Part shown: piece after piece, positions 1-64,000 of the stretch
How positions within the stretch are numbered: the first letter of the stretch is position 1
Layout: each line of letters begins with the position of its first letter
NCBI RefSeq assembly: GCF_000247645.1
Contig: NZ_AHWA01000002.1
Span: 558,001 to 622,000 of the forward strand
Reading direction: 5' to 3'
DNA: 64,000 nt
Source of the DNA: Salinibacterium sp. PAMC 21357
GTDB taxonomy: Bacteria; Actinomycetota; Actinomycetes; Actinomycetales; Microbacteriaceae
Notes under the pieces: model-generated
The model's input: only the letters and a program-made list of their open reading frames with translations
The model's database searches: none
Told to the model about the DNA's origin: nothing
Program-made: the position numbers and the translations under genes

Positions 1-2
1 CC

Positions 3-263
3 CACCGGCTGGGTGCGCTCACGTCGGGGATTATTATCGCGGTCAGTCTGGTCGCGGCATCCACGGCCATCGTATTTGGGCCACAAGCCGATGTCACTAT
101 CGTCGGGCTCATTGGGCTCACGCTCGGGATTGTATTAGCACTCACCAGTGTGGTGCTGGTCATTCGCAACACAATGAAACGGATCCTGTTTCGGATAACC
201 ATCGCCGCGGCATTGATCAACGTGGCCCTACTGCTGATCTCTGCTCCACGGTTATCCGCGTGA
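3..263 (+). CDS. C-terminal part of an integral membrane protein (5' end outside window)
   Basis: An open frame runs in from the left edge and stops at TGA 261-263, giving the last 86 residues of a protein. The fragment is very hydrophobic, with about three membrane-spanning stretches separated by short loops; one loop carries a basic cluster (RNTMKR) that is probably cytoplasmic. It ends 3 bp before the 3' end of the oppositely oriented exporter gene, so the two genes converge with no room for a terminator. The family cannot be recognised from this fragment. Confidence 0.6.
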   Translation, partial: HRLGALTSGIIIAVSLVAASTAIVFGPQADVTIVGLIGLTLGIVLALTSVVLVIRNTMKRILFRITIAAALINVALLLISAPRLSA

Positions 264-266
264 GCA

Positions 267-1667
267 CTACGCCAAGGGCGGAGTGCTCACTGCCGAGTCG
301 TCGGACGCAGGTGTTGGATTGCGAATGCCTAGGAACGACACAACGCCTCCAGTGAAAAGCAGCGCTGCCGTGAGAATTATCACCCGGTGAAAGTTATCGA
401 CGGTTAACGTGCCAACGACGATTACGCCGATAAGCGCGACCGAGATCAAACCGGCAATTCGAGATACAGCGTTGTTGACAGCGGACCCGATCCCGGCCTG
501 CGGCGCCGAAATTGCGCCCAAAATTGCTGAGGTCAGCGGAGCGACCGTCATCGACATCCCGAGCGAAAACAGCAGCACCCCCGGCAAGACCTGCGTGAAG
601 TAATTAACGCTCTCCTGCATCGAGAGGAAGGTCACATAGCCGATACTCGCCAACACCGGACCAAGCGTCATGAAAATGCGTGGACCGAACTTGCCGCTCA
701 AGCCGCCGAAATAGGACGACAGCACAATGATGGCGATCGACGAAGGCAGGAAGGCCAACGCTGCCTGAGTCGCGCCAAAACCAGCAACCTCCTGCAGATA
801 GACGACCACGATGAAGCCACCGAGCGCCAACCCACCATAGATAAACAGAGTGGCAATATTGCCCATGCTGAAGTTTCGTTGGCGGAATAGTTCAAGCGGC
901 AACATCGGGTGGGGAGCACGCTTCTGCCACCAAATGAACGCCGCCAAGCTCAGAACGCCAACGACCAACGGCACAAATACGGCCGGGCTGTCCCAGCCAT
1001 AATTTCCCTGCTCAATGAGAGCGAAAACGGGGCCACCGAGACCAACAATTCCGAGAACCGCTCCGAGATAGTCAATGCGAGTATTTTTCTTGCGTTCGTC
1101 TTTGTGTCCGAGCACAACCAACAACCACATGGTTACCGCAATGGGCAACACGTTGATGGCAAAGACGAGCCGCCAGCTGATCAAGTCAACAAAAATGCCA
1201 CCCAAGAGTGGACCGATGATGAACGCGGCGCTCGTCCACGCCGTCCACTGGCCGATGGCGCGAGCTTGAGCCGACCCTCGAAACGTCGACATGATGAGAG
1301 CAAGAGAGCTCGGCACCAACAGCGCACCAGCGACGCCCTGAAATCCGCGCAACACAATCACGAGCTCCGCTGTTGGCGCTACCGCAATCAGCAGCGACAC
1401 CACCCCAAATGCGATCAGGCCGGTTCTGAGGATAACGATGCGACCGAAAACGTCAGACAACGATCCGGCAAGCAAGATGAGGGAGCCCAAAGTGATGAGG
1501 TAGGCGTCGACGACCCACTGCTGGGTACTCAGTCCACCGCCGAGTTCGTCGCGAATCGCGGGCAAAGCAACATTGATAACTGAGCCATCAAGAAAGGCCA
1601 CGAAAGACGCCAAAATCGCGATGGTCAGAATGAGTCGTTGGTCTCTAGTCACGTTCCTATACAACAC
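267..1667 (-). CDS. MFS drug exporter, DHA2 (EmrB/QacA) type
   Basis: The 466-residue protein is a proton-coupled multidrug exporter of the major facilitator superfamily, in the inner membrane. Visible family signatures are the first-helix motif LDGSVINVALPAI, motif A (GSLSDVFGRI) between helices 2 and 3, and the antiporter motif C region IIGPLLGG in helix 5. Length and hydrophobic pattern fit the 14-helix DHA2 group. Substrate unknown. The start is either GTG 1667 or the GTG at 1652 (MTRDQRL). The downstream neighbour converges on it. Confidence 0.85.
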   Translation of the reverse strand: MLYRNVTRDQRLILTIAILASFVAFLDGSVINVALPAIRDELGGGLSTQQWVVDAYLITLGSLILLAGSLSDVFGRIVILRTGLIAFGVVSLLIAVAPTAELVIVLRGFQGVAGALLVPSSLALIMSTFRGSAQARAIGQWTAWTSAAFIIGPLLGGIFVDLISWRLVFAINVLPIAVTMWLLVVLGHKDERKKNTRIDYLGAVLGIVGLGGPVFALIEQGNYGWDSPAVFVPLVVGVLSLAAFIWWQKRAPHPMLPLELFRQRNFSMGNIATLFIYGGLALGGFIVVVYLQEVAGFGATQAALAFLPSSIAIIVLSSYFGGLSGKFGPRIFMTLGPVLASIGYVTFLSMQESVNYFTQVLPGVLLFSLGMSMTVAPLTSAILGAISAPQAGIGSAVNNAVSRIAGLISVALIGVIVVGTLTVDNFHRVIILTAALLFTGGVVSFLGIRNPTPASDDSAVSTPPLA

Positions 1668-1700
1668 CCCAGTAGCGACGTTTTATGTCCAGAAAGACCA

Positions 1701-2954
1701 TTAATCGAGGCGGTCAAACCCCGACACCCGCACAACAGCGATGCCTTCAGCGGCAGATTCCACGAGATCGACCGACGCCGTAATCGCCCAATCATGGTTT
1801 TCTGCCGGGTCAGCAATGATCTGCCGCACCTGCCATGAACCCGGCAGTTCGGTAATCGCAATCATCGACGGACCGCGAGCATCCCCCGCCGTCGACATAC
1901 TGTCGTGCTCTGCAAAGTAGCGATCGAGCGCCTCGCCCCACGCCTCCTCATCAAAGCCAGCTGCAGCATCCAACTCCCCCAGCGCCACCGCATCATCGCG
2001 AGCGGCAAGCTGAACCCGGCGGAACATCTCATTGCGCACCAACACCCGGAACGCCCGAGCATTAGTGACCACGGATGCCGGGGTCGGCGGCAATACGGGC
2101 TCACCACTGGTTGCGCTGTCTGCCCCGTTTGTCATGGCCTCCCACTCATCGATGAGACTGGAGTCGACCTGGCGAACAAGTTCGCCCAGCCATTCAATGA
2201 GGTCAAGGAGTTCGTCGGTTTTAGCGTCGTCCGGGATCGTTTGACGGGTTGCCCGATACGCGTCAGACAAGTAGCGCAGCACCAGCCCTTCGCTGCGCGC
2301 CAGCCCGTAGAACCCCACGAAGTCGGCAAACGTCATGGCCCGCTCATACAGATCGCGAACGACAGTTTTGGGGTTGAGCTCGAAGTCCCCGATCCAGGGC
2401 TGACTGGCGCTGTACATTTCGAATGCGGCACCGAGCAATTCTTCGAGCGGCTTCGGCCAGGTGACCTCCTCGAGCAGTTCCATACGTTGGTCGTACTCGA
2501 TGCCCTCCGCCTTCATCGCGGCCACGGCTTCGCCCCGCGCCATGAACTGCTGTTGCGAGAGGATCGGTCGAGGATTATCGAGCGTCGCTTCCAACACCGA
2601 GATCATGTCAAGGGCGTACGTCGGTGACTCTTTGTCGAGCAAGTCGAAGGACGCGACAGCAAAAGGTGACAGCGGCTGATTGAGCGCAAAGTTAGCTTGA
2701 AGATCAACGGTGAGCCGAATCTCGACGCGTTCGTCGAAGCTTTCTACCTCTTCGCCATCCACTATCAGAGTGTCTGAAACGCGGTGTTCTTCGACAATTT
2801 CTGCGGTGCGCAGGGTTCGGTAGATCGCGAGTGCCTGACGGGCGAGCTCGCGTTGGCTCTGGCGCGGCTCATGGTTGTCTTCGACTAAGTGGCGCACGTT
2901 CGAGAAGACATCTCCACCGCGAGCGATCACGTTGAGGATCATGGCGTGATTCAT
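1701..2954 (-). CDS. DUF3516 C-terminal half of a Ski2-like helicase, separated by a frameshift
   Basis: This 417-residue ORF has no helicase motifs itself. It matches what I know as the C-terminal (winged-helix/DUF3516) half of actinobacterial DEAD/DEAH helicases, which are normally one polypeptide of about 830-850 residues. Its ATG overlaps the stop of the upstream ORF (ATGA), and the first residues (NHAMILNV) read as a direct continuation of that ORF's end (LTSNMQ). One extra base at about 2952 would fuse the two frames without loss. Either a translationally coupled two-subunit protein, a real frameshift mutation, or a sequence error. Confidence 0.75.
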
Positions 2955-4249
2955 TGCATATTGCTCGTGAGCAGTTCAGGCTCGGCGGCAATCATTCGTT
3001 CGAAACTTGCTTCGTTCCAGGTGACAAACCCATCGGGCGCTTTTTTGCGCACGAGTTTGCGCAGCTTCTTCGGGTCGTCGCCCGCTTTCGCCACCATTTT
3101 GGCGTTCTCAGACTCATGCTCAGGCGCTTGAGCGACGACCGTTCCGGCGGTGTCGAACCCGGCGCGACCGGCACGACCGGCGATCTGGTGAAACTCGCGT
3201 GCGGTGAGTTGACGCATCCGGGTTCCGTCGTACTTAGTGAGCTGGGTCAGCAATACCGTTCGGATGGGCACATTGATGCCAACCCCGAGAGTATCGGTGC
3301 CGCAGATAACGCGCAGCAAACCCTGTTGCGCGAGCTGCTCAACGAGTCGTCGGTATTTGGGCAGCATGCCGGCGTGGTGAACCCCGATGCCCGACCGGAT
3401 GAGGCGTGACAGAGTTTTTCCGAACACTGTCGTAAACCTAAAGTCGCCAATCGCTTCCGCGATCTTGTCGCGCTGCTCGCGAGTGACGACCTTGATGCTG
3501 GTCATCGCTTGAGCCCTTTCGAGAGCGGCAGCTTGCGAGAAATGCACAATGTAGATCGGGGCTTGACCTGTCGAAAGCAAATCTTCGACGGTCTCGTGGA
3601 TCGGCGTGATCGCCCACGAATAGTGCAAGGGAACAGGGCGCTCGACGCCAGTGATCAGGCTGGTTTCACGACCCGTACGACGGCTGAGATCATCCGCCAA
3701 GGGTTGCATGTCACCGAGCGTCGCCGACATCAACAAAAACTGTACGTTCGGCAGAATCAGCAGCGGCACCTGCCAGGCCCACCCGCGGTCCGGGTCAGCA
3801 TAGAAGTGGAACTCATCCATCACTACTTGATCGACTCTCGCCTCTGCCCCCTCACGCAAAGCCAGATTCGCGAGGATCTCGGCCGTGCAACAAATGATCG
3901 GAGCGTCGGCGTTCACCGAAGAATCCCCCGTCACCATTCCGACGTTCTGGGCGCCGAAGATTTCGACAAGAGCAAAGAACTTTTCGCTCACCAGCGCTTT
4001 GATCGGTGCCGTGTAAAACGTGCGCTGCCCCTGCGCCAAAGCGATCGCGTGTGCAGCAATAGCAACGAGTGACTTGCCTGTTCCCGTCGGCGTCGACAAG
4101 ATGACATTTGCCCCCGAAACCAGCTCGATAACCGCTTCATCCTGAGCGGGATACAGGCTGAGACCGCGATCGGATGCCCACCCCACGAAAGCGTCATAGG
4201 TTGCGTCTGCGTCAAAGGGCGTCGGAAGCGCATCCAAGAGTGAGGGCAT
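2951..4249 (-). CDS. DEAD/DEAH-box (Ski2-like) helicase, N-terminal half
   Basis: This is the ATP-binding half of a Ski2/Mtr4-like RNA or DNA helicase. In order: Q-like motif (LYPAQDEAV, about 32-40), Walker [10 protein letters not shown] (52-60), motif Ia [10 protein letters not shown] (81-90), DEFH box (145-148), motif III MSATLGD, and motif [12 protein letters not shown] near 370. It stops after SNMQ, where homologues I recall run on into the DUF3516 half encoded by the overlapping downstream ORF. The 432 + 417 residues add up to one normal-length family member. A TACGGT -10 hexamer sits 6 nt before the ATG (4256-4261), so translation is probably leaderless. Confidence 0.85.
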
Positions 4250-4255
4250 TGTTCA

Positions 4256-4261
4256 ACCGTA
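4256..4261 (-). promoter_or_regulatory. -10 element (TACGGT) of the helicase gene
   Basis: TACGGT on the minus strand, followed by 6 nt and the ATG. The spacing implies that transcription starts at or next to the start codon (leaderless mRNA). Confidence 0.4.
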
Positions 4262-4289
4262 GCTGGGTGACAGGGGTGGCTGCGGCCAA

Positions 4290-5183
4290 CTAGCTCAGGG
4301 CCAACATTACCGAGGCCACTAGGGCGAGCCCCATCCCCACAAGTTGAAACGGTGTGACGCGTTCGTGAAGCGTAAACCGAGCAAGAACGATTGTTGCCAG
4401 GGGGTAGAGACTGACGAGAACGGAGACGACAGCCAAACTTCCGCTCTGGAGCGCAAAAAGAATGAAGGCGTTTGACGCGCCGACCAGCACGCCGCCCGTC
4501 GCTGCAAGCACGCGAGCACGACCGACACTCACCACTGGCCCGCCCTCGGGCTGATGATCGAATTGCGCAAAGAAGCGTCGAACTGACGCACTCGTCCTAG
4601 TGGCGGCGAGCACAATGAGCATCACCGTCAGCCCAACCGCAATCTCTACGATCGCCGTGGCCAACCCCGCAGATGCTGGGGAACGATCGAGCGAAATCAG
4701 GGCCGTTCCTAAACTAATCCCCGAAATCACACCAACAACAACGGTGCGAGGGCGCACTCGCACAGCCGCATCCGATCTCGTCACCGAAACCAGCAGGGCG
4801 CTCACGAGAGCAAGCGCAATTGCGACCCAGGCCTGAACGGGAAGCTGTTCCCCTGTGACCACGGCAAACGCAACAGGCACCACAGCCCCGACCACAGCGA
4901 TGAGGGGCGCCACTAGGCTCATCGGTCCGTCAGCAAGCGCCGCATAAAAAGCGAGCAGGCCAAGGATGGCGCTAACTCCTGCTGCTGCACCCCAAATAAG
5001 GGCGCCGGTCTCCCAACGAACAACAACGAATGGCATAACCGCCAGAAGCGCGAGCGTGGCGAAAACGTGGATGATTGTGGTCGCGGGGACAACACGCAGT
5101 CGCCGAGTGCTCAACCCGCCGAAAAAATCAGAGACTCCGTAAAAGAGCGAGCCAGCAAGCGCGAGGACGACACTGACGATCAT
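4290..5183 (-). CDS. EamA/DMT-family transporter
   Basis: The 297-residue, strongly hydrophobic protein has about ten predicted membrane helices arranged as two EamA repeats, as in the drug/metabolite transporter superfamily. The N-terminus (GSLFYGVSDFFGGLSTRR) and the last helices (FQLVGMGLALVASVMLAL) are typical. Members export or import small metabolites or amino acids; the substrate cannot be read from sequence. A TAAGCT hexamer at 5190-5195 lies 6 nt before the ATG, suggesting a leaderless transcript. A separate transcription unit from the helicase (41 bp gap). Confidence 0.8.
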   Translation of the reverse strand: MIVSVVLALAGSLFYGVSDFFGGLSTRRLRVVPATTIIHVFATLALLAVMPFVVVRWETGALIWGAAAGVSAILGLLAFYAALADGPMSLVAPLIAVVGAVVPVAFAVVTGEQLPVQAWVAIALALVSALLVSVTRSDAAVRVRPRTVVVGVISGISLGTALISLDRSPASAGLATAIVEIAVGLTVMLIVLAATRTSASVRRFFAQFDHQPEGGPVVSVGRARVLAATGGVLVGASNAFILFALQSGSLAVVSVLVSLYPLATIVLARFTLHERVTPFQLVGMGLALVASVMLALS

Positions 5184-5257
5184 TCCGCCAGCTTAGAGCG
5201 CCTCGCCACCCCCAAGGGCTCTGATGCGGTCGGAGCAACGCGCGCCGTGCTCGCGGG

Positions 5258-5263
5258 TAGAAT
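5258..5263 (+). promoter_or_regulatory. -10 element (TAGAAT) of the zinc-ribbon SDR gene
   Basis: TAGAAT ends 5 nt before the GTG at 5269 and there is no Shine-Dalgarno sequence. This decides the start codon. Confidence 0.45.
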
Positions 5264-5268
5264 CTGGT

Positions 5269-6747
5269 GTGCTCAATTCAAGCGACTCCCCCGAACTCGG
5301 CCCGAGCGGCCTCGATCCGTTGGAACTTGAAACGACCCTCAAAGTTTTGCGCCAGATGGCCGAGATCGATGACGAGCACCCCGACTTCGTTACCGTGCGC
5401 CGCGCTACGGCCGCAATGTTCAAAGCAGTCAAGAAAGAGCGCCGTCTTGAAAAGCGCGCCACGATTGCGGATGCCGACCGTCAAGTGATCGCCGCAACCG
5501 CAACGGGGGCGGCAGATCGAATCGACGACGAGACTCGGGGCATCCCGATTTCGACGACAACAACGGCGCCGTCTGCCGGCGAACTCATCAAGGCACGCCC
5601 CTGCTACATCTGCAAGCAGTCGTATACAACCGTTGACTCGTTCTACCACCAGCTCTGTCCACGCTGCGCGGCCTTCAACCATGCCAAACGCGATGCTCGC
5701 ACTGACCTCACCGGCAAACGCGCCCTCCTCACCGGTGGCCGCGCAAAGATCGGCATGTACATTGCGCTGCGTCTATTGCGGGATGGCGCTCACACCACAA
5801 TCACGACCCGCTTTCCGCGCGATGCCGTTCGTCGCTTCTCGAGTCTTCCCGATTCGTCAGACTGGCTGCACCGCCTTCGCGTTGTGGGAATCGACCTCCG
5901 CGATCCCGCTCAGGTCATCGGGCTCGCAGAATCGGTCGCCGCGCAGGGCCCACTCGACATCCTCATCAACAACGCCACCCAGACGGTGCGCCGCTCCCCC
6001 GGTGCTTACCAGCCCCTCGTCGACGGCGAGCTTGCACCGCTGCCTGATGGCCCTCGGCCCGAGCTCGTCACCTTCGGGCACACCAATGATCCGCACCCTC
6101 AAGCATTGGCACAGTCGGTTTCGGCGCATCCGATCCTGGCTGCTGCAGCGACTCGAGCAGAAGAACTCACCGAGCAGGCGATGACGGCAGGCTCGAGCTC
6201 GCTCGAACGGCTCGCTGCGGGAACCGCGATCGACGCTGGTGGGCTTGTGCCCGATCTAGATTCGATCAATTCGTGGACCCAACACGTCGATCAGGTTGAC
6301 CCGCTTGAGATGCTCGAAGTGCAGCTGGCCAACACGACCGCCCCGTTCGTATTGATCTCGATGCTGCGCCCCTCAATGGCCGCAGCTTCGGGGCGCCGCA
6401 AATACATTGTGAATGTGTCAGCGATGGAAGGCGTGTTCGGCCGCGGTTACAAGGGCCCCGGGCATCCGCACACCAATATGGCCAAAGCCGCCGTAAACAT
6501 GCTCACCCGCACCAGTTCACGAGAAATGTTTGAGAGCGACGGCATCCTGATGACGAGCGTCGACACCGGCTGGATCACGGATGAACGCCCCCACCCCACC
6601 AAGGTGCGGTTGGCCGAAGAAGGATTTCATGCGCCGCTCGACCTTGTCGATGGTGCGGCCCGCGTCTACGACCCCATTGTGCGTGGCGAAGACGGCGAAG
6701 ACCTGTACGGCATCTTCCTCAAGGACTACGACAAGAGCTCATGGTGA
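5269..6747 (+). CDS. SDR-family oxidoreductase with N-terminal zinc ribbon
   Basis: A short-chain dehydrogenase domain occupies roughly residues 148-492: cofactor loop TGGRAKIG (about 155-162), NNAT in place of NNAG, a Ser-containing strand (VNVSAMEG) and a following Lys (NMAKAA). Ahead of it is a 110-residue helical region and a probable zinc site with Cys112, Cys115, Cys130 and Cys133 (CxxC-x14-CxxC). I chose GTG 5269 because TAGAAT (5258-5263) lies 5 nt upstream, giving a leaderless start; an in-frame ATG at 5224 is upstream of this promoter. Substrate unknown. The stop overlaps the start of the next small gene. Confidence 0.8.
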   Translation: MLNSSDSPELGPSGLDPLELETTLKVLRQMAEIDDEHPDFVTVRRATAAMFKAVKKERRLEKRATIADADRQVIAATATGAADRIDDETRGIPISTTTTAPSAGELIKARPCYICKQSYTTVDSFYHQLCPRCAAFNHAKRDARTDLTGKRALLTGGRAKIGMYIALRLLRDGAHTTITTRFPRDAVRRFSSLPDSSDWLHRLRVVGIDLRDPAQVIGLAESVAAQGPLDILINNATQTVRRSPGAYQPLVDGELAPLPDGPRPELVTFGHTNDPHPQALAQSVSAHPILAAAATRAEELTEQAMTAGSSSLERLAAGTAIDAGGLVPDLDSINSWTQHVDQVDPLEMLEVQLANTTAPFVLISMLRPSMAAASGRRKYIVNVSAMEGVFGRGYKGPGHPHTNMAKAAVNMLTRTSSREMFESDGILMTSVDTGWITDERPHPTKVRLAEEGFHAPLDLVDGAARVYDPIVRGEDGEDLYGIFLKDYDKSSW

Positions 6748-6980
6748 CCCCGGCAGAGTTTCTGAAGAGCACCACGAGTGGAACTCGTGTCGTTGTACGT
6801 CACCTCATTGACGACGGGCGCGCGACCGACTCTCTCGGCTACTTTCACCTCGCGGACGACACGCACTGCGTCGTCGCAACCAAGCGTGGACTCGAAACGA
6901 TCGAGCTGGCGAAGGTGATTGCGGCAAAAGAGATTCCGCCACCACCCGCGCCTCGGCCTCGCGCTACTTCTTCGGAGTAG
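6741..6980 (+). CDS. Small protein resembling the N-terminal SH3-like domain of Rv0428c-type acetyltransferases
   Basis: The 79-residue protein starts inside the last codons of the SDR gene (ATGGTGA overlap), so the two are translationally coupled. The core (GTRVVVRHLI...DSLGYFHL...VATKRGLETIELAKVIAAKEIPPPP) resembles the small beta-rich domain that precedes the GNAT domain in actinobacterial Rv0428c-like acetyltransferases, where the phrase VVAVKAIPPPP is common. Here the acetyltransferase domain is absent. The 3' end overlaps the convergent FAD oxidase by 17 bp. Function unknown. Confidence 0.6.
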   Translation: MVTPAEFLKSTTSGTRVVVRHLIDDGRATDSLGYFHLADDTHCVVATKRGLETIELAKVIAAKEIPPPPAPRPRATSSE

Positions 6981-8724
6981 CCTTCTTCGCTGGGGCCTTC
7001 TTCGCCGCTACACCGCTCTTCGCAGGCGCTGCTTTCGCTGCGACCGTGACACCACCGGCGGGCGTAACTTTTCCGGGGTTGAAGTTGTGCGCGGGATCTG
7101 CCGAATCGAACAACCCCTGCATGACTTTGACGCCTTCGGTGGAGATGTCCTGTTCGAGCCACGGTGAGTGTTCAAGGCCGACGCCGTGGTGATGCGAGAT
7201 GGTGCCGTCGTTGTCAACGAATGACTGCTGAATGGCACGCTTCACGGTGTCGTACTCTCCCAAGGGGTTGTCGCCAAAAGTGAACGCGAACGTGAAGTAG
7301 AGACACGCGCCCGAATGGTAGGAGTGGGACATGTGCGACATGATCCACCCTTTGGTGCCGAGCGAATCGTAGGCGTCTTGGGCTGCCTTGTGGGCTGCCG
7401 AGTGCAGCTTCACTACTGATGACCACGGCGTCGCGGTCTCCGATACGTCTCCGGCAGCACCCATGTCGAGCAGGAAGTCGCGCAGGTAGGGGGTGTCGAA
7501 CTTTTTCTGGTCGTAGAGGATGCCTGGGCCCTTGCCCACCCCCATTCCGCCGTGCTTGCTCACAATCTTGTCGACAAGCTTCTTCTGACCTTTGGCGTGA
7601 GAGACGCTTCCTTCAAAGCCGATAAACGAGAGACAAATGTCGTCGAGGTTCCAGCCCTTCGCGGTCATTAATTTGGGCAGTGCGGTGTCTGCGGTGAATT
7701 TGCTGAATCCGCTGCGCGATTTGCTGGTCGCGAGCGAGAAGCCGGTCTCTTTTGCATCAGAAATTCGGGTGATGGATGGTGCGGCATCCGATTCTGAGAT
7801 TGCCTGCATCGCGGCAATTCCTGATTTCCAGTTAGGGAAGAAGTAAGCAAACACGTCGCGCTTAGCGGGAATGCGGTGCACCTGGACGGTGACTTCGGTG
7901 ATGACACCAAGTCGTCCTTCGCTGCCCAGGATCATTTCGCGCACGCTTGGTCCGCTCGATGTGCTTGGCAATGGTCGCAGAACGAGCATGCCGCCGGGGC
8001 GAACTACGCGAAGCCCTCGAGTGATGTCAGCGATGTCGCCGTACTTGTCTGATTGCATGCCGGAGGACCGTGTCGCTACCCAACCACCAACGGTGGAGTG
8101 CGTGAAGCTGTCGGGGAAGTGCCCGATGGTCCAGCCTCGAGCATTGAGTTGTTCTTCGAGGTCAGGGCCTTGAGCGCCCGCCTGAATTCGGGCGAGACCA
8201 GAATCAGCATCGACTGCCACGACTTTGCGTAGCCGTCCGAGGTCGAGCGAAATTACGACGCGCTTTTCTTCGGGCATCGGCTCGAGGCTGCCCGCAATGT
8301 TGCTGCCGCCACCGAAAGGGATAATGACTGCATTAGCTGCGACTGCGGCATCCACAATCGCTTGCACTTCAGCTTCGTCGGCAGGGTAGATAACGACGTC
8401 AGGGCTGCGCTTGATGGCGTTGCTGCGAATTCGCACGAGGTCGCGAAGGCTCTTGCCGTACGTGTGGATGACGCGCACCATGTCATCGATAGTGACGTTG
8501 CTGTCGCCAACAATGGCCGCCAATTGCTTGATAAACGCAGCAGTTGCTTTGCTCCGAGGAACGTTGAGCTCGTCGAACGATGGCTCTCCTGCGCGAGTCG
8601 CTGAGCCGAGATCGAGACCAACAGCGTACTCCACGAACGGCGCAAAACCGGGCTTATCTTCGTGGTGAAAACCCACCCCTTCGTTGCCCCAACCCCACCA
8701 CTTCATGTGTTTGACAGAGGTCAT
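6964..8724 (-). CDS. FAD-binding oxidase, alkyldihydroxyacetonephosphate synthase (AGPS)-like
   Basis: A 586-residue flavoprotein of the vanillyl-alcohol-oxidase fold. FAD-binding signatures: PFGGGSN (136-142), the segment GGWVATRSSGMQSDKYGDI, and GSEGRLGVITE. The C-terminal part carries a His triplet SHHHGVG (about 508-514) and SYHSGACLYF, both positioned as in AGPS, where such residues exchange the acyl chain of acyl-DHAP for a fatty alcohol to form the ether bond. The protein ends in a Lys/Ala/Pro-rich tail of about 30 residues, as in histone H1-like tails. It overlaps plsC by 4 bp and, with the downstream neighbours, suggests ether-lipid synthesis. A glycolate/lactate-oxidase-like role is the alternative. 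Confidence 0.8.
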   Translation of the reverse strand: MTSVKHMKWWGWGNEGVGFHHEDKPGFAPFVEYAVGLDLGSATRAGEPSFDELNVPRSKATAAFIKQLAAIVGDSNVTIDDMVRVIHTYGKSLRDLVRIRSNAIKRSPDVVIYPADEAEVQAIVDAAVAANAVIIPFGGGSNIAGSLEPMPEEKRVVISLDLGRLRKVVAVDADSGLARIQAGAQGPDLEEQLNARGWTIGHFPDSFTHSTVGGWVATRSSGMQSDKYGDIADITRGLRVVRPGGMLVLRPLPSTSSGPSVREMILGSEGRLGVITEVTVQVHRIPAKRDVFAYFFPNWKSGIAAMQAISESDAAPSITRISDAKETGFSLATSKSRSGFSKFTADTALPKLMTAKGWNLDDICLSFIGFEGSVSHAKGQKKLVDKIVSKHGGMGVGKGPGILYDQKKFDTPYLRDFLLDMGAAGDVSETATPWSSVVKLHSAAHKAAQDAYDSLGTKGWIMSHMSHSYHSGACLYFTFAFTFGDNPLGEYDTVKRAIQQSFVDNDGTISHHHGVGLEHSPWLEQDISTEGVKVMQGLFDSADPAHNFNPGKVTPAGGVTVAAKAAPAKSGVAAKKAPAKKATPKK

Positions 8725-9416
8725 TTCGTTCCCTTCGGGGTAGCGCTGGGCATAGGTTGAACGGTTTCATGCAGTTGACGCACGATCTCAGCAAGTCGGG
8801 CCGAGAAAGCTTCGGAGGTTTCTGACTCACGGCGGTGCTGTAGCTCGCCAAAGACTATCGTGACGGGCAAGCGGCCCGGTTTGGGCCAGTTGACGCCGCG
8901 CGGCATTGCTGTGGTGGCGCCGACGAGGGCGATGGGCAAGCAGGGCACTGACGTGTTAATCGACAGTGCTGCGGCGCCGGGCTTGAACCGCGTGAGCACT
9001 CCCTCTCGAGTGCGACCGCCCTCGGGAAAAATCAGCAATGGCACGCCGCGCTCAAGTAGCGCCCGCGAGGCACCTGCCCTTTTTCCTTCAGCGTTGCGTT
9101 CGATCGCGAAGGCATTGAAAAAGAGAGTGGTCAACCATTTGCGCCACCACACTTCAAAGAAGTAGTCGGCGGCTGCCCCGGCGGCGAGGTAGCGAGATCG
9201 CTGTCGAGGTAGCGCCCCAATAATGAGCGGTGCATCCAGATGGCTTGAGTGGTTGGCAACAGCGATGAACGGACCGTCGTGATCTTCGAGGTGCTTGAGC
9301 CCTCTAATCTCGACGCGCACGAGCGACCACACCAGTGGTTTGAGCAGGCCGCGTTGCGCTACGAATCTCGCCCCGGCCATGGTCGGCGAGGTGAATCGGT
9401 CAAAGTTCCGGGTCAT
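8721..9416 (-). CDS. 1-acyl-sn-glycerol-3-phosphate acyltransferase (PlsC family)
   Basis: A 231-residue LPLAT-domain protein. Block I is NHSSHLD (NHx4D catalytic pair); block III is FPEGGRTREG, which binds the phosphate of the acceptor. The family transfers an acyl chain from acyl-CoA or acyl-ACP to lysophosphatidate or dihydroxyacetone phosphate at the inner membrane face. It overlaps the genes on both sides by 4 bp (ATGA), so the three genes are one translationally coupled operon. Placed between an AGPS-like enzyme and an SDR, it may provide acyl-DHAP or acylate alkyl-glycerol-phosphate. Confidence 0.85.
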   Translation of the reverse strand: MTRNFDRFTSPTMAGARFVAQRGLLKPLVWSLVRVEIRGLKHLEDHDGPFIAVANHSSHLDAPLIIGALPRQRSRYLAAGAAADYFFEVWWRKWLTTLFFNAFAIERNAEGKRAGASRALLERGVPLLIFPEGGRTREGVLTRFKPGAAALSINTSVPCLPIALVGATTAMPRGVNWPKPGRLPVTIVFGELQHRRESETSEAFSARLAEIVRQLHETVQPMPSATPKGTK

Positions 9417-10228
9417 GTGGTGGTCGCGTCTTTCACACCATGAGGTTCGGAGCCCTCGTCACTTCGGCTTGAAGAAATTTTGGCGGAAATCCAACGATTA
9501 GTGCGCAATGGCAAATGTCGAGCAAACCATCCGACGACTCGGTACCGAACAGTAGGTATGGAAACGACTTTGCCTCGCGCCGCATCCCGCAGCGCACCCT
9601 TCACGAGGGTCGCTGCGTCAATCCACATAAAGGACGGAATGGAACCGGTGCGGATGCCCGCCCGTTCGTGGAATTCGGTGACGACCCAGCCCGGCATCAG
9701 CGCCGTGACGGTAACGCCTGTACCCCGAAGTTCTACCGCAAGCCCTTGGCTGTATGACGCAACCCACGCTTTGATCGCTGAGTATGAGCCCATCGTTACG
9801 AGGCCGGCAATGCTCGACACGTTGATGATCGCGCCGCTGCCTCGTTCTCGCATGGCTCGGCCGGCGGTTCCCGCGAGAATGAGCACTGCCCGACACATAA
9901 CGTCGAAGGCATGTTCGTGGACGCTCGCAACATCTGCGCCGGTCAACCGGGCGTGCACTCCAAAGCCAGCGTTATTGATGAACAGGTCAATGGGACGGTC
10001 AGCGTTGGTGAGTCGTGTCGCAACTCGCATTACGTCGTCGCGGAGGGCTAGGTCAGCACTGATGGTTTCTACGGCGATGCCAAATTGTGCATGCAATGCT
10101 TCTGCGGTTTCGGCGAGACGGCTTTCATTGCGGGCAACCAACACGAGGTCGAGGCCGCTCTGGGCAAGTTGTCGCGCAAATTCCGCACCAATGCCTGAAG
10201 TTCCACCGGTGATTAGCGCTGTTGCCAT
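9413..10228 (-). CDS. SDR-family oxidoreductase (candidate acyl/alkyl-DHAP reductase)
   Basis: A classical short-chain dehydrogenase: TGGTSGIG cofactor loop near the N-terminus, NNAG, catalytic Ser in INVSSIAG and YSAIK (YxxxK). It ends with a basic, partly hydrophobic C-terminus. I place the start at ATG 10228 (MATALITGG) because TAGTCT at 10236-10241 is 7 nt upstream; the in-frame upstream start at 10258 would precede this promoter. It is the first gene of the leftward lipid operon. Context makes reduction of the keto group of acyl- or alkyl-DHAP a plausible role; this is inference. Confidence 0.8.
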   Translation of the reverse strand: MATALITGGTSGIGAEFARQLAQSGLDLVLVARNESRLAETAEALHAQFGIAVETISADLALRDDVMRVATRLTNADRPIDLFINNAGFGVHARLTGADVASVHEHAFDVMCRAVLILAGTAGRAMRERGSGAIINVSSIAGLVTMGSYSAIKAWVASYSQGLAVELRGTGVTVTALMPGWVVTEFHERAGIRTGSIPSFMWIDAATLVKGALRDAARGKVVSIPTVRYRVVGWFARHLPLRTNRWISAKISSSRSDEGSEPHGVKDATTT

Positions 10229-10235
10229 GTCGTCA

Positions 10236-10241
10236 AGACTA
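10236..10241 (-). promoter_or_regulatory. -10 element (TAGTCT) of the leftward lipid operon
   Basis: TAGTCT on the minus strand, 7 nt before the ATG of the SDR gene. The 110-bp spacer between the two divergent lipid operons holds this element and the rightward TAGAAT. Confidence 0.4.
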
Positions 10242-10287
10242 CGGCAAGCCTTCCTCAACGATTATGTTTCTCCGGCCGAGTCGCCTC

Positions 10288-10293
10288 TAGAAT
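10288..10293 (+). promoter_or_regulatory. -10 element (TAGAAT) of the rightward lipid operon
   Basis: TAGAAT about 45 nt upstream of the ATG at 10339, which has its own strong Shine-Dalgarno (GGAGGAG, 4 nt spacing). No convincing -35 is visible. Confidence 0.4.
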
Positions 10294-10338
10294 TGGAGCG
10301 AGTCGATGACGCCATCCAGCGTTGAGCGGAGGAGAACG

Positions 10339-11139
10339 ATGCCAAGAAGTATTGAGGTCGCCCTCGATGACATGTCGATTCCGGCACCAGATTTTGACGT
10401 TCGTGCCTATGCCAATGATGCCCACGCTAGCTACCGAGATCTTCTGGATCTTGAGGCATACGCTTCGCAACCGTTGAGCTCAGATACCGTGCGTGCTTTG
10501 CGCTACTTGCAGGTGGTCGAGCGCGGCACGATGACGCACTTGCGCAGTGTGCTCGTTACAGCGACCCACAAAGATGCCCGGGTTACGGCGTTCCTTATTA
10601 CGTGGGCATTTGAGAAGTATTGGATTGCGGATGCCCTCGACCAGATCATTCGTGCCAATGAGGGTGGCACCGTTGACCGCACGCCATTTCGTACCCCTGT
10701 TGAGCGCACCATTCGCGAATCGATTGTCGCCAACATTGTGGGGCTTCCGATGGTTGCTGTTCATACTGCCCTCGGCACTGTTGATGAGTGGCTGATGCAG
10801 GCCGCCTACCGCCGGCTCATTGAGCTCGAGCCACACCCGCAGCTGGCTGACATCGTGACGCGTTTGCTCGCGACAAAATCTCGTCAGCTGCAATTCTTCG
10901 AGGCTCAAGCTCGACACCGTCTCGGGGAGTCGTCTCGGGCGCAAAAAGTCACTCGCCGTCGGCTCGCAAAAACTCCGTGGCCGATTGGCGCGCGCGCCGA
11001 ACCCAGCCAGAACACGGAGTTCTTTTTCCGCTACCTGTTTGGTAGCCAGCCGTCAGCAATCACTGAAATTGATGAACTCATCGACACGCTCGATGGCCAA
11101 AACAACCTCAACCTCATGAAAAGGGCCGCCGCCTTATGA
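10339..11139 (+). CDS. Ferritin-like protein lacking the di-iron ligands
   Basis: A 266-residue helical protein clearly paralogous to the product of 13458-14252 (shared RxLRY, LRxxLVTxxHK, EWxxxAAYxRL, QARxRL). The ferritin-like ligand set is lost: Glu61 and Glu150 remain, but the ExxH of helix 2 is K93xxI96 and the ExxH of helix 4 is K180xxQ183. It is therefore predicted not to bind a di-iron centre and may be a structural partner of its intact paralogue. The start is ATG 10339, preceded by GGAGGAG; an in-frame ATG at 10306 is less well placed. It overlaps the reductase gene by 4 bp. Confidence 0.75.
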   Translation: MPRSIEVALDDMSIPAPDFDVRAYANDAHASYRDLLDLEAYASQPLSSDTVRALRYLQVVERGTMTHLRSVLVTATHKDARVTAFLITWAFEKYWIADALDQIIRANEGGTVDRTPFRTPVERTIRESIVANIVGLPMVAVHTALGTVDEWLMQAAYRRLIELEPHPQLADIVTRLLATKSRQLQFFEAQARHRLGESSRAQKVTRRRLAKTPWPIGARAEPSQNTEFFFRYLFGSQPSAITEIDELIDTLDGQNNLNLMKRAAAL

Positions 11140-13445
11140 CGACCATTAATGCCCTCACCAACGAGCACGTTTTCCTCACGGGAGCAACGGGTTTCGTCGG
11201 TCAGGCAATCCTCGAGCGTTTGTTGTCGAGCTATCCAGATACTCGCGTATCCATTCTGGTGCGCGGCAAAGGGGCGACCAGCGGTGAAGGCCGCCTCACC
11301 AATCTCCTGCGCAAGCCCGTATTCGCTCAGTGGATGGAATCGTTGGGCAAAGATGAGGCGCTAGCTGAGGTTGCGCGTCGAGTCACCGTAATTGAAGGCA
11401 GTCTGACGGATGTCGGCACGCTGCCGGATGACATTGATGTCGTCATCCATGGCGCGTCGACGGTCTCGTTTGATCCGCCGATCGATGAAGCCTTCGACAC
11501 CAATGTTGGCGGCGCAACCGGAATCTATACCGCACTCTTAGAGAGCGAGTCTCGACCGCACGTTGTGCACATCTCGACCGCCTATGTCGGCGGTATTCGC
11601 AAGGGTATTGTTCCCGAGGCTTCGCTCACTCATGAGGTCGACTGGCGTGCGGAGTACGAAGCTGCGCGCACGGCGCGCACACGCGTTGAATTCGAGTCTC
11701 GTCAACCGGAAGCGCTCCGTGCCCTGCTAGATGCTGCCAAGGCGCGTCACGGAAAGGCTGGTCCGCAGGCGGTCGCTCAATTTGCTGAGGCTGCTCGGGC
11801 TGAGTGGGTACACGATCGCCTTGTTGACTATGGGCGGATGCGCGCAGAAAGCCTCGGCTGGACCGACGTCTATACCCTCACGAAGGCATTCGCTGAGCGG
11901 GTGGCTGAAGAGTTGTGGGCTCAGGCGGGGAATCGGCTTTCGGTAGTTCGTCCGTCGATTATTGAGAGCGCACTGCACCACCCGTTCCCTGGCTGGATTG
12001 ATGGTTTCAAGGTCGCTGACCCGCTGATTTTGGCGTATGGCCGCGGACAGTTGCCCGATTTTCCGGGTCTTCCTGACTCGATTCTCGATGTCATTCCGGT
12101 CGACTTCGTGGTGAATGCGGCGTTGGCGGCGGCCGCCAGTACGGTTGACCCGGCAGCACCCCGGTACTACCACGTGAGTTCTGGCGCGAGCAATCCGCTG
12201 CCGTTCCACCGCATGTACGAGAACGTGAATGCGTACTTTACGGCGAATCCGTTGCCGGCAGAAGATGGCGAGATCAGTGTTCCGCTGTGGCAATTCCCTG
12301 GTGGTCAGCGCGTAGAAAAGGCACTCGTGAAGCGCGAGCGTCAAGCCGAGCGCGCTGAGCGGATGATCGCCAAAATGCCCACGACGCCTCGAACGCGTCG
12401 GTGGCTTGATGAGGTCAAGAGCGGCCAACATCAGCTAGAAGTGTTGCGCGCTTTCTCTAATCTTTACCGCGCCTATGTGCAGACGGAGATCATCTTCGAC
12501 GATGCCAATACTCGTGAGCTTTTGGCGTCGCTACCGAAAAAAACATCACCGAGCGCGCGCTTCGATGTCACTGAGATCAACTGGGAGAACTACTTTCAGC
12601 AGGTTCATTTTCCCGCGATCACTACGCTGACGCGAGCGTTCGCCAATCGGCCGGCTGCTCGCGCTCGCACCGCCAAGAAGTTGCCGGTGCGCAGCGATGT
12701 TGTCGCGGTCTTCGACCTTGAGGGCACCGTGGTTGATTCCAACCTGGTGAAGCAGTATTTGCTGCTCTGGGGCGGCACCGTTCCCCGGGCTAAAGTCGTG
12801 CACGATTTGGCTAATTTCACGTTCTCGCTGCGCAAATATTTGCGTGCTGAGCGTCGAGACCGTGGCGAGTTCATCCGCACCTTCATGCGTCGGTATGAGG
12901 GTTTCAAGATCGTCGAGATCGAACGGATGGTGCGCGGCAGCTTTGGGCGGGCCATGATGCGTCGGGTGATGCCGGATGCGCTGCGCCGGGTTCAAGAGCA
13001 CCGTGACGCCGGTCACCGCACCATTTTGGTGACGGGCACGATCGATCTCATGGTGACGCCGTTTCTCCCCTACTTCGATGAGGTTGTTGCCGGTCGTATG
13101 CATGAGCGCCATGGCGTGCTCACGGGGTTCTTGGCTGATCCTCCGCTCGTGGATGAGGCTCGGGCCGCATGGTTGCGTCACTATGCCGACCTCAATGGTT
13201 TCAACCTCACCCAGTCGTACGGCTACGGCGACAGTCATGCCGACCTGGTGTGGCTGCAGCTAGTGGGGAACCCGAGTGCGGTGAACCCCGACGTCAACCT
13301 GTACAAGCATGCTCAGGAGAAGCGCTGGAATGTGCTCGACTGGAAGCGCCGTTCTCCCAACACCCGTATCCCACGACCTCGCGCCGCCGCACTAGCACCG
13401 GCGCCATTGGAAGGAGAGGAACAGAACTCGACGCCGTCGAGCTAG
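11136..13445 (+). CDS. Fatty acyl-CoA reductase fused to a HAD-IB phosphatase domain
   Basis: A 769-residue two-domain protein. Residues 1-about 500 form a male-sterility-type NADPH-dependent fatty acyl reductase: cofactor loop TGATGFVG (15-22), Tyr246/Lys250 (YTLTK), and VRPSIIESA...PFPGWIDG typical of the family. A C-terminal sterile segment (INWENYF..HFPAITTL) links to a HAD-IB domain from about 520: nucleophile Asp527 in FDLEGT, then LVTGTIDL and GYGDSHADL. The usual second Asp of DxD is Glu529. The reductase would make fatty aldehyde/alcohol; the HAD could remove a phosphate. Start overlaps the upstream stop (ATGA), so translation is coupled. It lies between two ferritin-like genes. Confidence 0.85.
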   Translation: MTTINALTNEHVFLTGATGFVGQAILERLLSSYPDTRVSILVRGKGATSGEGRLTNLLRKPVFAQWMESLGKDEALAEVARRVTVIEGSLTDVGTLPDDIDVVIHGASTVSFDPPIDEAFDTNVGGATGIYTALLESESRPHVVHISTAYVGGIRKGIVPEASLTHEVDWRAEYEAARTARTRVEFESRQPEALRALLDAAKARHGKAGPQAVAQFAEAARAEWVHDRLVDYGRMRAESLGWTDVYTLTKAFAERVAEELWAQAGNRLSVVRPSIIESALHHPFPGWIDGFKVADPLILAYGRGQLPDFPGLPDSILDVIPVDFVVNAALAAAASTVDPAAPRYYHVSSGASNPLPFHRMYENVNAYFTANPLPAEDGEISVPLWQFPGGQRVEKALVKRERQAERAERMIAKMPTTPRTRRWLDEVKSGQHQLEVLRAFSNLYRAYVQTEIIFDDANTRELLASLPKKTSPSARFDVTEINWENYFQQVHFPAITTLTRAFANRPAARARTAKKLPVRSDVVAVFDLEGTVVDSNLVKQYLLLWGGTVPRAKVVHDLANFTFSLRKYLRAERRDRGEFIRTFMRRYEGFKIVEIERMVRGSFGRAMMRRVMPDALRRVQEHRDAGHRTILVTGTIDLMVTPFLPYFDEVVAGRMHERHGVLTGFLADPPLVDEARAAWLRHYADLNGFNLTQSYGYGDSHADLVWLQLVGNPSAVNPDVNLYKHAQEKRWNVLDWKRRSPNTRIPRPRAAALAPAPLEGEEQNSTPSS

Positions 13446-13457
13446 TTCCCACACCTC

Positions 13458-14252
13458 ATGGCATTTGATATTGATCGCTATACGTCTACCTCGAAGAAGG
13501 TTCAGTGGGGCGACCTCGACTTCACCGAATTTGAGCGCAATCCTCTCCCCGACGCGACCTTACGTAGCCTGCGCTACATGGCCGACGTCGAGTACCACAC
13601 GGTCTGTTACCTGCGTGATTTGCTCGTAACGCCCTCGCACAAGGAGGTCGACGTGAGCGCCTTCATGACGATGTGGAATCGTGAAGAGTTCTGGCACGGT
13701 GAAGCGCTCGCCAAGGTTCTTGGTGCCCACGAGGTAACCCTCGACTTCGATCAGCTCAAAGCGACCCGGCTGAAGCTTGGTTGGAAGGACCGTCTCGACC
13801 CGATCAAGCAGTCAGTGCTCGGCAACGTGATCGGCAAGGACTTCATCGCCGTTCACATGATTTGGGGCGCCGCGAATGAGTGGTCGGCTGTAGCAGCGTA
13901 CAACCGTCTCGCAGATTTGGAAAAGCATCCGGTGCTCTCTGAATTGCTCCGCCGCATCGCGAAGCAGGAAGCGCGCCACGTTGCCTTTTATGCCACTCAG
14001 GCGCGCGAGCGTTTGGCTAAAAGCAAGAAGGCCCAGGTGCTTGCTCGCCTGGCGCTCAAGGGCGCGTGGGGGCCTGTGGGTTCGAGCATTATGCCGGCGG
14101 ATGAGGTCACCCACGTGATGGGTCATCTCTTCTCTGGTGAAGAGGGTTTGCGCGAGATTCGTAAGCTCGATGAGCACATTTCTCGCATGCCAGGTCTTGA
14201 GGGCCTCACCATTGTGGAGACCTCCATGAAAAAGTATGGGGTTGCCGCGTAA
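13458..14252 (+). CDS. Ferritin-like di-iron protein
   Basis: A 264-residue helical protein with a complete ferritin-like di-iron ligand pattern: Glu45, Glu77xxHis80, Glu141 and Glu171xxHis174. Soluble proteins with this E/ExxH/E/ExxH set include acyl desaturases, aldehyde-deformylating oxygenases and N-oxygenases. It follows the reductase by 12 bp and is last in the operon. With AGPS-like, PlsC and fatty acyl reductase genes beside it, an oxygen-dependent modification of a fatty or ether chain (for example vinyl-ether formation) is a testable guess, not shown. The paralogue at 10339 lacks both ExxH motifs. Confidence 0.75.
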   Translation: MAFDIDRYTSTSKKVQWGDLDFTEFERNPLPDATLRSLRYMADVEYHTVCYLRDLLVTPSHKEVDVSAFMTMWNREEFWHGEALAKVLGAHEVTLDFDQLKATRLKLGWKDRLDPIKQSVLGNVIGKDFIAVHMIWGAANEWSAVAAYNRLADLEKHPVLSELLRRIAKQEARHVAFYATQARERLAKSKKAQVLARLALKGAWGPVGSSIMPADEVTHVMGHLFSGEEGLREIRKLDEHISRMPGLEGLTIVETSMKKYGVAA

Positions 14253-14296
14253 GAGGCGTAGGCTGCTCGCTGGACTATTGGCGACGAGAGAATTGG

Positions 14297-14302
14297 TAAG
14301 TT
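14297..14302 (+). promoter_or_regulatory. -10 element (TAAGTT) of the K+/H+ antiporter operon
   Basis: TAAGTT lies 6 nt before the GTG at 14309, giving a leaderless start for the regulatory subunit. Confidence 0.4.
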
Positions 14303-14308
14303 GGAACC

Positions 14309-14803
14309 GTGGGCGTAAGAATCGAACGAATTGACCTTCCCGGTTTTGGTGTGCGCAATGACGTAATCACCAATTCAGGATGCCGTGTCAGCGTGGTTTC
14401 GCTGCGATCAGGAGAACGCGATCTTGCGTTCTTCAACGCGGATGACCCTGACTCGAATGCGGCATCGATCTCGTTGAGTGATGACGAGGCTGCAGCAATT
14501 GCTGAGGTTCTCGGTTCGTCGCTCACGCTCAGTCGTTTGTCTGTTCTCGGCGAAAAGGCGGAGGGCCTCTTCACTGAAGAAATCTCCCTCCCCCGCGGCT
14601 CTGGTTTTGTCGGTCACCCTATGGGCGACATGAAGGCGCGCACTCTCACGAGTGCTTCGATCGTCGCTATTGTTCGGGGAAACGATGTTGTTGCTTCTCC
14701 TGGCCCTGAGGTTGTCTATGAGGCTGGTGACGTAATCGTTGCTGTCGGCACCCGCAAGGGTCTTGACGCGCTCGGCAAGCTCATCAATAACGGTCCAAGC
14801 TAA
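14309..14803 (+). CDS. Regulatory subunit of a cation:proton antiporter (KhtT-like, TrkA-C domain)
   Basis: A 164-residue soluble protein. The N-terminal half is a KhtT-like region and the C-terminal half (about 80-160) an RCK-C/TrkA-C domain, with the characteristic LPRGSGFVG..MGD...SASIVAIVRG and GDVIVAVGT. Such subunits sense nucleotide, ions or pH and gate the membrane antiporter encoded next to them. GTG start chosen from the -10 hexamer 6 nt upstream. The antiporter gene follows 9 bp later. Confidence 0.8.
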   Translation: MGVRIERIDLPGFGVRNDVITNSGCRVSVVSLRSGERDLAFFNADDPDSNAASISLSDDEAAAIAEVLGSSLTLSRLSVLGEKAEGLFTEEISLPRGSGFVGHPMGDMKARTLTSASIVAIVRGNDVVASPGPEVVYEAGDVIVAVGTRKGLDALGKLINNGPS

Positions 14804-14812
14804 GGCTCGCGT

Positions 14813-16012
14813 ATGCACGAGACGACGCAGCTACTTATCGAGGTTGGCGCTCTCCTGCTCGTGCTTAGTGTGCTTGGCAGAGTTGCCGCACGCTTCGGTT
14901 TTTCGGCGATCCCGCTGTATCTGCTTGCAGGTCTCGCTGTTGGCGAAGGTGGGCTGCTCCCGCTGCAGGCCAGCGAAGAGTTCTTCGAGGTCGGATCACA
15001 GATCGGCGTGATTCTTCTGTTGGCGATGCTCGGTTTGGAGTACTCGGCTGACGAGCTTGTCTCGAACCTTAAGACGTCGAAAATCTCCGGGATTTTGGAT
15101 GCGGTGATGAATGCGCTGCCCGGCGCGCTTTTCGCCATTTTGCTGGGCTGGGAACCAGCTGCCGTGGTGGCTCTCGCGGGAGCGACGTGGGTGTCATCTT
15201 CCGGTGTTATCGCCAAGGTTGTCCGAGACCTCGGTCGGCTCGGTAACCGAGAAACGCCCGTGATCCTTTCCATTTTGGTGATGGAAGACCTCGCCATGGC
15301 GTTTTATCTGCCGGTACTTTCTGCGCTGGTGATCGGCGCGGGCCTGATGCAGGGCGCAATCACAGTGGCGATTGCCGTGGCCGTTGTTGTGACGATCCTC
15401 TACGTGGCGCTGCGCCACGGTCGCTTCCTCTCGCGCCTCTTGCCAGACAAGAACGCAGAAGCTCTCCTGTTGGGCGTTGTGGGGCTCACGATGCTCGTTG
15501 CCGGCCTTGCCGAGGGCGTGAACGTATCGGCGGCGGTTGGCGCCTTCCTCGTCGGTATCGCAATCTCTGGGCCGGTCGCCCATCAATCCGCTCAACTCAT
15601 CACTCCGCTGCGAGATCTTTTCGCCGCTGTGTTCTTCGTTTTTTTCGGGATTTCGACTTCTCCGGCCGACATCGTTCCGGTGCTGCTGCCAGCGTTTGCC
15701 CTCGCTGTTCTCACGATTTCTACAAAAGCTTTTTCCGGCTACAAGGCCGCGAAACGCGCCGGTATCGCGGCGCCCGGCCGCTGGCGCACTGGCTTAGCGC
15801 TCACACCGCGTGGTGAGTTCTCCATCGTGATCGCGGGGCTTGCTGTCGGCGCCGGTATCGAACCAACGCTCGCCCCGCTGGCGACCGCGTACGTGCTCAT
15901 GACGATCGTGGCGGGGCCACTGCTCGCTCGTGTGCCCGACACTGCCTGGTTCAAGGCGCGGGTGCGCAAGCCCGTTTCAGCGCCGCCTGCAACACCGATC
16001 ACGACGCCGTAG
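14813..16012 (+). CDS. CPA2-family K+(Na+)/H+ antiporter (KhtU/KefB-like)
   Basis: A 399-residue protein with about 12-13 membrane helices from residue 5 on and only a short basic tail, so it lacks its own RCK domain. The second and third helices (PLYLLAGLAVGEGGLLP), the region LLAMLGLEYSADEL and the segment GEFSIVIAGLAVGAG are typical of the Kef/KhtU group. It exchanges K+ or Na+ for protons at the inner membrane and is probably gated by the preceding TrkA-C subunit. Confidence 0.85.
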   Translation: MHETTQLLIEVGALLLVLSVLGRVAARFGFSAIPLYLLAGLAVGEGGLLPLQASEEFFEVGSQIGVILLLAMLGLEYSADELVSNLKTSKISGILDAVMNALPGALFAILLGWEPAAVVALAGATWVSSSGVIAKVVRDLGRLGNRETPVILSILVMEDLAMAFYLPVLSALVIGAGLMQGAITVAIAVAVVVTILYVALRHGRFLSRLLPDKNAEALLLGVVGLTMLVAGLAEGVNVSAAVGAFLVGIAISGPVAHQSAQLITPLRDLFAAVFFVFFGISTSPADIVPVLLPAFALAVLTISTKAFSGYKAAKRAGIAAPGRWRTGLALTPRGEFSIVIAGLAVGAGIEPTLAPLATAYVLMTIVAGPLLARVPDTAWFKARVRKPVSAPPATPITTP

Positions 16013-16070
16013 CGCCGCTCACCCCACAGCGCAGCTCACCTTACGACGTTCCGGTCAAGGTTCCCCTCGT

Positions 16071-16463
16071 TCAGCGCACGGCGAACTTCGCGTTGTAGGC
16101 GCGCACATAGCTGGGGATGAGGAACAGGTCGACGATCAGCCAAACGTACGCTGCGGCGATCAGCAGGAAGCCGACAAAGATGAATGTGGTGGCAATTCCG
16201 ATCCACCACAGCGCGATGAAGCCGATCGCGCTGCCGACGCGTCCAAGATAGAAGTGGTGGGCCGCGAATCCTGTCAGGAGGATGGCAAAAATATAGGCGA
16301 CTGCGACATCTTTGCGGTTTCCGCCCGCGACGACGTGAGCGGGCGGCGCTACCTTCGGCGCCGAATGTTCGGTCCACATGGTGCCATTCCACCACCGGCT
16401 CAGGGTCGGGTCCTTCGGATCTGAATACCAGCCTGCGGGTACTGACGGTGCCTCATTGCTCAC
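16071..16463 (-). CDS. DUF2510 and TM2 domain membrane protein
   Basis: A 130-residue protein. N-terminus: a DUF2510 motif (PAGWYSDP...RWWNGTMWT), common in actinobacterial membrane proteins. C-terminal half: a TM2 domain of two helices joined by the short loop FAAHHFYLGR, with VWLIVDLFLIP in the second. Function unknown; TM2 proteins are often linked to cell-envelope or stress functions. Start GTG 16463 chosen because AAAGGAG lies 5 nt upstream; the track-length start at 16481 has none. Confidence 0.75.
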   Translation of the reverse strand: MSNEAPSVPAGWYSDPKDPTLSRWWNGTMWTEHSAPKVAPPAHVVAGGNRKDVAVAYIFAILLTGFAAHHFYLGRVGSAIGFIALWWIGIATTFIFVGFLLIAAAYVWLIVDLFLIPSYVRAYNAKFAVR

Positions 16464-16499
16464 TATTACTCCTTTGCGCAACAGAGCTTATCGCTGTAC

Positions 16500-17909
16500 T
16501 CACTCCGCGGATCCGCTATCCAAGCTCGGAAGGTCTGAAAACTTCTTCGTCATCGTGGGGTTACCCCGCGTCAGTTTCTTGATGGTGACATCTTGCGCTT
16601 TGTCGTTGGCGAGTCGAAGGTTGCGGTTCGTTCCGAGAAGCGCCTCCCGTGTCTTCTGCAAATGGTCGATTGACTTGTCGATTTCGTCGATTGCGGTCTG
16701 AAATTTGCGAGAAGCAAGGTCAAAGTTTCGCGCAAACCCCGTCTTGAAGGAGTCCAGTTCTTCCTCAAAATTCGTCACGTCGATGCTCTGTGCCTTCACG
16801 AGTGCGAGTTCTGACTTGTACTTCAGGGAGTTCAGCGCAGCGTTTCGGAGCACCGTGATCATCGGTAAGAAGAACTGCGGCCGAACAACATACATCTTCG
16901 GGAACCGGTGCGACATATCGACGATGCCCGAGTTGAAGAGTTCGTTGTCGGCCTCAAGCAGAGACACCAGAACCGCGTATTCGCAGCCTTTCTCGGTGCG
17001 GTCTTTGTCGAGTTCTTTCAGGAAGTCCTCGTTCTTGTGTTTAGACGCAGTCGTGTCAGATTCATTCTTCATCTCAAACATGATCGACACGATCTCGGTG
17101 CCCGACTCATCCGCTTCTTTGAAAATGTAGTCTCCCTTGCTGCCGCTTCGAGCGTCATTGTCTTTCTCGAAGTAGGCGCGCGGGAAGGCCGTGGCACGGA
17201 TCTGGTTGAACGTCGTCTCACAGTGCTGCTCAAGCGTCTCGCCGACCATCTTGGTCGAGAGCCGAGCCTTCATGTCGCGGAGGCGCTCGATCGCATCATC
17301 GCGGTCCTTGATCTGTGTCTCGTACTTATCCTTCATCGACGTTTCCACGAGCTTCATCTCGAGCTCTACCCGCTCAAGACTGCCCTTGAGCCCATCACGC
17401 TCTTTCTCAACAGCGCCGACCGCCGCTGACAGTGCGAGCTTCTGTTCGGAGTCACTTGCCTGAAGCTTCGACTTCAGCTCGTGAATCTCCAGCTCTTTCG
17501 CTGCCGTGGCTTGGTGAAGCTCACTCAGGCGCTTTGCCTCAGAGAGCTCGGCGGCTGTCTCCCGCTCGCGCTTGGCCTTCTCTAGCTCATTCGAGAGAGC
17601 ATCCCGCTCCCCCTGCACTGTGCTCAGCGCTTCAGAAACAGCAAGTTTCTGCGCTACTGCGCCGGAATTGAGCTTCGCAGTTAACTCCTGAATCGCCGCA
17701 TCCTTCTTCGCCGCTTCCGCCTGCAACGCCGTCGCTACTCTGGCCTCAGCGAGTTCTATCTCCGCCTTTTTCGCGCTCTCAGCTAATTCGAGCCGCTCGT
17801 GGAGAGCGCCCTCGAACTCGCTGTCGCGGACCTGCTTCACGATGTCTGCATAGCCAGCCTCATCGATAGTGAAAGCCTTATGGCAGTGCGGGCAGGTGAT
17901 CTCGTGCAT
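16500..17909 (-). CDS. DUF2130 protein with N-terminal zinc ribbon and coiled coil
   Basis: A 469-residue protein in three parts. Residues 1-25 carry CPHCHKAF, with only one Cys pair plus His residues as possible metal ligands. Residues about 30-225 are heptad-rich Glu/Lys/Ala coiled coil. The rest is the DUF2130 domain, with GSKGDYIF...IMFEMKNES, a D-(x)n-ExK arrangement that resembles the PD-(D/E)XK nuclease core, followed by the [18 protein letters not shown] signature. Biochemical function is not established as far as I know. A single-gene unit between the TM2 gene and tRNA-Ala. Confidence 0.75.
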
Positions 17910-18121
17910 GGGTAAGGGTTCCGTCCGTCTCAGCCTGGGGTGGCCAGCGCCCAGCCCGCTGAAATTGCGTAAGAACTATCTGAGGCTGGTCACATCATTT
18001 CCGCTCAGGTTAGTCGCTGCGGCACCGCCGCGGGAGCCCCCGCACGGGGCGGGAACGAAGATCTTCACGGCGCCAGAGAAATCGGTAATTAAGCAGCACG
18101 CACTCACCGCGACCCGAAACG
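17910..18121. other. Intergenic stretch upstream of the DUF2130 gene
   Basis: About 210 bp without a credible gene. It holds a short GC-rich hairpin (GCCCC/GGGGC, 18036-18050) and ends at the tRNA terminator. No clear promoter was found. Confidence 0.4.
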
Positions 18122-18154
18122 AAAAAGCCCCGCAATCTTTACGATTACGGGGCT
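18122..18154 (-). terminator. Rho-independent terminator of tRNA-Ala
   Basis: On the minus strand AGCCCCG (18148-18154) and CGGGGCT flank an A/T-rich interior that itself pairs (AATC/GATT), followed by a run of T. It lies directly after the tRNA 3' end. Confidence 0.75.
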
Positions 18155-18157
18155 AGA

Positions 18158-18234
18158 TGGTGGATCCAAGGGGATTCGAACCCCTGACCCCCTGCATGCC
18201 ATGCAGGTGCGCTACCGGGCTGCGCCATGGACCC
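18158..18234 (-). tRNA. tRNA-Ala (GGC)
   Basis: A full cloverleaf on the minus strand. The acceptor stem GGGTCCA/TGGATCC contains the G3:U70 wobble that marks alanine tRNAs. The anticodon stem is CCTGC/GCAGG with loop ATGGCAT, anticodon GGC. The T-arm contains GGTTCGAATCC. A CCA end is encoded (18158-18160). A TTGACA at 18266-18271 (minus) may be its -35 element. Confidence 0.95.
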
Positions 18235-18433
18235 ATCTGTTTTGTCTTCTTACGAAAACGCAACTTGTCAAGATTACTACACGCTCAGCGCATCCGACAC
18301 CATCTGAGCGATTTAGAGCCGAATGTCGGCGAAAACTTTGGTGAACGAGCGAACGGCGACCAGGATCCTGATGGATGCTGACCGCCCTTCGCCCTACACA
18401 GTGCAGTTCACGCTAGGCGTTATTGCCCTGTGG

Positions 18434-19261
18434 TCAGGAAACGGGGATGACGAGTCCGTTGTAGAAGTCGTTGATGTACGCCTTCGTCTCGTCAGACGTC
18501 AACAGCTCGTAGAACTTGAGGACGCGGGGGTCTGTCTTGAGCTCGTCGCGAGTGACGAGCGTGTTGTAGTACACGCTCGAGGTGCCCTCGGTGACGAGCT
18601 GCAGGTCACCGGAGAGTCCAGCAGCACCGGCGTAGTTGAAGTTCACGATCGCAGCATCTTGGTCATCGAGAGCCGACGGCAGGCTCGCTGCGTCGATCTC
18701 AATGAAGTTGTAATCGTGGGGGTTGTCGGTGATGTCAGACACGGTCGACGGGGCGTCCGTGGTTTCGATGAGACCGGCATCCGCCAACAGCAGGAGAGCA
18801 CGGCCCTCGTTGCTCGCATCGTTCGGCAGCGCGATGTTCGCGCCATCCTTGAGGTCGGCAAGCTCGTCAACCGTCTTGGAGTAGAGCGCCAACGGCGGAA
18901 GGTAAACCTGGCCAACAACGAAGAGGTCGTCATCCGTGTTCTCGTTGTAGAGGTCGAGGAACGGCTCGTGCTGGAACAGGTTGACGTCGAGGCTGCCCTC
19001 GCTCAGTGCGGGGTTAGGCGTCGTGTAGTCGGTGAACTCAACAATGTCGAGCTCGAGGCCGGCAGCCTCAGCCTGTCCGCTGTCGATGACGAACTGAACG
19101 ATTTCGCCGGCCGGTGTCGCTGTGGCGCCGACGGTCAGCGAACCGAGCGTGCCATCAGCGGGTGCTGCGTCCTCTGCAGGAGCCGAGCATCCGGCCAGAG
19201 TAAGAGCGAGCACGCCAGCGGCGGCAACGGTAGAGAGTGAGAAGAATTTGGAGCGTGACAT
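18434..19261 (-). CDS. metQ: Methionine ABC transporter substrate-binding lipoprotein MetQ
   Basis: A 275-residue lipoprotein: signal peptide ending in the lipobox LAGC, then a NLPA/MetQ domain (VGATATPAGEIVQFV, EFTDYTTPNPALSEGSLDVNLFQHEPFL, YLPPLALYS, ALPNDASNEGRALLLL). It binds methionine outside the membrane and passes it to MetI. It is the last gene of metN-metI-metQ, 72 bp after metI, with AAAGGA as ribosome binding site. Confidence 0.9.
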   Translation of the reverse strand: MSRSKFFSLSTVAAAGVLALTLAGCSAPAEDAAPADGTLGSLTVGATATPAGEIVQFVIDSGQAEAAGLELDIVEFTDYTTPNPALSEGSLDVNLFQHEPFLDLYNENTDDDLFVVGQVYLPPLALYSKTVDELADLKDGANIALPNDASNEGRALLLLADAGLIETTDAPSTVSDITDNPHDYNFIEIDAASLPSALDDQDAAIVNFNYAGAAGLSGDLQLVTEGTSSVYYNTLVTRDELKTDPRVLKFYELLTSDETKAYINDFYNGLVIPVS

Positions 19262-19333
19262 AACTAATCCTTTGGTGAAGGGTGAAACAAATGTGGTGGA
19301 AGAGAACTACGTGGGGGTAAGCCGCCGACAGCG

Positions 19334-20035
19334 TCAGCGGTGAGACATTCGGTTGGCCAGGCGCGCGCCGACCACTTGAACGATCTGCACAATCGCTACC
19401 AACACGATGATGACCGCGACAATGTGGATGACGCTGTAGCGCTGGTGGCCGTAACGAATAGCAACATCGCCCAGACCTCCACCACCAATCGCGCCCACAA
19501 TGGCGGAGTAGTTCACAATCGACACCACTGTCGTTGTGTAACCACGGATGAGGCCCGGAACGGCCTCAGGAATAATCACTTTGGACACCAATTGCCATCG
19601 CGTCGCGCCGAGCGAGTGACCCGCCTCGACGAGCCCTTCGTTGACTTCACGCAGCGAGATCTCGACGATGCGCGCGTAGAACGGAATCGCGGCAACGGTG
19701 AGGGGCACAATTGCTGCAGAAACCCCGAATGCCGAACCCAGCAACAAACGCGTGAAGGGTATGAGGGCGATCATCAAAATGATGAAGGGGATTGACCGGC
19801 CAAGGTTCACGACAGTTTGGGTTACCGCGTTAATGATCCGGCCGGCGACTTTGCTGCCAAAGGGACGCTCAAGGATACCGCCGCGGTCGGTGACCACCAG
19901 AAGCGTTCCGAGAGCAAGACCAATGATCAGTGTGATGAGCATCGTGACGCCCACCTGGTACAGAGTCTCCCCTGTCGCCTTGAGAAGCGTTTCGAATAGC
20001 TGCGGCCAGAAGCCGGGAGCATTGGAATCAATCAT
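19334..20035 (-). CDS. metI: Methionine ABC transporter permease MetI
   Basis: A 233-residue permease with about five helices and the ABC coupling motif region VEAGHSLGATRWQLVSKVIIPEAVPGL (EAA loop). The sequence NLGRSIPFIILMIALIPFTR is characteristic of MetI. It forms the membrane channel for D- and L-methionine import with the MetN ATPase. Its start overlaps the metN stop by 4 bp. Confidence 0.9.
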   Translation of the reverse strand: MIDSNAPGFWPQLFETLLKATGETLYQVGVTMLITLIIGLALGTLLVVTDRGGILERPFGSKVAGRIINAVTQTVVNLGRSIPFIILMIALIPFTRLLLGSAFGVSAAIVPLTVAAIPFYARIVEISLREVNEGLVEAGHSLGATRWQLVSKVIIPEAVPGLIRGYTTTVVSIVNYSAIVGAIGGGGLGDVAIRYGHQRYSVIHIVAVIIVLVAIVQIVQVVGARLANRMSHR

Positions 20036-21021
20036 CGTCCGCTCCTCACAATCTCAACAACAAGGCCCTGAGCGCGCAAGTCGTTGATTGCGGCGGTGTG
20101 CTGCTCGATAGTTCCTGGGAGTTCAAGTCGCGTTCGCCCCGATTGCGCTCCCCCGATGGTTTCCATCGCGGCACCAATCAGCCCCACATCGAGTTGGTGG
20201 GTGCGTGCCAGTTGTGCCACTACGGGCCGCGCAGAGGAGAGACCAACGAAGGTGACGTCGATGACCGTGGAGTTACCTTCGGGCAACTCGCCAAGCGGAA
20301 ACAGCCCACGAGCAAGCTGGGAGCCTGGTTGGGTAAGCAAATCGACCAAACGACCCTGCTCGAGAATGCGGCCACCGCTCATGAGCGCTGCAGAATCACA
20401 GATGCTCTTGACGACATCCATTTCGTGCGTGATGAGCAAAATTGTGAGACCGAGTTCTTTATTGAGGCGGCGCAACAACTGAAGAATCGAATCGGTGGTT
20501 TCGGGGTCGAGCGCACTCGTCGCTTCGTCACTGAGAAGCACCCGAGGACGCGAGGCGAGGGCGCGCGCGATTCCCACCCGCTGCTTCTGACCGCCAGAAA
20601 GCTGTGCGGGGTACTGCTGGGCTTTATGTTCCAAGCCAACAAGCTCAAGAATTTCGTTGGTGCGGGTGGTGCGTTCACGACGACTCACCCCGACGATTTC
20701 GAGCGCGAGTTCCACGTTGCCCCGCACGGTTCGGCTATCGAGCAGGTTGAATTGCTGAAAAACCATGCCGATTTCGCGTCGAGCCTGAAGCAGATCGCGG
20801 TCACTCAGCGCGGTCAGTTCGCGGTCTGCGACGGTGACTGTTCCCGAATCGGGTCGCTCAAGCAAGTTGACGGTGCGGATGAGCGTGCTCTTGCCTGCGC
20901 CACTCTGGCCGATGACGCCGAAAATTTCGCCTCGCTCTACTGCGAGGCTCACATCGTCGAGCGCGCGAACCGAGTTCGCGTCGTCACCAAAAGTCTTGGT
21001 AACGGAAGATAGCGTAATCAT
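20032..21021 (-). CDS. metN: Methionine ABC transporter ATP-binding protein MetN
   Basis: A 329-residue ATPase: Walker A GQSGAGKST, Q-loop FQQFNLLDSRTV, signature LSGGQKQRVGIARAL, Walker B VLLSDEATSALDP, and a C-terminal NIL domain (about 245-329) that in MetN senses methionine and shuts the importer (trans-inhibition). First gene of metNIQ. The 133-bp leader contains a hairpin but no recognisable SAM riboswitch. Confidence 0.92.
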   Translation of the reverse strand: MITLSSVTKTFGDDANSVRALDDVSLAVERGEIFGVIGQSGAGKSTLIRTVNLLERPDSGTVTVADRELTALSDRDLLQARREIGMVFQQFNLLDSRTVRGNVELALEIVGVSRRERTTRTNEILELVGLEHKAQQYPAQLSGGQKQRVGIARALASRPRVLLSDEATSALDPETTDSILQLLRRLNKELGLTILLITHEMDVVKSICDSAALMSGGRILEQGRLVDLLTQPGSQLARGLFPLGELPEGNSTVIDVTFVGLSSARPVVAQLARTHQLDVGLIGAAMETIGGAQSGRTRLELPGTIEQHTAAINDLRAQGLVVEIVRSGR

Positions 21022-21039
21022 GAAACCCCAGAGATCTAA

Positions 21040-21060
21040 GGCGATTCTTGTCGAACCGCC
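21040..21060 (-). promoter_or_regulatory. Leader hairpin upstream of metN
   Basis: On the minus strand GGCGGTTC and GAATCGCC pair (8 bp, one G-U) around a 5-nt loop, ending about 18 nt before the metN ATG. It may influence expression, but no known riboswitch consensus is visible. Confidence 0.35.
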
Positions 21061-21154
21061 GCGGGGTCTAACTGCCCGGCAATATCAAGAAAACCATCAC
21101 ACTGGCATCTCAACAAATTGAGTTACGAAGTGTGAAGCAAACCGACTGAGTCGA

Positions 21155-21544
21155 TTAGACCGAATCTGCTTCTGGCTGGGCAGGGGCCACGATTTCGATT
21201 GGAATTACGGGGCAATCGCTCCACAAACGGTCGAGCGAGTAGTAAAGACGGTCTTCTTCGTGGAAGATGTGCGCGACAACGTGACCGAAGTCGAGAAGGA
21301 TCCAGCGACCCTCAGCGCGACCTTCGCGGCGCATCGGCTTAGCGCCGGCCTCAATCATTTTCTCTTCGATTTCAGACGCGATTGCCTGCACGTTGCGCTC
21401 GTTGCGACCGGTCGCAAGGAAGAAAATGTCGGCGTAAGGCGTGGGACCGGTGACATCCAGTGCGACCATATCGGTCGCCTGCTTGGCGTCGGCGGCGTGC
21501 GCGACGATGGAAAGTAGCTCGTTAGCACGAGGAGAAGCAGTCAC
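21155..21544 (-). CDS. rsfS: Ribosome silencing factor RsfS
   Basis: A 129-residue protein of the RsfS/Iojap (DUF143) family, which binds ribosomal protein L14 and blocks subunit joining under nutrient limitation. Characteristic segments: DMVALDVTGPTPYADIFFLATGRNERNVQAIA, GRWILLDFGHVVAHIF and EDRLYYSLDRLW. It is the last gene of the nadD cluster, 36 bp after the Ala/Pro-rich membrane protein. The start is GTG. Confidence 0.92.
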   Translation of the reverse strand: MTASPRANELLSIVAHAADAKQATDMVALDVTGPTPYADIFFLATGRNERNVQAIASEIEEKMIEAGAKPMRREGRAEGRWILLDFGHVVAHIFHEEDRLYYSLDRLWSDCPVIPIEIVAPAQPEADSV

Positions 21545-21580
21545 AGGGTCCTTAATCGGAGAAAGAGCAAAGAGTTAAAT

Positions 21581-23515
21581 CTACAACATGTTGAACGCGA
21601 ATGCGGCCACAAGTAGCCCGGCGACCACAACAGCCATTGAACAGGCAGAAATTAGCAGCACTGTGAGCGCGCGCGTGCCCTTAGGCTTTTGCGTTTGCGT
21701 CACTGATTGGTTGGAGAAAGTGCTCACGGCTTTGACTGCACGAACCGGGGCCGAATCCGTGGACACCATATCGCTGTCGTTGAGATCGAGCAGAGAATCG
21801 ATGTCGGCGTGGTCGAAGCGATCAGAGACACCGCTCGCAGAGAGAGAGTTTGGCAAATCAATGGAACCCGTGAGCATCGCTTGACCGCTCGAGTTCAACG
21901 GGCCACGAATATCTTTTGCAAATGGAATGGCGGGCAAAACAAGAGCACTGGTTGCGCTGCTTCCGCTGCCAATCGTTCTGCTGACAACAGCAGCGTTTGA
22001 TTCGTCGCTCAGCGCTACCTGTCGCGACCAGTGAAGCGGCGCAGCGAGCTTGAATGTGGCCGGATCAACCGTGGGTGCCAGGCTCGGCGCACCTTGAGGA
22101 GCGACTGGTGTGCTGCCGGCGACAGGCAGAACTCCCTCAAGGCGTTTGCGTGCTTGTTCGTCAAACTCTGCGCGAGCATTGCTGAGATTAGTGGCGGGAG
22201 CCGCTGCTGCTGCTGCGGGCTGGCCAACAAGAGGCTTATCAACAACTGGAGTGCCAACAGCCGCTGGATTCTCAGCGGGACGCTCAGGGGCAAAGCCTAA
22301 AAGACCAGCGAGTGTCGATCGAGCATCCGAATGTGACTCTGCCGCCGTGTTCGGCTTTGCGGCGGAAGATGAAGCAGCCGTCGCAGGATCGGCAGCGGAA
22401 GGTGCCGTTGTGTCGGCGAAGTTAAGGTCGGAAACTGACTTTGCCGGACCTGAATCGCGCAATCGGTCGATAAGCGGCGAGCGGGGCGAGTCATTAACGA
22501 CTGCCTCTTTCGCGGAGCCATCGGCGTTGGCGAGCAAAGATTCGAAAGCACTCAGCGCATCTTCTGTGGGAGCGCTGGCCGCTGCCGCTTCGGGGACCAC
22601 GGCAAGAGGATCAACGAGTGCTGGCGGCTCGATGTACGCGGGAACCTCCTGCTCAACCGTCAGCGGTTGCGGCAAAGACGCCGCGGGCGTCTGGGCTGCA
22701 GGTTTTTGGGCCGCAGAACCCGAATACGGGTAGTGCGGCACAGCATCGGCGTTCGCGTTAGGTGCCGCGGCAGGCGCCGGTGCGGGAGCAGGTGTCGGCG
22801 CCGGAGCGGGAGCTGGGGTTGGCGCCGGAGTTGACTGGCTCGATGCGGGCGCCGGATTACTCGCCTGAGTCGGCGCTGCCGGAGCAGGAGTGCTGGTCTG
22901 AGCGGAGGCGAACGTCGTGGCCGCTGGCGTAGCTTGCGTTGCCGCTGGCGTAGCTTGAGATGCCCCAGGCGTGTCAGAGGCGTCGCCCTCGAGCTCTGCT
23001 TCTTGACGTGCCCGAAGTTCGCGGAGTTCACGACGTGTCAGAGTGCGCTCTGGCGCTCGCTCTCCCGACGCGGAAGGAGTTGCTGCGGTTGTGGCAGTCT
23101 CGGCAGCAGCGGTTGGCGCTACCGTAGGAGCGCTCGGCGTCGCCGAAGCGTCAGTCGGCCGGGCTGGTGGCGCGAGGCCCGAATTCTGAGTTTGAGGAAG
23201 CGGCGGAGGCGCTGCCCGGTACGCTGCTTCTGCCGACAAGCGAGAGTCCGCAGGTGCAGAAGGCGCAGTGGCTGGCGGCGCAGTAGCCGCAGCGGGTGGC
23301 GCGACATTCGGCGCGGCTAACTGTGGGGTGGTGGGCGCAGACTTCGGCTCGGCGTCAGCGTTTGCGCTCGCTTCGTCGACGTGATTCTTCTCAGCTTCTG
23401 GCGAGGGGAAAGTTGTAAAGCCCTCAACAGTGGGCTGTTCGTCTGACGCTCGTTCGCGTTCACTCTGACGCGTCGCACGGCGCGACTGCGGCGGCGGATC
23501 GTGAAAAGTGGTCAT
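21581..23515 (-). CDS. Ala/Pro-rich protein with a C-terminal transmembrane helix
   Basis: A 644-residue protein of unknown function. About residues 50-330 are low-complexity Ala/Pro/Thr/Ser, including a PAPTPAPAP-type run (near 22745-22830); the middle is a longer, less biased acidic/Ser-rich region; the last 30 residues are one hydrophobic helix ([20 protein letters not shown]) preceded by basic residues. This suggests a tail-anchored or single-pass protein with a long, probably disordered cytoplasmic part. Start set at ATG 23515 (MTTFHDPPP), overlapping the nadD stop by 4 bp; the upstream extension would run through nadD. It sits between nadD and rsfS. Confidence 0.7.
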
Positions 23516-24117
23516 GGCATACTCCGATACAAGTGGTGCTTGGCGATGTACTGAACGACACCATCCGGAACCAGATACCAGACCGGGAAGCCCTGACTGA
23601 CTCTGGTTCGGCAATCAGTGGATGAGATCGCAAGCGCCGGCACTTCTAACGAGCTTACGCCTTGGGCAGGTAATCCACTAATGGTTAAGGGGTGTCCTGG
23701 CCGTGAAACTGCTATGAAATGGGCAAGAGTCCACACCTCGGAAACGTCTTTCCAATCCATGATCTGAGCCATGGCATCCGCACCCGTAATGAAGAAGAGA
23801 TCGGCATCAGGATAAGCCTTGTGCATATCGCGGAGCGTGTCGATCGTGTAGGTGGAACCTTCGCGTTCCAGGTCGACGCGGCTGACGTTGAAGCCAGGGT
23901 TCGCTGCCGTAGCGATGACCGTCATAAGGTACCGGTGCTCGCCAGCGGTAACCGTTGATTTCATCCACGGCTTGCCCGTCGGAACAAAGACGACCTCATC
24001 GAGATCGAACTGTTGCTGAGCCTCGCTAGCAGCTACAAGGTGGCCGTTGTGAATCGGGTCAAAGGTGCCACCCATAATTCCGATGCGGGCACGCCGAGGC
24101 GTCGACTCAGCCGACAC
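23512..24117 (-). CDS. nadD: Nicotinate-nucleotide adenylyltransferase NadD
   Basis: A 201-residue enzyme that makes deamido-NAD+ from nicotinate mononucleotide and ATP. Nucleotidyltransferase motif [12 protein letters not shown] (His-x-x-His region) lies near the N-terminus, FFITGADA in the middle, and [10 protein letters not shown] (SSTxxR) near the C-terminus. Overlaps the following gene by 4 bp and lies 9 bp downstream of a small membrane-protein gene. Confidence 0.93.
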
Positions 24118-24126
24118 GAGTAATCC

Positions 24127-24321
24127 CTAGTGGCCTGCGCCGTGAGCGTCGCCAGCCTTTGCAGGCTTAGCAACGTGGCGGTTAGCAACATCGCGGAAAC
24201 TCCACGTAACGAATCCCAGAGTCGTGAAGATGACTGCGGCGATGATCGGAAAAGCGAGCGCAGGCAACACCAATGGGGCAAGCTCTTCGCTCGACGCAAG
24301 GACATTCAGAAAAATCGACAT
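24127..24321 (-). CDS. Small single-pass membrane protein
   Basis: A 64-residue protein with one strong helix (LVLPALAFPIIAAVIFTTLGFVTW) and a basic, His-containing C-terminus (KPAKAGDAHGAGH). A ribosome binding site GGAG 7 nt upstream favours ATG 24321 over an in-frame ATG at 24336. It lies between proA and nadD. Function unknown. Confidence 0.65.
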   Translation of the reverse strand: MSIFLNVLASSEELAPLVLPALAFPIIAAVIFTTLGFVTWSFRDVANRHVAKPAKAGDAHGAGH

Positions 24322-24351
24322 TAAATCTCCATTCACAAAACCTAGAACAGT

Positions 24352-25620
24352 CTAGCCGCGCACTTGGCCGCTGCCGCGCACAACCCACTTGGTGCTGGTA
24401 AGTTCCGGCAAACCCATCGGCCCGCGAGCGTGAAGCTTTTGCGTGGAGATGCCGACTTCGGCACCGAATCCGAATTCAGCGCCATCGGTGAAGCGGGTAG
24501 ACGCGTTCACCATAACCACCGCAGAGTCGACCTCGGCGAGAAAGCGATCCGCGTTGGCAAGGTCGTTAGTGATGATCGATTCGGTGTGTTTCGTCGAGTA
24601 GGTGGTGATGTGGTCGATGGCGGCATCGAGATCGGCAACGACCCTCACCGCAATATCGAGGCTCAAGTGCTCAACCGTCCACGCATCGTCGTCGGCGACC
24701 AACGCTCGAGGGAACAACTCACGCGTGCGCTCATCGGCATAAATCGTCACTCCAGAATCTGCGAGGCGAGTAAGCACGCGAGGGATAAGTCGTTCGGCCG
24801 CAGCCTCGTGCACCAGGAGCGTTTCCAGAGCATTGCAGACGCTAGGGCGCTGCACTTTGGCGTTATGCACAATCTCGATCGCCGTGGTGTCATCCGCTGA
24901 CTCGTCAAGAAACACATGAACGATGCCGGCGCCGGTTTCGATGACAGGAACCGTCGATTCTTGAACGACGGTCTGGATGAGCTGAGCACTCCCCCGCGGA
25001 ATGAGAACGTCAACAAAGCCACGCGCTTGCATAAGCGCTTTCGCTCCCTCCCGCCCGAACTCATCAACAGTCTGAACTGCCGTTGGCTCTACTCCTACGC
25101 TGCGGAGCGCGCCCTGAATAATATCAACGAGTACGCGGTTCGAATCTTCGGCGGCTGAACCGCCGCGAAGAACCACTGCGTTGCCGCTCTTGAGCGCCAA
25201 CGCGGCGATGTCGATCGTCACGTTTGGGCGGGCCTCATAGATAGCGCCGATAACACCGAACGGTACGCGAACTTGGGAAACAGAGAGGCCGTTGGGAAGC
25301 ACCGAGCCTCGGACAACCATGCCAACAGGATCCGCGAGTTCGATAATTTCGCGAACGGCTGTCGAGAGCTGCTCGATGCGGTCGTGCGTTAACCGAAGTC
25401 GGTCCTGCAAACCTTCGGTCATACCGTTGCTCTTGCCGCGGTCAAGGTCTCGCTCATTGGCAGCAATAATCTGGGCGGCCTGGGCCGAGACATCGCGGGC
25501 GATTGCCTCCAGCGCAGCGTTTTTCTTCACCGTGGTGAGGGTGGACAGTGTGCGTGACGCAGCACGAGCCGCCTCAAGTTTGTCGCCAATTGTGTGCGCA
25601 ATTACTGCGGAATCAACCAT
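24352..25620 (-). CDS. proA: Glutamate-5-semialdehyde dehydrogenase ProA
   Basis: A 422-residue NADPH-dependent enzyme that reduces gamma-glutamyl phosphate, the second step of proline synthesis. Family segments: VPFGVIGAIYEARPNVTIDIAALALKSGNAVVLRGG, the catalytic Cys in RPSVCNALETLLVH, and the C-terminal GAEFGFGAEVGISTQKLHARGPMGL. It is 39 bp downstream of proB, so both early proline genes are together. Confidence 0.95.
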   Translation of the reverse strand: MVDSAVIAHTIGDKLEAARAASRTLSTLTTVKKNAALEAIARDVSAQAAQIIAANERDLDRGKSNGMTEGLQDRLRLTHDRIEQLSTAVREIIELADPVGMVVRGSVLPNGLSVSQVRVPFGVIGAIYEARPNVTIDIAALALKSGNAVVLRGGSAAEDSNRVLVDIIQGALRSVGVEPTAVQTVDEFGREGAKALMQARGFVDVLIPRGSAQLIQTVVQESTVPVIETGAGIVHVFLDESADDTTAIEIVHNAKVQRPSVCNALETLLVHEAAAERLIPRVLTRLADSGVTIYADERTRELFPRALVADDDAWTVEHLSLDIAVRVVADLDAAIDHITTYSTKHTESIITNDLANADRFLAEVDSAVVMVNASTRFTDGAEFGFGAEVGISTQKLHARGPMGLPELTSTKWVVRGSGQVRG

Positions 25621-25659
25621 ATTCAGAGTGTAGTGGCGGTCACCGCACGCTACCGACTG

Positions 25660-26457
25660 TTATTCAGCGGTCGTAGCCGCCTCGAACCACGTACCGATCA
25701 ACTCGCCAGCAAGCGCCGCTGCGACACTTCCCGTTTCAGCGAGAAGCACGGGAATACCGGCGGCCGCCGCATGCTTTGCCGCAGCAACTTTCGTGCCGGC
25801 ACCACCGGTGCCGACGCCTGCAGCGCCGATATCGCCGAAGGTTACGTGGCTGAGATCGTCATGGAAGGCAACGAAATCGATGCGTTCAGCATCTGGTTCC
25901 GACGGCGGCTTGGTATAGAGCGCATCAATGTCCGACAGCAGAACAAGCATGTCTGCCCGAACCAACACCGAAACGAGTGCTGCTAAGCGATCGTTGTCAC
26001 CGAAGCGGATCTCGTGTGTCGCCACCGTGTCGTTTTCGTTGACGATGGGCAAAATTTTCAGTCCCAGCAGACGTTCCATGGCACGCTGAGCGTTGCTGTG
26101 GTGAGTGGGGTTGTCCATGTCGCCGGCGGTCAGCAGGATTTGAGCTGCAACGACCCCATAGCGATCAAGACTTTCTTGATAGCGATAGATAAGAACGTTT
26201 TGACCCACCGCGGCCGCAGCCTGCTGGGTCGCAAGGTCGGAGGGCCGACCGTCAAGCTTCAAAAAGGGGATGCCGGTAGCGATAGCGCCCGACGAGACGA
26301 GAATGACTTCTGCCCCTGCCGAGTGCGCAGCAGCAAGTGCGTCGACGAGAGCGCCGATCTGACCCACGTTGACACCGCTGACCGATGACGATCCAACTTT
26401 GACAACGATGCGGCGCGCCTGTGTAATATCGGCGCGCACAGCGGGCTTGCTAGTCAC
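25660..26457 (-). CDS. proB: Glutamate 5-kinase ProB
   Basis: A 265-residue amino-acid kinase that phosphorylates glutamate at the gamma carboxyl, first step of proline synthesis. Signatures: [11 protein letters not shown] at the N-terminus, [33 protein letters not shown], and [20 protein letters not shown]. It has no C-terminal PUA domain, unlike the E. coli enzyme. The start is GTG 26457, overlapping the last codons of obg; the longer in-frame extension runs antisense-free into obg and is not real. Confidence 0.92.
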
Positions 26458-27994
26458 GGTTCTCCGACTCATCGTCTTTCTCGATGGCGAAACCGTCATC
26501 GTCAACCCAGACGCCAGCTTCACGCTCGGACTGCAGTTCGGCACGCGCGGCGGCCTTGGCATCCATGCGCTCGAGGTAGTTCTTGCGACGGCTGCGGTTA
26601 GTCGCGCGCTCGTTATCGTCAAGACGTGGGTCGGTTCCGCGAGGAGCCGCCACGAGCTCAGCTGCCGATGACAGCGTGGGCTCCCAATCGAAGACAACGC
26701 CGCCGCCACCACCGATGATGACGGTGGATCCGGGAACAGCACCAGCTTTGAAGAGGTCGTCTTCAACACCGAGGCGCGCTAGGCGGTCTGCCAAGTAGCC
26801 AACGGCCTCTTCGTTCGCGAAGTCTGTTTGCGCAACCCAACGTTCGGGCTTGTCGCCAACAACGCGGTACACGTTTCCGTACGTTCCGCCCTCGACCTTG
26901 ACAACGAAGTCCTTGGCGTTGACGGCACGGGGCCGAAGAATGATTCGCTCCTTGACAGGCTCTGAAATGCGCGCTTCGCGATCTTCCAAAACGAGCGCAG
27001 CCAAAGCAAAGGAAAGTTCGCGGAGACCAGCATGGGAGACCGCAGAAACCTCGAAGACGCGGTAGCCGCGACCCTCAAGCTCAATCTTGACGAGATCGGC
27101 AAGCTCGTGACCGTCAGTCACGTCGATCTTGTTGAGCGCAATGAGCTGCTCGCGTTCGAGCAATGGTTTTTGGCCCTCAGGAACCGGGTAAGCGGCAAGC
27201 TCACCGAGAATCACATCAAGGTCGCTGATGGGGTCGCGCCCGGGTTCGAGAGTTGCACAGTCGAGAACGTGCAGCAATGCGGTGCAACGCTCCACGTGAC
27301 GCAAGAACTCGAGCCCAAGGCCCTTGCCCTCGCTAGCGCCCTCGATCAAACCAGGAACGTCGGCGATCGTGTAACGCACGTCGCCAGACTCAACGACGCC
27401 CAGGTTCGGGTGCAAAGTAGTAAAGGGGTAGTCAGCAATTTTCGGCTTAGCCGCGCTCATGGCGGCAATCAGACTCGACTTACCCGCTGACGGGTAACCA
27501 ACCAACGCAACGTCTGCGACGGTTTTGAGTTCGAGAAAGATGTCGCCTTCGAAGCCAGGCGTACCGAGCAGGGCAAATCCAGGAGCTTTGCGCTTAGTGG
27601 ATGACAGTGCCGCGTTGCCGAGGCCGCCCTGGCCGCCGGGGCCGACGACCAATCGCATCCCCGGAGCATCCATGTCGATGAGAACTTCACCGGACTGGTC
27701 ACGCACGAGCGTGCCGACGGGAACTGACAGCAGCATCTCTGCGCCTGCCGTGCCCGCTTTGTGGTCACCCTGACCTGGTTGACCGTGCTGAGACTTGCGG
27801 TGCGGTGAACGGTGGAAGTTCAGCAGCGTCGTGACCTGAGGATCACTGAACAGAACGATGTTGCCACCGTCGCCACCGTTACCGCCGTCAGGGCCGGCAA
27901 GGGGCTTGAACTTCTCACGCTTGACCGAAACACAACCGTTTCCGCCGTGTCCTGCCACGAGATGAAGAGTTACCTGGTCGACGAACGATGCCAT
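26450..27994 (-). CDS. obg: GTPase Obg (CgtA)
   Basis: A 514-residue ribosome-associated GTPase of 50S maturation. Gly-rich Obg fold at residues 1-160, G domain with [10 protein letters not shown] (G1), the G2/G3 region [13 protein letters not shown]...DVPG, NKID-type motif ALNKID (G4), then an OCT domain (about 330-415) and a charged C-terminal tail of about 80 residues. Ribosome binding site GAGGA. It overlaps proB by 8 bp and follows rpmA, the usual order. Confidence 0.95.
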
Positions 27995-28046
27995 GATGGT
28001 TCCTCCTGTTCTCGTGAGCCACGGTGAAAAATATTGCTGTTAAATG

Positions 28047-28075
28047 GCGAGAGCGAGCCGAAGCTCGCTCTTCGC
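28047..28075 (-). terminator. UUCG-loop hairpin between rpmA and obg
   Basis: On the minus strand GAGCGAGC and GCTCGCTC form an 8-bp GC-rich stem closed by a TTCG loop. It lies 35 nt after the rpmA stop and 53 nt before the obg ATG, without an immediate T-run. It could attenuate or process the rplU-rpmA-obg transcript. Confidence 0.5.
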
Positions 28076-28109
28076 TGTAACGTTCGCCTGCGAACAGGCA
28101 ACGGTGAAA

Positions 28110-28361
28110 CTAAACGTTGACGATGTTGACGACCTTGCGGCCGCCCTTGGCACCAAACTGTACCGAGCCCGCTGCGAGAGCGAACAGTGTGTCGTCTCCT
28201 CCACGGCCGACGTTAACGCCGGGGTGGAAGTGGGTGCCGCGCTGGCGAACGATGATCTCGCCGGCAAGAACAACTTGGCCGCCGAAACGCTTTACGCCGA
28301 GGCGCTGAGCATTGGAGTCACGACCGTTACGGGTGGAGCTTGCGCCCTTTTTGTGTGCCAT
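28110..28361 (-). CDS. rpmA: 50S ribosomal protein bL27
   Basis: An 83-residue ribosomal protein beginning [16 protein letters not shown] and containing [22 protein letters not shown], the conserved bL27 core whose N-terminus reaches the peptidyl-transferase centre. No cleavable Firmicutes-type N-extension. AGGA lies just before the ATG. 28 bp downstream of rplU. Confidence 0.97.
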
Positions 28362-28389
28362 ATTCCTGGAAGTCCTTTACGCTCGTCAG

Positions 28390-28698
28390 CTACTTGATGC
28401 TGGTGATCTTGATGCGGGTCAACTCTTGACGGTGACCCTGGCGAACCTTGTAACCGGTCTTGTTCTTGAACTTCTGGATGACGATCTTAGGACCGCGCTC
28501 ATCGTTCAGAACCTCGGCAACGACCTTGATCTTCTCAAGCGCCGAAGCGTCGTGAGTGATCTTGTCGCCGTCGACGAACAGAACTGGAGCGAGCTCAACA
28601 TTGCCGTTCTTGTCGGCTGCGATGCGGTCGAGAACGACAATCGTGCCGACCTCTACCTTCTCCTGCCGCCCACCGGCGCGCACAACTGCGTAAACCAC
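28390..28698 (-). CDS. rplU: 50S ribosomal protein bL21
   Basis: A 102-residue ribosomal protein: [17 protein letters not shown] at the start, [21 protein letters not shown]-type C-terminal RNA-binding segment (here [20 protein letters not shown]). GTG start. First gene of the leftward rplU-rpmA-obg block. Confidence 0.97.
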
Positions 28699-28786
28699 TT
28701 TTGACCCTTACTTAACGATTAATAGCTAGAACTACTGAAGATTGTGGCGAATTCTGCGGGCAAAGCCCTGCACACGCCAAGGATCA

Positions 28787-28816
28787 ACGATACTCGACGT
28801 GGGCACTCCCGGTCAA
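28787..28816 (-). promoter_or_regulatory. Candidate sigma-70-type promoter of rplU-rpmA-obg
   Basis: On the minus strand TTGACC (28811-28816) and TATCGT (28787-28792) are separated by 18 bp, about 90 bp before the rplU start. The 316-bp stretch between rplU and the next gene holds this promoter and a short leader, and no gene. Confidence 0.5.
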
Positions 28817-29002
28817 ACGACACGCCCCTGCCGCTTTTCCCTGAGTCAGTCTTTAGAGACAACTCGGTGAAATTGAGAACGTGCACACCGGAGATTGATC
28901 GCAATCTCAACGATCACAATCACAGTTCAAGTGCAGCGACAACAATAGTACGCCGCAGACCCGTGCTCGGTCAAAAGCTCAACGTCACGATCAGCCCTCA
29001 AT

Positions 29003-29008
29003 TAGGCT
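29003..29008 (+). promoter_or_regulatory. -10 element (TAGGCT) of the DUF4031 gene
   Basis: TAGGCT ends 6 nt before the ATG at 29015; no Shine-Dalgarno. Suggests a leaderless transcript. Confidence 0.4.
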
Positions 29009-29014
29009 CAGATC

Positions 29015-29287
29015 ATGACTGTGTTGATCGATCAGGCAATTTGGCCCGCCCATGACACCGTGTGGGCGCACATCGTGAGCGACACATCACTCGACGAATT
29101 GCATGACTTTGCTGAGCGCGCCAGCATTCCACGACGCGGCTTTGATCTGGATCACTACGACGTGCCTGCCCGCATGTGGCAACAGCTTGTCGCTCTCGGA
29201 GCAGAACCAGTCGGAGTGCGCGAGTTTGTGCGTCGGCTCGAAGCCAGTGGGCTTCGGGTCGCCCAGCGCGACCGCCCAAGGAAGTGA
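29015..29287 (+). CDS. DUF4031 domain protein
   Basis: A 90-residue protein matching the DUF4031 pattern: MTVLIDQAIWPAHDTVWAHIVSD, LHDFAERA..PRRGFDLDHYDVP and a C-terminal ALGAEPVGVREFVRRLEASGLR. No biochemical role is known to me. It stands alone between rplU (divergent) and a convergent secreted-protein gene, with 140 featureless bases after it. Confidence 0.75.
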   Translation: MTVLIDQAIWPAHDTVWAHIVSDTSLDELHDFAERASIPRRGFDLDHYDVPARMWQQLVALGAEPVGVREFVRRLEASGLRVAQRDRPRK

Positions 29288-29427
29288 CAATTGCGGGCTA
29301 ATGGTGTGGAGTAAGCCGACTAGCGAGCGGACAAAACGTTGCAAACACAAAGACGCCATCGTTGAGTCGTGGCTCCATCGAGCCCACCAGCTCGTCGAGA
29401 TCAGAAATCGCCGTCATAACCACGAAT

Positions 29428-30831
29428 CTAGCGCCAGACGAGTCCGAAGCCTTCGACACTGCGGGTCACCGCGCCCGTCGCGATCTCCACGAAATAGGTC
29501 GTGACGCTCTGCGGACGCGGATTCATCACGTATTCATCAGAGTCGTAGTTGGCGACGTTCGGTTGCACCTCGACAGCCACAAACTGGTTATTCGGGGAAA
29601 CACGGAAGTCCAAGATCGCCCCTTTATCCCCCACCGTTCGATACAGGATGCGCGATAGCTCGCCATCGTCGAAAGCAAGCACACTGCTAAACGAACCACC
29701 GTTCTCGGCAACCAACACCATCTTGGCGACAAGGTTTCCCGCAGCATCCGCATCGGTTTGACCGAGGAACGGTTGCTCTCCATCGATTTCTGACGGGTGC
29801 AGCCGCAGTTCGTCTCCGTCTGACAGAGTGACAGCCGCGCTGCCGCGGGGATCGACGACCACCACCGTCGACCCGTCGGCCGACACACGATCGAACTCAA
29901 AGTAACCGCCGAGAGGCACGACAAGCCCTGTCGTCATGTCGACCCGCACCAGCGTGCTCTCGGTAGTGAGCGCCACGATGGTCGTCGAACCCGGCACGAA
30001 CTGCCAGCCAACAACACGCATCGGATCGCCGTCCAAGTCGGCGACCGCAACGACATCGCGCCCCCGATTCACATCCATCGTGTACAGCGTGTGCGAAATC
30101 GTGGGAATAGGCCCAGGGTCGGGGCTCGAAATTGTGAATCCTAAGAGCGAACCGGTGCGCGTGGCATCCAAAGCCGCCACCTCACCGACCTCGGGAAGCA
30201 ACACGCGTTCACTCACACCGGTGTCAGGGTTCACTAGGACGAGAGTGCCCGTACGATCCGCCGCAGCAGTCGTGACCGCAAGCACGTCACCCACCGGAAC
30301 AAACTCTTGAATATCCTCACCGGAGAACAAGACGGTGCGCTCTTGCGAGTCGATTTCCGTCTGCACAATCTCATCCGCCGACTCACCACGGTCAAGGTAA
30401 TAGAGCTGCGGCTGCCCCGTCGTGAACGAATAACTCAGCGTGGAGGTTGGTCCGCCCGAGGGGCTCACGACGCCCTCGACCGAGACCGTGTACTCCGTGT
30501 CGTAATCCAGAGCCTCAGCGAACTGCACAGACACCAAGTCACCATCACTCGACACCGTTGCGGCAGCCGCCGGCTCTACAGTGACCGAAGTGGAGTCGAC
30601 CGGTGCGATGGTCTGGTTCGCAAAGAGACGCAGGGTTTGATCCGACGACGACACCACCGCGTCCGTGTCGAGCTGAGCACTAGATAACTTGGGGCCCTGA
30701 AGATACCCCAAAGCCAGAAAAACTCCGCAAAGTAGGAGCAGCACAGCAACCGTCCACGCAAAAGTGCGCCGGAAAGACTGAGCAGTGTGCCCGATCTCCG
30801 GCGGACGAGGACTAATAGAGATAGGGCTCAC
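29428..30831 (-). CDS. Membrane-anchored protein with Ig-like and beta-propeller-like domains
   Basis: A 467-residue protein with one N-terminal helix (TVAVLLLLCGVFLALGYL, about 28-46) and an extracytoplasmic rest. Residues about 55-145 look like an SbsA-type Ig-like domain (FAEALDYDTEYTVSVEGVV..GGPTSTLSYSFTTG). The remainder is repetitive beta structure with Asp-Gly rich strands, consistent with a WD40/TolB-like propeller. Function unknown. Its start overlaps the end of the upstream permease-subunit gene by 20 bp, so it is probably the third gene of that operon. Confidence 0.65.
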   Translation of the reverse strand: MSPISISPRPPEIGHTAQSFRRTFAWTVAVLLLLCGVFLALGYLQGPKLSSAQLDTDAVVSSSDQTLRLFANQTIAPVDSTSVTVEPAAAATVSSDGDLVSVQFAEALDYDTEYTVSVEGVVSPSGGPTSTLSYSFTTGQPQLYYLDRGESADEIVQTEIDSQERTVLFSGEDIQEFVPVGDVLAVTTAAADRTGTLVLVNPDTGVSERVLLPEVGEVAALDATRTGSLLGFTISSPDPGPIPTISHTLYTMDVNRGRDVVAVADLDGDPMRVVGWQFVPGSTTIVALTTESTLVRVDMTTGLVVPLGGYFEFDRVSADGSTVVVVDPRGSAAVTLSDGDELRLHPSEIDGEQPFLGQTDADAAGNLVAKMVLVAENGGSFSSVLAFDDGELSRILYRTVGDKGAILDFRVSPNNQFVAVEVQPNVANYDSDEYVMNPRPQSVTTYFVEIATGAVTRSVEGFGLVWR

Positions 30832-31561
30832 TCGGCCGCTCCACTGCAGTCATGGTCTCGGGAACAAGCACGAGCGGCAGATCACTGCGCGAACTCGGGT
30901 TGACCTCAAAGGAACCGGTGATCTCGACCCACTCATCAACATCAAAGTCATTCGCCCAGTCCGGCGCATACACCGCAACTCCCGTCGGCTGTGCATCGAC
31001 AGCACAGCACGTGACCGTGAAGCGCGAGAGATAGAAAATGTTGGCAGGATCGTCATCGCTGGCGGTGATGAAGCCAACGACATCCGCCGTCTTATTCGTA
31101 TAGAAACTCGGGTCACTCGTCTGGCGCAGCAGCGAGGACCAATCGACGACGGTGAAGCTCGCGATTAGTTCGTCGTCTGCGTTTGCCACGTCATCCACGT
31201 TCTGACTGTCACTACCCACCGTTGAGCCCACGATGTCGCGCTGACTCGCGGTAGCGCTCGACAGAGTTGTCGGGGGCACAATAACCAACGAAATAGCGAC
31301 CGCACCGGAAACCAGAAGTGCTAGTCCCCCGACGACACGAGACCAGCCACGTCGAGTTTCGGGCTCATCCGTTGACATTGGTCTGACCGCGAGACTGAGC
31401 ACGCCAAGCACGAGCGCGATCGCGGCCATTACGACCGTGAAGACGACGTAGCGAGGGTGAATGTAGAGAACCAACTGCTGGGTCGCTGCAAGCCAGACAG
31501 TGGCGCTGACCGCCGTCAGGATCAGGATGACGCCCCACCAGCGTCGGAGGCTAGGCCACAT
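30812..31561 (-). CDS. TIGR03943-family putative permease subunit (YcgQ-like)
   Basis: A 249-residue protein with about four N-terminal membrane helices and a soluble C-terminal domain containing GFITASDDDPANIFYLSRFTVTCCAVDAQPTGV, a Cys-Cys motif typical of this family, then YAPDWANDFDVDEWVEITG. It pairs with a YcgR/YraQ-type permease encoded immediately upstream (11 bp overlap). The metal-like regulatory box upstream of the pair suggests a metal-related transport role (inference). Confidence 0.8.
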   Translation of the reverse strand: MWPSLRRWWGVILILTAVSATVWLAATQQLVLYIHPRYVVFTVVMAAIALVLGVLSLAVRPMSTDEPETRRGWSRVVGGLALLVSGAVAISLVIVPPTTLSSATASQRDIVGSTVGSDSQNVDDVANADDELIASFTVVDWSSLLRQTSDPSFYTNKTADVVGFITASDDDPANIFYLSRFTVTCCAVDAQPTGVAVYAPDWANDFDVDEWVEITGSFEVNPSSRSDLPLVLVPETMTAVERPSEPYLY

Positions 31562-32606
31562 AGTTAATCACCAGCCCAATGAAAGCACTCATCAGCGCGA
31601 CAACCAGCGAAAGCTGGACTAGAACCTTCGCCGTAAAGGTAGTGCGCATAATGGCGAGCATTTTGATGTCAATAATCGGCCCGAAAACCAAGAACGTGAC
31701 GATTGAGCCGGGCATAAAAGTACTTGCGAACGGCAGGATGAAGAAAGCATCGACGCTCGAGCACACGGAGATCACAAAGGCCAACAGCATCATGGCCAGA
31801 ATCGACCACAGCGGATTGCCGCCGAGCGAAACAAGAACATCGCGAGGAACAGCAACCTGAATCGCTCCGGCAATGAGGGAGCCAATAAATACGGCGGGCA
31901 TGAGCACGCTCGATTCACGCATGAAAATATCGAGGCTCTTCTCGGAGCGCGACTGACGGTGATGACTTGAATTGGACGAGCACTGAGCAGCGAAGCGGTC
32001 CGTGAGCATGGCCGGGGGCTGCGGATGCAGACTAAAAAGCCAGCCGACAATGTTAGCAATGGCAAGACCACCCAGAATTCGGCCGACGAGGATTCCGTCG
32101 TCGAGCCCGAAGGCCTGGTACGTAGTGATGATTGTGATCGGGTTAATGATCGGCGCCGCGAGCAGGAACGTCATCGCTTCCGGAACCGAGAAGCCTTTGA
32201 GGATGAGGCCACGGGCGAGAGGCACGTTGCCGCACTCGCAGACGGGCAACGCAATGCCAAAAAGGGAGATTGCTGCACGTCGAAAGACGGGCCGGTGGGG
32301 CAAATAACGCATCAAGAAATTGTCTGGTAGCCACGCCTGAACCACGATTGACAGCACAATTCCGAGCACGACGAACGGAAGTGACTCGATGATGACGCTG
32401 GTTGCCAGCGTCAAAAGATCTTGCCCGAGACCGGGAACTCCGAGAATCCCTAACTGCCCAGTGAATGCCCGTAGGCCAAGCAAGCCGACGACCCCGAGTG
32501 TGCCAATCGCCAACCACAACCAGCGCCGTGGTGAACGACGAGGTCGGCGAGGTCGATGATCGTGCCGATGATGATCATCGACGCTCGCAGACGCAGTAAG
32601 GCTCAC
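31551..32606 (-). CDS. Permease of the DUF318/YraQ (ArsP_1) family with His-rich N-terminus
   Basis: A 351-residue protein with about eight membrane helices. Family signature: ALPVCECGNVPLARGLILKGFSVPEAMTFLLAAPIINPITI, with a CxC in the membrane region, as in organoarsenical permease ArsP and YraQ. The N-terminus holds DDHHRHDHRPRR, a His/Asp cluster that could bind a divalent metal. GTG start, 6 nt after a TAGGGT -10. First gene of a three-gene operon controlled by a Fur/Zur-like box. Confidence 0.8.
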   Translation of the reverse strand: MSLTASASVDDHHRHDHRPRRPRRSPRRWLWLAIGTLGVVGLLGLRAFTGQLGILGVPGLGQDLLTLATSVIIESLPFVVLGIVLSIVVQAWLPDNFLMRYLPHRPVFRRAAISLFGIALPVCECGNVPLARGLILKGFSVPEAMTFLLAAPIINPITIITTYQAFGLDDGILVGRILGGLAIANIVGWLFSLHPQPPAMLTDRFAAQCSSNSSHHRQSRSEKSLDIFMRESSVLMPAVFIGSLIAGAIQVAVPRDVLVSLGGNPLWSILAMMLLAFVISVCSSVDAFFILPFASTFMPGSIVTFLVFGPIIDIKMLAIMRTTFTAKVLVQLSLVVALMSAFIGLVINYVA

Positions 32607-32612
32607 GCGCTA

Positions 32613-32635
32613 ACCCTACAAAATAATAATTCTCA
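32613..32635 (-). promoter_or_regulatory. Fur/Zur-like operator overlapping the promoter of the permease operon
   Basis: The minus strand reads TGAGAATTATTATTT (32621-32635), 2 mismatches from the Fur/Zur 7-1-7 consensus TGANAATNATTNTCA. It is followed by TAGGGT (32613-32618), a -10 element placed 6 nt before the GTG. A repressor here would block transcription. The region is strikingly A/T-rich against its surroundings. Confidence 0.5.
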
Positions 32636-32656
32636 AAACCCCGTGGACAACCGAAA

Positions 32657-35527
32657 CTACTGGTCGTCGCTAGGGGTGGCGGTGACGATCTTGCCCTGGC
32701 TGCTGGCACGACGTGATCCACGCGATCGACCTTGACCCGGTTGCTTGGGCTCAGGAAGAGCTTCCAAAACTGATCCGAGAATCTGCTCGGCATCTTGGCT
32801 GCTGAGCTTGGGCGACGCCGAAGGGCTCGTCGATGCCGGCAAGTCGAGAAGCGCAACAGCAGGTTCTGTCGCTTCAACAACGTCACTGGTCTGAGCAGCT
32901 GGCTTCTGATTACGCTTGTCGCTTTTTGCTGAATCAGACTTCTGCGACGAAGTTGTTTTGTCGGATGACGCTTGCTTGTTCGACGCAGATTGCTTGCTTG
33001 ACGAAGCGGACTTTGCGGGGCTGGAGGGCACCTCGACCGCGGCATCCTTTTCAGAGCCGTGATCTGCCGTGGCGATTACCGTACTGGCCGCTACGCGAGC
33101 GAGAGCATTGCGAACGTCTTCAGTGATCGCATGGGTGCCATTGCTGCCACCATTGCCATTGTTCGCTGCGGTGTTTGCTGATTTCGCGGCACCGTTCGAC
33201 TGCTGGCTTTGTGAAGCACCGTTATTTGCCGAACCGGAGTTATTACCACCGGCATTTCCACCATTGTTGTTGCCGCCGCTGTTGCCACCGTTATTGCCGC
33301 CGTTGTTGCTGCCGCTGTTGCTGTTTCCCCCGCGGTTTCGACCACGACGCCCGCTGCCAGCCTGTTCATTCTGACTTGGCTGCTGACGGTGCTTTGTTAC
33401 GGGGTCGTGGTGCACAACGACACCTCGGCCAGCACACACTTCACAGTTCTCACTAAACGTCTCGAGCAATCCGAGACCCAACTTCTTGCGAGTCATTTGC
33501 ACGAGCCCAAGCGAGGTGACTTCAGCGACTTGGTGCTTGGTGCGGTCACGGCTCAAGCATTCGACGAGTCGACGCAATACGAGGTCGCGATTGGATTCGA
33601 GAACCATGTCAATGAAGTCGATGACGATAATTCCCCCAATATCGCGCAGGCGCAGTTGGCGAACGATCTCTTCAGCGGCTTCGACGTTGTTCTTGGTGAC
33701 GGTCTCTTCGAGGTTTCCGCCCGAACCGACAAACTTGCCGGTGTTGACGTCAACAACGGTCATCGCTTCTGTGCGGTCGATGACGAGAGATCCGCCAGAC
33801 GGCAGCCAGACCTTGCGGTCAAGAGCCTTTTCGATCTGCTCAGAAACCCGGTATTCTTCAAACGAGTCGACCGTGCTCTCGTGCTCTTGCAAACGGTCGA
33901 GTAGATCGGGAGCGACTGAACGAACATAGCCCTCGATCGTCTTTCGAGCATCGCTGCCCTCAATAACGAGCTTGTGGAAGTCTTCGTTGAAAACGTCACG
34001 AATAATCTTGATCAGCAAGTCAGGCTCGGAGTGCAGCAGTGCTGGCCCCTGAGCTTGTGCGTTGTCGACCTGAGCGCTGATGTCTGCCCACTGGCTCGTC
34101 AAACGACTGACATCGAGCGTGAGCTGCTCTTCAGTTGCGCCCTCTGCAGCCGTGCGCACGATGACGCCGACGTTCTCAGGAAGAACACCCTTGAGGATCT
34201 TCTTGAGTCGCGAGCGTTCGGTATCGGGAAGCTTGCGGCTAATGCCACTCATCGAACCGTTGGGAACGTAGACAAGGTAGCGGCCGGGCAGCGAAACCTG
34301 GCTTGTGAGTCGAGCACCCTTGTGGCCGACGGGGTCTTTAGTGACCTGGACGAGAACACGATCGCCTGGCTTGAGCGCTAGCTCAATACGACGCGCCTGC
34401 GGCTTACCATCAGCAGAGTTCTCCGCTGCAGCATCCCAGTCAACTTCGCCCGAGTACAGCACGGCGTTACGACCGCGCCCGATGTCGACGAACGCTGCCT
34501 CCATGCTGGGCAGAACATTCTGAACGCGACCGAGGTACACGTTGCCGATGAGGCTCGCGTCTTGCGCCTTAGCGACATAGTGCTCAACCAAAACGCCGTC
34601 TTCGAGAACAGCGATCTGGATGCGATCGAACTTGGAGCGAACCACCATGACGCGGTCAACGCTTTCGCGACGCGCCAAGAATTCGCTCTCGGTCACAACG
34701 GGACGACGACGACCGGCATCGCGGCCGTCACGACGACGCTGCTTCTTAGCCTCTAGTCGTGTAGAGCCCTTGACCTTGGTCGGTTCGTTGCTCGGCTCGG
34801 CCTGCTTGCGCGGCTGGCGAACTCGAACGACAGTATTGGGTGACTCGTCGCCGGGGCGAGCATCTTCACCTGAGCGACGGCGGGAACGACGACGGACATT
34901 GCCTGCCTCATCTTGCTCACCGTTGTCATCGCTGCGGGTGTCGGCATTCGACTTGTTGTCGTTGCGCGCCCGCGGTGCGCGTGCAGGAAGGTCGGGCAGA
35001 TCGGGAGCTTGGAACAGCAGAGAGGTCGTCAACGGAGCCTTCGCCACCGTTGCCTTCTTCATTGCGGGTGCCTTGTCGCTCTGCGCGCCATCGTCAGTCT
35101 TTTTTGTTGACGACGCGGGAGCTTTGCGGGAACGCGAACGCGCAGGAGCAGAGCCCTCGGCGCGCGCGCCGGTGCTCTTGTCTGCGTCAGAACCAGAAGC
35201 GGCAGGAACCTCAGTAACCGATGCGGGAACCTCGAGCCCCACATGCTGGGCTGCGGTCTTGGCAGCCGGTCTCTTGGTTGCCGGCGCTGTGCGCGGCGCC
35301 TTCGCAGGGGCGTCAACCGTGGTCGACGTGTTAGCTGTCGGCTGCTGTGCCACTGGTGCCGCAGATGCTGGCGCTGGTGTTACCGGTGCTACAGCTGCTG
35401 CAGGTGCTTCGACCGGCGGCGTTTGCACCACGGGCTTCACTGCTGCTGCTTTAGAAGACGGAAGCATGCGGCCAAAAAGGCCCTTCTTCTTCGGAACTTC
35501 TTTCGACTTATCGTTTTCATTCACCAT
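32657..35527 (-). CDS. rne: Ribonuclease E/G
   Basis: A 956-residue endoribonuclease of mRNA decay and rRNA processing. Residues 1-280 are a disordered Ala/Pro/Arg-rich extension; then an S1 domain (IGNVYLGRVQNVLPSMEAAFVDIG...), the 5'-sensor/RNase H-like parts, and the catalytic DNase-I-like region with two Asp (VDVNTG, IDFIDM). The Zn-link CEVCAGRG joins subunits of the tetramer. The C-terminal 280 residues are disordered, starting with a Gly/Asn-rich stretch (about 715-790) and ending basic/Ser-rich, as in actinobacterial RNase E scaffolds. A long structured leader precedes it. Confidence 0.93.
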   Translation of the reverse strand: MVNENDKSKEVPKKKGLFGRMLPSSKAAAVKPVVQTPPVEAPAAAVAPVTPAPASAAPVAQQPTANTSTTVDAPAKAPRTAPATKRPAAKTAAQHVGLEVPASVTEVPAASGSDADKSTGARAEGSAPARSRSRKAPASSTKKTDDGAQSDKAPAMKKATVAKAPLTTSLLFQAPDLPDLPARAPRARNDNKSNADTRSDDNGEQDEAGNVRRRSRRRSGEDARPGDESPNTVVRVRQPRKQAEPSNEPTKVKGSTRLEAKKQRRRDGRDAGRRRPVVTESEFLARRESVDRVMVVRSKFDRIQIAVLEDGVLVEHYVAKAQDASLIGNVYLGRVQNVLPSMEAAFVDIGRGRNAVLYSGEVDWDAAAENSADGKPQARRIELALKPGDRVLVQVTKDPVGHKGARLTSQVSLPGRYLVYVPNGSMSGISRKLPDTERSRLKKILKGVLPENVGVIVRTAAEGATEEQLTLDVSRLTSQWADISAQVDNAQAQGPALLHSEPDLLIKIIRDVFNEDFHKLVIEGSDARKTIEGYVRSVAPDLLDRLQEHESTVDSFEEYRVSEQIEKALDRKVWLPSGGSLVIDRTEAMTVVDVNTGKFVGSGGNLEETVTKNNVEAAEEIVRQLRLRDIGGIIVIDFIDMVLESNRDLVLRRLVECLSRDRTKHQVAEVTSLGLVQMTRKKLGLGLLETFSENCEVCAGRGVVVHHDPVTKHRQQPSQNEQAGSGRRGRNRGGNSNSGSNNGGNNGGNSGGNNNGGNAGGNNSGSANNGASQSQQSNGAAKSANTAANNGNGGSNGTHAITEDVRNALARVAASTVIATADHGSEKDAAVEVPSSPAKSASSSKQSASNKQASSDKTTSSQKSDSAKSDKRNQKPAAQTSDVVEATEPAVALLDLPASTSPSASPKLSSQDAEQILGSVLEALPEPKQPGQGRSRGSRRASSQGKIVTATPSDDQ

Positions 35528-35808
35528 CTCTGGTGTACTCCTTGCCCTGTATAGGCGACCGCGCCACCTACCGGGTACTCTCTCGTGCGCTATTCCCCCG
35601 CCAAACCTATGGCTAGAGAACCGCTACTAATTCTTCAGGTCCTGCAACGGGCCCGTGGCTCGCGTTGCAGTTGTGCCCTGTCACGACACTTCGGAACTGG
35701 CTATCCGACTCGCGCAACAAGCGTTGCGTAACTGGTCCGGTCGCTATGCCCGGTAAGCCTTCTTGGTATTACTTCGAGCGCGGCTCGGAGTAACTACGGT
35801 TCATTATC
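35528..35808 (-). promoter_or_regulatory. Promoter and structured 5' leader of rne
   Basis: A GATAAT -10 (35803-35808, minus) predicts a start near 35796 and a leader of about 268 nt. Right at that 5' end is a hairpin (TTACT-C-CGAGC / GCTCG-A-AGTAA, 35769-35793). Further stems are CGCAAC/GTTGCG (35713-35728) and CTGCAACG/CGTTGCAG (35642-35670). No open reading frame is convincing. In E. coli, rne autoregulates through leader hairpins; a similar role here is inference. Confidence 0.6.
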
Positions 35809-35844
35809 GCACGCATTCTCAGAAAGTGAGCCTGACGCGCATGC

Positions 35845-35850
35845 GATAAT
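35845..35850 (+). promoter_or_regulatory. -10 element (GATAAT) of the VKOR gene
   Basis: GATAAT ends 6 nt before the ATG at 35857, pointing to a leaderless transcript; it lies 37 bp from the divergent rne -10 with the same hexamer. Confidence 0.5.
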
Positions 35851-35856
35851 CCCAGC

Positions 35857-36456
35857 ATGACTGTATCCGGGGTTCGAAACAGGCCCATTGTCCTCGCCAT
35901 ATTTTTAATCATTACCGGCGTGATTGGACTGTGGGCGTCATTTCAACTCATGATCGAGAAAATTCACGTGCTGCAGAATCCGGATGCTGTTCTCAGCTGC
36001 GATTTCAGCCTTGTTCTGCAGTGCGCGGTCAACCTTGAATCTTCACAGGGCGCAGTTTTCGGGTTTCCGAACCCCGTTATCGGGCTTGTCGCTTTCATGG
36101 CCCCGGTTGTGGTTGGAGCAGCAATCTTGGCCGGCGCTCGATTCAACAGCTGGTTCTGGGCTCTGTTCAACGCGGGTATCGCTGGCGCTTTTGCGTTCTG
36201 CCTGTGGCTTGCCTACCAAAGCATCTTCAACCTCGGCACGTTGTGCCCGTGGTGCATGGTCGTCTGGTCGGTGACGATCCCCATGTTCTGGGCCGTCACG
36301 CTGAGGAACCTTAAGGTCGGGGTGATCCCCGCTCCACGCCGACTGCGCAAAGCCGCCGCCGCCGCGTACAGCTGGGTGCCCGTAATTACGCTCGCTGGCT
36401 ACATCATCATTGCGATCGTCGCACAAGTACGGCTCGACGTTCTTAGCTACCTATAG
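35857..36456 (+). CDS. Vitamin K epoxide reductase (VKOR) family protein
   Basis: A 199-residue protein with about five membrane helices. Two Cys pairs are visible: a loop pair (SCDFSLVLQC) and the membrane active-site CPWC in GTLCPWCMVVW. Bacterial VKORs reoxidise DsbA-like proteins with menaquinone as electron acceptor, supporting disulfide formation outside the membrane. No thioredoxin-fold partner is adjacent. It is divergent from rne. Confidence 0.88.
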   Translation: MTVSGVRNRPIVLAIFLIITGVIGLWASFQLMIEKIHVLQNPDAVLSCDFSLVLQCAVNLESSQGAVFGFPNPVIGLVAFMAPVVVGAAILAGARFNSWFWALFNAGIAGAFAFCLWLAYQSIFNLGTLCPWCMVVWSVTIPMFWAVTLRNLKVGVIPAPRRLRKAAAAAYSWVPVITLAGYIIIAIVAQVRLDVLSYL

Positions 36457-36550
36457 AAGATTTCCGAAGGGTTTTTCGCTGCCCGAGCTACGCAAATTCT
36501 TGACGCCGCACTGCGTACTCACTCGACATATTCCGTTGTGAGTACATGCC

Positions 36551-36588
36551 AATGGCGAGAGCCCGACCGAAGTCAGGCTCTCGCCATT
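36551..36588 (-). terminator. Hairpin terminator between the convergent VKOR and ndk genes
   Basis: AATGGCGAGAGCC and GGCTCTCGCCATT form a perfect 13-bp stem with a 12-nt loop. It lies between two convergent genes, lacks a long T-run on either strand and may act in both directions. Confidence 0.6.
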
Positions 36589-36631
36589 TGCGGTGCCTGT
36601 GAGCTAATCACTAAGCACGATTCGTTGAGCT

Positions 36632-37048
36632 TTAGGCGAACCAGAGAGCCAATTCGCGAGCGGCAGACTCTGGCGAGTCACTGCCGTGCACGAGGTTCTG
36701 CTGTACGGCGAGGCCCCAGTCGCGGCCCAAATCTCCACGGATGGTTCCAGGAGCTGCCGTGGTGGGGTCAGTGGTTCCGGCGAGCGAACGGAAACCCTCA
36801 ATAGCGCGGTTGCCAGCAATGCGCAGCGCGACGGTGGGGCCCGACTGCATGAAATCCATCAGCGGCTCGTAGAACGGCTTGCCCTCGTGCTCGGCGTAGT
36901 GCTCCGCAAGCAGGTCAACTTCGGCCTGGACGAGGCGCACGTCAACGAGCTGGTAGCCCTTAGCTTCGATGCGACGAAGAATTTCTCCCGTCAGGTTGCG
37001 AGCAACGCCATCCGGCTTAATCAGTACCAGTGTTTCTTCAATGTTCAT
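36632..37048 (-). CDS. ndk: Nucleoside diphosphate kinase
   Basis: A 138-residue enzyme that moves the gamma phosphate between nucleoside triphosphates and diphosphates. Conserved: TLVLIKPDGVARNLTGEI, the Asn/Arg loop NRAIEGFRSLAGTTDP, and the active-site His in NLVHGSDSPESA. It is the last gene of ileS-folC-DUF4233-ndk and overlaps DUF4233 by 4 bp. Confidence 0.97.
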   Translation of the reverse strand: MNIEETLVLIKPDGVARNLTGEILRRIEAKGYQLVDVRLVQAEVDLLAEHYAEHEGKPFYEPLMDFMQSGPTVALRIAGNRAIEGFRSLAGTTDPTTAAPGTIRGDLGRDWGLAVQQNLVHGSDSPESAARELALWFA

Positions 37049-37446
37049 TGTGTCTCCTCAGCGGGGGTGGTCATGGTAGATGGACGAAGAATGGCGGCTT
37101 TGGCGGTGTCGATCTGGCGACCCTTGATGAAGCAATACGTCCAGATTGCCGCAAAGCCAGCGCCGACGACAAACATGGGGGTAAGGATGAAGCCAAGAGC
37201 AATTAGTCCACCCTGAAGCGCCCATCCAACCCACATCGCCCAACCGTGGTTGAGCATTCTTGCGAGCGTCACGAAGACAACGATCAGTACCGCTCCCCCG
37301 ATAAACGCCGGTGCGGGCGGCAGAGCCCTGAGGCCGAATGCGGCCAACGCCACAAAGAAGATCAGCGTTGCGTCAAGCACCAAAACGATGCTCAGCAGCA
37401 ACTCGGTCACTGAACGTGTTCTGCGCGGGCGAGGGGTTCGACTCAC
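37045..37446 (-). CDS. DUF4233 membrane protein
   Basis: A 133-residue protein with about four membrane helices and basic termini ([26 protein letters not shown]). It fits DUF4233, found in actinobacteria between folC and ndk, as here. Overlaps both neighbours by 4 bp, so translation is coupled. Function unknown. Confidence 0.85.
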   Translation of the reverse strand: MSRTPRPRRTRSVTELLLSIVLVLDATLIFFVALAAFGLRALPPAPAFIGGAVLIVVFVTLARMLNHGWAMWVGWALQGGLIALGFILTPMFVVGAGFAAIWTYCFIKGRQIDTAKAAILRPSTMTTPAEETQ

Positions 37447-38972
37447 GGCTTCCAGCCCTCCGAGTCTGCCAGTGCCAGTGCTTCACCGACGAGGGAAATG
37501 GAGCCAGTAACAACAACGGCACGGCGTTCGTTCTCGCCAGCCCACGCACGCGCCAGCTCCATCGCCTCAGCGAAGGAGTCGAAGTCGGTCGTTTCTTCTG
37601 AGAACTCGCGAACGACCTCAACGAGGTCTTCTGGCGCGATAGCCCGATCGGACTGAGAAGTGGTGACGTAGAAGCGATTAGCGACCGGGGCAAGGGCCTC
37701 AACGATGCCCTTGGCATCCTTGTCGTCAAGAACGCCGATAACGAAGGCGATCTCGTCGAAGGTGAAGTATTCCTTGAGCGCCGCCGCCAGCGCGGTTGCG
37801 CCATGGGGGTTGTGCGCCGCATCCACGATCACCGTAGGTTCGGCACCGATAACCTGTAGCCGGCCAGGTGAGGTAACCGTCGCGAGACCCTCGGCCAGCA
37901 CATCGCCAACCAGCGCCTGACTACCATCTCCGAGGAATGACTCGACCGCGGCGATTGCGAGGGCGGCATTATGCCCCTGAAACTCGCCGAAGAGCGGCAC
38001 GAACAGATCGGAGTACGTGCCCGCGAGCCCGCGAACCGAAATGAGTTGGCCGCCGACGGCAACATTGCTGCTGAGTAGTTCGAAAGCGTCGCCCTCGAAG
38101 CCGAGCTTGGACTCCGTGAGATCAGCGGCACGCTCTAGCTCAATTTGAGCATCCGGGGTTTGCACTGCCGAGACGATTGAGGCAGCAGGCTTAATGATTC
38201 CCGATTTTGTTCGCGCGATCTCCGAAATCGTGGTGCCTAACCGCTGGGTGTGATCGAGGGCAATGGGGCTGAACACGGCGACTTGACCATCGGCGACGTT
38301 AGTGGAATCCCATTCCCCGCCCATTCCGACCTCGAGCACAGCAACATCGATCGGTGCATCCGCGAAACTAGCAAAGGCGAGAACCGTGAGTGCTTCAAAG
38401 TAGGTCAGCGGCTCTTCGCTTTTGGCCAGGAGCTCCGCATCCACCATAAGAATGAAGGGACGGATGTCGGCCCAGTTGGCCGCAAGAGCGCGGTTAGAAA
38501 TTGCCCGCCCATCGATGACGATCCGCTCGTTCACGCGAACCAGGTGGGGGCTCGTCATCAGACCGGTGCGCAAACCGTATGCGCGCAGAATGCTCTCGAT
38601 GATGCGGCTCGTTGAGGTCTTCCCATTGGTGCCAGTGACGTGGATCACGGGATAGGTGCGCTGGGGGTCACCGATGAGCTCTACAGCACGACGGGTGGCT
38701 TCGAGGCGCGGCTGGGGAGCCTGCTCCCCGATGCGCGCAAGAAGTTCGTCATAGACAAGGGCGGCATCTTGCGCGTACTCGGAGTCTTCTAGTTCGAAGT
38801 CAGAGTCGTCATCAATGTTGGTGCCCTCAAAGCCGTCGGCGAAGGGGCTGAGGTCGGCGAGCGGGTTTGCTGCTTCCTGCTCAAGCTCGGCTCGCTCTTC
38901 GTCCGTCAGCGAATCATCGAAAGATTCCTCAGGCTCGGCGGTGTCGTCGAATTCATCATCGCGGTCAGACAT
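37443..38972 (-). CDS. folC: Bifunctional folylpolyglutamate/dihydrofolate synthase FolC with acidic N-terminal extension
   Basis: A Mur-ligase-type enzyme that adds glutamate to dihydropteroate and folates. ATP loop [12 protein letters not shown], the segment [32 protein letters not shown], and PGRLQVIG...[10 protein letters not shown] are typical. The first 70 residues are an unusual acidic stretch (for example [16 protein letters not shown]). Start set at ATG 38972, overlapping the ileS stop by 8 bp; the upstream extension would enter ileS. Length 509 residues. Confidence 0.92.
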
Positions 38973-41900
38973 TGATCGTTCCCATCTTGGTGATGTCAAT
39001 CACCAGCGCGCCCGCGTTGGCATATTTTCCTGCCGGCAGTTCGGTGCGGTAGGTCTCAATTGTGCCCTCTGAAAGTTCATTCGCGAAGCTCTGGACGGTG
39101 GATTGCGCTGCAAGCGTTTCTGAGGCGATCATGGCGCTGTGGAAGCCGATCGCTTCATGGTCAGCAGCATCAAGGGCACTGATGACGAGAGCGATCCGGT
39201 CGCTCACCTCGAAGCCGGCGGCCTTACGCGCATCCTGAATGACACGGATGGTGTCGCGAGCCAAGCCTTCAGCCGAGAGTTCCGGTGTGAGTTGCGTATC
39301 AATGATCACGAAGCCACCATCGGAGAGGAACGCGATTGCGCTCGCCTCATCGGCTGCTTCCATCTGCAGTTCGTACTCCGTCGACTCCAACGGCATACCG
39401 TCTACCGACACCCCAGCGGCAGTCGTCTCCCAGTTGCCGGACTTGGCCTCTTTGATGACGTGCTGGACCTGCTTGCCGATGCGCGGCCCCAAGGCTCGGG
39501 CATTGACGGTGAGCTTCTTGGTGATACCAAAGCTCTCCAACGAGCCCTCTTCGAGCGCCTCGAATTGCACCGTCTTGACGTTGAGTTCGTCGCGAATGAT
39601 GCCGCTGAAGTGAGCCAGAGCATCCGGCGCATCACTAACGATCGTGAGAGATGCCAGCGGAAGGCGCACACGCAGGCTGCGAGCCTTGCGCAGAGCGAGC
39701 CCGCTCGAGGCGATCTCACGCACGCGGTCCATCGACTCGACCAGATCGTGATCAGCGGGGAAAGCGGCGGCATCAGGCCAGTCAGTGAGGTGCACGCTGC
39801 GACCGTTGGTGAGGCCGCGCCACATCTCTTCGGAGACCAGCGGGAGCAGCGGTGCCGCAACCCGAGCAACAGTTTCGAGAACCGTGTAGAGCGTATCGAA
39901 GGCGTCAGTGTCGTCGCCGCTCCAGAAACGGTCCCGGCTGCGGCGCACGTACCAGTTGGTAAGCACGTCGGCGAAGTCGCGCAGTTTCGCAGCGGCCATG
40001 GGGCTATCGAGCGCTTCAAGCTCGGCGGTTACATCGTCGATGAGCTCCCCGGTCTTGGCGAGCAGGTAGCGGTCGAGAACGTTGGTCGAATCGGTGCGCC
40101 AGGTCGCTTCATAGTTGTCTGCCGCGTTGGCGTACAGAGTGAAGAAGTAATACGTGCTCCACAACGGGAGAAGCATCTGCCGGACACCATCGCGGATGCC
40201 CTCTTCGGTGACCATGAGGTTTCCGCCGCGGATTACCGAGCTCGACATGAGGAACCAGCGCATCGCGTCGGCGCCATCGCGTTCAAAGACTTCGGAGACA
40301 TTGGGGTAGTTACCCAAGCTCTTGGACATTTTCTGTCCGTCACTACCCAGAACAATGCCGTGGCTGATGACGTTCGAGAATGCGGGGCGATCAAAGAGAG
40401 CCGTCGAGAGCGTGTGGAGGGTGTAGAACCATCCGCGGGTCTGACCGATGTACTCCACGATGAAGTCGGCCGGGCTGTGGCTATCAAACCATTCTTGGTT
40501 CTCGAAGGGGTAGTGCACTTGAGCGAACGGCATCGAACCCGAGTCGAACCAGACATCGAGCACGTCTTCGATGCGACGCATCGTCGACTGACCGGTGGGG
40601 TCATCCGGGTTCGGACGCGTCAGTTCGTCGATGAACGGGCGGTGCAGGTCGGGCTCGCCTTCGTGGTTGAGGGGTAGACGGCCGAAATCGGCTTCCATCT
40701 CAGCGAGCGAGCCATAAACATCCACGCGCGGGAAGTCAGGGTTGTCGCTCTTCCAGATCGGGATCGGGGAGCCCCAGTAACGGTTGCGGCTGATCGACCA
40801 GTCGCGGGCATTGCTGACCCACTTGCCGAATTGGCCCTCTTTGACGTTCTCGGGAACCCAGTTGATTTGTTGATTGAGCTCGCCCATGCGATCGCGGAAC
40901 TCGGGAACCTTCACGAACCAGCTTGAGACTGCCTTGTAGATCAGCGGGTTGCGGCAGCGCCAGCAGTGCGGGTACGAGTGCTCGTAGCTGGCGACCTTGA
41001 GCAGGCGGCCCTCTTCGCGCAGCAGCTTCGTGAGTGGCTTGTTGGCATCGAACACCTGCAGACCCTCGACGGGCGGCACAGAAGATAAGAACTTGCCGCC
41101 ATCATCAACTGAGATGACCACGGGGATACCGGCAGCAGCACACACATTTTGGTCATCTTCACCGTAGGCAGGGGCCTGGTGAACGATGCCGGTGCCTTCA
41201 CCGGTAGCAACGTAGTCGGCAACCAGGAACTGCCATGCGTTTTCGGTGCCATACGTTTCGGCGTCTTCGTAGAAATCCCACAGGCGGTCGTAGTGCACGC
41301 CAGCAAGTTCGGCACCCTTGATTGTGCGCGTCACAGCGGCGAGTGCTTCTTCGGCGGTCTCGTAGCCGAGCTCTTTTGCGTGGGCAGCGACGGTGTCTCC
41401 CGCGAGCATAAACTGCGCCGAGCCTTCTTCTGAGCCATCACCGGCACCCAAGGGGCCAGCAGGCAGCACGGCATAGTCGATGTCGGGGCCGACCGCGAGG
41501 GCAAGGTTAGTGGGCAGAGTCCACGGGGTCGTGGTCCAGGCGAGAGCCTTCACACCGGTGAGGCCGAGCGCTTCGGCCTTCACGCCGTCGAGCGGGAACG
41601 TGACGGTGACGGTCTGGTCTTGACGCATCTTGTAGACGTCGTCATCCATCCGTAGTTCGTGGTTCGAGAGCGGGGTTTCGTCGTTCCAGCAGTACGGCAG
41701 CACTCGGAAACCCTCGTAGGCGAGGTCCTTAGTGTGCAGTTGCTTGAACGCCCAAATCACGCTCTCCATGAAGTTGACGTCGAGCGTCTTGTAGTCGTTC
41801 TCGAAGTCAACCCAGCGCGCCATGCGCGTCACGTACTCCTGCCATTCGCCGGTGTACTTGAGCACCGACTCTCGAGCTGCAGCATTGAACTTGTCGATGC

Positions 41901-42255
41901 CCATCTCTTCGATTTGAGCCTTCTCGGTGATGCCGAGCTGGCGCATCGCTTCAAGCTCGGCAGGCAGACCGTGCGTGTCCCAGCCGAAACGGCGGTGCAC
42001 TTGCTTGCCGCGCATGGTCTGGTAGCGCGGGAAGAGATCTTTGGCATAACCGGTCAGCAAGTGACCGTAGTGCGGCAGTCCGTTGGCAAACGGTGGGCCA
42101 TCGTAAAAGACCCACTCATCGCAGCCTTCGCGCTGATCGATGGATGCCTGAAAAGTGCCGTCCGATTTCCAGTACGACAAAATTTGCTCTTCGATCGCCG
42201 GGAATTTTGGTGACGGCGCTACGGAATCATCTGACCGGTGGCGAGGATACGACAT
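38965..42255 (-). CDS. ileS: Isoleucyl-tRNA synthetase
   Basis: A 1096-residue class I synthetase. HIGH-type motif in [15 protein letters not shown], editing (CP1) domain in the middle ([14 protein letters not shown]), Trp-rich [12 protein letters not shown] zinc-like segment, KMSKS in [13 protein letters not shown], and a long anticodon-binding C-terminus. The HYGH form and length place it with the eukaryote-like IleRS2 group. True start is ATG 42255 ([10 protein letters not shown]) after GGAG; the 31-residue upstream extension lies inside the T-box. Confidence 0.95.
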
Positions 42256-42470
42256 GAGGCTCCAGTGGTACGTAGGTGCGAATAATCTGCACGAGGACGA
42301 CTTCTCAGCCGCGGTACCACCCCGCTTGTGCACCCTGCGGTACACCACTCATATCGCTGTAACGGGCTTACCCGTTCGGTTCTACTGTCGCCGGCTCCCC
42401 TGCCGTAGCTGAGGTTGAGACGATTTCTTCCGAATGCTCCCCGGTGATAGCCGGTTCATAGCGTCTGGCG
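42256..42470 (-). promoter_or_regulatory. T-box (ultrashort Stem I) upstream of ileS
   Basis: The minus-strand leader contains the T-box signature TGGTACCGCGG (42309-42319), which pairs with the NCCA end of uncharged tRNA. A minimal Stem I has CCGG/CCGG around the loop CTATCA (42441-42454), presenting ATC, an isoleucine codon, as specifier. There is no terminator T-run; the element ends next to the GGAG ribosome site, so it probably acts on translation, as in other actinobacterial ileS T-boxes. TATCAT at 42474-42479 may be the -10 element. Confidence 0.88.
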
Positions 42471-42503
42471 TCAATGATACGCGAGTTAGCTGACCGTTGA
42501 GCG

Positions 42504-43508
42504 CTACTTTTTGGCGACCGTGGCGAGGGCTTCGGCAGCAAGCGGCGCGTCGTGCATCGTGACGATGAACTTTTTGCCGTTCATCCGCGTCACCTCGAGT
42601 GCTTCACCTTTGGAGAGCACAATTCCGCTGCGGCCGCCCGGGGCCCAACGCCAGCCGTAGCCGCCGAATTCACCGAGGGGATCAACAGATACAACGGCGA
42701 CAGAGGAGATCTGATCAGGCGCGATCGTCGTTCGTGGCCAACCGAGCGCCGATCGCACGCGCAGGCCCCGGTGATCGATCGTGATGCGCCACGACAGAGT
42801 GCTGACCGCGAGTGTGATGACGAAAATACCGACCGCTGCTGGCAGCAACAACTCGGCCGGATTTGAAACCGCCTGAATGGCTAACGCCAGGCCGAGCGCA
42901 ACGAGGGCGACCGCCGCAATCAGCACCACGCCAGGTCCGAGGCGGGTGGTCGTCGAAAAGTACACACGTTCGGTGGGCGAACCTGCGACAGGACGCGCCT
43001 GCACCGCTGTGGGCTGAATTCGTTCTGCTGCAGGAAGCATGAGCCAGGCCAAGAACCCCATCAGCGCCGCGATGGGCAGCGCCGCGAGCAATACACCAAT
43101 GGGATCTGGCGCGTTCTCCGCGCTCTCGAGCCCGCGCTGAATCGCGAGAGAACCCGCGGCAAGAACGGTGATCGATACCGCCAAGAAGACAGAGGTCGCC
43201 ACCATCACTTTATGCGCCCACAGCATCCCGCCATTGGGGCCACCCCTCCAGCTGGCGATGGCGGAAAACGCGACGAAGGCGAGTGTAATCATCAGTGGAA
43301 GCGCAATCATGCCGCCGACAGTTGAGTACCCGTTGACGCCAGACGGCCCCCAGTGCGAGGCAACAGGGTTCGGGAGTTCGGGGATCCAGAGGGCCATGAC
43401 GAAAGCCCCCACCACAGTGATGAGAAGCGGGATCACCACGCCAATCACGATGATGAGGCGGCGGTTGCGCGTGAGTTGGGGCGCAACGTTCTCGGCGGGA
43501 AGGGTCAT
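42504..43508 (-). CDS. DUF1648 domain membrane protein
   Basis: A 334-residue protein with about six membrane helices. The N-terminal DUF1648 motif is PNPVASHWGPSGVNGYS followed by LPLMITLAF. The C-terminal soluble domain (about 225-334) has a PH-like pattern with ITIDHRGLRVRSALGWPRTTI. Paired with the YtrA-type GntR regulator, with which it overlaps by 4 bp. Such pairs often serve cell-envelope stress; function unproven. Confidence 0.8.
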   Translation of the reverse strand: MTLPAENVAPQLTRNRRLIIVIGVVIPLLITVVGAFVMALWIPELPNPVASHWGPSGVNGYSTVGGMIALPLMITLAFVAFSAIASWRGGPNGGMLWAHKVMVATSVFLAVSITVLAAGSLAIQRGLESAENAPDPIGVLLAALPIAALMGFLAWLMLPAAERIQPTAVQARPVAGSPTERVYFSTTTRLGPGVVLIAAVALVALGLALAIQAVSNPAELLLPAAVGIFVITLAVSTLSWRITIDHRGLRVRSALGWPRTTIAPDQISSVAVVSVDPLGEFGGYGWRWAPGGRSGIVLSKGEALEVTRMNGKKFIVTMHDAPLAAEALATVAKK

Positions 43509-43855
43509 TGGTATTCCTCTCGGATGAGGGCGGTCAGTGCGGCTAAGGAAATCTTCTGGGTGCGGGCTTCCGCCACGATCGCGGCGACGCCCTCGGTGAG
43601 GGAGTCGTAGCTGTGGGCGGTGGCGGCAACTATCGCTCCGCGACCGCGGCGGAGTTCGATGAACCCCTCGTCGCGAAGCTCTTGATACGCCCGCAACACG
43701 GTGTGCATATTGACTCCGAGCGAGCCGGCTAATTCACGCGCACTGGGAAGCCTCTCCCCTGGCGTGACCGACTTATCGATGACTGATTGGCGGATGCTCG
43801 CCGCGAGTTGCTCGAATAGCGGCGTCTCGGACGCGGGATCGACTCGAACCAACAT
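43505..43855 (-). CDS. GntR-family regulator, YtrA subfamily
   Basis: A 116-residue protein with only the winged helix-turn-helix (PLFEQLAASIRQSVID..PGERLPSARELAGSLGVNMHTVLRAYQELRDEGFIELRRGRGAIV) and a short dimerisation tail, as in YtrA. It probably represses its own operon through the CTAGTTGAACTAG palindrome in its promoter. The transcript looks leaderless: TATAGT is 6 nt before the ATG. Confidence 0.92.
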   Translation of the reverse strand: MLVRVDPASETPLFEQLAASIRQSVIDKSVTPGERLPSARELAGSLGVNMHTVLRAYQELRDEGFIELRRGRGAIVAATAHSYDSLTEGVAAIVAEARTQKISLAALTALIREEYQ

Positions 43856-43861
43856 GGTTCC

Positions 43862-43891
43862 ACTATAGTTGTTCTAGTTGAACTAGCACAA
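43862..43891 (-). promoter_or_regulatory. Promoter and operator of the GntR-DUF1648 operon
   Basis: On the minus strand TTGTGC (43886-43891, -35) and TATAGT (43862-43867, -10) are 18 bp apart. Between them lies the perfect 6-1-6 palindrome CTAGTTCAACTAG (43874-43886). A dimeric regulator bound there would exclude RNA polymerase; autorepression by the GntR protein is the simplest reading. Confidence 0.65.
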
Positions 43892-43919
43892 GTTAGTTTT
43901 ACGGAGACCGGCTGCCGCC

Positions 43920-45173
43920 TCAGAACCGGCGTCGCGCGGGCATCTCTTGCACGTGCTTGAGCTCGGGGGCAGATGCGGGCGCCGAACTCAGTCGACGTGC
44001 CAACCGGGCAGTCCACGGGCTTGCCGTCGCACCATGGGCAAAGACACTGACGAGGATCGTCCACACCGCTACCGAGAACACAGTGTCGGCCACGGAACCA
44101 CTCAGCTCATCGAACACCAGCAGCGCGAACAGAATCGAGGCAAGTCCCCTCGGCCCGAACCAGCCAATGAAAAGCCGCGTCTCGAAGCGGGTTCCCGACC
44201 ACGCCAGCGCTATGAGCACAGGCAGGATGCGCACCACGGTCAGCGACAGCACTACGTAGAGTGCGATCTGCCAAGTGAGCGAGGTGAGGATGGGCGCCGC
44301 GAGTACCGCGCCGAACACCAGGAACGTGATTGAGCTCAGCAGCTCCCCCTCATCTTCGGTGAAGTCTTGAACATCCTCGCAATGGTCGCGGGCAACAGCG
44401 CTGAAGGCGAGTCCCGCCACGAAGGCGGCAATGAAGCCATTGCCGCCGACAACTCCGGCGCTCGCGTAGGCAGCGACGGCAATAGCGATGGTGGCCAGCT
44501 GACGGTAAATGCCGTCCACGAAGCCCGCACTCGCTGCTCGACTCAGCAGCCAGCCGCCCAGCAGCCCGACCACACTGCCGAAGAGAACCCCGAACCCGAT
44601 CTGCTGCGCCGCGAACAGACCCCAGCCCTGCCCCGCGCCCGCTCCCGTTTCGGTCGCCGCAATCGCGAGGAAGACCGTGACGACCGGAACCATGATTCCG
44701 TCGTTGAGTCCGCTCTCCACGTTGAGGGCCTGCCGAATGCGAACCGGCAACCTTTTATCGCTGACGACCGCTTGACCGAGCGCAGCATCCGTCGGTGCCA
44801 GGATTGCGGCAATGAGCGCAGCCTCGATGAACGTGAGTTCGCCGAACAGGGCCCAGGCCGCGAGCGCTCCGAGCGCGATTGTGAGTGGAAGGCCGATGCC
44901 CAGTAGGCGCAGCGGGAGAAAGATCTGGTTGCGCAACGCTCGAAGATCGATGCGCACGGCATCCGTGAAGAGCACCAGCACGAGGGTGGCTTCCACAAGA
45001 ATCGACACCACCTCGCTCTTGAGGTCGAGCTGAAACCACTGAGCCCCGACGACACCCAACAGAATGCCCGCAGCAGTGAAGACCATCGGTGCCGTGACGG
45101 GAGACAATGCCAGCTTGCGCGAGACCATCGCGAAGGCGAACACGACTACGGCGACGATCGCGAGTTCGGTCAT
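43920..45173 (-). CDS. Cation:proton antiporter, CPA1 (NhaP/SOD2-like)
   Basis: A 417-residue membrane protein with about 12 helices. Core motifs: LFTDAVRIDL, APTDAALGQAVVSDKRLPVRIRQALNVESGLNDG (unwound helices with Asp pair), and WFGPRGLASILFALLV. It exchanges Na+ or K+ for H+. Start set at ATG 45173 after AGGA; a 120-residue in-frame extension lies in the divergent transporter's upstream region and is rejected. Single-gene unit. Confidence 0.88.
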   Translation of the reverse strand: MTELAIVAVVVFAFAMVSRKLALSPVTAPMVFTAAGILLGVVGAQWFQLDLKSEVVSILVEATLVLVLFTDAVRIDLRALRNQIFLPLRLLGIGLPLTIALGALAAWALFGELTFIEAALIAAILAPTDAALGQAVVSDKRLPVRIRQALNVESGLNDGIMVPVVTVFLAIAATETGAGAGQGWGLFAAQQIGFGVLFGSVVGLLGGWLLSRAASAGFVDGIYRQLATIAIAVAAYASAGVVGGNGFIAAFVAGLAFSAVARDHCEDVQDFTEDEGELLSSITFLVFGAVLAAPILTSLTWQIALYVVLSLTVVRILPVLIALAWSGTRFETRLFIGWFGPRGLASILFALLVFDELSGSVADTVFSVAVWTILVSVFAHGATASPWTARLARRLSSAPASAPELKHVQEMPARRRF

Positions 45174-45332
45174 AGTTCCTCCACTGCAGAACGAGGTACG
45201 GCACGCCCCGCGGCTGAGCACAACCACTGCGCGGCACCGGGGTGGCTCAAGGCTACGGGAATGCTGCACGAATACGCGCGGTTGCACCGGTGGGCCGACG
45301 CACGTTGCCCATCCGCACACCAGAAACGACTC

Positions 45333-46544
45333 ATGCGCCGCCAGATCCCTCGCCCGAACCACCCGGGCACCAGTGCACCGGTCGTGCGCGTGCGCCGACG
45401 CCTGCTTCTGCGGGAGCTCAGCAGCCCGCGCCTCGTGATCTCGAACATCAGCCCTAACTGGTTCGCCTCCGTTATGGGCACAGGGATCGTCGCGAACGCC
45501 GCCGCAACGCTGCCGCTCATCGCTCCACAACTCCACGTGTTTGCGAGCACCGTCTGGGTGATCGCGACCGTCTTATTGGTAGGGCTTATCGCCGCGAGCG
45601 CAGCGCACTGGATCGCCCACCGCGAGGCTGCGCTTTCGCACCACCGGCATCCGGTGATGGTTCACTTCTATGGTGCGCCGCCCCTGGCGATTCTGACCAT
45701 TGGCGCTGGTGCGTTGCTCTTCGGCCCCGACATCATCGGTGCGGATGCTGCGCTCACCATCGCACTGATCTTGTGGTCGATCGGCACCGTGTTTGGCCTC
45801 GCGACCGCCGTGATTGTGCCGTTCTTGACCTTCACGTCGTCATCTGTCACGGATCACTCCGCTTTCGGAGGCTGGCTGATGCCCGTGGTCCCGCCCTTGG
45901 TCTCGGCAGCAGCCGGTGCACCACTGATCCCGTTTTTGCCTGAAGGCGAGGCGCGGCTGACGATGCTGCTCGCCTGCTACGCGATGTTCGGGCTCAGCAT
46001 AATCGCCACCGCGGTGATGCTCCCGCTGATCTGGGGACGACTGGCACGACACAACATCGGCAACTCAGCAGCGGTACCGACCCTGTGGATTGTGCTTGGC
46101 CCGCTCGGCCAGTCGATTACGGCAGCGATTGTTCTTGGCGCGGTCGCCCCCTACGCGGTGTCGGCTGAGCTCGCCGACGCTCTCCGCCTTTTCGGCTTCA
46201 TTTACGGCGTTCCCACACTCGGGTTTGCTCTCCTCTGGATGGCGCTCGCGATCACGATGACGGTGCACACCGCGCGCCGCGGCTTGCCGTTCAGTCTCAC
46301 GTGGTGGTCGTTCACGTTCCCGGTGGGCAACATGGTCGTAGCGCTGAGTGTTCTCGCCGTCGCCACCGGTTCAACGGTGCTCGACGTGATGGCACTCCTG
46401 AGTTTTGTTGCTCTTGTTGGAGCGTGGGTGCTCGTCGCAGTGCGCACTTTTAGCGGGAGCGTCATTCACGGCACGCTGTTCTTGGCACCTCCTGTTGCGG
46501 CAGACGTTGGAACGCCGACGGTTCCCGCCGCGCCCGCGGCGTGA
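45333..46544 (+). CDS. TDT-family transporter (tellurite resistance/dicarboxylate, SLAC1-like)
   Basis: A protein of about 403 residues with ten membrane helices. Family hallmark ISPNWFASVMGTGIVANAA at the first helix and PSVGFALLWMALAITMTVH-like later helix (here PTLGFALLWMALAITM). Members move C4-dicarboxylate, sulfite or related anions. The start is uncertain: ATG 45333 is used; ATG 45261 or a downstream GTG in the basic segment VRVRRRLLLREL are alternatives, the last closest to the family's usual N-terminus. Confidence 0.8.
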   Translation: MRRQIPRPNHPGTSAPVVRVRRRLLLRELSSPRLVISNISPNWFASVMGTGIVANAAATLPLIAPQLHVFASTVWVIATVLLVGLIAASAAHWIAHREAALSHHRHPVMVHFYGAPPLAILTIGAGALLFGPDIIGADAALTIALILWSIGTVFGLATAVIVPFLTFTSSSVTDHSAFGGWLMPVVPPLVSAAAGAPLIPFLPEGEARLTMLLACYAMFGLSIIATAVMLPLIWGRLARHNIGNSAAVPTLWIVLGPLGQSITAAIVLGAVAPYAVSAELADALRLFGFIYGVPTLGFALLWMALAITMTVHTARRGLPFSLTWWSFTFPVGNMVVALSVLAVATGSTVLDVMALLSFVALVGAWVLVAVRTFSGSVIHGTLFLAPPVAADVGTPTVPAAPAA

Positions 46545-46630
46545 GAAGCGCGATTGTTATGCATCCAACAAATCTGAGCTGGTTTGTTGGTCGGACACAC
46601 GCGCACGTTCGCGCTAACTATGACTAGGGT

Positions 46631-46656
46631 TATTCAGGCACCGGCCTATTCAGGCA
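46631..46656 (+). repeat. Direct repeat TATTCAGGCA x2 upstream of bioY
   Basis: Two identical 10-mers (46631-46640 and 46647-46656), 16 bp apart, lie 40-66 bp before the bioY start, just after TAGGGT, a possible -10. They may be a regulator binding site. Confidence 0.5.
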
Positions 46657-46696
46657 GGTCTCTCTACAGTTCGCTGACAAAGGAAAGGAGCGTCGC

Positions 46697-47296
46697 GTGT
46701 CGACTCTCACTTTGACCCTCGGCCGTCCCACGCTTGCCGACACCGTCTTTTCTCGCAGCCTCGCGACTGACATTGCTCTGGTTAGCGCCGGCGCTGCGCT
46801 CACCGCTGTGATGGCCCAGGTTGTCGTGCCGCTCTATCCTGTGCCGATCACCGGCCAGACGCTTGCCGTTCTCCTTGTCGGTGCGTCACTCGGCGCTACC
46901 CGTGGCGCGATCTCGATGCTGCTCTACGCGCTTCTCGGCATTGTCGGACTGCCCGTGTTCAGCGAGGCTTCGTCGGGATTCGGCGTTATTGCTGGCACCA
47001 CTGGCGGCTACATCATCGGCTTTATCTTCGCTGCCGGCTTCACCGGATGGCTGGCTCAGCGCGACTGGGACAAGAAGTTCCTTGGCGCAGCTCTCTCCTT
47101 CCTCGGCGGCACTGCAGTGACGTTCGCGTTCGGGCTCACATGGCTGGCAATCGCTACTGGCGGAACGTTTGAACAGGTTCTCGCTTGGGGCCTCTACCCG
47201 TTCATCATCGGTGGCCTCATCAAGGCCGGCATTGCCGCAGCCGTGATCCCCACCACCTGGAAGATCGCGACCAAGTTCTCACGCAAACAGGACTAA
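46697..47296 (+). CDS. bioY: Biotin transporter BioY
   Basis: A 199-residue S-component with six helices. Typical: VPLYPVPITGQTLAVLLVGASLGATRGAISMLLYALLGIVGLPVF and GTTGGYIIGFI. BioY binds biotin and works with an ECF energising module; no bioM/bioN genes are adjacent, so it may use a shared module or act alone. GTG start after AAAGGAG. Followed by a clear terminator. Confidence 0.93.
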   Translation: MSTLTLTLGRPTLADTVFSRSLATDIALVSAGAALTAVMAQVVVPLYPVPITGQTLAVLLVGASLGATRGAISMLLYALLGIVGLPVFSEASSGFGVIAGTTGGYIIGFIFAAGFTGWLAQRDWDKKFLGAALSFLGGTAVTFAFGLTWLAIATGGTFEQVLAWGLYPFIIGGLIKAGIAAAVIPTTWKIATKFSRKQD

Positions 47297-47317
47297 CGCT
47301 CGTTCGAATTGCTCACT

Positions 47318-47359
47318 AAACCGGGTCGGTTTCGCTCACGCGAACCGGCCCGGTTTTTT
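47318..47359 (+). terminator. Rho-independent terminator of bioY
   Basis: AAACCGGGTCGGTTCGC-type arms (AAACCGGGTCGGTTTCG and GCGAACCGGCCCGGTTT) form a long hairpin with a short loop followed by T6 (47354-47359). Confidence 0.85.
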
Positions 47360-47364
47360 GTCCA

Positions 47365-47396
47365 GTTGGACTTAATGTACTGAGTTCAACAATAAT
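47365..47396 (+). promoter_or_regulatory. Promoter and candidate TetR operator of the peptide ABC operon
   Basis: GTTGGACT-N10-AGTTCAAC (47365-47390) is an imperfect 26-bp palindrome with further matches inside. TTGGAC (47366-47371) and AATAAT (47391-47396) are plausible -35/-10 elements, 19 bp apart. The palindrome sits between them, where a repressor such as the operon's TetR protein would act. Confidence 0.45.
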
Positions 47397-47443
47397 TGAG
47401 TGGCTCGCACCCGAGCACCCTCCCTCCACTCAAAAGGACCCCC

Positions 47444-49078
47444 TTGAGCGCGCCCCGCACCCTCCTCCTCTCCCTCTCCTTTGTGGCCAGCGCGGCTTTG
47501 CTTGCCGGATGCACGGCAGCCACCGAACCCGCCGGTGATCCCGTTGCGGGTGGCACCCTCGTGTACGCCACCGGCGACGCTGAGCCCGGATGCCTCGACC
47601 CCCACGTCGGAGGCAACTACCCTCAAGCGCTCATCAGCACCCAGTACCTCGAATCGCTCGTTTCGAAGAACAGCGACGGCGAAATCATCCCGTGGCTCGC
47701 GACCGACTGGACCGAGAGCCCAGACGGACTCACGTGGGATTTCACCCTGCGCGATGACGTCAACTTCACCGACGGCACCCCGTTTGATGCTGAGGCCGTC
47801 AAGGCGAACATCGAGCACTTGAAAGACCCCGAAACCGCCTCGTCAACGGGCTACCTCGCGGTAGGAAAGATCGACGGCATCGAAGTCGTCGCCGCCGACC
47901 ACGTGCGTTTCACTCTCTCAGCCCCAGACAGCGCTCTTCTCGAATCGTTCTCGCAACCGTGGGTGAGCATCCAATCGCCCACCGCGCTCGAGCGCGAACA
48001 GGCTGTCAACTGTGAAAGCCCCGTCGGCACCGGCCCGTTTGTGGTCACCGACTGGGTGAAGCAGCAGTCGATCGCCCTCGAGCGCAACGAGGACTACAAC
48101 TCGGCACCGGAAGATGCGGAGCACACTGGCCCCGCCCTGCTCGAGTCGCTCGAGTGGCGCTTCATTCCGGATGCCGCCACTCGCTATGCGGCCCTCCAAT
48201 CTGGCGATGTAGACGTCATCGACAACGCGCAGCCCAACAACATCTCGTCCGCCGCCGACGTGACCACCATCGAAGAACTCGATGCGCCGCGACCCGGTGC
48301 CGCCAACCGCATCGAACTGAACTCGGGCAAAGCACCGTTCGACGACATTCGAGTGCGCGAAGCCTTCATCCGCTCCGTGGATGTGAACCCCGGAATCGAG
48401 AGCCTGTTCTTCGGCACAGCCGAGCGTTCCTACTCGGTGCTCTCGAGCGTTGAGCTTGCGGGCATCTCGACCCCCGACGTGTTCACCACCGACCCGGAAG
48501 CAGCCAGGATCCTGCTCGACGAGGCCGGCTGGAACACGATCGACTCCGACGGGTACCGCACGAAAGACGGCGAGCGCCTCACCCTCACATTCCCGGTCAG
48601 CACGAACCAGTCGATCCCCGCTGAGCAGTCACTGTTTGAGCAAATTCAGGCCTCCGCGAAAGACGTGGGGTTTGAGGTCATCCTGCAGCCGACCGATTTG
48701 TCTTCTTGGTACGGCGCCCTTTTCGCGAACGAGTACAACCTCGTGAGCGCTCCGTACACGAAGGTCGGCGCCGATGTGTTGCGCATTCTGTACCACTCGG
48801 ACTCGATCATCCCCGCCCCGAGCGGTTACTACGCGAACCTGGCCCAACTGAGTGATCCGGCCCTTGATGAGATCCTGACCACCGCAAGTCAGACTTCGGA
48901 TGCCAGCGAGCGCCAAGACCTGTACGCCGAGGCTCAGTCAATCATTGTTGACGGTTTCTATGTTCTGCCCCTGTATGACCAGCAGAATCACTACCTCTAC
49001 AGCACGAGCGTTGAGGGCTTCCGGGCCTTGCCGACGGTGTCGGCACCGACGTTCTACGATGCGTGGTTGAGTAACTAA
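47444..49078 (+). CDS. ABC transporter substrate-binding lipoprotein, family 5 (peptide/nickel type)
   Basis: A 544-residue lipoprotein: signal peptide with lipobox LLAGC, then an SBP_bac_5 fold (DPHVGGNYPQALISTQYLESLV, FTDGTPFDAEAVKANIEHL, TGPFVVTDW, IDNAQPNNI). Such proteins bind peptides, nickel chelates or other small molecules outside the cell. The start is TTG 47444 with AAAAGGA 5 nt before it; an in-frame TTG at 47396 has no ribosome site. First gene of the ABC operon. Confidence 0.88.
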   Translation: MSAPRTLLLSLSFVASAALLAGCTAATEPAGDPVAGGTLVYATGDAEPGCLDPHVGGNYPQALISTQYLESLVSKNSDGEIIPWLATDWTESPDGLTWDFTLRDDVNFTDGTPFDAEAVKANIEHLKDPETASSTGYLAVGKIDGIEVVAADHVRFTLSAPDSALLESFSQPWVSIQSPTALEREQAVNCESPVGTGPFVVTDWVKQQSIALERNEDYNSAPEDAEHTGPALLESLEWRFIPDAATRYAALQSGDVDVIDNAQPNNISSAADVTTIEELDAPRPGAANRIELNSGKAPFDDIRVREAFIRSVDVNPGIESLFFGTAERSYSVLSSVELAGISTPDVFTTDPEAARILLDEAGWNTIDSDGYRTKDGERLTLTFPVSTNQSIPAEQSLFEQIQASAKDVGFEVILQPTDLSSWYGALFANEYNLVSAPYTKVGADVLRILYHSDSIIPAPSGYYANLAQLSDPALDEILTTASQTSDASERQDLYAEAQSIIVDGFYVLPLYDQQNHYLYSTSVEGFRALPTVSAPTFYDAWLSN

Positions 49079-49090
49079 AGGAACGCCTCT

Positions 49091-50089
49091 GTGACGGTTT
49101 CGACTGACACTCCTACAACAGCGAGTGTCTCCACCCCAGCGACGCGATTGCGTTCGCTGGGGTGGATCGCGCGCCGCGTCGGTGGTGGAGTGTTCGTGCT
49201 CTGGGCTGTGGCGACGATCATTTTCTTTGCTCTGCGTCTGATTCCGGGCGATCCGGTGGATGCGATTCTGGGCGGGCCGGGTTCTCAAGCATCTGCCGAA
49301 GCGGTAGCCCAGATTCGCGCCGACTATGGGCTCGATCAGCCGCTCATCGTTCAGTACTTTCTGGCGATGGGCAAGCTTGCGGTCGCCGACTTCGGCACGT
49401 CGTACGCGCTCAAGGTGGCGGTGGCTCCCTATGTTTTGACGCAACTGTGGTCGACCCTAGTGCTTACAATCGCTTCCCTTGTGGTCGCGTGGCTGGGTGC
49501 TCTTGCCCTTACTCTGGCCACGAGCGGTCGCAGTCGTGTTGCGCGCGCGCTGGGGTCTGCTCTTGAGCTGTTAGCTGCGGCTGTTCCCCATTTTTGGTTG
49601 GCATCGCTGCTCATTATCCTGTTGAGCAATACGTTGCATTGGCTTCCGCCGATTAGCGTCCCCGGCCCCCTCGGTCTTGTTCTGCCCGTGCTCACTCTTG
49701 CTTTGCCCCTCACCGGCTTCCTCGGCCAAGTGATGCGCGAGTCGTTGGCTAACGCCTACGAACAACCCTTCGTGCTATCGGCCCGAGCTCGGGGTGAAAG
49801 CGAATGGGGAGTGCGCCTTCGTCACGTGCTGCGCCACGCGGCTCTTCCCGGTATCTCTCTTTCGGGTTGGGCTTTCGGCTCGCTCCTGAGCGGTGCCGTT
49901 GTTGTAGAGACGATCTTTGCGCGGCCGGGCCTCGGCAGAACCCTCCTCAGCGCGGTCACCATCCGCGACATCCCCGTCGTTACCGCCGTTGCCCTGCTCT
50001 CGGCGCTGACCTTCATCATCGTCACGATCGCAACGGATGTCGTCGACCGCATCGTGGACCCTCGCGTGACGGAGGTGGCAGCACGATGA
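49091..50089 (+). CDS. ABC transporter permease (DppB-type)
   Basis: A 332-residue permease with six helices and the DppB family start (IARRVGGGVFVLWAVATIIFFALRLIPGDPVDAILG) and RADYGLDQPLIVQYF. The coupling loop is in YVLSARARGESEWGVRLRHVLRHAALPG. It follows the binding-protein gene by 12 bp and overlaps the second permease by 4 bp. GTG start. Confidence 0.92.
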   Translation: MTVSTDTPTTASVSTPATRLRSLGWIARRVGGGVFVLWAVATIIFFALRLIPGDPVDAILGGPGSQASAEAVAQIRADYGLDQPLIVQYFLAMGKLAVADFGTSYALKVAVAPYVLTQLWSTLVLTIASLVVAWLGALALTLATSGRSRVARALGSALELLAAAVPHFWLASLLIILLSNTLHWLPPISVPGPLGLVLPVLTLALPLTGFLGQVMRESLANAYEQPFVLSARARGESEWGVRLRHVLRHAALPGISLSGWAFGSLLSGAVVVETIFARPGLGRTLLSAVTIRDIPVVTAVALLSALTFIIVTIATDVVDRIVDPRVTEVAAR

Positions 50090-50967
50090 CCGAAATCTTG
50101 GCTGGCCGTCTCTCGCGGCCTGCGGGTCGCGCTCCCGGCATCCGTGGCCGCGGCGGCTGGCTTCGCAACTCGGGCGTCATCATCGCGCTCGCCGTGCTCG
50201 CCCTTATTCTGACGGCCGCTCTTGCGCCGCAGCTCATCACGACCGCTGACCCGGATGCCGTTGCCCCGGCCGAGGCCTTCCAATCGCCATCGGCTGCCCA
50301 CTTCTTCGGCACCGATGAATCCGGTCGCGACGTGTACACCCGTGTCGTTTTCGGAGCCGGAAACTCACTGCTCATCGGAATCGCCGCCACCGCGGTCGGG
50401 CTGGGCCTCGCGCTCATTCTCGGCCTCCTCGGTGGCCTCGGCAGCAGACTCGGCGACTTCGTGAGTACGCGCATCGTCGAGGTGATGTTCGCGCTCCCCG
50501 GCCTGCTGCTCGCGCTCGTGTTCATCGCAATCGCGGGGCCCGGCGTGGTCACTTCAACAGTCGCGGTGGGCCTGTCGACCGCGCCCGGCTATGCCCGCAT
50601 CATCCGCAGCCAATTGCGCAGTGTGCGCAGCGCCAGCTACGTGGAGGCCGCAACAGTTCTCGGCCATTCTCGGGCGCGCATCGTGTGGCAACACATTCTG
50701 CCCGGGGCACTCTCCCCCATTTTTGTGCTCGGCACGCTCGGTGTTGGTCAAGCCATTGTCTGGGCGTCCTCGCTCGGCTTTCTCGGGCTCGGCGTCGCCC
50801 CGCCCGCCGCCGAGTGGGGCGCGATGCTCTCCAGCGGCCGCACCTACATCGACGTCGCGTGGTGGCTCACGGTCTTCCCTGGCCTCGCTATCGTCGCCAC
50901 CGCCGCATCGTTCACCGTGCTCGGCCGCGCCCTCAACGCCCGCACCCGCCAGGAGGCCCGCGGATGA
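50086..50967 (+). CDS. ABC transporter permease (DppC-type)
   Basis: A 293-residue permease: an N-terminal helix, the DppC hallmark HFFGTDESGRDVYTRVVFGAGNSLLIG, and the coupling loop YVEAATVLGHSRARIVWQHILPG. Start ATG 50086 overlaps the previous stop (ATGA); the long in-frame upstream extension reads across the DppB gene and is rejected. It overlaps the ATPase gene by 4 bp. Confidence 0.92.
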   Translation: MTEILAGRLSRPAGRAPGIRGRGGWLRNSGVIIALAVLALILTAALAPQLITTADPDAVAPAEAFQSPSAAHFFGTDESGRDVYTRVVFGAGNSLLIGIAATAVGLGLALILGLLGGLGSRLGDFVSTRIVEVMFALPGLLLALVFIAIAGPGVVTSTVAVGLSTAPGYARIIRSQLRSVRSASYVEAATVLGHSRARIVWQHILPGALSPIFVLGTLGVGQAIVWASSLGFLGLGVAPPAAEWGAMLSSGRTYIDVAWWLTVFPGLAIVATAASFTVLGRALNARTRQEARG

Positions 50968-52658
50968 CCGGCTCCCCGCTCCTGCGTGTGAGCGACCTCA
51001 GCGTGCACTTCGACCGCAGCGCCCGCCCGGCCGTCGACAACGTGAGCTTCGACGTCGCCGCTGGCGAATGCCTCGCCATTGTCGGAGAGTCGGGCTCAGG
51101 CAAGAGCGTCACGGCACGCTCCCTGCTCGGCCTTGCGCCCGCCGGAGCCCACGTGAGCTTCAGCGAGTTGACTCTGGCGGGAGAAAGCCTGCCGGCACCC
51201 GGCGCTCGACGGTGGCGCACGATTCGCGGAGCATCCATTGGGCTGGTGTTGCAGGATGCGCTCGTCTCGCTAGACCCGCTGCGCCCGGTTGGCCGTGAGA
51301 TCGATGACGTACTGCGACTACACACCACGCTCAGCCAGCGTGAACGTCAAGCCCGTGTACTGGAGTTGCTGGATGCCGTGGGCATTCCCGATCCTGCGCT
51401 GCGAGCCCGGCAACGCTCCGGCGAGCTCTCGGGCGGACTGCGCCAGCGCGCCCTCATCGCCGCGGGAATCGCCGCAGGCCCCGCCCTAATAATCGCCGAC
51501 GAGCCCACCACTGCGCTCGATGTCACGGTGCAAGCCCGCGTGCTCGACTTGCTGGCGTCACTGCGTAACAACGGCACCGCCATGATCCTCATCACCCACG
51601 ATTTGGCTGTTGTCTCTCGCGTCGCCGGTCGCGTGGCCGTGATGAGCGAAGGCCGCATCGTGGAGACCGGAGAAACGTCGGCGGTGCTGCGGGCACCCAC
51701 TGCTTTGCCGACCCAACAGTTACTCGCGGCCATCCCGGTCGATGTACCGCGCGGGGTTGCCCTGAGTGTGCCGGCGGATGCCGACGCCCCAACCGCGAGC
51801 GCCGCATCCTCTCCGCCCGTAGCACTTTCCCCCACCCTCCCGTCTGCGACATTCAGCACCGCGAGCCTCGAGCACCCCGCGGCCGCACGGCCTCCAGCAC
51901 TCGAGCTACGCTCGGTCTCCCGGCGCTATCCCACCCCCCGCGGCGAAGCAATTCAGGCCCTCGACGCCGTTTCTCTCACACTCGACGCTGGTAGGACCCT
52001 GGGGCTGGTTGGCCAGTCGGGCTCGGGCAAGACCACGATTGCTCGTATTGCTCTGGGGCTAGAGACCGCCGACAGCGGCGATGTGCTGCTGAATGGCAAC
52101 GAGTGGGGTTCACTGAGTGCCCGCGAGCGCCGTCCGCTTCGCCACACCCTCGGCGCGATTTATCAGGATGCGTTGAGCTCGTTTGATCCACGGTTAAGCG
52201 TCGAGCGAATCCTCACCGATGCTCTCGGCGTTGGGGCATCCGGTACTCGTCAGTCACTCACGACGACATCCGAGCTCCTCGACGCCGTTGACCTGCCGCA
52301 ATCGCTCAAAAACCGACGCCCCCTTCACTTATCTGGGGGTCAACGTCAGCGGGTGGCAATTGCTCGCGCCCTGGCGCCGGGGCCGCAGACGATCCTGTGC
52401 GACGAGCCGGTGTCCTCGCTGGATGTGTCCACTCAAGCCCGGGTGCTGAATCTGCTCGACGAGTTGCAACGCCACCTGCACCTCAGCTATCTCTTCATCT
52501 CTCACGACCTCGGGGTCATTCGCCACATGAGCGACAGGGTGGCGGTCATCAACGAAGGGCGCATTGTGGAGACGGGCGAAACGGAGGAGATTTTCATCGC
52601 TCCCCGCGATCCTTACACTCGGTCCCTTCTCGCAGCCCTGCCTCGAGTGAGAAGATGA
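50964..52658 (+). CDS. Fused dual ABC ATPase (DppD-DppF type)
   Basis: A 564-residue protein carrying two complete ATPase domains in one chain. First: Walker A GESGSGKSVT, signature LSGGLRQRAL, Walker B LIIADEPTTALD. Second (from about 315): GQSGSGKTTI, LSGGQRQRVAIARAL, ILCDEPVSSLD. The linker (about 265-310) is Ala/Pro/Ser-rich. It energises both permeases. AGGAGG lies 7 nt before the ATG. Overlaps the permease gene by 4 bp. Confidence 0.93.
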   Translation: MTGSPLLRVSDLSVHFDRSARPAVDNVSFDVAAGECLAIVGESGSGKSVTARSLLGLAPAGAHVSFSELTLAGESLPAPGARRWRTIRGASIGLVLQDALVSLDPLRPVGREIDDVLRLHTTLSQRERQARVLELLDAVGIPDPALRARQRSGELSGGLRQRALIAAGIAAGPALIIADEPTTALDVTVQARVLDLLASLRNNGTAMILITHDLAVVSRVAGRVAVMSEGRIVETGETSAVLRAPTALPTQQLLAAIPVDVPRGVALSVPADADAPTASAASSPPVALSPTLPSATFSTASLEHPAAARPPALELRSVSRRYPTPRGEAIQALDAVSLTLDAGRTLGLVGQSGSGKTTIARIALGLETADSGDVLLNGNEWGSLSARERRPLRHTLGAIYQDALSSFDPRLSVERILTDALGVGASGTRQSLTTTSELLDAVDLPQSLKNRRPLHLSGGQRQRVAIARALAPGPQTILCDEPVSSLDVSTQARVLNLLDELQRHLHLSYLFISHDLGVIRHMSDRVAVINEGRIVETGETEEIFIAPRDPYTRSLLAALPRVRR

Positions 52659-52662
52659 TTGG

Positions 52663-53253
52663 GTGACACCTCCCCGCCCTGCCACCCGTGGCCGCCCGCC
52701 CGCCGCCTCCCGCGAACTGCTGCAAGAGTCTGCCTTCGATCTGTTTATCGAGAATGGGTACACGGGCACAACGGTCGATCAGATCGCTACCCGCGCTGGA
52801 GTGAGCCGCAATACCTTCTTCAACTATTTCGATGCCAAGGGCGAAGTCTTTTGGGTGGAGCTGGATGCCGCGACCGAGCGACTGAAAACGGCGTTGGCTG
52901 ATCAGCCGGCGCAGCCTGCTGATGTGACCGACGCCATCCGCTCGGCAATGCTTGTCGCCGTTGCCCCGCTGGAGTCACACCACGTGCCGTTTATTCTCAC
53001 GCAGTACGACCTGATTGGCAGTGCGGCAGAGTTGCAAGCCTCTGCCATGAGCCGTTTCGCAACGCAGGCCCGTTTGCTCAGTGGTTATGCGCAGCATCAC
53101 GGTGTTGATTCGGCAACCGCTCGCGCTCAGGCCTATTCGCTCATCGCGTGTGTGGTGGCTGCCGCTCAAGAGTGGGCACAGGTTGGGCCTCAGCGTGGAC
53201 GTTTTGAGCCCTACGTCGAGCGGGTAATCAACTCGGTTCTCGCTCCGCGATAG
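52663..53253 (+). CDS. TetR-family transcriptional regulator
   Basis: A 196-residue protein with an N-terminal helix-turn-helix (ASRELLQESAFDLFIENGYTGTTVDQIATRAGVSRNTFFNYFDAKGEVF) and a helical ligand-binding domain. It starts (GTG) 4 bp after the ATPase stop and is probably co-transcribed with the importer. It may repress the operon through the palindrome at 47365-47390. Ligand unknown. Confidence 0.9.
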   Translation: MTPPRPATRGRPPAASRELLQESAFDLFIENGYTGTTVDQIATRAGVSRNTFFNYFDAKGEVFWVELDAATERLKTALADQPAQPADVTDAIRSAMLVAVAPLESHHVPFILTQYDLIGSAAELQASAMSRFATQARLLSGYAQHHGVDSATARAQAYSLIACVVAAAQEWAQVGPQRGRFEPYVERVINSVLAPR

Positions 53254-53291
53254 AGCACGAATCGCACGCGCGCCCCGTTGTTGAGCGGCTC

Positions 53292-53320
53292 TCGACACGG
53301 CTGCGGGGCGGGGTTATGAT
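53292..53320 (+). promoter_or_regulatory. Sigma-70-type promoter for the Ig-like membrane protein
   Basis: TCGACA (53292-53297) and TATGAT (53315-53320) are separated by 17 bp. The mRNA would start near 53327, with a GGAG ribosome site before the ATG at 53369. Confidence 0.6.
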
Positions 53321-53368
53321 TCAGCCACACTGGACTGCTTTCCTGATCCCCCGTCTTGGAGCGACGCC

Positions 53369-54055
53369 ATGAGTAACGATCAACCGACCGAACGTTTCGA
53401 TGCTCAAAACGATGATGCGCCCACGGTGCGTTTCGAACCGGCGGCCGGGATGCCGCCTGGGGGAACGCCCCCACCCCCTTCTGGCGGTCCTCCCGCTGGT
53501 GGTCCTCCCGCCGAACCGCCTGCTGACCCTGAGCGCAAATCTCGCACGCTCATCATCGTTCTGGCAGTTGTCGCCGGGCTCGTGCTGATCGCAGTGGTTA
53601 TCGCGTTGACGCTGTTGTTCACGCGCAGCTCTAGCGACCCCGTTTCGGTGCTGCCGACCGCTACTCCTTCGGCCACTGCGAGTGAGAGCCCTTCACCGGA
53701 GCCGAGCACTAGCCCAGCTGAAGAGCCCGCCCCCGCCCCGGAACCGACAACGGCTCCCCCACCGACAACAGCGAGTCCGTCATTCGCCACGTTCTCGGCG
53801 CCGACGACGTCGGGCTGCACCGTGGCGAACCCCGAGAGCCGGATGACGTTCTCCTGGAGCAGCACCGACGCCGCTACCGCGTGGTTCGGAGTGCGAACCC
53901 TGAATGCGAAAGAGGGCCCCTATGAAGAGGTGCCGACTACCGCCACGTACTACTTCAACTATCAGTGCGGGCAAGAGAGCGAGTATTACACCGTCACTCT
54001 CGAAGACGCCGCCGGCAATTTGACGCACAAAACGGTGACAGTCACCAAGGAGTAG
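53369..54055 (+). CDS. Single-pass membrane protein with Pro-rich N-terminus and Ig-like C-terminal domain
   Basis: A 228-residue protein. Residues 1-55 are Gly/Pro-rich and cytoplasmic (PPGGTPPPPSGGPP), followed by one helix (TLIIVLAVVAGLVLIAVVIALTLLF), a Ser/Thr/Pro linker and an extracytoplasmic domain of about 85 residues. That domain has two Cys (SGCTVANPE and YQCGQES), Trp and Tyr positions of an Ig/fibronectin-like fold. Function unknown; single gene before valS. Confidence 0.6.
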   Translation: MSNDQPTERFDAQNDDAPTVRFEPAAGMPPGGTPPPPSGGPPAGGPPAEPPADPERKSRTLIIVLAVVAGLVLIAVVIALTLLFTRSSSDPVSVLPTATPSATASESPSPEPSTSPAEEPAPAPEPTTAPPPTTASPSFATFSAPTTSGCTVANPESRMTFSWSSTDAATAWFGVRTLNAKEGPYEEVPTTATYYFNYQCGQESEYYTVTLEDAAGNLTHKTVTVTKE

Positions 54056-54194
54056 CTCACGGTCGACCGCGCACCTTCGCAACTATCGTCGGGGTCTGCC
54101 CTAGCCTGCCGCTGTCGGTTACGATTGAGAGCACCACTCACACTCAGGCACCTCTTCTTTGACTCGGTGCCGCATATATCGAACCGGAGAAGTT

Positions 54195-56789
54195 ATGTCG
54201 TCGAGCGTTCCCGAAAAGCCCGCCCTAGAAGGACTCGAAGACAAGTGGGCTCCTGTCTGGGAGAACGAGGGCACGTACCGGTTCGATCGCCAGAAGGCAC
54301 TGGCGGATGGTTCTGACTGCGTATTTTCGGTCGACACTCCCCCGCCAACGGCATCCGGAAGCTTGCACATTGGCCACGTCTTCAGCTACACGCACATGGA
54401 CTTGGTTACTCGCTTCCAGCGCATGCGTGGCAAGGAGATTTTCTACCCGATGGGGTGGGATGACAATGGTCTGCCCACCGAGCGTCGGGTTCAGAACTAT
54501 TACGGGGTGCGCTGCGACCCCACGCTCCCCTATGACGAGAGCTTCGAGCCTCCTCAGCAGGGCGGCGAAGGCAAGTCGACGAAGGCTGCCGCGCAGTTGC
54601 CGATTTCTCGTCGCAACTTCGTTCAGCTGTGCGAGACGTTGACTGCCGAAGACGAGAAGCAGTTCGAGGACCTCTGGCGCCAGCTGGGGTTGAGCGTTGA
54701 CTGGAACCTCACCTACCGCACCATTGGTGACGACGCTCAGCGTGCCGCGCAGCGTGCGTTCTTGCGCAACCTTGACCGTGGTGAGGCCTACCAGGCGTTC
54801 GCTCCGACGCTGTGGGATGTCACGTTCCGCACCGCTGTTGCTCAGGCCGAGCTCGAAGACAAAGAGCAGCCTGCCGCCTACCACCGTCTTGCCTTCCATC
54901 AGGCGGATGGCGACGACATCCACATCGAGACGACGCGCCCCGAGCTTTTGCCGGCCTGTGTTGCTCTCGTGGCACACCCCGACGACGAGCGCTATAAGCA
55001 CCTCTTCGGCTCGATGGTCACGACGCCCGTGTTCGGCGTTGAGGTTCCGATTCTGGCCCACCATCTTGCTCAGCAAGATAAGGGTTCAGGAATCGCGATG
55101 ATTTGCACGTTCGGTGACGTCACTGACGTTGTGTGGTGGCGAGAGCTTGATCTGCCCAACCGCACGATCATCGGTGCTGACGGCCGCATCATTGCCGACG
55201 CTCCCGATGTCATTGTTGGCGATGCTGCTCAGGCCGCCTACGCCGAACTCGCTGGCAAGACTGTCTTCAGCGCGAAAGCCTCAATGGTTGACCTGTTGAA
55301 GGCATCCGGCGAAATGATTGGCGACGCCAAGCCGATTCAGCACCAGGTGAAGTTCTTCGAGAAGGGCGACAAGCCTCTCGAGATCATCTCAACGCGCCAG
55401 TGGTACATCAGCAATGGTGCCCGCGATGAGAAGCTGCGCAGCCGTTTGCTCGAGGCTGGCAAGCAAATCAACTTCACCCCTGATCACATGCGGGTTCGGT
55501 ACGACAACTGGGTGGGTGGCCTTACGGGCGACTGGCTCATTTCGCGCCAGCGTTTCTTCGGTGTGCCTATCCCCGTCTGGTACGAGCTCAATGCCGACGG
55601 TGAAAAGGGTGCCCCGATTGTTCCCAGTGAAGCCTCGCTGCCGATTGACCCATCGTCGGATACCGCCCCCGGCTACACGGAAGACCAGCGTGGTGTTCCC
55701 GGTGGTTTCGAGGGCGAACTCGACATCATGGACACGTGGGCTACCTCGTCGTTGACCCCACAGATTGCTGGTGGTTGGGAGACCGACCCCGAGCTCTTCA
55801 ACCTCGTATTCCCCTATTCGCTGCGCAGCCAGGGCCAAGACATCATCCGTACGTGGTTGTTCTCGACCGCGCTGCGTTCGGAACTCGAGCACGGAACGGT
55901 GCCGTGGAAGAACGCCGGCATCTCCGGCTTTATCGTCGACCCCGACCGCAAGAAGATGTCCAAGTCCAAGGGCAACGTTGTTACCCCTAAGGGCATGCTC
56001 GATGACCACGGTTCGGATGCGGTGCGCTACTGGGCAGCATCCAGTCGCCTCGGTACTGACGCAGCGTTTGACCCGCAGAACCCGAAGCAGATCAAGATCG
56101 GTCGCCGCCTCGCGATCAAGGTGCTGAACGCCTCGAAGTTCGTGTACTCCTTCCCGGCGCCCACTGTTGCTGCGGGCTCGACTGCGGTTGTCACTGAAGC
56201 CCTCGACCTTGAGATGCTCGCCGAGCTTGCTTCGATCGTTTCTCAAGCCACCACGGCTCTCGAGAACTTCGATCACGCGAAGGCTCTCGAAGTCACCGAG
56301 AAGTTCTTCTGGACCTTCTGTGATGACTACCTCGAACTCGTGAAGGAACGCGCCTATGGTGCCGGAACTCCTGAAGCTCAGGCGAGCGCCAACCGTGCTC
56401 TCCACACCGCCATTGATGTGTTCTTGCGCCTCTTCGCGCCGTTCCTGCCTTTTGCCACCGAGGAAGTCTGGCGCTGGACGCACGACACTTCGGTTCACGC
56501 AACATCATGGCCAACCGCCGACGAACTCGGCGTCACCGCTGAGCCGAGCGGACTGTTCCATGCCGTCGGCCAGGCGCTCATCACCATTCGTCGTGCCAAG
56601 ACTGACGCCAAGGCATCGCAGAAGACCGAGGTGCGCTCGGCCACTCTCGCGGGCCCAGCATTGATCGCTGCTGCTATCGACGATCTGAAGGCTGTCGGCC
56701 GCATCCATGATCTGACGATCGTGGAAGCCGACGAGATTGAGGTTCGCGACATCGTCCTGGTTGAGGCTGCACCTGAGGCTTCTGTCTAG
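54195..56789 (+). CDS. valS: Valyl-tRNA synthetase
   Basis: An 864-residue class I synthetase. HIGH in SGSLHIGHVFSYTH, GWDDNGLPTERRVQNYYGVRCDP, editing domain (ETTRPELLPACVALVAHPDDERY), and KMSKS in DRKKMSKSKGNVVTP; anticodon-binding helical C-terminus. Start ATG 54195 (MSSSVPEKPALEG) after GGAGA; the 12-residue upstream extension is not needed. Ends before a hairpin terminator. Confidence 0.95.
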   Translation: MSSSVPEKPALEGLEDKWAPVWENEGTYRFDRQKALADGSDCVFSVDTPPPTASGSLHIGHVFSYTHMDLVTRFQRMRGKEIFYPMGWDDNGLPTERRVQNYYGVRCDPTLPYDESFEPPQQGGEGKSTKAAAQLPISRRNFVQLCETLTAEDEKQFEDLWRQLGLSVDWNLTYRTIGDDAQRAAQRAFLRNLDRGEAYQAFAPTLWDVTFRTAVAQAELEDKEQPAAYHRLAFHQADGDDIHIETTRPELLPACVALVAHPDDERYKHLFGSMVTTPVFGVEVPILAHHLAQQDKGSGIAMICTFGDVTDVVWWRELDLPNRTIIGADGRIIADAPDVIVGDAAQAAYAELAGKTVFSAKASMVDLLKASGEMIGDAKPIQHQVKFFEKGDKPLEIISTRQWYISNGARDEKLRSRLLEAGKQINFTPDHMRVRYDNWVGGLTGDWLISRQRFFGVPIPVWYELNADGEKGAPIVPSEASLPIDPSSDTAPGYTEDQRGVPGGFEGELDIMDTWATSSLTPQIAGGWETDPELFNLVFPYSLRSQGQDIIRTWLFSTALRSELEHGTVPWKNAGISGFIVDPDRKKMSKSKGNVVTPKGMLDDHGSDAVRYWAASSRLGTDAAFDPQNPKQIKIGRRLAIKVLNASKFVYSFPAPTVAAGSTAVVTEALDLEMLAELASIVSQATTALENFDHAKALEVTEKFFWTFCDDYLELVKERAYGAGTPEAQASANRALHTAIDVFLRLFAPFLPFATEEVWRWTHDTSVHATSWPTADELGVTAEPSGLFHAVGQALITIRRAKTDAKASQKTEVRSATLAGPALIAAAIDDLKAVGRIHDLTIVEADEIEVRDIVLVEAAPEASV

Positions 56790-56800
56790 AAGTCTGTTGA

Positions 56801-56829
56801 GGGTTCGGCGCCACCCCGGCGCCGAACCC
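56801..56829 (+). terminator. Hairpin terminator of valS
   Basis: GGGTTCGGCGCC and GGCGCCGAACCC form a perfect 12-bp stem with a 5-nt loop, 11 bp after the valS stop. There is no T-run, as is common in actinobacteria. Confidence 0.6.
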
Positions 56830-56839
56830 TGAAACCGCG

Positions 56840-56845
56840 TATTGT
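56840..56845 (+). promoter_or_regulatory. -10 element (TATTGT) of the GNAT gene
   Basis: TATTGT ends 7 nt before the ATG at 56853, directly after the valS terminator; suggests a leaderless transcript. Confidence 0.35.
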
Positions 56846-56852
56846 TGAGTGA

Positions 56853-57332
56853 ATGACGAGTTCAGAGAAGCCTTCATACACGATCCGCGACATCCAGAAA
56901 GACGATTTCGAGGAGTGGAAAGATCACTTCGTGAAATATGGGGTGTTCTACGAAACCGAATTCACTGATGAAATCGTTCAGGGCGTCTGGGAATGGTTGA
57001 TGGATGACTCAGCACAGCTGAACGCAGTTGTTGCCGTAGCTCCTGAGGGTGCCCCCGACCCCGGCCATGTAGCCGCATTTGGGCTGTACCGCCGCCTGCC
57101 CGACACCTTCACCGCCTCCTGGGGCTGGTTTATGGATGACCTCTACGTTGATCCCGAGCACCGCGGTGCCGGAGTTGCCGGGACGATTATCGACGACATC
57201 GCTGCCCGGGCGGCAGAAGATGGCGGCGGAAAGCTCCGCTGGATCACCAACAAGGAAAACGACAGCGCCAAGCGCCTCTACGACAAGGTCGCTGACCGCA
57301 CGTCGTGGATCCTGTACGAAAAGAACGTCTAA
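56853..57332 (+). CDS. GNAT-family N-acetyltransferase
   Basis: A 159-residue acetyl-CoA-dependent transferase. The acetyl-CoA loop is in DDLYVDPEHRGAGVAGTIIDDIA, followed by LRWITNKENDSAKRLYDKVADRTSWILYEKN, typical of the fold's last strands. Substrate unknown. Its stop overlaps the start of the next small gene (TAATG). Confidence 0.9.
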   Translation: MTSSEKPSYTIRDIQKDDFEEWKDHFVKYGVFYETEFTDEIVQGVWEWLMDDSAQLNAVVAVAPEGAPDPGHVAAFGLYRRLPDTFTASWGWFMDDLYVDPEHRGAGVAGTIIDDIAARAAEDGGGKLRWITNKENDSAKRLYDKVADRTSWILYEKNV

Positions 57333-57562
57333 TGCAGCTCGGCACACGGTGGTCGGTCGGCGACGATGTACCCGAACGTCTCGATGCAGCAATGCGCGAG
57401 GCAATCGCGGGCGTTGAAGCGGATGTTGCCCACCTCGATACGAACGCGTGGCGGTGGACCCTCACGTGGCTTGAATCGCGTCCCGTCGCCGAACTCGACG
57501 ACGGCACCACCGTGCGCCAAGCCGCTGACGGCAGCGTCAGCGTAGAAGAACCCACCTCTTAG
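57332..57562 (+). CDS. Small acidic protein, unknown function
   Basis: A 76-residue protein beginning MQLGTRWSVGDDVPERL and ending with an Asp/Glu-rich tail. It contains several Trp (NAWRWTLTWLE) and no recognisable motif. Start ATG 57332 overlaps the GNAT stop, so the two are coupled. An in-frame upstream ATG at 57305 lies inside the GNAT gene. Confidence 0.55.
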   Translation: MQLGTRWSVGDDVPERLDAAMREAIAGVEADVAHLDTNAWRWTLTWLESRPVAELDDGTTVRQAADGSVSVEEPTS

Positions 57563-57694
57563 CCCACACAACTCACTGTTGCCCGCTCCGCGCCAGCGGC
57601 CCCGCCTCTCGTGCTCGGTCGCGTACCGAGCGCGGAGCCGGCAACCACAACTCCTCGCTGTGGATAGTTGAGCCCCCTCGCCCCGGCCGACGTT

Positions 57695-57700
57695 TAGCGT
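57695..57700 (+). promoter_or_regulatory. -10 element (TAGCGT) of the lipoprotein/PKD operon
   Basis: TAGCGT ends 6 nt before the ATG at 57707, giving a leaderless start. Confidence 0.4.
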
Positions 57701-57706
57701 CAATAT

Positions 57707-58255
57707 ATGCGGCTACCGAATCTCGTCACCCTCTCGATCGGTGCGCTCCTCGTAGCGACGCTCAGCGGATGCGTTCCCTCCGAACCAGCACCGCCCCAGC
57801 CGAGCGCGAGCTTCGCTGCGCCCTACGCGAGCGACGAAGAGGCGCTGGCTGCGGCTGAAGAGGCTTACGGGGAGTACATCCGCGTCATCCTCGGCACTTA
57901 CCGTCGAGAAGCGACTGATCCGAACCCGCTTAGCTCCGTCGCGAGTGGTGACCATCTAGCGGAATTGCTGCTCGAGTTCGAAGAGCGCATCTCCGACGGC
58001 AGGTACATTCTCGGAGATGAGTCTTTCGATCAAGTGGTCCTCCAGCGATACTCGCGAGATGCTTCGCCCTACGAAGTTATCGCGGTATATCTCTGTGATG
58101 ATTTATCCGGCCTCGAGATCTTTCGCGGTGACGATAAAATCGGACCAGAGAAGCCGCTATCCCCTATGACCATGCAGATAGTTTTCGATTTCGACCCCGA
58201 TTCGAAGAGGTTGCTGGTGTCTGCGCGTGATATCTGGAATACAGACGCATGCTGA
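57707..58255 (+). CDS. Putative lipoprotein, unknown function
   Basis: A 182-residue protein with a signal peptide and lipobox LSGC at residues 19-22, then a linker rich in Pro/Ser and an acidic domain of about 150 residues ending in a Cys. Cys also occurs in the middle (VYLCDDLSG), so a disulfide is possible. No family recognised. It overlaps the next gene by 7 bp and is probably co-expressed with it. Confidence 0.65.
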   Translation: MRLPNLVTLSIGALLVATLSGCVPSEPAPPQPSASFAAPYASDEEALAAAEEAYGEYIRVILGTYRREATDPNPLSSVASGDHLAELLLEFEERISDGRYILGDESFDQVVLQRYSRDASPYEVIAVYLCDDLSGLEIFRGDDKIGPEKPLSPMTMQIVFDFDPDSKRLLVSARDIWNTDAC

Positions 58256-59082
58256 AAGGACCTAATTCCGCGCTAGGGATTCTTTTTCTACTCGCGGCCC
58301 CGGTAGTGAGCGTCTTCGTCATTGCGACGCCAGTTTATGCCTGCAGCCTCGAAGCTAACGTAGCTGGAGGGTGTCCAACATCGAGCGCTGAAGGTGACTC
58401 GGTCGAGTTAGGCGCAACACAACAGGTGCCAGGATCCAGCGAACCTAACCTCGGCAGCTACTACGGCACCACCGACGGCGTCGCGTACATCGCGGTCGAC
58501 AACACCCTCGACAGCGTCGAGGACTCCTGGTGTGACATCCAGCGCATCGAGTGCGTCCCGTGGACTCCCCCGGCCGACGACGTATCCGGCGTCATCGGCC
58601 CCATCACGATCTCCGACATCGCCACCTTTCGCCCACAGCCACCGACTGCGGGAATGCAACCCAACCAGTGGATGATCGTTGGCCTCGACACCAACTTCTA
58701 CGCCACCGCATCCGCCCACATTATTGATGGCACCCTGTTCGGCGGCACCGCCCAAGTTCGCTTCACCCCGGTGAGCTACCGCTGGCAATACGGCGACGGC
58801 CACACCGCCACCACGAGCAATCCCGGCAGAACCTGGGCCCAGTCCCGAATAGCGGAATTCGACCCGACCCCCACCAGTCACGTTTACGAAGAACCCGGCA
58901 ACTACAGCATCACGCTTGCCGTAACTTACGCCGCCGAGTACCGCGTCGCCGGCAGCAACTGGCAGACCGTCGTCGGCACCATCACCATCGTCGCGCCACC
59001 GCTCTCCGCGACCGCAGGCCACGCGACCACTGTGCTCGTCGATAAAGACTGTCTCGCGAACCCCTCCGGTGTCGGCTGCTAG
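58249..59082 (+). CDS. Secreted protein with PKD-like domain
   Basis: A 277-residue protein with a hydrophobic signal peptide (LGILFLLAAPVVSVFVIATPVYA). The C-terminal half resembles a PKD domain: YRWQYGDGHTATT (the WxFGDG-type strand), then HVYEEPGNYSITLAVTY. Several Cys pairs suggest disulfides. Codon use changes near 58430: before it is mixed at wobble positions, after it almost always G/C. This hints at a mosaic origin. Function unknown. Confidence 0.65.
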   Translation: MLKGPNSALGILFLLAAPVVSVFVIATPVYACSLEANVAGGCPTSSAEGDSVELGATQQVPGSSEPNLGSYYGTTDGVAYIAVDNTLDSVEDSWCDIQRIECVPWTPPADDVSGVIGPITISDIATFRPQPPTAGMQPNQWMIVGLDTNFYATASAHIIDGTLFGGTAQVRFTPVSYRWQYGDGHTATTSNPGRTWAQSRIAEFDPTPTSHVYEEPGNYSITLAVTYAAEYRVAGSNWQTVVGTITIVAPPLSATAGHATTVLVDKDCLANPSGVGC

Positions 59083-59102
59083 CGACGTGAATCGGTCAAC
59101 AG

Positions 59103-59132
59103 CACCGGCACCGGCACCGGCACCGGCACCGG
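59103..59132. repeat. Tandem repeat (CACCGG)5
   Basis: Five perfect copies of the hexamer CACCGG follow the PKD gene's stop by 20 bp. It lies outside any convincing gene; slippage could vary the copy number. Confidence 0.8.
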
Positions 59133-59160
59133 CGAGACATTAGCTCGCCCCAATCGCCGT

Positions 59161-59320
59161 CTAGACGCGCGCAAGAATCTCTCCGTGCGGCATCGCCATC
59201 CATCCCTCGGGCGAATCCGCCCACTCACGCCACGCACTACTAATCTGCTGCAACACTTCCTGAGTCGCGAATAACTTACTCAGAGCATCCGACGCAAACG
59301 CCGACTCAACACTCGCGCCT
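59161..59320 (-). other. Out-of-frame C-terminal tail of the methyltransferase
   Basis: Read on the minus strand in the frame one base off the main ORF, this gives ESAFASDALSKLFATQ...AWREWADSPEGWM..PHGEILARV and a TAG at 59161-59163. The pattern AWxxWxxxPxGW...hGEhLar is the normal C-terminus of this methyltransferase family. The gene would be about 800 bp when repaired. Confidence 0.7.
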
Positions 59321-59951
59321 CCCACATGCTGCCCCACCATTCGCGGTCGGTGTCATCCGAGAAGTTCCAGACGGATGCTGTGACCGTCAGATCGGTCAGC
59401 CCGGCCTGGAACGCCCACGCCTTCAACCGACGCCCGGCGTTCGGCTCTCCCCCGTTGCTGCGGTGCACGGCGTCATACAGCTCCGCCCAGACGCGAAGTC
59501 CCGGCAGCTCGGGGAAGCAAATGGTTCCCGCGTAGTCCACATCGCGCACCGCAATCAACCCACCCGGTTTGGCCACACGCTTCATCTCCACGAGAGCCGC
59601 GACCGGATCACCCAAATGTTGCAACGTCTGGTGCGAATGCACGAGATCGAAACTGTTGTCATCGAACGGCAGTGCATACGCGTCGCCCACAATAAAACTC
59701 AAGTTGTCGGCGGTGAAAGCCGAGGCTTTTTCTAGGACCGCGGCAGCGGCATCCAGCCCCACGACACGACCAGGTGCCAGTCGTTCGGCAAACTCGGCGG
59801 TGATGGTGCCCGGACCACACCCGATATCGAGCAGTGATAGCCCCACCTCAAGGTGCGGTTCGAAGTACGCCGCCGAATTAGCGATCGTGCGCCACGTGTG
59901 CGACTTCAAAACGCTTTCATGATGGCCGTGGGTATAACGTTCGTTACTCAT
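59280..59951 (-). CDS. SAM-dependent methyltransferase, C-terminus frameshifted
   Basis: A class I methyltransferase of the UbiE/Methyltransf_11 group: SAM motif I LLDIGCGPGTI, VVGLDAAAAV, VGDAYALPFDDNSFDLVHSHQTLQHLGDP. Start ATG 59951 with a TATTCT -10 seven nt upstream. The frame ends in an Arg-rich out-of-register stretch (ARVLSRRLRRML). The expected family C-terminus is present downstream in another frame, so one base is probably missing near 59317. Substrate unknown. Confidence 0.75.
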   Translation of the reverse strand: MSNERYTHGHHESVLKSHTWRTIANSAAYFEPHLEVGLSLLDIGCGPGTITAEFAERLAPGRVVGLDAAAAVLEKASAFTADNLSFIVGDAYALPFDDNSFDLVHSHQTLQHLGDPVAALVEMKRVAKPGGLIAVRDVDYAGTICFPELPGLRVWAELYDAVHRSNGGEPNAGRRLKAWAFQAGLTDLTVTASVWNFSDDTDREWWGSMWEARVLSRRLRRML

Positions 59952-59958
59952 ACTGACG

Positions 59959-59968
59959 AGAATAGAGT
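59959..59968. promoter_or_regulatory. Overlapping divergent -10 elements (methyltransferase and M3 peptidase)
   Basis: TATTCT on the minus strand (59959-59964) and TAGAGT on the plus strand (59963-59968) overlap by 2 bp. Each lies 6-7 nt before a start codon (59951 and 59975). Confidence 0.5.
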
Positions 59969-59974
59969 GGATGC

Positions 59975-61999
59975 ATGACCAACCCTTTCTTTGAGCCAAG
60001 CACGCAGCCTTTCGGCATGCCCCCATTTGCCGATATCGAAGACGAGCACTATGCGCCCGCGTTCGAGAAAGGCATGGCTGAGCAACTGGCAGAGATTGAG
60101 GCGATCACCTCACAGGCGGATGCTCCGACGTTCGAAAACACCATGATTCCGCTCGAGACAAGCGGGCAGCTTCTCACTCGGGTCGCGATTGTGTTTTTCA
60201 ATAAGACCTCTGCCGATGGCGATGCAGCGTCGGATGCTCTCGAGGAGGTCATTGCGCCGAAACTTGCCGCCCACAACGATGCCATCAGTCTCGACAGCGC
60301 GCTCTACGCCCGCATCAGCACGATCCGTGATGGTCTTGAGTCGACTGAGTTGGATGCCGAAGCTCGCTACCTAGTTGAACGCTATTTCACGGAGTACACG
60401 CTTGCCGGCGCGGGCCTTACCGCGGATGCGAAGGCGACGTTGCGCGACTACAACTCGCGGCTTTCGAGCCTCACGACGAAGTTCGAGAAAAACTTGTTGG
60501 CCGATACCAACGATCTTGCCGTGGTGCTCGACAGCATTGATGAGCTCGACGGTTTGGGTGCGTCAGAAATCTCGGCCGCCGCGAGTGCGGCGAATGACCG
60601 CGGGCTCACGGGCAAGTACCTGATTTCCCTCATCTTGCCTACGAGCCAACCGCACCTTTCGGTATTGAATAACGCTGACGTGCGCGGCCGTGTTTTGGCA
60701 GCGTCACGTGCACGCGGCATCCGCGGAGGCAAGTTTGACAACCGCGCTCTCGTTCTCGAGATCGCCCAGGTTCGTGCTCAGCGTGCGGCCCTCTTGGGCT
60801 TTGAGAGCCACGCAGCGTGGGTTACCGCTGATGAGACCGCACAGAACCCTCAGCGAGTCACCGACATGCTCGGCAAGCTCGCTCCAGCGGCGGCACGCAA
60901 CGCTCGCGAAGAACACGCAGCACTTGAAAAGCTGGCGGGCACCGAGGTAACGGCGGCGGATTGGGCCTTCTACTCCGAGAAGGTACGTGCCGAGAAGTAC
61001 AACGTCGACACGACCCAGATGCGCCCGTATTTCGAGGCCGAGCGGGTGCTGCGCGACGGTGTTTTCTTTGCGGCGACCAAGCTCTATGGCGTGACGTTCA
61101 GTGAGCGTTATGACCTGCCCACCTATCACCCCGAGGTTCGTGTCTTTGAGGTCACGAATGAGGATGGCACCGAGGTTGGCCTTTACACTCTCGATCTCTA
61201 CACTCGTGATTCCAAGCGCGGCGGAGCGTGGATGAACTCGCTCATTTCGCAGTCTGATCTGCTCGGGCATCCGGTTATCGTCACCAACAACTTGAACGTG
61301 CCGAAGCCAGCAGCGGGCGAAACGACACTCCTTACTTTCGACGAGGTCAATACGCTATTCCACGAGTTCGGCCATGCCCTGCACGGGCTTTTCGCTCGGG
61401 TCACTTACCCCAAGTTCGCGGGCACCAACACGTACCGCGACTTTGTCGAGTTTCCGAGTCAGGTGAATGAGATGTGGATGCTCTGGCCCGAGGTACTCGA
61501 CAACTATGCCAAGCACTATGAGACCGGCGAACCGATGCCCCACGAAATTGTGGAGCGTCTTCAGGCAAGCGCGGCGTTCAATGAGGGGTTCCTGACAAGC
61601 GAGTATCTGGCGGCGGCCCTCATTGACCAGGCCTGGCACGGTATCGGCGCCGACGACGAGGTGACGGATGTTAGTGCTTTCGAGGCGCAGGCTCTTGCCG
61701 CAGTTGGCCTCGATAACCCGGCTGTACCATCACGCTACTCGAGCACGTACTTTCAGCACATCTTCGCGAATTCTGCCTACGATGCCGGCTACTACTCCTA
61801 CATCTGGAGTGAAGTTTTGGATGCTGACACCGTTGAATGGTTCACCGCGAATGGCGGACTTTCGCGCAGCAATGGCGACCGCTTTCGCGCGCTGCTCCTC
61901 GGTGTTGGTGGGTCGAAGAATCCGCTCGAAGCATTCCGTGACTTCCGCGGTCAAGACGCCGAATTGCAGCCACTGTTGAATCGTCGCGGACTGAACTAG
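59975..61999 (+). CDS. M3-family metallopeptidase (peptidyl-dipeptidase Dcp type)
   Basis: A 674-residue zinc peptidase of the thimet-oligopeptidase/Dcp group. Zinc-binding HEFGHALHG (HExxH) is near residue 463, with the third ligand Glu in the VEFPSQVNEMW region. N-terminal phrases NPFFEPSTQPFGMPPF and ENTMIPLETSGQLLTRV are typical of Dcp. It trims short peptides in the cytoplasm. Leaderless start (TAGAGT 6 nt before ATG). Confidence 0.92.
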   Translation: MTNPFFEPSTQPFGMPPFADIEDEHYAPAFEKGMAEQLAEIEAITSQADAPTFENTMIPLETSGQLLTRVAIVFFNKTSADGDAASDALEEVIAPKLAAHNDAISLDSALYARISTIRDGLESTELDAEARYLVERYFTEYTLAGAGLTADAKATLRDYNSRLSSLTTKFEKNLLADTNDLAVVLDSIDELDGLGASEISAAASAANDRGLTGKYLISLILPTSQPHLSVLNNADVRGRVLAASRARGIRGGKFDNRALVLEIAQVRAQRAALLGFESHAAWVTADETAQNPQRVTDMLGKLAPAAARNAREEHAALEKLAGTEVTAADWAFYSEKVRAEKYNVDTTQMRPYFEAERVLRDGVFFAATKLYGVTFSERYDLPTYHPEVRVFEVTNEDGTEVGLYTLDLYTRDSKRGGAWMNSLISQSDLLGHPVIVTNNLNVPKPAAGETTLLTFDEVNTLFHEFGHALHGLFARVTYPKFAGTNTYRDFVEFPSQVNEMWMLWPEVLDNYAKHYETGEPMPHEIVERLQASAAFNEGFLTSEYLAAALIDQAWHGIGADDEVTDVSAFEAQALAAVGLDNPAVPSRYSSTYFQHIFANSAYDAGYYSYIWSEVLDADTVEWFTANGGLSRSNGDRFRALLLGVGGSKNPLEAFRDFRGQDAELQPLLNRRGLN

Positions 62000-62008
62000 C
62001 CAGTGCGT

Positions 62009-62038
62009 GTGGTGGCGGCGGCCTCACTTCGCCACCAC
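62009..62038 (+). terminator. Hairpin downstream of the M3 peptidase gene
   Basis: GTGGTGGCG and CGCCACCAC form a 9-bp stem with a 12-nt loop, 10 bp after the stop codon, without a T-run. Confidence 0.5.
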
Positions 62039-62264
62039 GCCCAAGGGGCTCGCCCGGTTGGCTCCCGTCTTGCCGCAACGCCCGCACCGCGTTGGGCGAA
62101 AGCGGTTGTCGCTTCCGCACGTTACGCCGGGCCTCGACAGCGGATTATTGTGCCCAATCCACAAAAATTGGTGAAAACCTTTCGCAAACACCACTCAGAG
62201 GGCAGAATAGTCCCGGTCGCGTTCCGCGCAGCCCCTCATTCTTAGACGTCATCTAGCACGATGC

Positions 62265-62337
62265 CCTGAGGGCGATCCGATTGCAGCCTTACCCGAATCT
62301 GACTGCGATCCATTTGCCCAGCGTGATCGCCCTCAGG
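62265..62337. repeat. Nested inverted repeat (possible structured RNA or regulatory element)
   Basis: Outer arms CCTGAGGGCGATC (62265-62277) and GATCGCCCTCAGG (62325-62337) pair perfectly over 13 bp. Inside, GATTGCAG (62279-62286) and CTGCGATC (62303-62310) form a second 8-bp stem with a 16-nt loop. No T-run follows, so it is not a plain terminator. Confidence 0.6.
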
Positions 62338-62486
62338 AACATCACTTGTCCAGCGCCAATCACTGACGCAACGCGAACCGCGCGTCGGCAGTACGCAATG
62401 ACGTCATGACGCGTCGCGTTATCGCACCAGCGCGCTGTCGTATGATCACGCAATCACGCAATCACGTCACAAAGCTAAGGGCGCTG

Positions 62487-63764
62487 TTAGGCCGACTTCT
62501 CTTCACGCAACAATTCGCGCGGGATGATCGTCGGTGCGGCATTCTCCAACACAGCAGCCTTGGTGACGATCACGCGACCAACAGTCTCATCCGAGGGAAC
62601 ATCGAACATGATCGGTCCGAGAACTTCTTCGAGGATCGCCCGCAGACCACGAGCACCGGTCTGGCGAAGAACGGCGAGATCCGCGATCGATTCCAAAGCG
62701 TCACGTTCGAACTCGAGCTCAACGCCATCGATCTCGAACATGCGCTGGTACTGACGCACTAGGGCGTTCTTGGGCGTCGTGAGAATGTCCATGAGCGCGA
62801 CCTGGTCGAGCTGGGTTACCGTGGTGACCACGGGGAGCCGACCGATGAATTCAGGGATCAGACCAAACTTGTGAAGGTCTTCCGGCAGAACTTCGCCGAA
62901 GAGGTTAACGTCGTCACCTTTGCTGTGGAGCGGGGCGCCGAAGCCGATGCCCTTCTTGCCAGCACGGTTCGAGATGATCTCTTCAAGCCCGGCAAAAGCT
63001 CCTGCCACGATGAAGAGCACGTTCGTCGTGTCGACCTGAATGAATTCTTGGTGCGGATGCTTGCGGCCACCCTGCGGCGGAACGGAGGCGACAGTGCCTT
63101 CCAAAATCTTGAGTAGAGCCTGCTGCACGCCCTCGCCCGATACGTCGCGAGTGATCGACGGGTTTTCCGCCTTGCGGGCGATCTTGTCGATCTCGTCGAT
63201 GTAAATGATGCCGGTCTCGGCACGCTTGACGTCATAGTCAGCGGCCTGAATGAGCTTGAGGAGAATGTTTTCAACATCCTCGCCGACGTAACCGGCTTCG
63301 GTCAGTGCTGTGGCATCCGCAACGGCGAATGGCACGTTCAGTCGCTTGGCGAGAGTCTGCGCAAGATAGGTTTTTCCGCAACCGGTCGGGCCGATCAACA
63401 GAATGTTTGACTTGGCGATCTCGACGTCATCGATGAGGGCATCAGCCGACGTGATGGTGTTGCGAGCACGCACGCGCTTGTAGTGGTTATAGACGGCAAC
63501 AGAGAGAGCACGTTTGGCTGCCTCTTGGCCAATGACGTATTCCTCAAGGAACGCATAGATCTCGCGGGGCTTGGGCAGGTCGAATTCACTCGATGCCTCT
63601 TCGCCGGCTTCTGCCAGTCGCTCTTCAATGATCTCGTTACACAGATCTACGCACTCATCGCAGATATAGACGCCGGGACCGGCAATCAGCTGCTGTACCT
63701 GCTTTTGGCTTTTGCCGCAGAAGGAACACTTGAGCAGGTCCGCGCTTTCCCCAATTCGGGCCAT
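62487..63764 (-). CDS. clpX: ATP-dependent Clp protease ATP-binding subunit ClpX
   Basis: A 425-residue AAA+ unfoldase that feeds ClpP. N-terminal zinc domain with four Cys (CSFCGKS...CDECVDLC), Walker A GPTGCGKT, pore loop region [11 protein letters not shown], Walker [10 protein letters not shown], and sensor motifs in [22 protein letters not shown] ribosome site before ATG 63764. clpP is not in the window (normally upstream, beyond this edge or elsewhere). Confidence 0.97.
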
Positions 63765-63874
63765 GCCGGTTCCTCTCCTTGAGTAAATACCTTGATTACG
63801 AGCCTAACCCGATATTCAGGCACTCTCTGTCACCATTACAAGCGGAATTTCGGCGCGTCGAAGCTTGGGCCATC

Positions 63875-63908
63875 CCGTGGGCAACTGACCAAGCGAATCT
63901 GCCCACGG
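63875..63908. promoter_or_regulatory. Inverted repeat in the clpX-divergent region
   Basis: CCGTGGGCA and TGCCCACGG (9 bp, perfect, 16-nt spacer) lie just upstream of TAGAGT (63918-63923), a possible -10 for the rightward gene. It may be an operator. Confidence 0.4.
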
Positions 63909-63956
63909 ATACGAACTAGAGTTTAAGAGTTCGCCGCAAATGAGAGAAGGAGCCCC

Positions 63957-64000
63957 ATGCATTCCCGTGCCATGCGCGTGCTTCGTGGAAGTGCAGCAGC
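63957..64000 (+). CDS. Start of a probably secreted protein (3' end outside window)
   Basis: ATG 63957 is preceded by AAGGAG with a 4-nt spacer. The 14 visible residues (MHSRAMRVLRGSAA) look like the basic n-region of a signal peptide. An ATG at 63972 is an alternative but lacks a ribosome site. Nothing more can be said from this fragment. Confidence 0.5.
   Translation, partial: MHSRAMRVLRGSAA

Follow-up and report, generated by a model that had tools for sequence, protein, structure and literature searches.

In mammals, ether lipids are made by a pathway of the peroxisome and the endoplasmic reticulum that comprises FAR1, GNPAT, AGPS, and PexRAP/DHRS7B, followed by PEDS1/TMEM189. For aerobic bacteria, one review presents the myxobacteria as a striking exception in having plasmalogens (PMC9131029). 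As described there, Myxococcus xanthus makes plasmalogens aerobically with the elb operon (MXAN_1676-1674) and CarF, and CarF homologues outside the myxobacteria are reported only from a few Leptospira and Alphaproteobacteria. The anaerobic plsA/plsR pathway of Clostridium perfringens also has a vinyl ether as its end, and in the portion of its description that is available to us, an existing diacyl lipid is converted directly and reductively (PMC9702350).

We analyzed a window of 64,000 nucleotides from Salinibacterium sp. PAMC 21357, a member of the Microbacteriaceae. A first-pass annotation had claimed a cluster of six open reading frames at 6964-14252, and all six are present (Table 1). 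AGPS, PlsC, an SDR, and a fatty acyl-CoA reductase form the known aerobic ether-lipid set, and the cluster very probably encodes an aerobic, DHAP-type ether-lipid pathway; all of its reactions are inferred, without any assay or lipid data from the source strain. We further propose that the end product is a plasmalogen and that FL2, an intact di-iron ferritin-like protein, is the vinyl-ether desaturase. We give this reading a probability of roughly 0.55, with the substrate of FL2 inferred and with the same lack of lipid data and assays. In the proposed pathway, the FAR would produce a fatty alcohol; PlsC would acylate DHAP and/or, later, the sn-2 position; AGPS would replace the acyl group with the alcohol, yielding alkyl-DHAP; and the SDR would reduce alkyl-DHAP to alkyl-glycerol-3-phosphate. 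FL2 would then introduce the 1'-2' double bond of the vinyl ether in an O2-dependent reaction, a step that membrane proteins (CarF/PEDS1) carry out elsewhere. The HAD domain of the FAR fusion may be an accessory phosphatase (its substrate is unspecified), and FL1 would be a non-catalytic partner with a degenerate metal site in most species, in a putative FL1-FL2 complex.

Table 1. Genes of the putative ether-lipid cluster, with positions in the window
Gene product	Positions	Strand	Length and evidence
AGPS-type alkyl-DHAP synthase homologue (P0001)	6964-8724	-	586 aa; FAD_binding_4 + FAD-oxidase_C, PDB matches, tree
PlsC-family acyltransferase (P0002)	8721-9416	-	231 aa; PF01553 9e-21
SDR, short-chain dehydrogenase (P0003)	9413-10258	-	281 aa from TTG; PF00106 6.4e-38
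FL1, ferritin-like paralogue with degenerate metal site (P0004)	10306-11139	+	277 aa
FAR-HAD, fusion of fatty acyl-CoA reductase and HAD-family hydrolase (P0005)	11136-13445	+	769 aa
FL2, intact di-iron ferritin-like protein (P0006)	13458-14252	+	264 aa

Like the mammalian pathway, the cluster has AGPS, FAR, a PlsC-type acyltransferase, and an SDR, with an aerobic logic based on DHAP (the acyltransferase and reductase roles are assigned by family only). Unlike that pathway, it is a single bacterial cluster, its FAR is fused to a HAD domain, and a soluble ferritin-like protein stands in the place of PEDS1. The AGPS, FAR, acyltransferase, and HAD parts recur in M. xanthus. In contrast to the cluster, the M. 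xanthus desaturase CarF is a membrane protein, ElbD is a different multidomain enzyme, and the gene order differs, as far as the accessible text describes them (PMC9131029).

By their coordinates, the AGPS and PlsC genes, the PlsC and SDR genes, and the FL1 and FAR-HAD genes overlap by 4 bases each. The cluster had been described as two divergent, overlapping operons. The orientations and these overlaps stand, but FAR-HAD and FL2 are separated by a gap of 12 bases, and a promoter scan of 6600-14500 found no sigma-70-like site, which leaves orientation and overlap as the sole basis for the two-operon picture. Pfam cut-offs are passed by AGPS (for both domains in Table 1), PlsC (Acyltransferase), the SDR, and FAR-HAD (NAD_binding_4 and HAD); neither FL1 nor FL2 is above any Pfam or NCBIfam cut-off. 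We also considered three sets of neighboring genes as parts of the cluster and rejected them: of 80 loci, only 12 have another SDR (here at 5224-6747) nearby, 2 an EamA transporter, and 8 a TrkA_C/antiporter pair (the loci vary in length).

FL2 has three ExxH motifs, at residues 77, 171, and 216. Its only Pfam matches are below threshold, to Rubrerythrin, FA_desaturase_2, and AcsF (for FA_desaturase_2, PF03405, 19.0 bits with a cut-off of 22.7). The ligands E45, E77, H80, E141, E171, and H174 are invariant in 84 of 84 FL2 rows and also in an alignment of 30 sequences. When a predicted model of FL2 (pLDDT 87.9) was compared to known structures with Foldseek, the best matches were plant acyl-ACP desaturases, with modest E values (8.9e-4 at best) and, among the matches listed, 14-20% identity to the plant chains. 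The predicted helical di-iron fold and the ligand order (E, ExxH, E, ExxH) fit the pattern of the soluble acyl-ACP desaturases, and the model predicts that FL2 folds like these enzymes and like R2-like ligand-binding oxidases. Unlike the soluble acyl-ACP desaturases, FL2 is under the Pfam cut-off, has ether-lipid genes around it, and usually has an inactive-looking paralogue alongside. That paralogue, FL1, is about 33% identical to FL2, has no ExxH motif, and has no Pfam or NCBIfam match. Its equivalents of three iron ligands (E77, H80, and E171) are replaced in 76 of 76 rows, and its helical model (pLDDT 87.1) is nearest to R2-like oxidase folds (best E = 3.2e-3). These data bear out the earlier description of two ferritin-like proteins, just one of which is an intact, soluble, di-iron type.

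The complete six-gene set is found in 65 of 80 related loci, and it extends beyond the Microbacteriaceae to Streptomyces and Phytoactinopolyspora. The same gene arrangement turns up in different genera and in two families besides the Microbacteriaceae, so it is not due to chance. Across 299 genomes from the family, FL2 is present in 91, a cluster-type AGPS in 85, and both in 83 (Fisher p = 1e-61, which ignores shared ancestry). The two genomes with AGPS only are 85% and 77% complete, and one of them has a fragmentary match to FL2. Furthermore, in all five genomes that we saw with AGPS and FAR unlinked (Naasia and four Jiangella), FL2 is still there; the four Jiangella genomes lack FL1.

The predicted fold of FL2 is also what would be expected if the cluster yielded only saturated alkyl ethers and FL2 desaturated or hydroxylated an acyl chain or an acyl carrier thioester, in which case the vinyl ethers of Subtercola (see below) would be due to an unseen enzyme. 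We consider this unlikely given how closely FL2 follows AGPS within the family, even where the genes are unlinked. Nevertheless, some genomes keep FL1-FL2 without the pathway: neither a cluster-type AGPS nor a FAR was found in any of the five such genomes searched (four Agromyces, including one MAG, and one Leifsonia, with the absence of FAR judged at E up to 1e-20), and seven more genomes of the family have the pair without a cluster-type AGPS. Eleven FL2 rows from such genomes form a single nested clade (support 90/79), and no informative neighbors are shared by the AGPS-less pairs within 5 kb. The presence of the pair without AGPS or FAR implies that it either functions beyond the pathway or persists on other substrates. 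Also, AGPS, FAR, and FL1 were not adjacent to more distant FL2 homologues from other classes (29-50% identity) in any of the 16 loci examined, which again fits a role in acyl desaturation.

We searched for the known vinyl-ether enzymes in 12 genomes, including the source genome and four Subtercola genomes (the completeness of the other 11 is not given). None of the 12 has a match to PF10520 (Lipid_desat), the domain of CarF/PEDS1, and on this basis we rejected a CarF/PEDS1 elsewhere in the source genome. The PF10520 model had no match in 14 control genomes either, but it did match 12 of 296 genomes from the phylum. DUF2229 (PF09989), which we take to be a domain of anaerobic PlsA, was likewise not found in the 12 genomes, while 4 of the 14 control genomes were positive, and we rejected a PlsA-like protein as the source of the vinyl ether. 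In another actinomycetotal family, a CarF-like protein with PF10520 is encoded next to a FAR and to the terminal part of an AGPS, which suggests that CarF may fill the desaturase slot there. (This neighborhood is one short contig among the 12 genomes with PF10520.)

The first-pass annotation had mentioned dimethylacetals, which are markers for plasmalogens, as reported from some cold-adapted Microbacteriaceae. Indeed, they are reported for four species of Subtercola, at about 21-29% of peak area, and those of S. vilae DB165 are 17.0% i-16:0, 3.2% a-15:0, and 1.9% a-17:0 (PMC5945732). In the available text of this source, the word plasmalogen is not used, and the fatty-acid table has almost no unsaturated acids, with only a trace of a-15:1 in S. 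boreus. The genomes of three of these four species (S. vilae DB165, S. boreus, and S. lobariae) encode all six genes; the four cluster-bearing Subtercola genomes have no match to PF10520 or DUF2229. Abundant dimethylacetals with almost no unsaturated acids, and without a match to either domain, argue against FL2 as an acyl desaturase. The link between dimethylacetals and the cluster rests on one genus with genomes and on a weak, inconsistent report for Agreia. A term search found no mention of dimethylacetal in the papers on Lacisediminihabitans profunda and Salinibacterium metalliresistens (other members of these genera carry the cluster) or in those on Rhodoluna lacicola and Salinibacterium/Agromyces. 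L. profunda, R. lacicola, and the species in the Salinibacterium and Agromyces papers are not among the named genomes, so these papers are neither support nor clean negatives. Kineococcus, too, is reported to have dimethylacetals, and in the part of that report available to us, the peak that routine fatty-acid typing calls "C14:0 2-OH" proved to be a dimethylacetal (PMC7472656), which suggests that such peaks merit re-checking.

We return to FL2 as the vinyl-ether desaturase. The proposal of a soluble di-iron enzyme for this step gained support from the predicted desaturase-like fold, the co-occurrence with AGPS, and the absence of a match to the CarF/PEDS1 domain in the Subtercola genomes, but it remains an inference. 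Some genomes in which FL1-FL2 persist although AGPS or FAR is missing count against it, as do the Jiangella genomes without FL1. FL2 may be a vinyl-ether enzyme of a so far unknown kind, and the cluster offers genes for the unexplained dimethylacetal chemistry of Subtercola. We found no published ferritin-like plasmalogen enzyme among the matches listed in the open-licence literature. A broader hypothesis, to which we give even odds, is that FL2 founds a third class of vinyl-ether enzymes, as a plasmanyl (or alkyl-glycerophosphate) desaturase that is soluble and ferritin-like, has no relationship to either CarF/PEDS1 or PlsA/PlsR, and is in most species completed or regulated by the catalytically dead paralogue FL1, with aerobic plasmalogens being widespread in Microbacteriaceae and also present in Jiangellaceae and some Streptomyces. 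The cluster also provides a genomic marker, which would predict plasmalogens in 83 of the 299 sampled family genomes. As FL2 is predicted to be soluble, it should be easier to purify than the membrane proteins CarF/PEDS1.

Some ferritin-like oxygenases act on fatty aldehydes, and the genes for FL1 and FL2 lie on either side of the one for the FAR, so we also considered that FL2 acts on the fatty alcohol or aldehyde made by the FAR, as an enzyme like aldehyde deformylating oxygenase or as an oxidase that supplies aldehyde. It would then feed or drain the alcohol pool instead of forming a vinyl ether. This seems improbable: FL1-FL2 pairs occur without FAR in the Agromyces and Leifsonia genomes, no aldehyde deformylating oxygenase is among the best 50 of 395 structural matches to the FL2 model (E up to 10), and the vinyl ethers would be left unexplained.

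The ether-lipid reading itself depends on P0001, which is a true AGPS homologue; the exchange of acyl for alkyl on acyl-DHAP is inferred from its sequence. In a phmmer comparison to PDB, P0001 matches AGPS from Dictyostelium (2uuu, E = 1.3e-117, 397 bits) and guinea pig (4bby, 9e-82, 279 bits) far better than any other flavoprotein (4.5e-18 and 69 bits at best). The GGG FAD loop and the HHH motif noted earlier are both there, from residue 138 and at 511-513. R320, R415, Y476, and H511-513 are common to the solved AGPS rows and are absent from nine GlcD-type outgroup rows; they correspond to R419, R515, Y578, and H615-617 of the guinea-pig enzyme (counted on the alignment), which we presume to be active-site residues. 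A tree had been suggested as a check against glycolate/lactate oxidases, and P0001 groups with the solved eukaryotic AGPS (support 100/99), separate from the glycolate-oxidase types, which supports the ether-lipid pathway. Although the top NCBIfam match of P0001 is by name glcD (120.8 bits, far under the cut-off of 567.9), the PDB scores, the active-site residues, and the tree led us to reject, as very improbable, a flavoprotein of the glycolate/lactate-oxidase type in a cluster that is not about ether lipids.

For the other enzymes, the evidence is at the level of families. P0005 contains PF07993 (4.3e-47) and PF12710 (1.5e-30) and matches the fatty acyl-CoA reductase 7eoz (2.2e-48). A FAR should have NAD_binding_4 with GxxGxxG and YxxxK, and P0005 satisfies this with GATGF and YTLTK; it also has DLEGT and GDSHAD motifs, and a C-terminal Sterile domain is under the cut-off (30.6 vs. 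35.4). PlsC has NHx4D at residue 55 and EGGRT at 132 and is a candidate for the DHAP acyltransferase and/or the sn-2 acyltransferase. The SDR, a candidate for the alkyl-DHAP reductase, has the motifs TGGTSGIG, NNAG, and YSAIK. Its nearest PDB chains are various SDRs (no DHRS7B sequence was in the comparison), and its best NCBIfam model, mycolate reductase, is under the cut-off. The real start of the SDR may be the ATG at 10228 rather than the TTG.

All six reading frames that the first-pass annotation had called are present and fill the span assigned to them, and we conclude that the ether-lipid cluster they form is genuine and aerobic. In the AGPS part, already known enzymes occur in a new place; unlike it, the desaturase is a new element, for which the intact di-iron ferritin-like protein (FL2) is the candidate. 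The product of the cluster is most likely plasmalogens, with FL2 as the foremost candidate to catalyse vinyl-ether formation. We found no description of a ferritin-like plasmalogen enzyme in the search listings and paper portions covered, all from open-licence literature. Overlaps of 4 bases join AGPS to PlsC, PlsC to SDR, and FL1 (the ferritin-like paralogue) to the fatty acyl-CoA reductase (FAR).

Features of the cluster and its flanks, in window coordinates
Feature	Position	Strand
AGPS, PlsC, SDR	within 6964-14252	minus
FL1, FAR-HAD, FL2	within 6964-14252	plus
SDR with ~160-residue N-terminal extension, adjoining the cluster	5224-6747	
TrkA_C-domain protein and CPA2-type cation/proton antiporter, directly downstream	14309-16012	

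P0001, the AGPS, matched the AGPS of Dictyostelium (2uuu, E = 1.3e-117) and of guinea pig (4bby, 9e-82), and the next family followed at 4.5e-18. In a 33-row alignment, its R320, R415, Y476, and H511-513 align with R419, R515, Y578, and H615-617 of the guinea-pig enzyme. (These are taken as active-site residues, and the guinea-pig numbers were counted on its alignment with P0001.) Both solved AGPS, six distant AGPS-like rows, and 14 of 14 other cluster-type AGPS have the same six residues, while nine GlcD/YdiJ-type rows carry glutamate at the first arginine position, histidine at the tyrosine, and, in place of HHH, GEH (AEH in one). The protein L154 has R-K-Y-DHH at these positions. The 15 cluster AGPS rows make up one group (100/100) in an IQ-TREE phylogeny, which unites them with the solved AGPS at 100/99, and the GlcD-like rows are separate from the AGPS group (100/100); IQ-TREE gave a long-branch warning that covers both solved AGPS rows, among others. 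A distinct, more distant AGPS-like clade (L195-L200, 32-39% identical) also keeps all six active-site residues. Six genomes of the Microbacteriaceae have a distant AGPS-like match, and 5 of the 6 lack FL2 at E up to 1e-60.

Among the remaining proteins, P0005 belongs to the male-sterility-type reductases (7eoz, 2.2e-48) and has a fused HAD-family domain, P0002 is a PlsC-family acyltransferase carrying NHx4D, and P0003 is a classical SDR. FAR1, GNPAT, AGPS, and PexRAP make up the known aerobic ether-lipid route, according to the accessible portions of two papers (PMC9131029, PMC9702350). The putative reaction steps of P0005, P0002, and P0003 are taken over from that route by analogy; they are assigned, not demonstrated. 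Clusters from Subtercola and Labedella have a second PlsC between FAR and FL2 (L108:7402-9836, L094, L117-L119, L122, L141). L108 also has a lactate-racemase-like gene (PF09861); L108 is the locus that was examined for such a gene.

The putative ligands of FL2 (E45, E77, H80, E141, E171, and H174) are kept in 84 of 84 rows, which comprise the best 80 of 240 relatives from one genome scan, kept as loci, and four added loci (L173-L176). They are also present in 30 of 30 sequences of another alignment, 13 of them from outside the family (36-49% identity). FL1 is ~33% identical to FL2, and in all 76 rows counted (nine were left out) it has K or R for E77, I, L, M, V, or T for H80, and K or R for E171. 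AlphaFold gave confident models of both (mean pLDDT 87.9 for FL2 and 87.1 for FL1). With the FL2 model, Foldseek placed plant acyl-ACP desaturases at the top (E from 8.9e-4, TM by query length 0.50-0.64), followed by R2-like oxidases; Mycobacterium tuberculosis DesA2 and VlmB were among the matches listed. R2-like oxidases were nearest to the FL1 model, for which no Foldseek match reached E = 0.001. DesA2 was also found with a profile built from the FL2 family (2.7e-5); the best match of that profile by E-value was a designed helix bundle (9e-10).

All six genes occur together in 65 of the 80 loci (67 of 84 with the added four), including Subtercola, Agreia, Herbiconiux, Plantibacter, Glaciihabitans, Galbitalea, Labedella, Salinibacterium, Lacisediminihabitans, and others, and, beyond the Microbacteriaceae, Phytoactinopolyspora and Streptomyces. 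Three incomplete sets are truncated by contig ends (L076, L077, L116), and two loci have an altered gene order (L099, L123). In Homoserinibacter gongjuensis (L134), the AGPS and FAR genes are fragmented over several reading frames, by either decay or sequencing error. FL1 and FL2 are the only cluster genes in 7 of 80 loci (L091, L101, L110, L121 from Glaciibacter flavus, L131, L133, L139), and FL2 is alone in 5 (L095, L130, L135, L138, L140). The SDR with the N-terminal extension is near the cluster in 12 of 80 loci, and the downstream genes, which are likely a K+ efflux pair, in 8 of 80. Titled FL2 relatives are mostly from Microbacteriaceae; the nearest is from marine actinobacterium PHSC20C1 (97% identity), in a scan of titled genomes that possibly excluded the strain's own 3.1-Mb genome.

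Across 299 sampled family genomes, 91 have FL2 (E up to 1e-60), 85 have a cluster-type AGPS (E up to 1e-160), and 83 have both (Fisher p = 1e-61, uncorrected for shared ancestry). Both genomes with AGPS but without FL2 are drafts. One of the 8 with FL2 but without cluster-type AGPS (G107) has the other five genes, and its AGPS was probably lost in a gap because its contig begins inside PlsC. Neither FL2 nor AGPS occurs in 3 of 6 sampled genomes from the genus of the window. FL2 matches at E up to 0.001 were found in 26 of 396 genomes of the phylum, and in 16 of 16 fetched loci from outside the family (29-50% identity), the FL2 homologue had no match to AGPS, FAR, or FL1 beside it.

In Naasia, one contig carries AGPS, PlsC, SDR, and FAR, and a second carries FL1-FL2. 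In four Jiangella genomes, SDR, PlsC, AGPS, and FAR are together, FL2 is on a separate contig, and FL1 was not found. Thus, FL2 accompanies AGPS and FAR even when unlinked, and FL1 is not required in every case. One metagenome-assembled genome (G690; L095, L219, L212) has the full cluster and a second, solitary FL2.

The genomes with an orphan FL1-FL2 pair count against a simple reading, and the substrate of the orphan pair is unexplained. Among the sampled genomes of the family, seven carry FL2 but no cluster-type AGPS; G142, in this group, encodes a distant AGPS-like protein (37%). Four Agromyces (one metagenome-assembled) and Leifsonia sp. Leaf264 have FL1-FL2 without cluster-type AGPS (only matches of at most 76 bits) and without any FAR at E up to 1e-20; this genome-wide absence of FAR covers these five genomes and not the seven. 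All 11 of the tested FL2 rows from orphan pairs fall in one nested clade (90/79), most simply explained by one separation and then long retention with intact ligands.

Dimethylacetals are reported for four Subtercola species, carriers of the cluster among them, in the accessible portions of one paper (PMC5945732). Its values are 17.0% i-16:0, 3.2% a-15:0, and 1.9% a-17:0 for S. vilae DB165; 6.9-13.3% i-16:0 and 9.7-11.0% a-15:0 for S. frigoramans, S. boreus, and S. lobariae (cited there from earlier papers); and sums of ~21-29% for Subtercola. The word plasmalogen is not used in that paper. The cluster is present in the genome of DB165 itself (L108), in two strains of S. boreus (neither is named as the type strain), and in S. 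lobariae CGMCC 1.12976; S. frigoramans was not among the genomes. Agreia sp. Leaf283 also carries the cluster, and for Agreia the same portions give low iso-15:0 dimethylacetal (up to 4%) in the text but "not detected" in the comparison table (PMC5945732). Frondihabitans is described there as without dimethylacetals and with C14:0 2-OH among its major acids. According to the portion available of another paper, GC-MS showed that the C14:0 2-OH named by the MIDI system in Kineococcus rubinsiae was a-15:0 dimethylacetal (PMC7472656). The Subtercola table gives S. lobariae both 10.3% 14:0 2-OH and 9.7% a-15:0 dimethylacetal (PMC5945732), and we infer that these may be one substance measured twice.

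Neither the CarF/PEDS1 membrane desaturase domain (PF10520) nor DUF2229 was found in 12 genomes bearing FL2 and AGPS (the strain's own, four Subtercola, Glaciihabitans, Agreia, Plantibacter, Herbiconiux, Phytoactinopolyspora, Streptomyces, and Jiangella). The absence of PF10520 is unsafe from this search alone because 14 of 14 control genomes were also silent, yet the model matches in 12 of 296 phylum genomes. Microbacteriaceae are classed in the order Micrococcales. The accessible part of one paper places plsA/plsR in several actinobacterial orders and does not list Micrococcales there (PMC9702350). Eleven of the 12 genomes with PF10520 lack AGPS at E up to 1e-40 (family f18: G324, G374, G428, G461, G482, G493, G524, G534, G555, G565, G575), and their PF10520 proteins are perhaps a desaturase with another substrate. 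In G427, from a different actinomycetotal family, a CarF/PEDS1-like PF10520 protein on a short contig (L193:2903-6152) is convergent with FAR and adjoins an AGPS C-terminus, and a full-length AGPS homologue is on another contig. This arrangement is an anecdote from a single case, but it has the form that a functional replacement would take, and L193 is possibly an independent plasmalogen locus.
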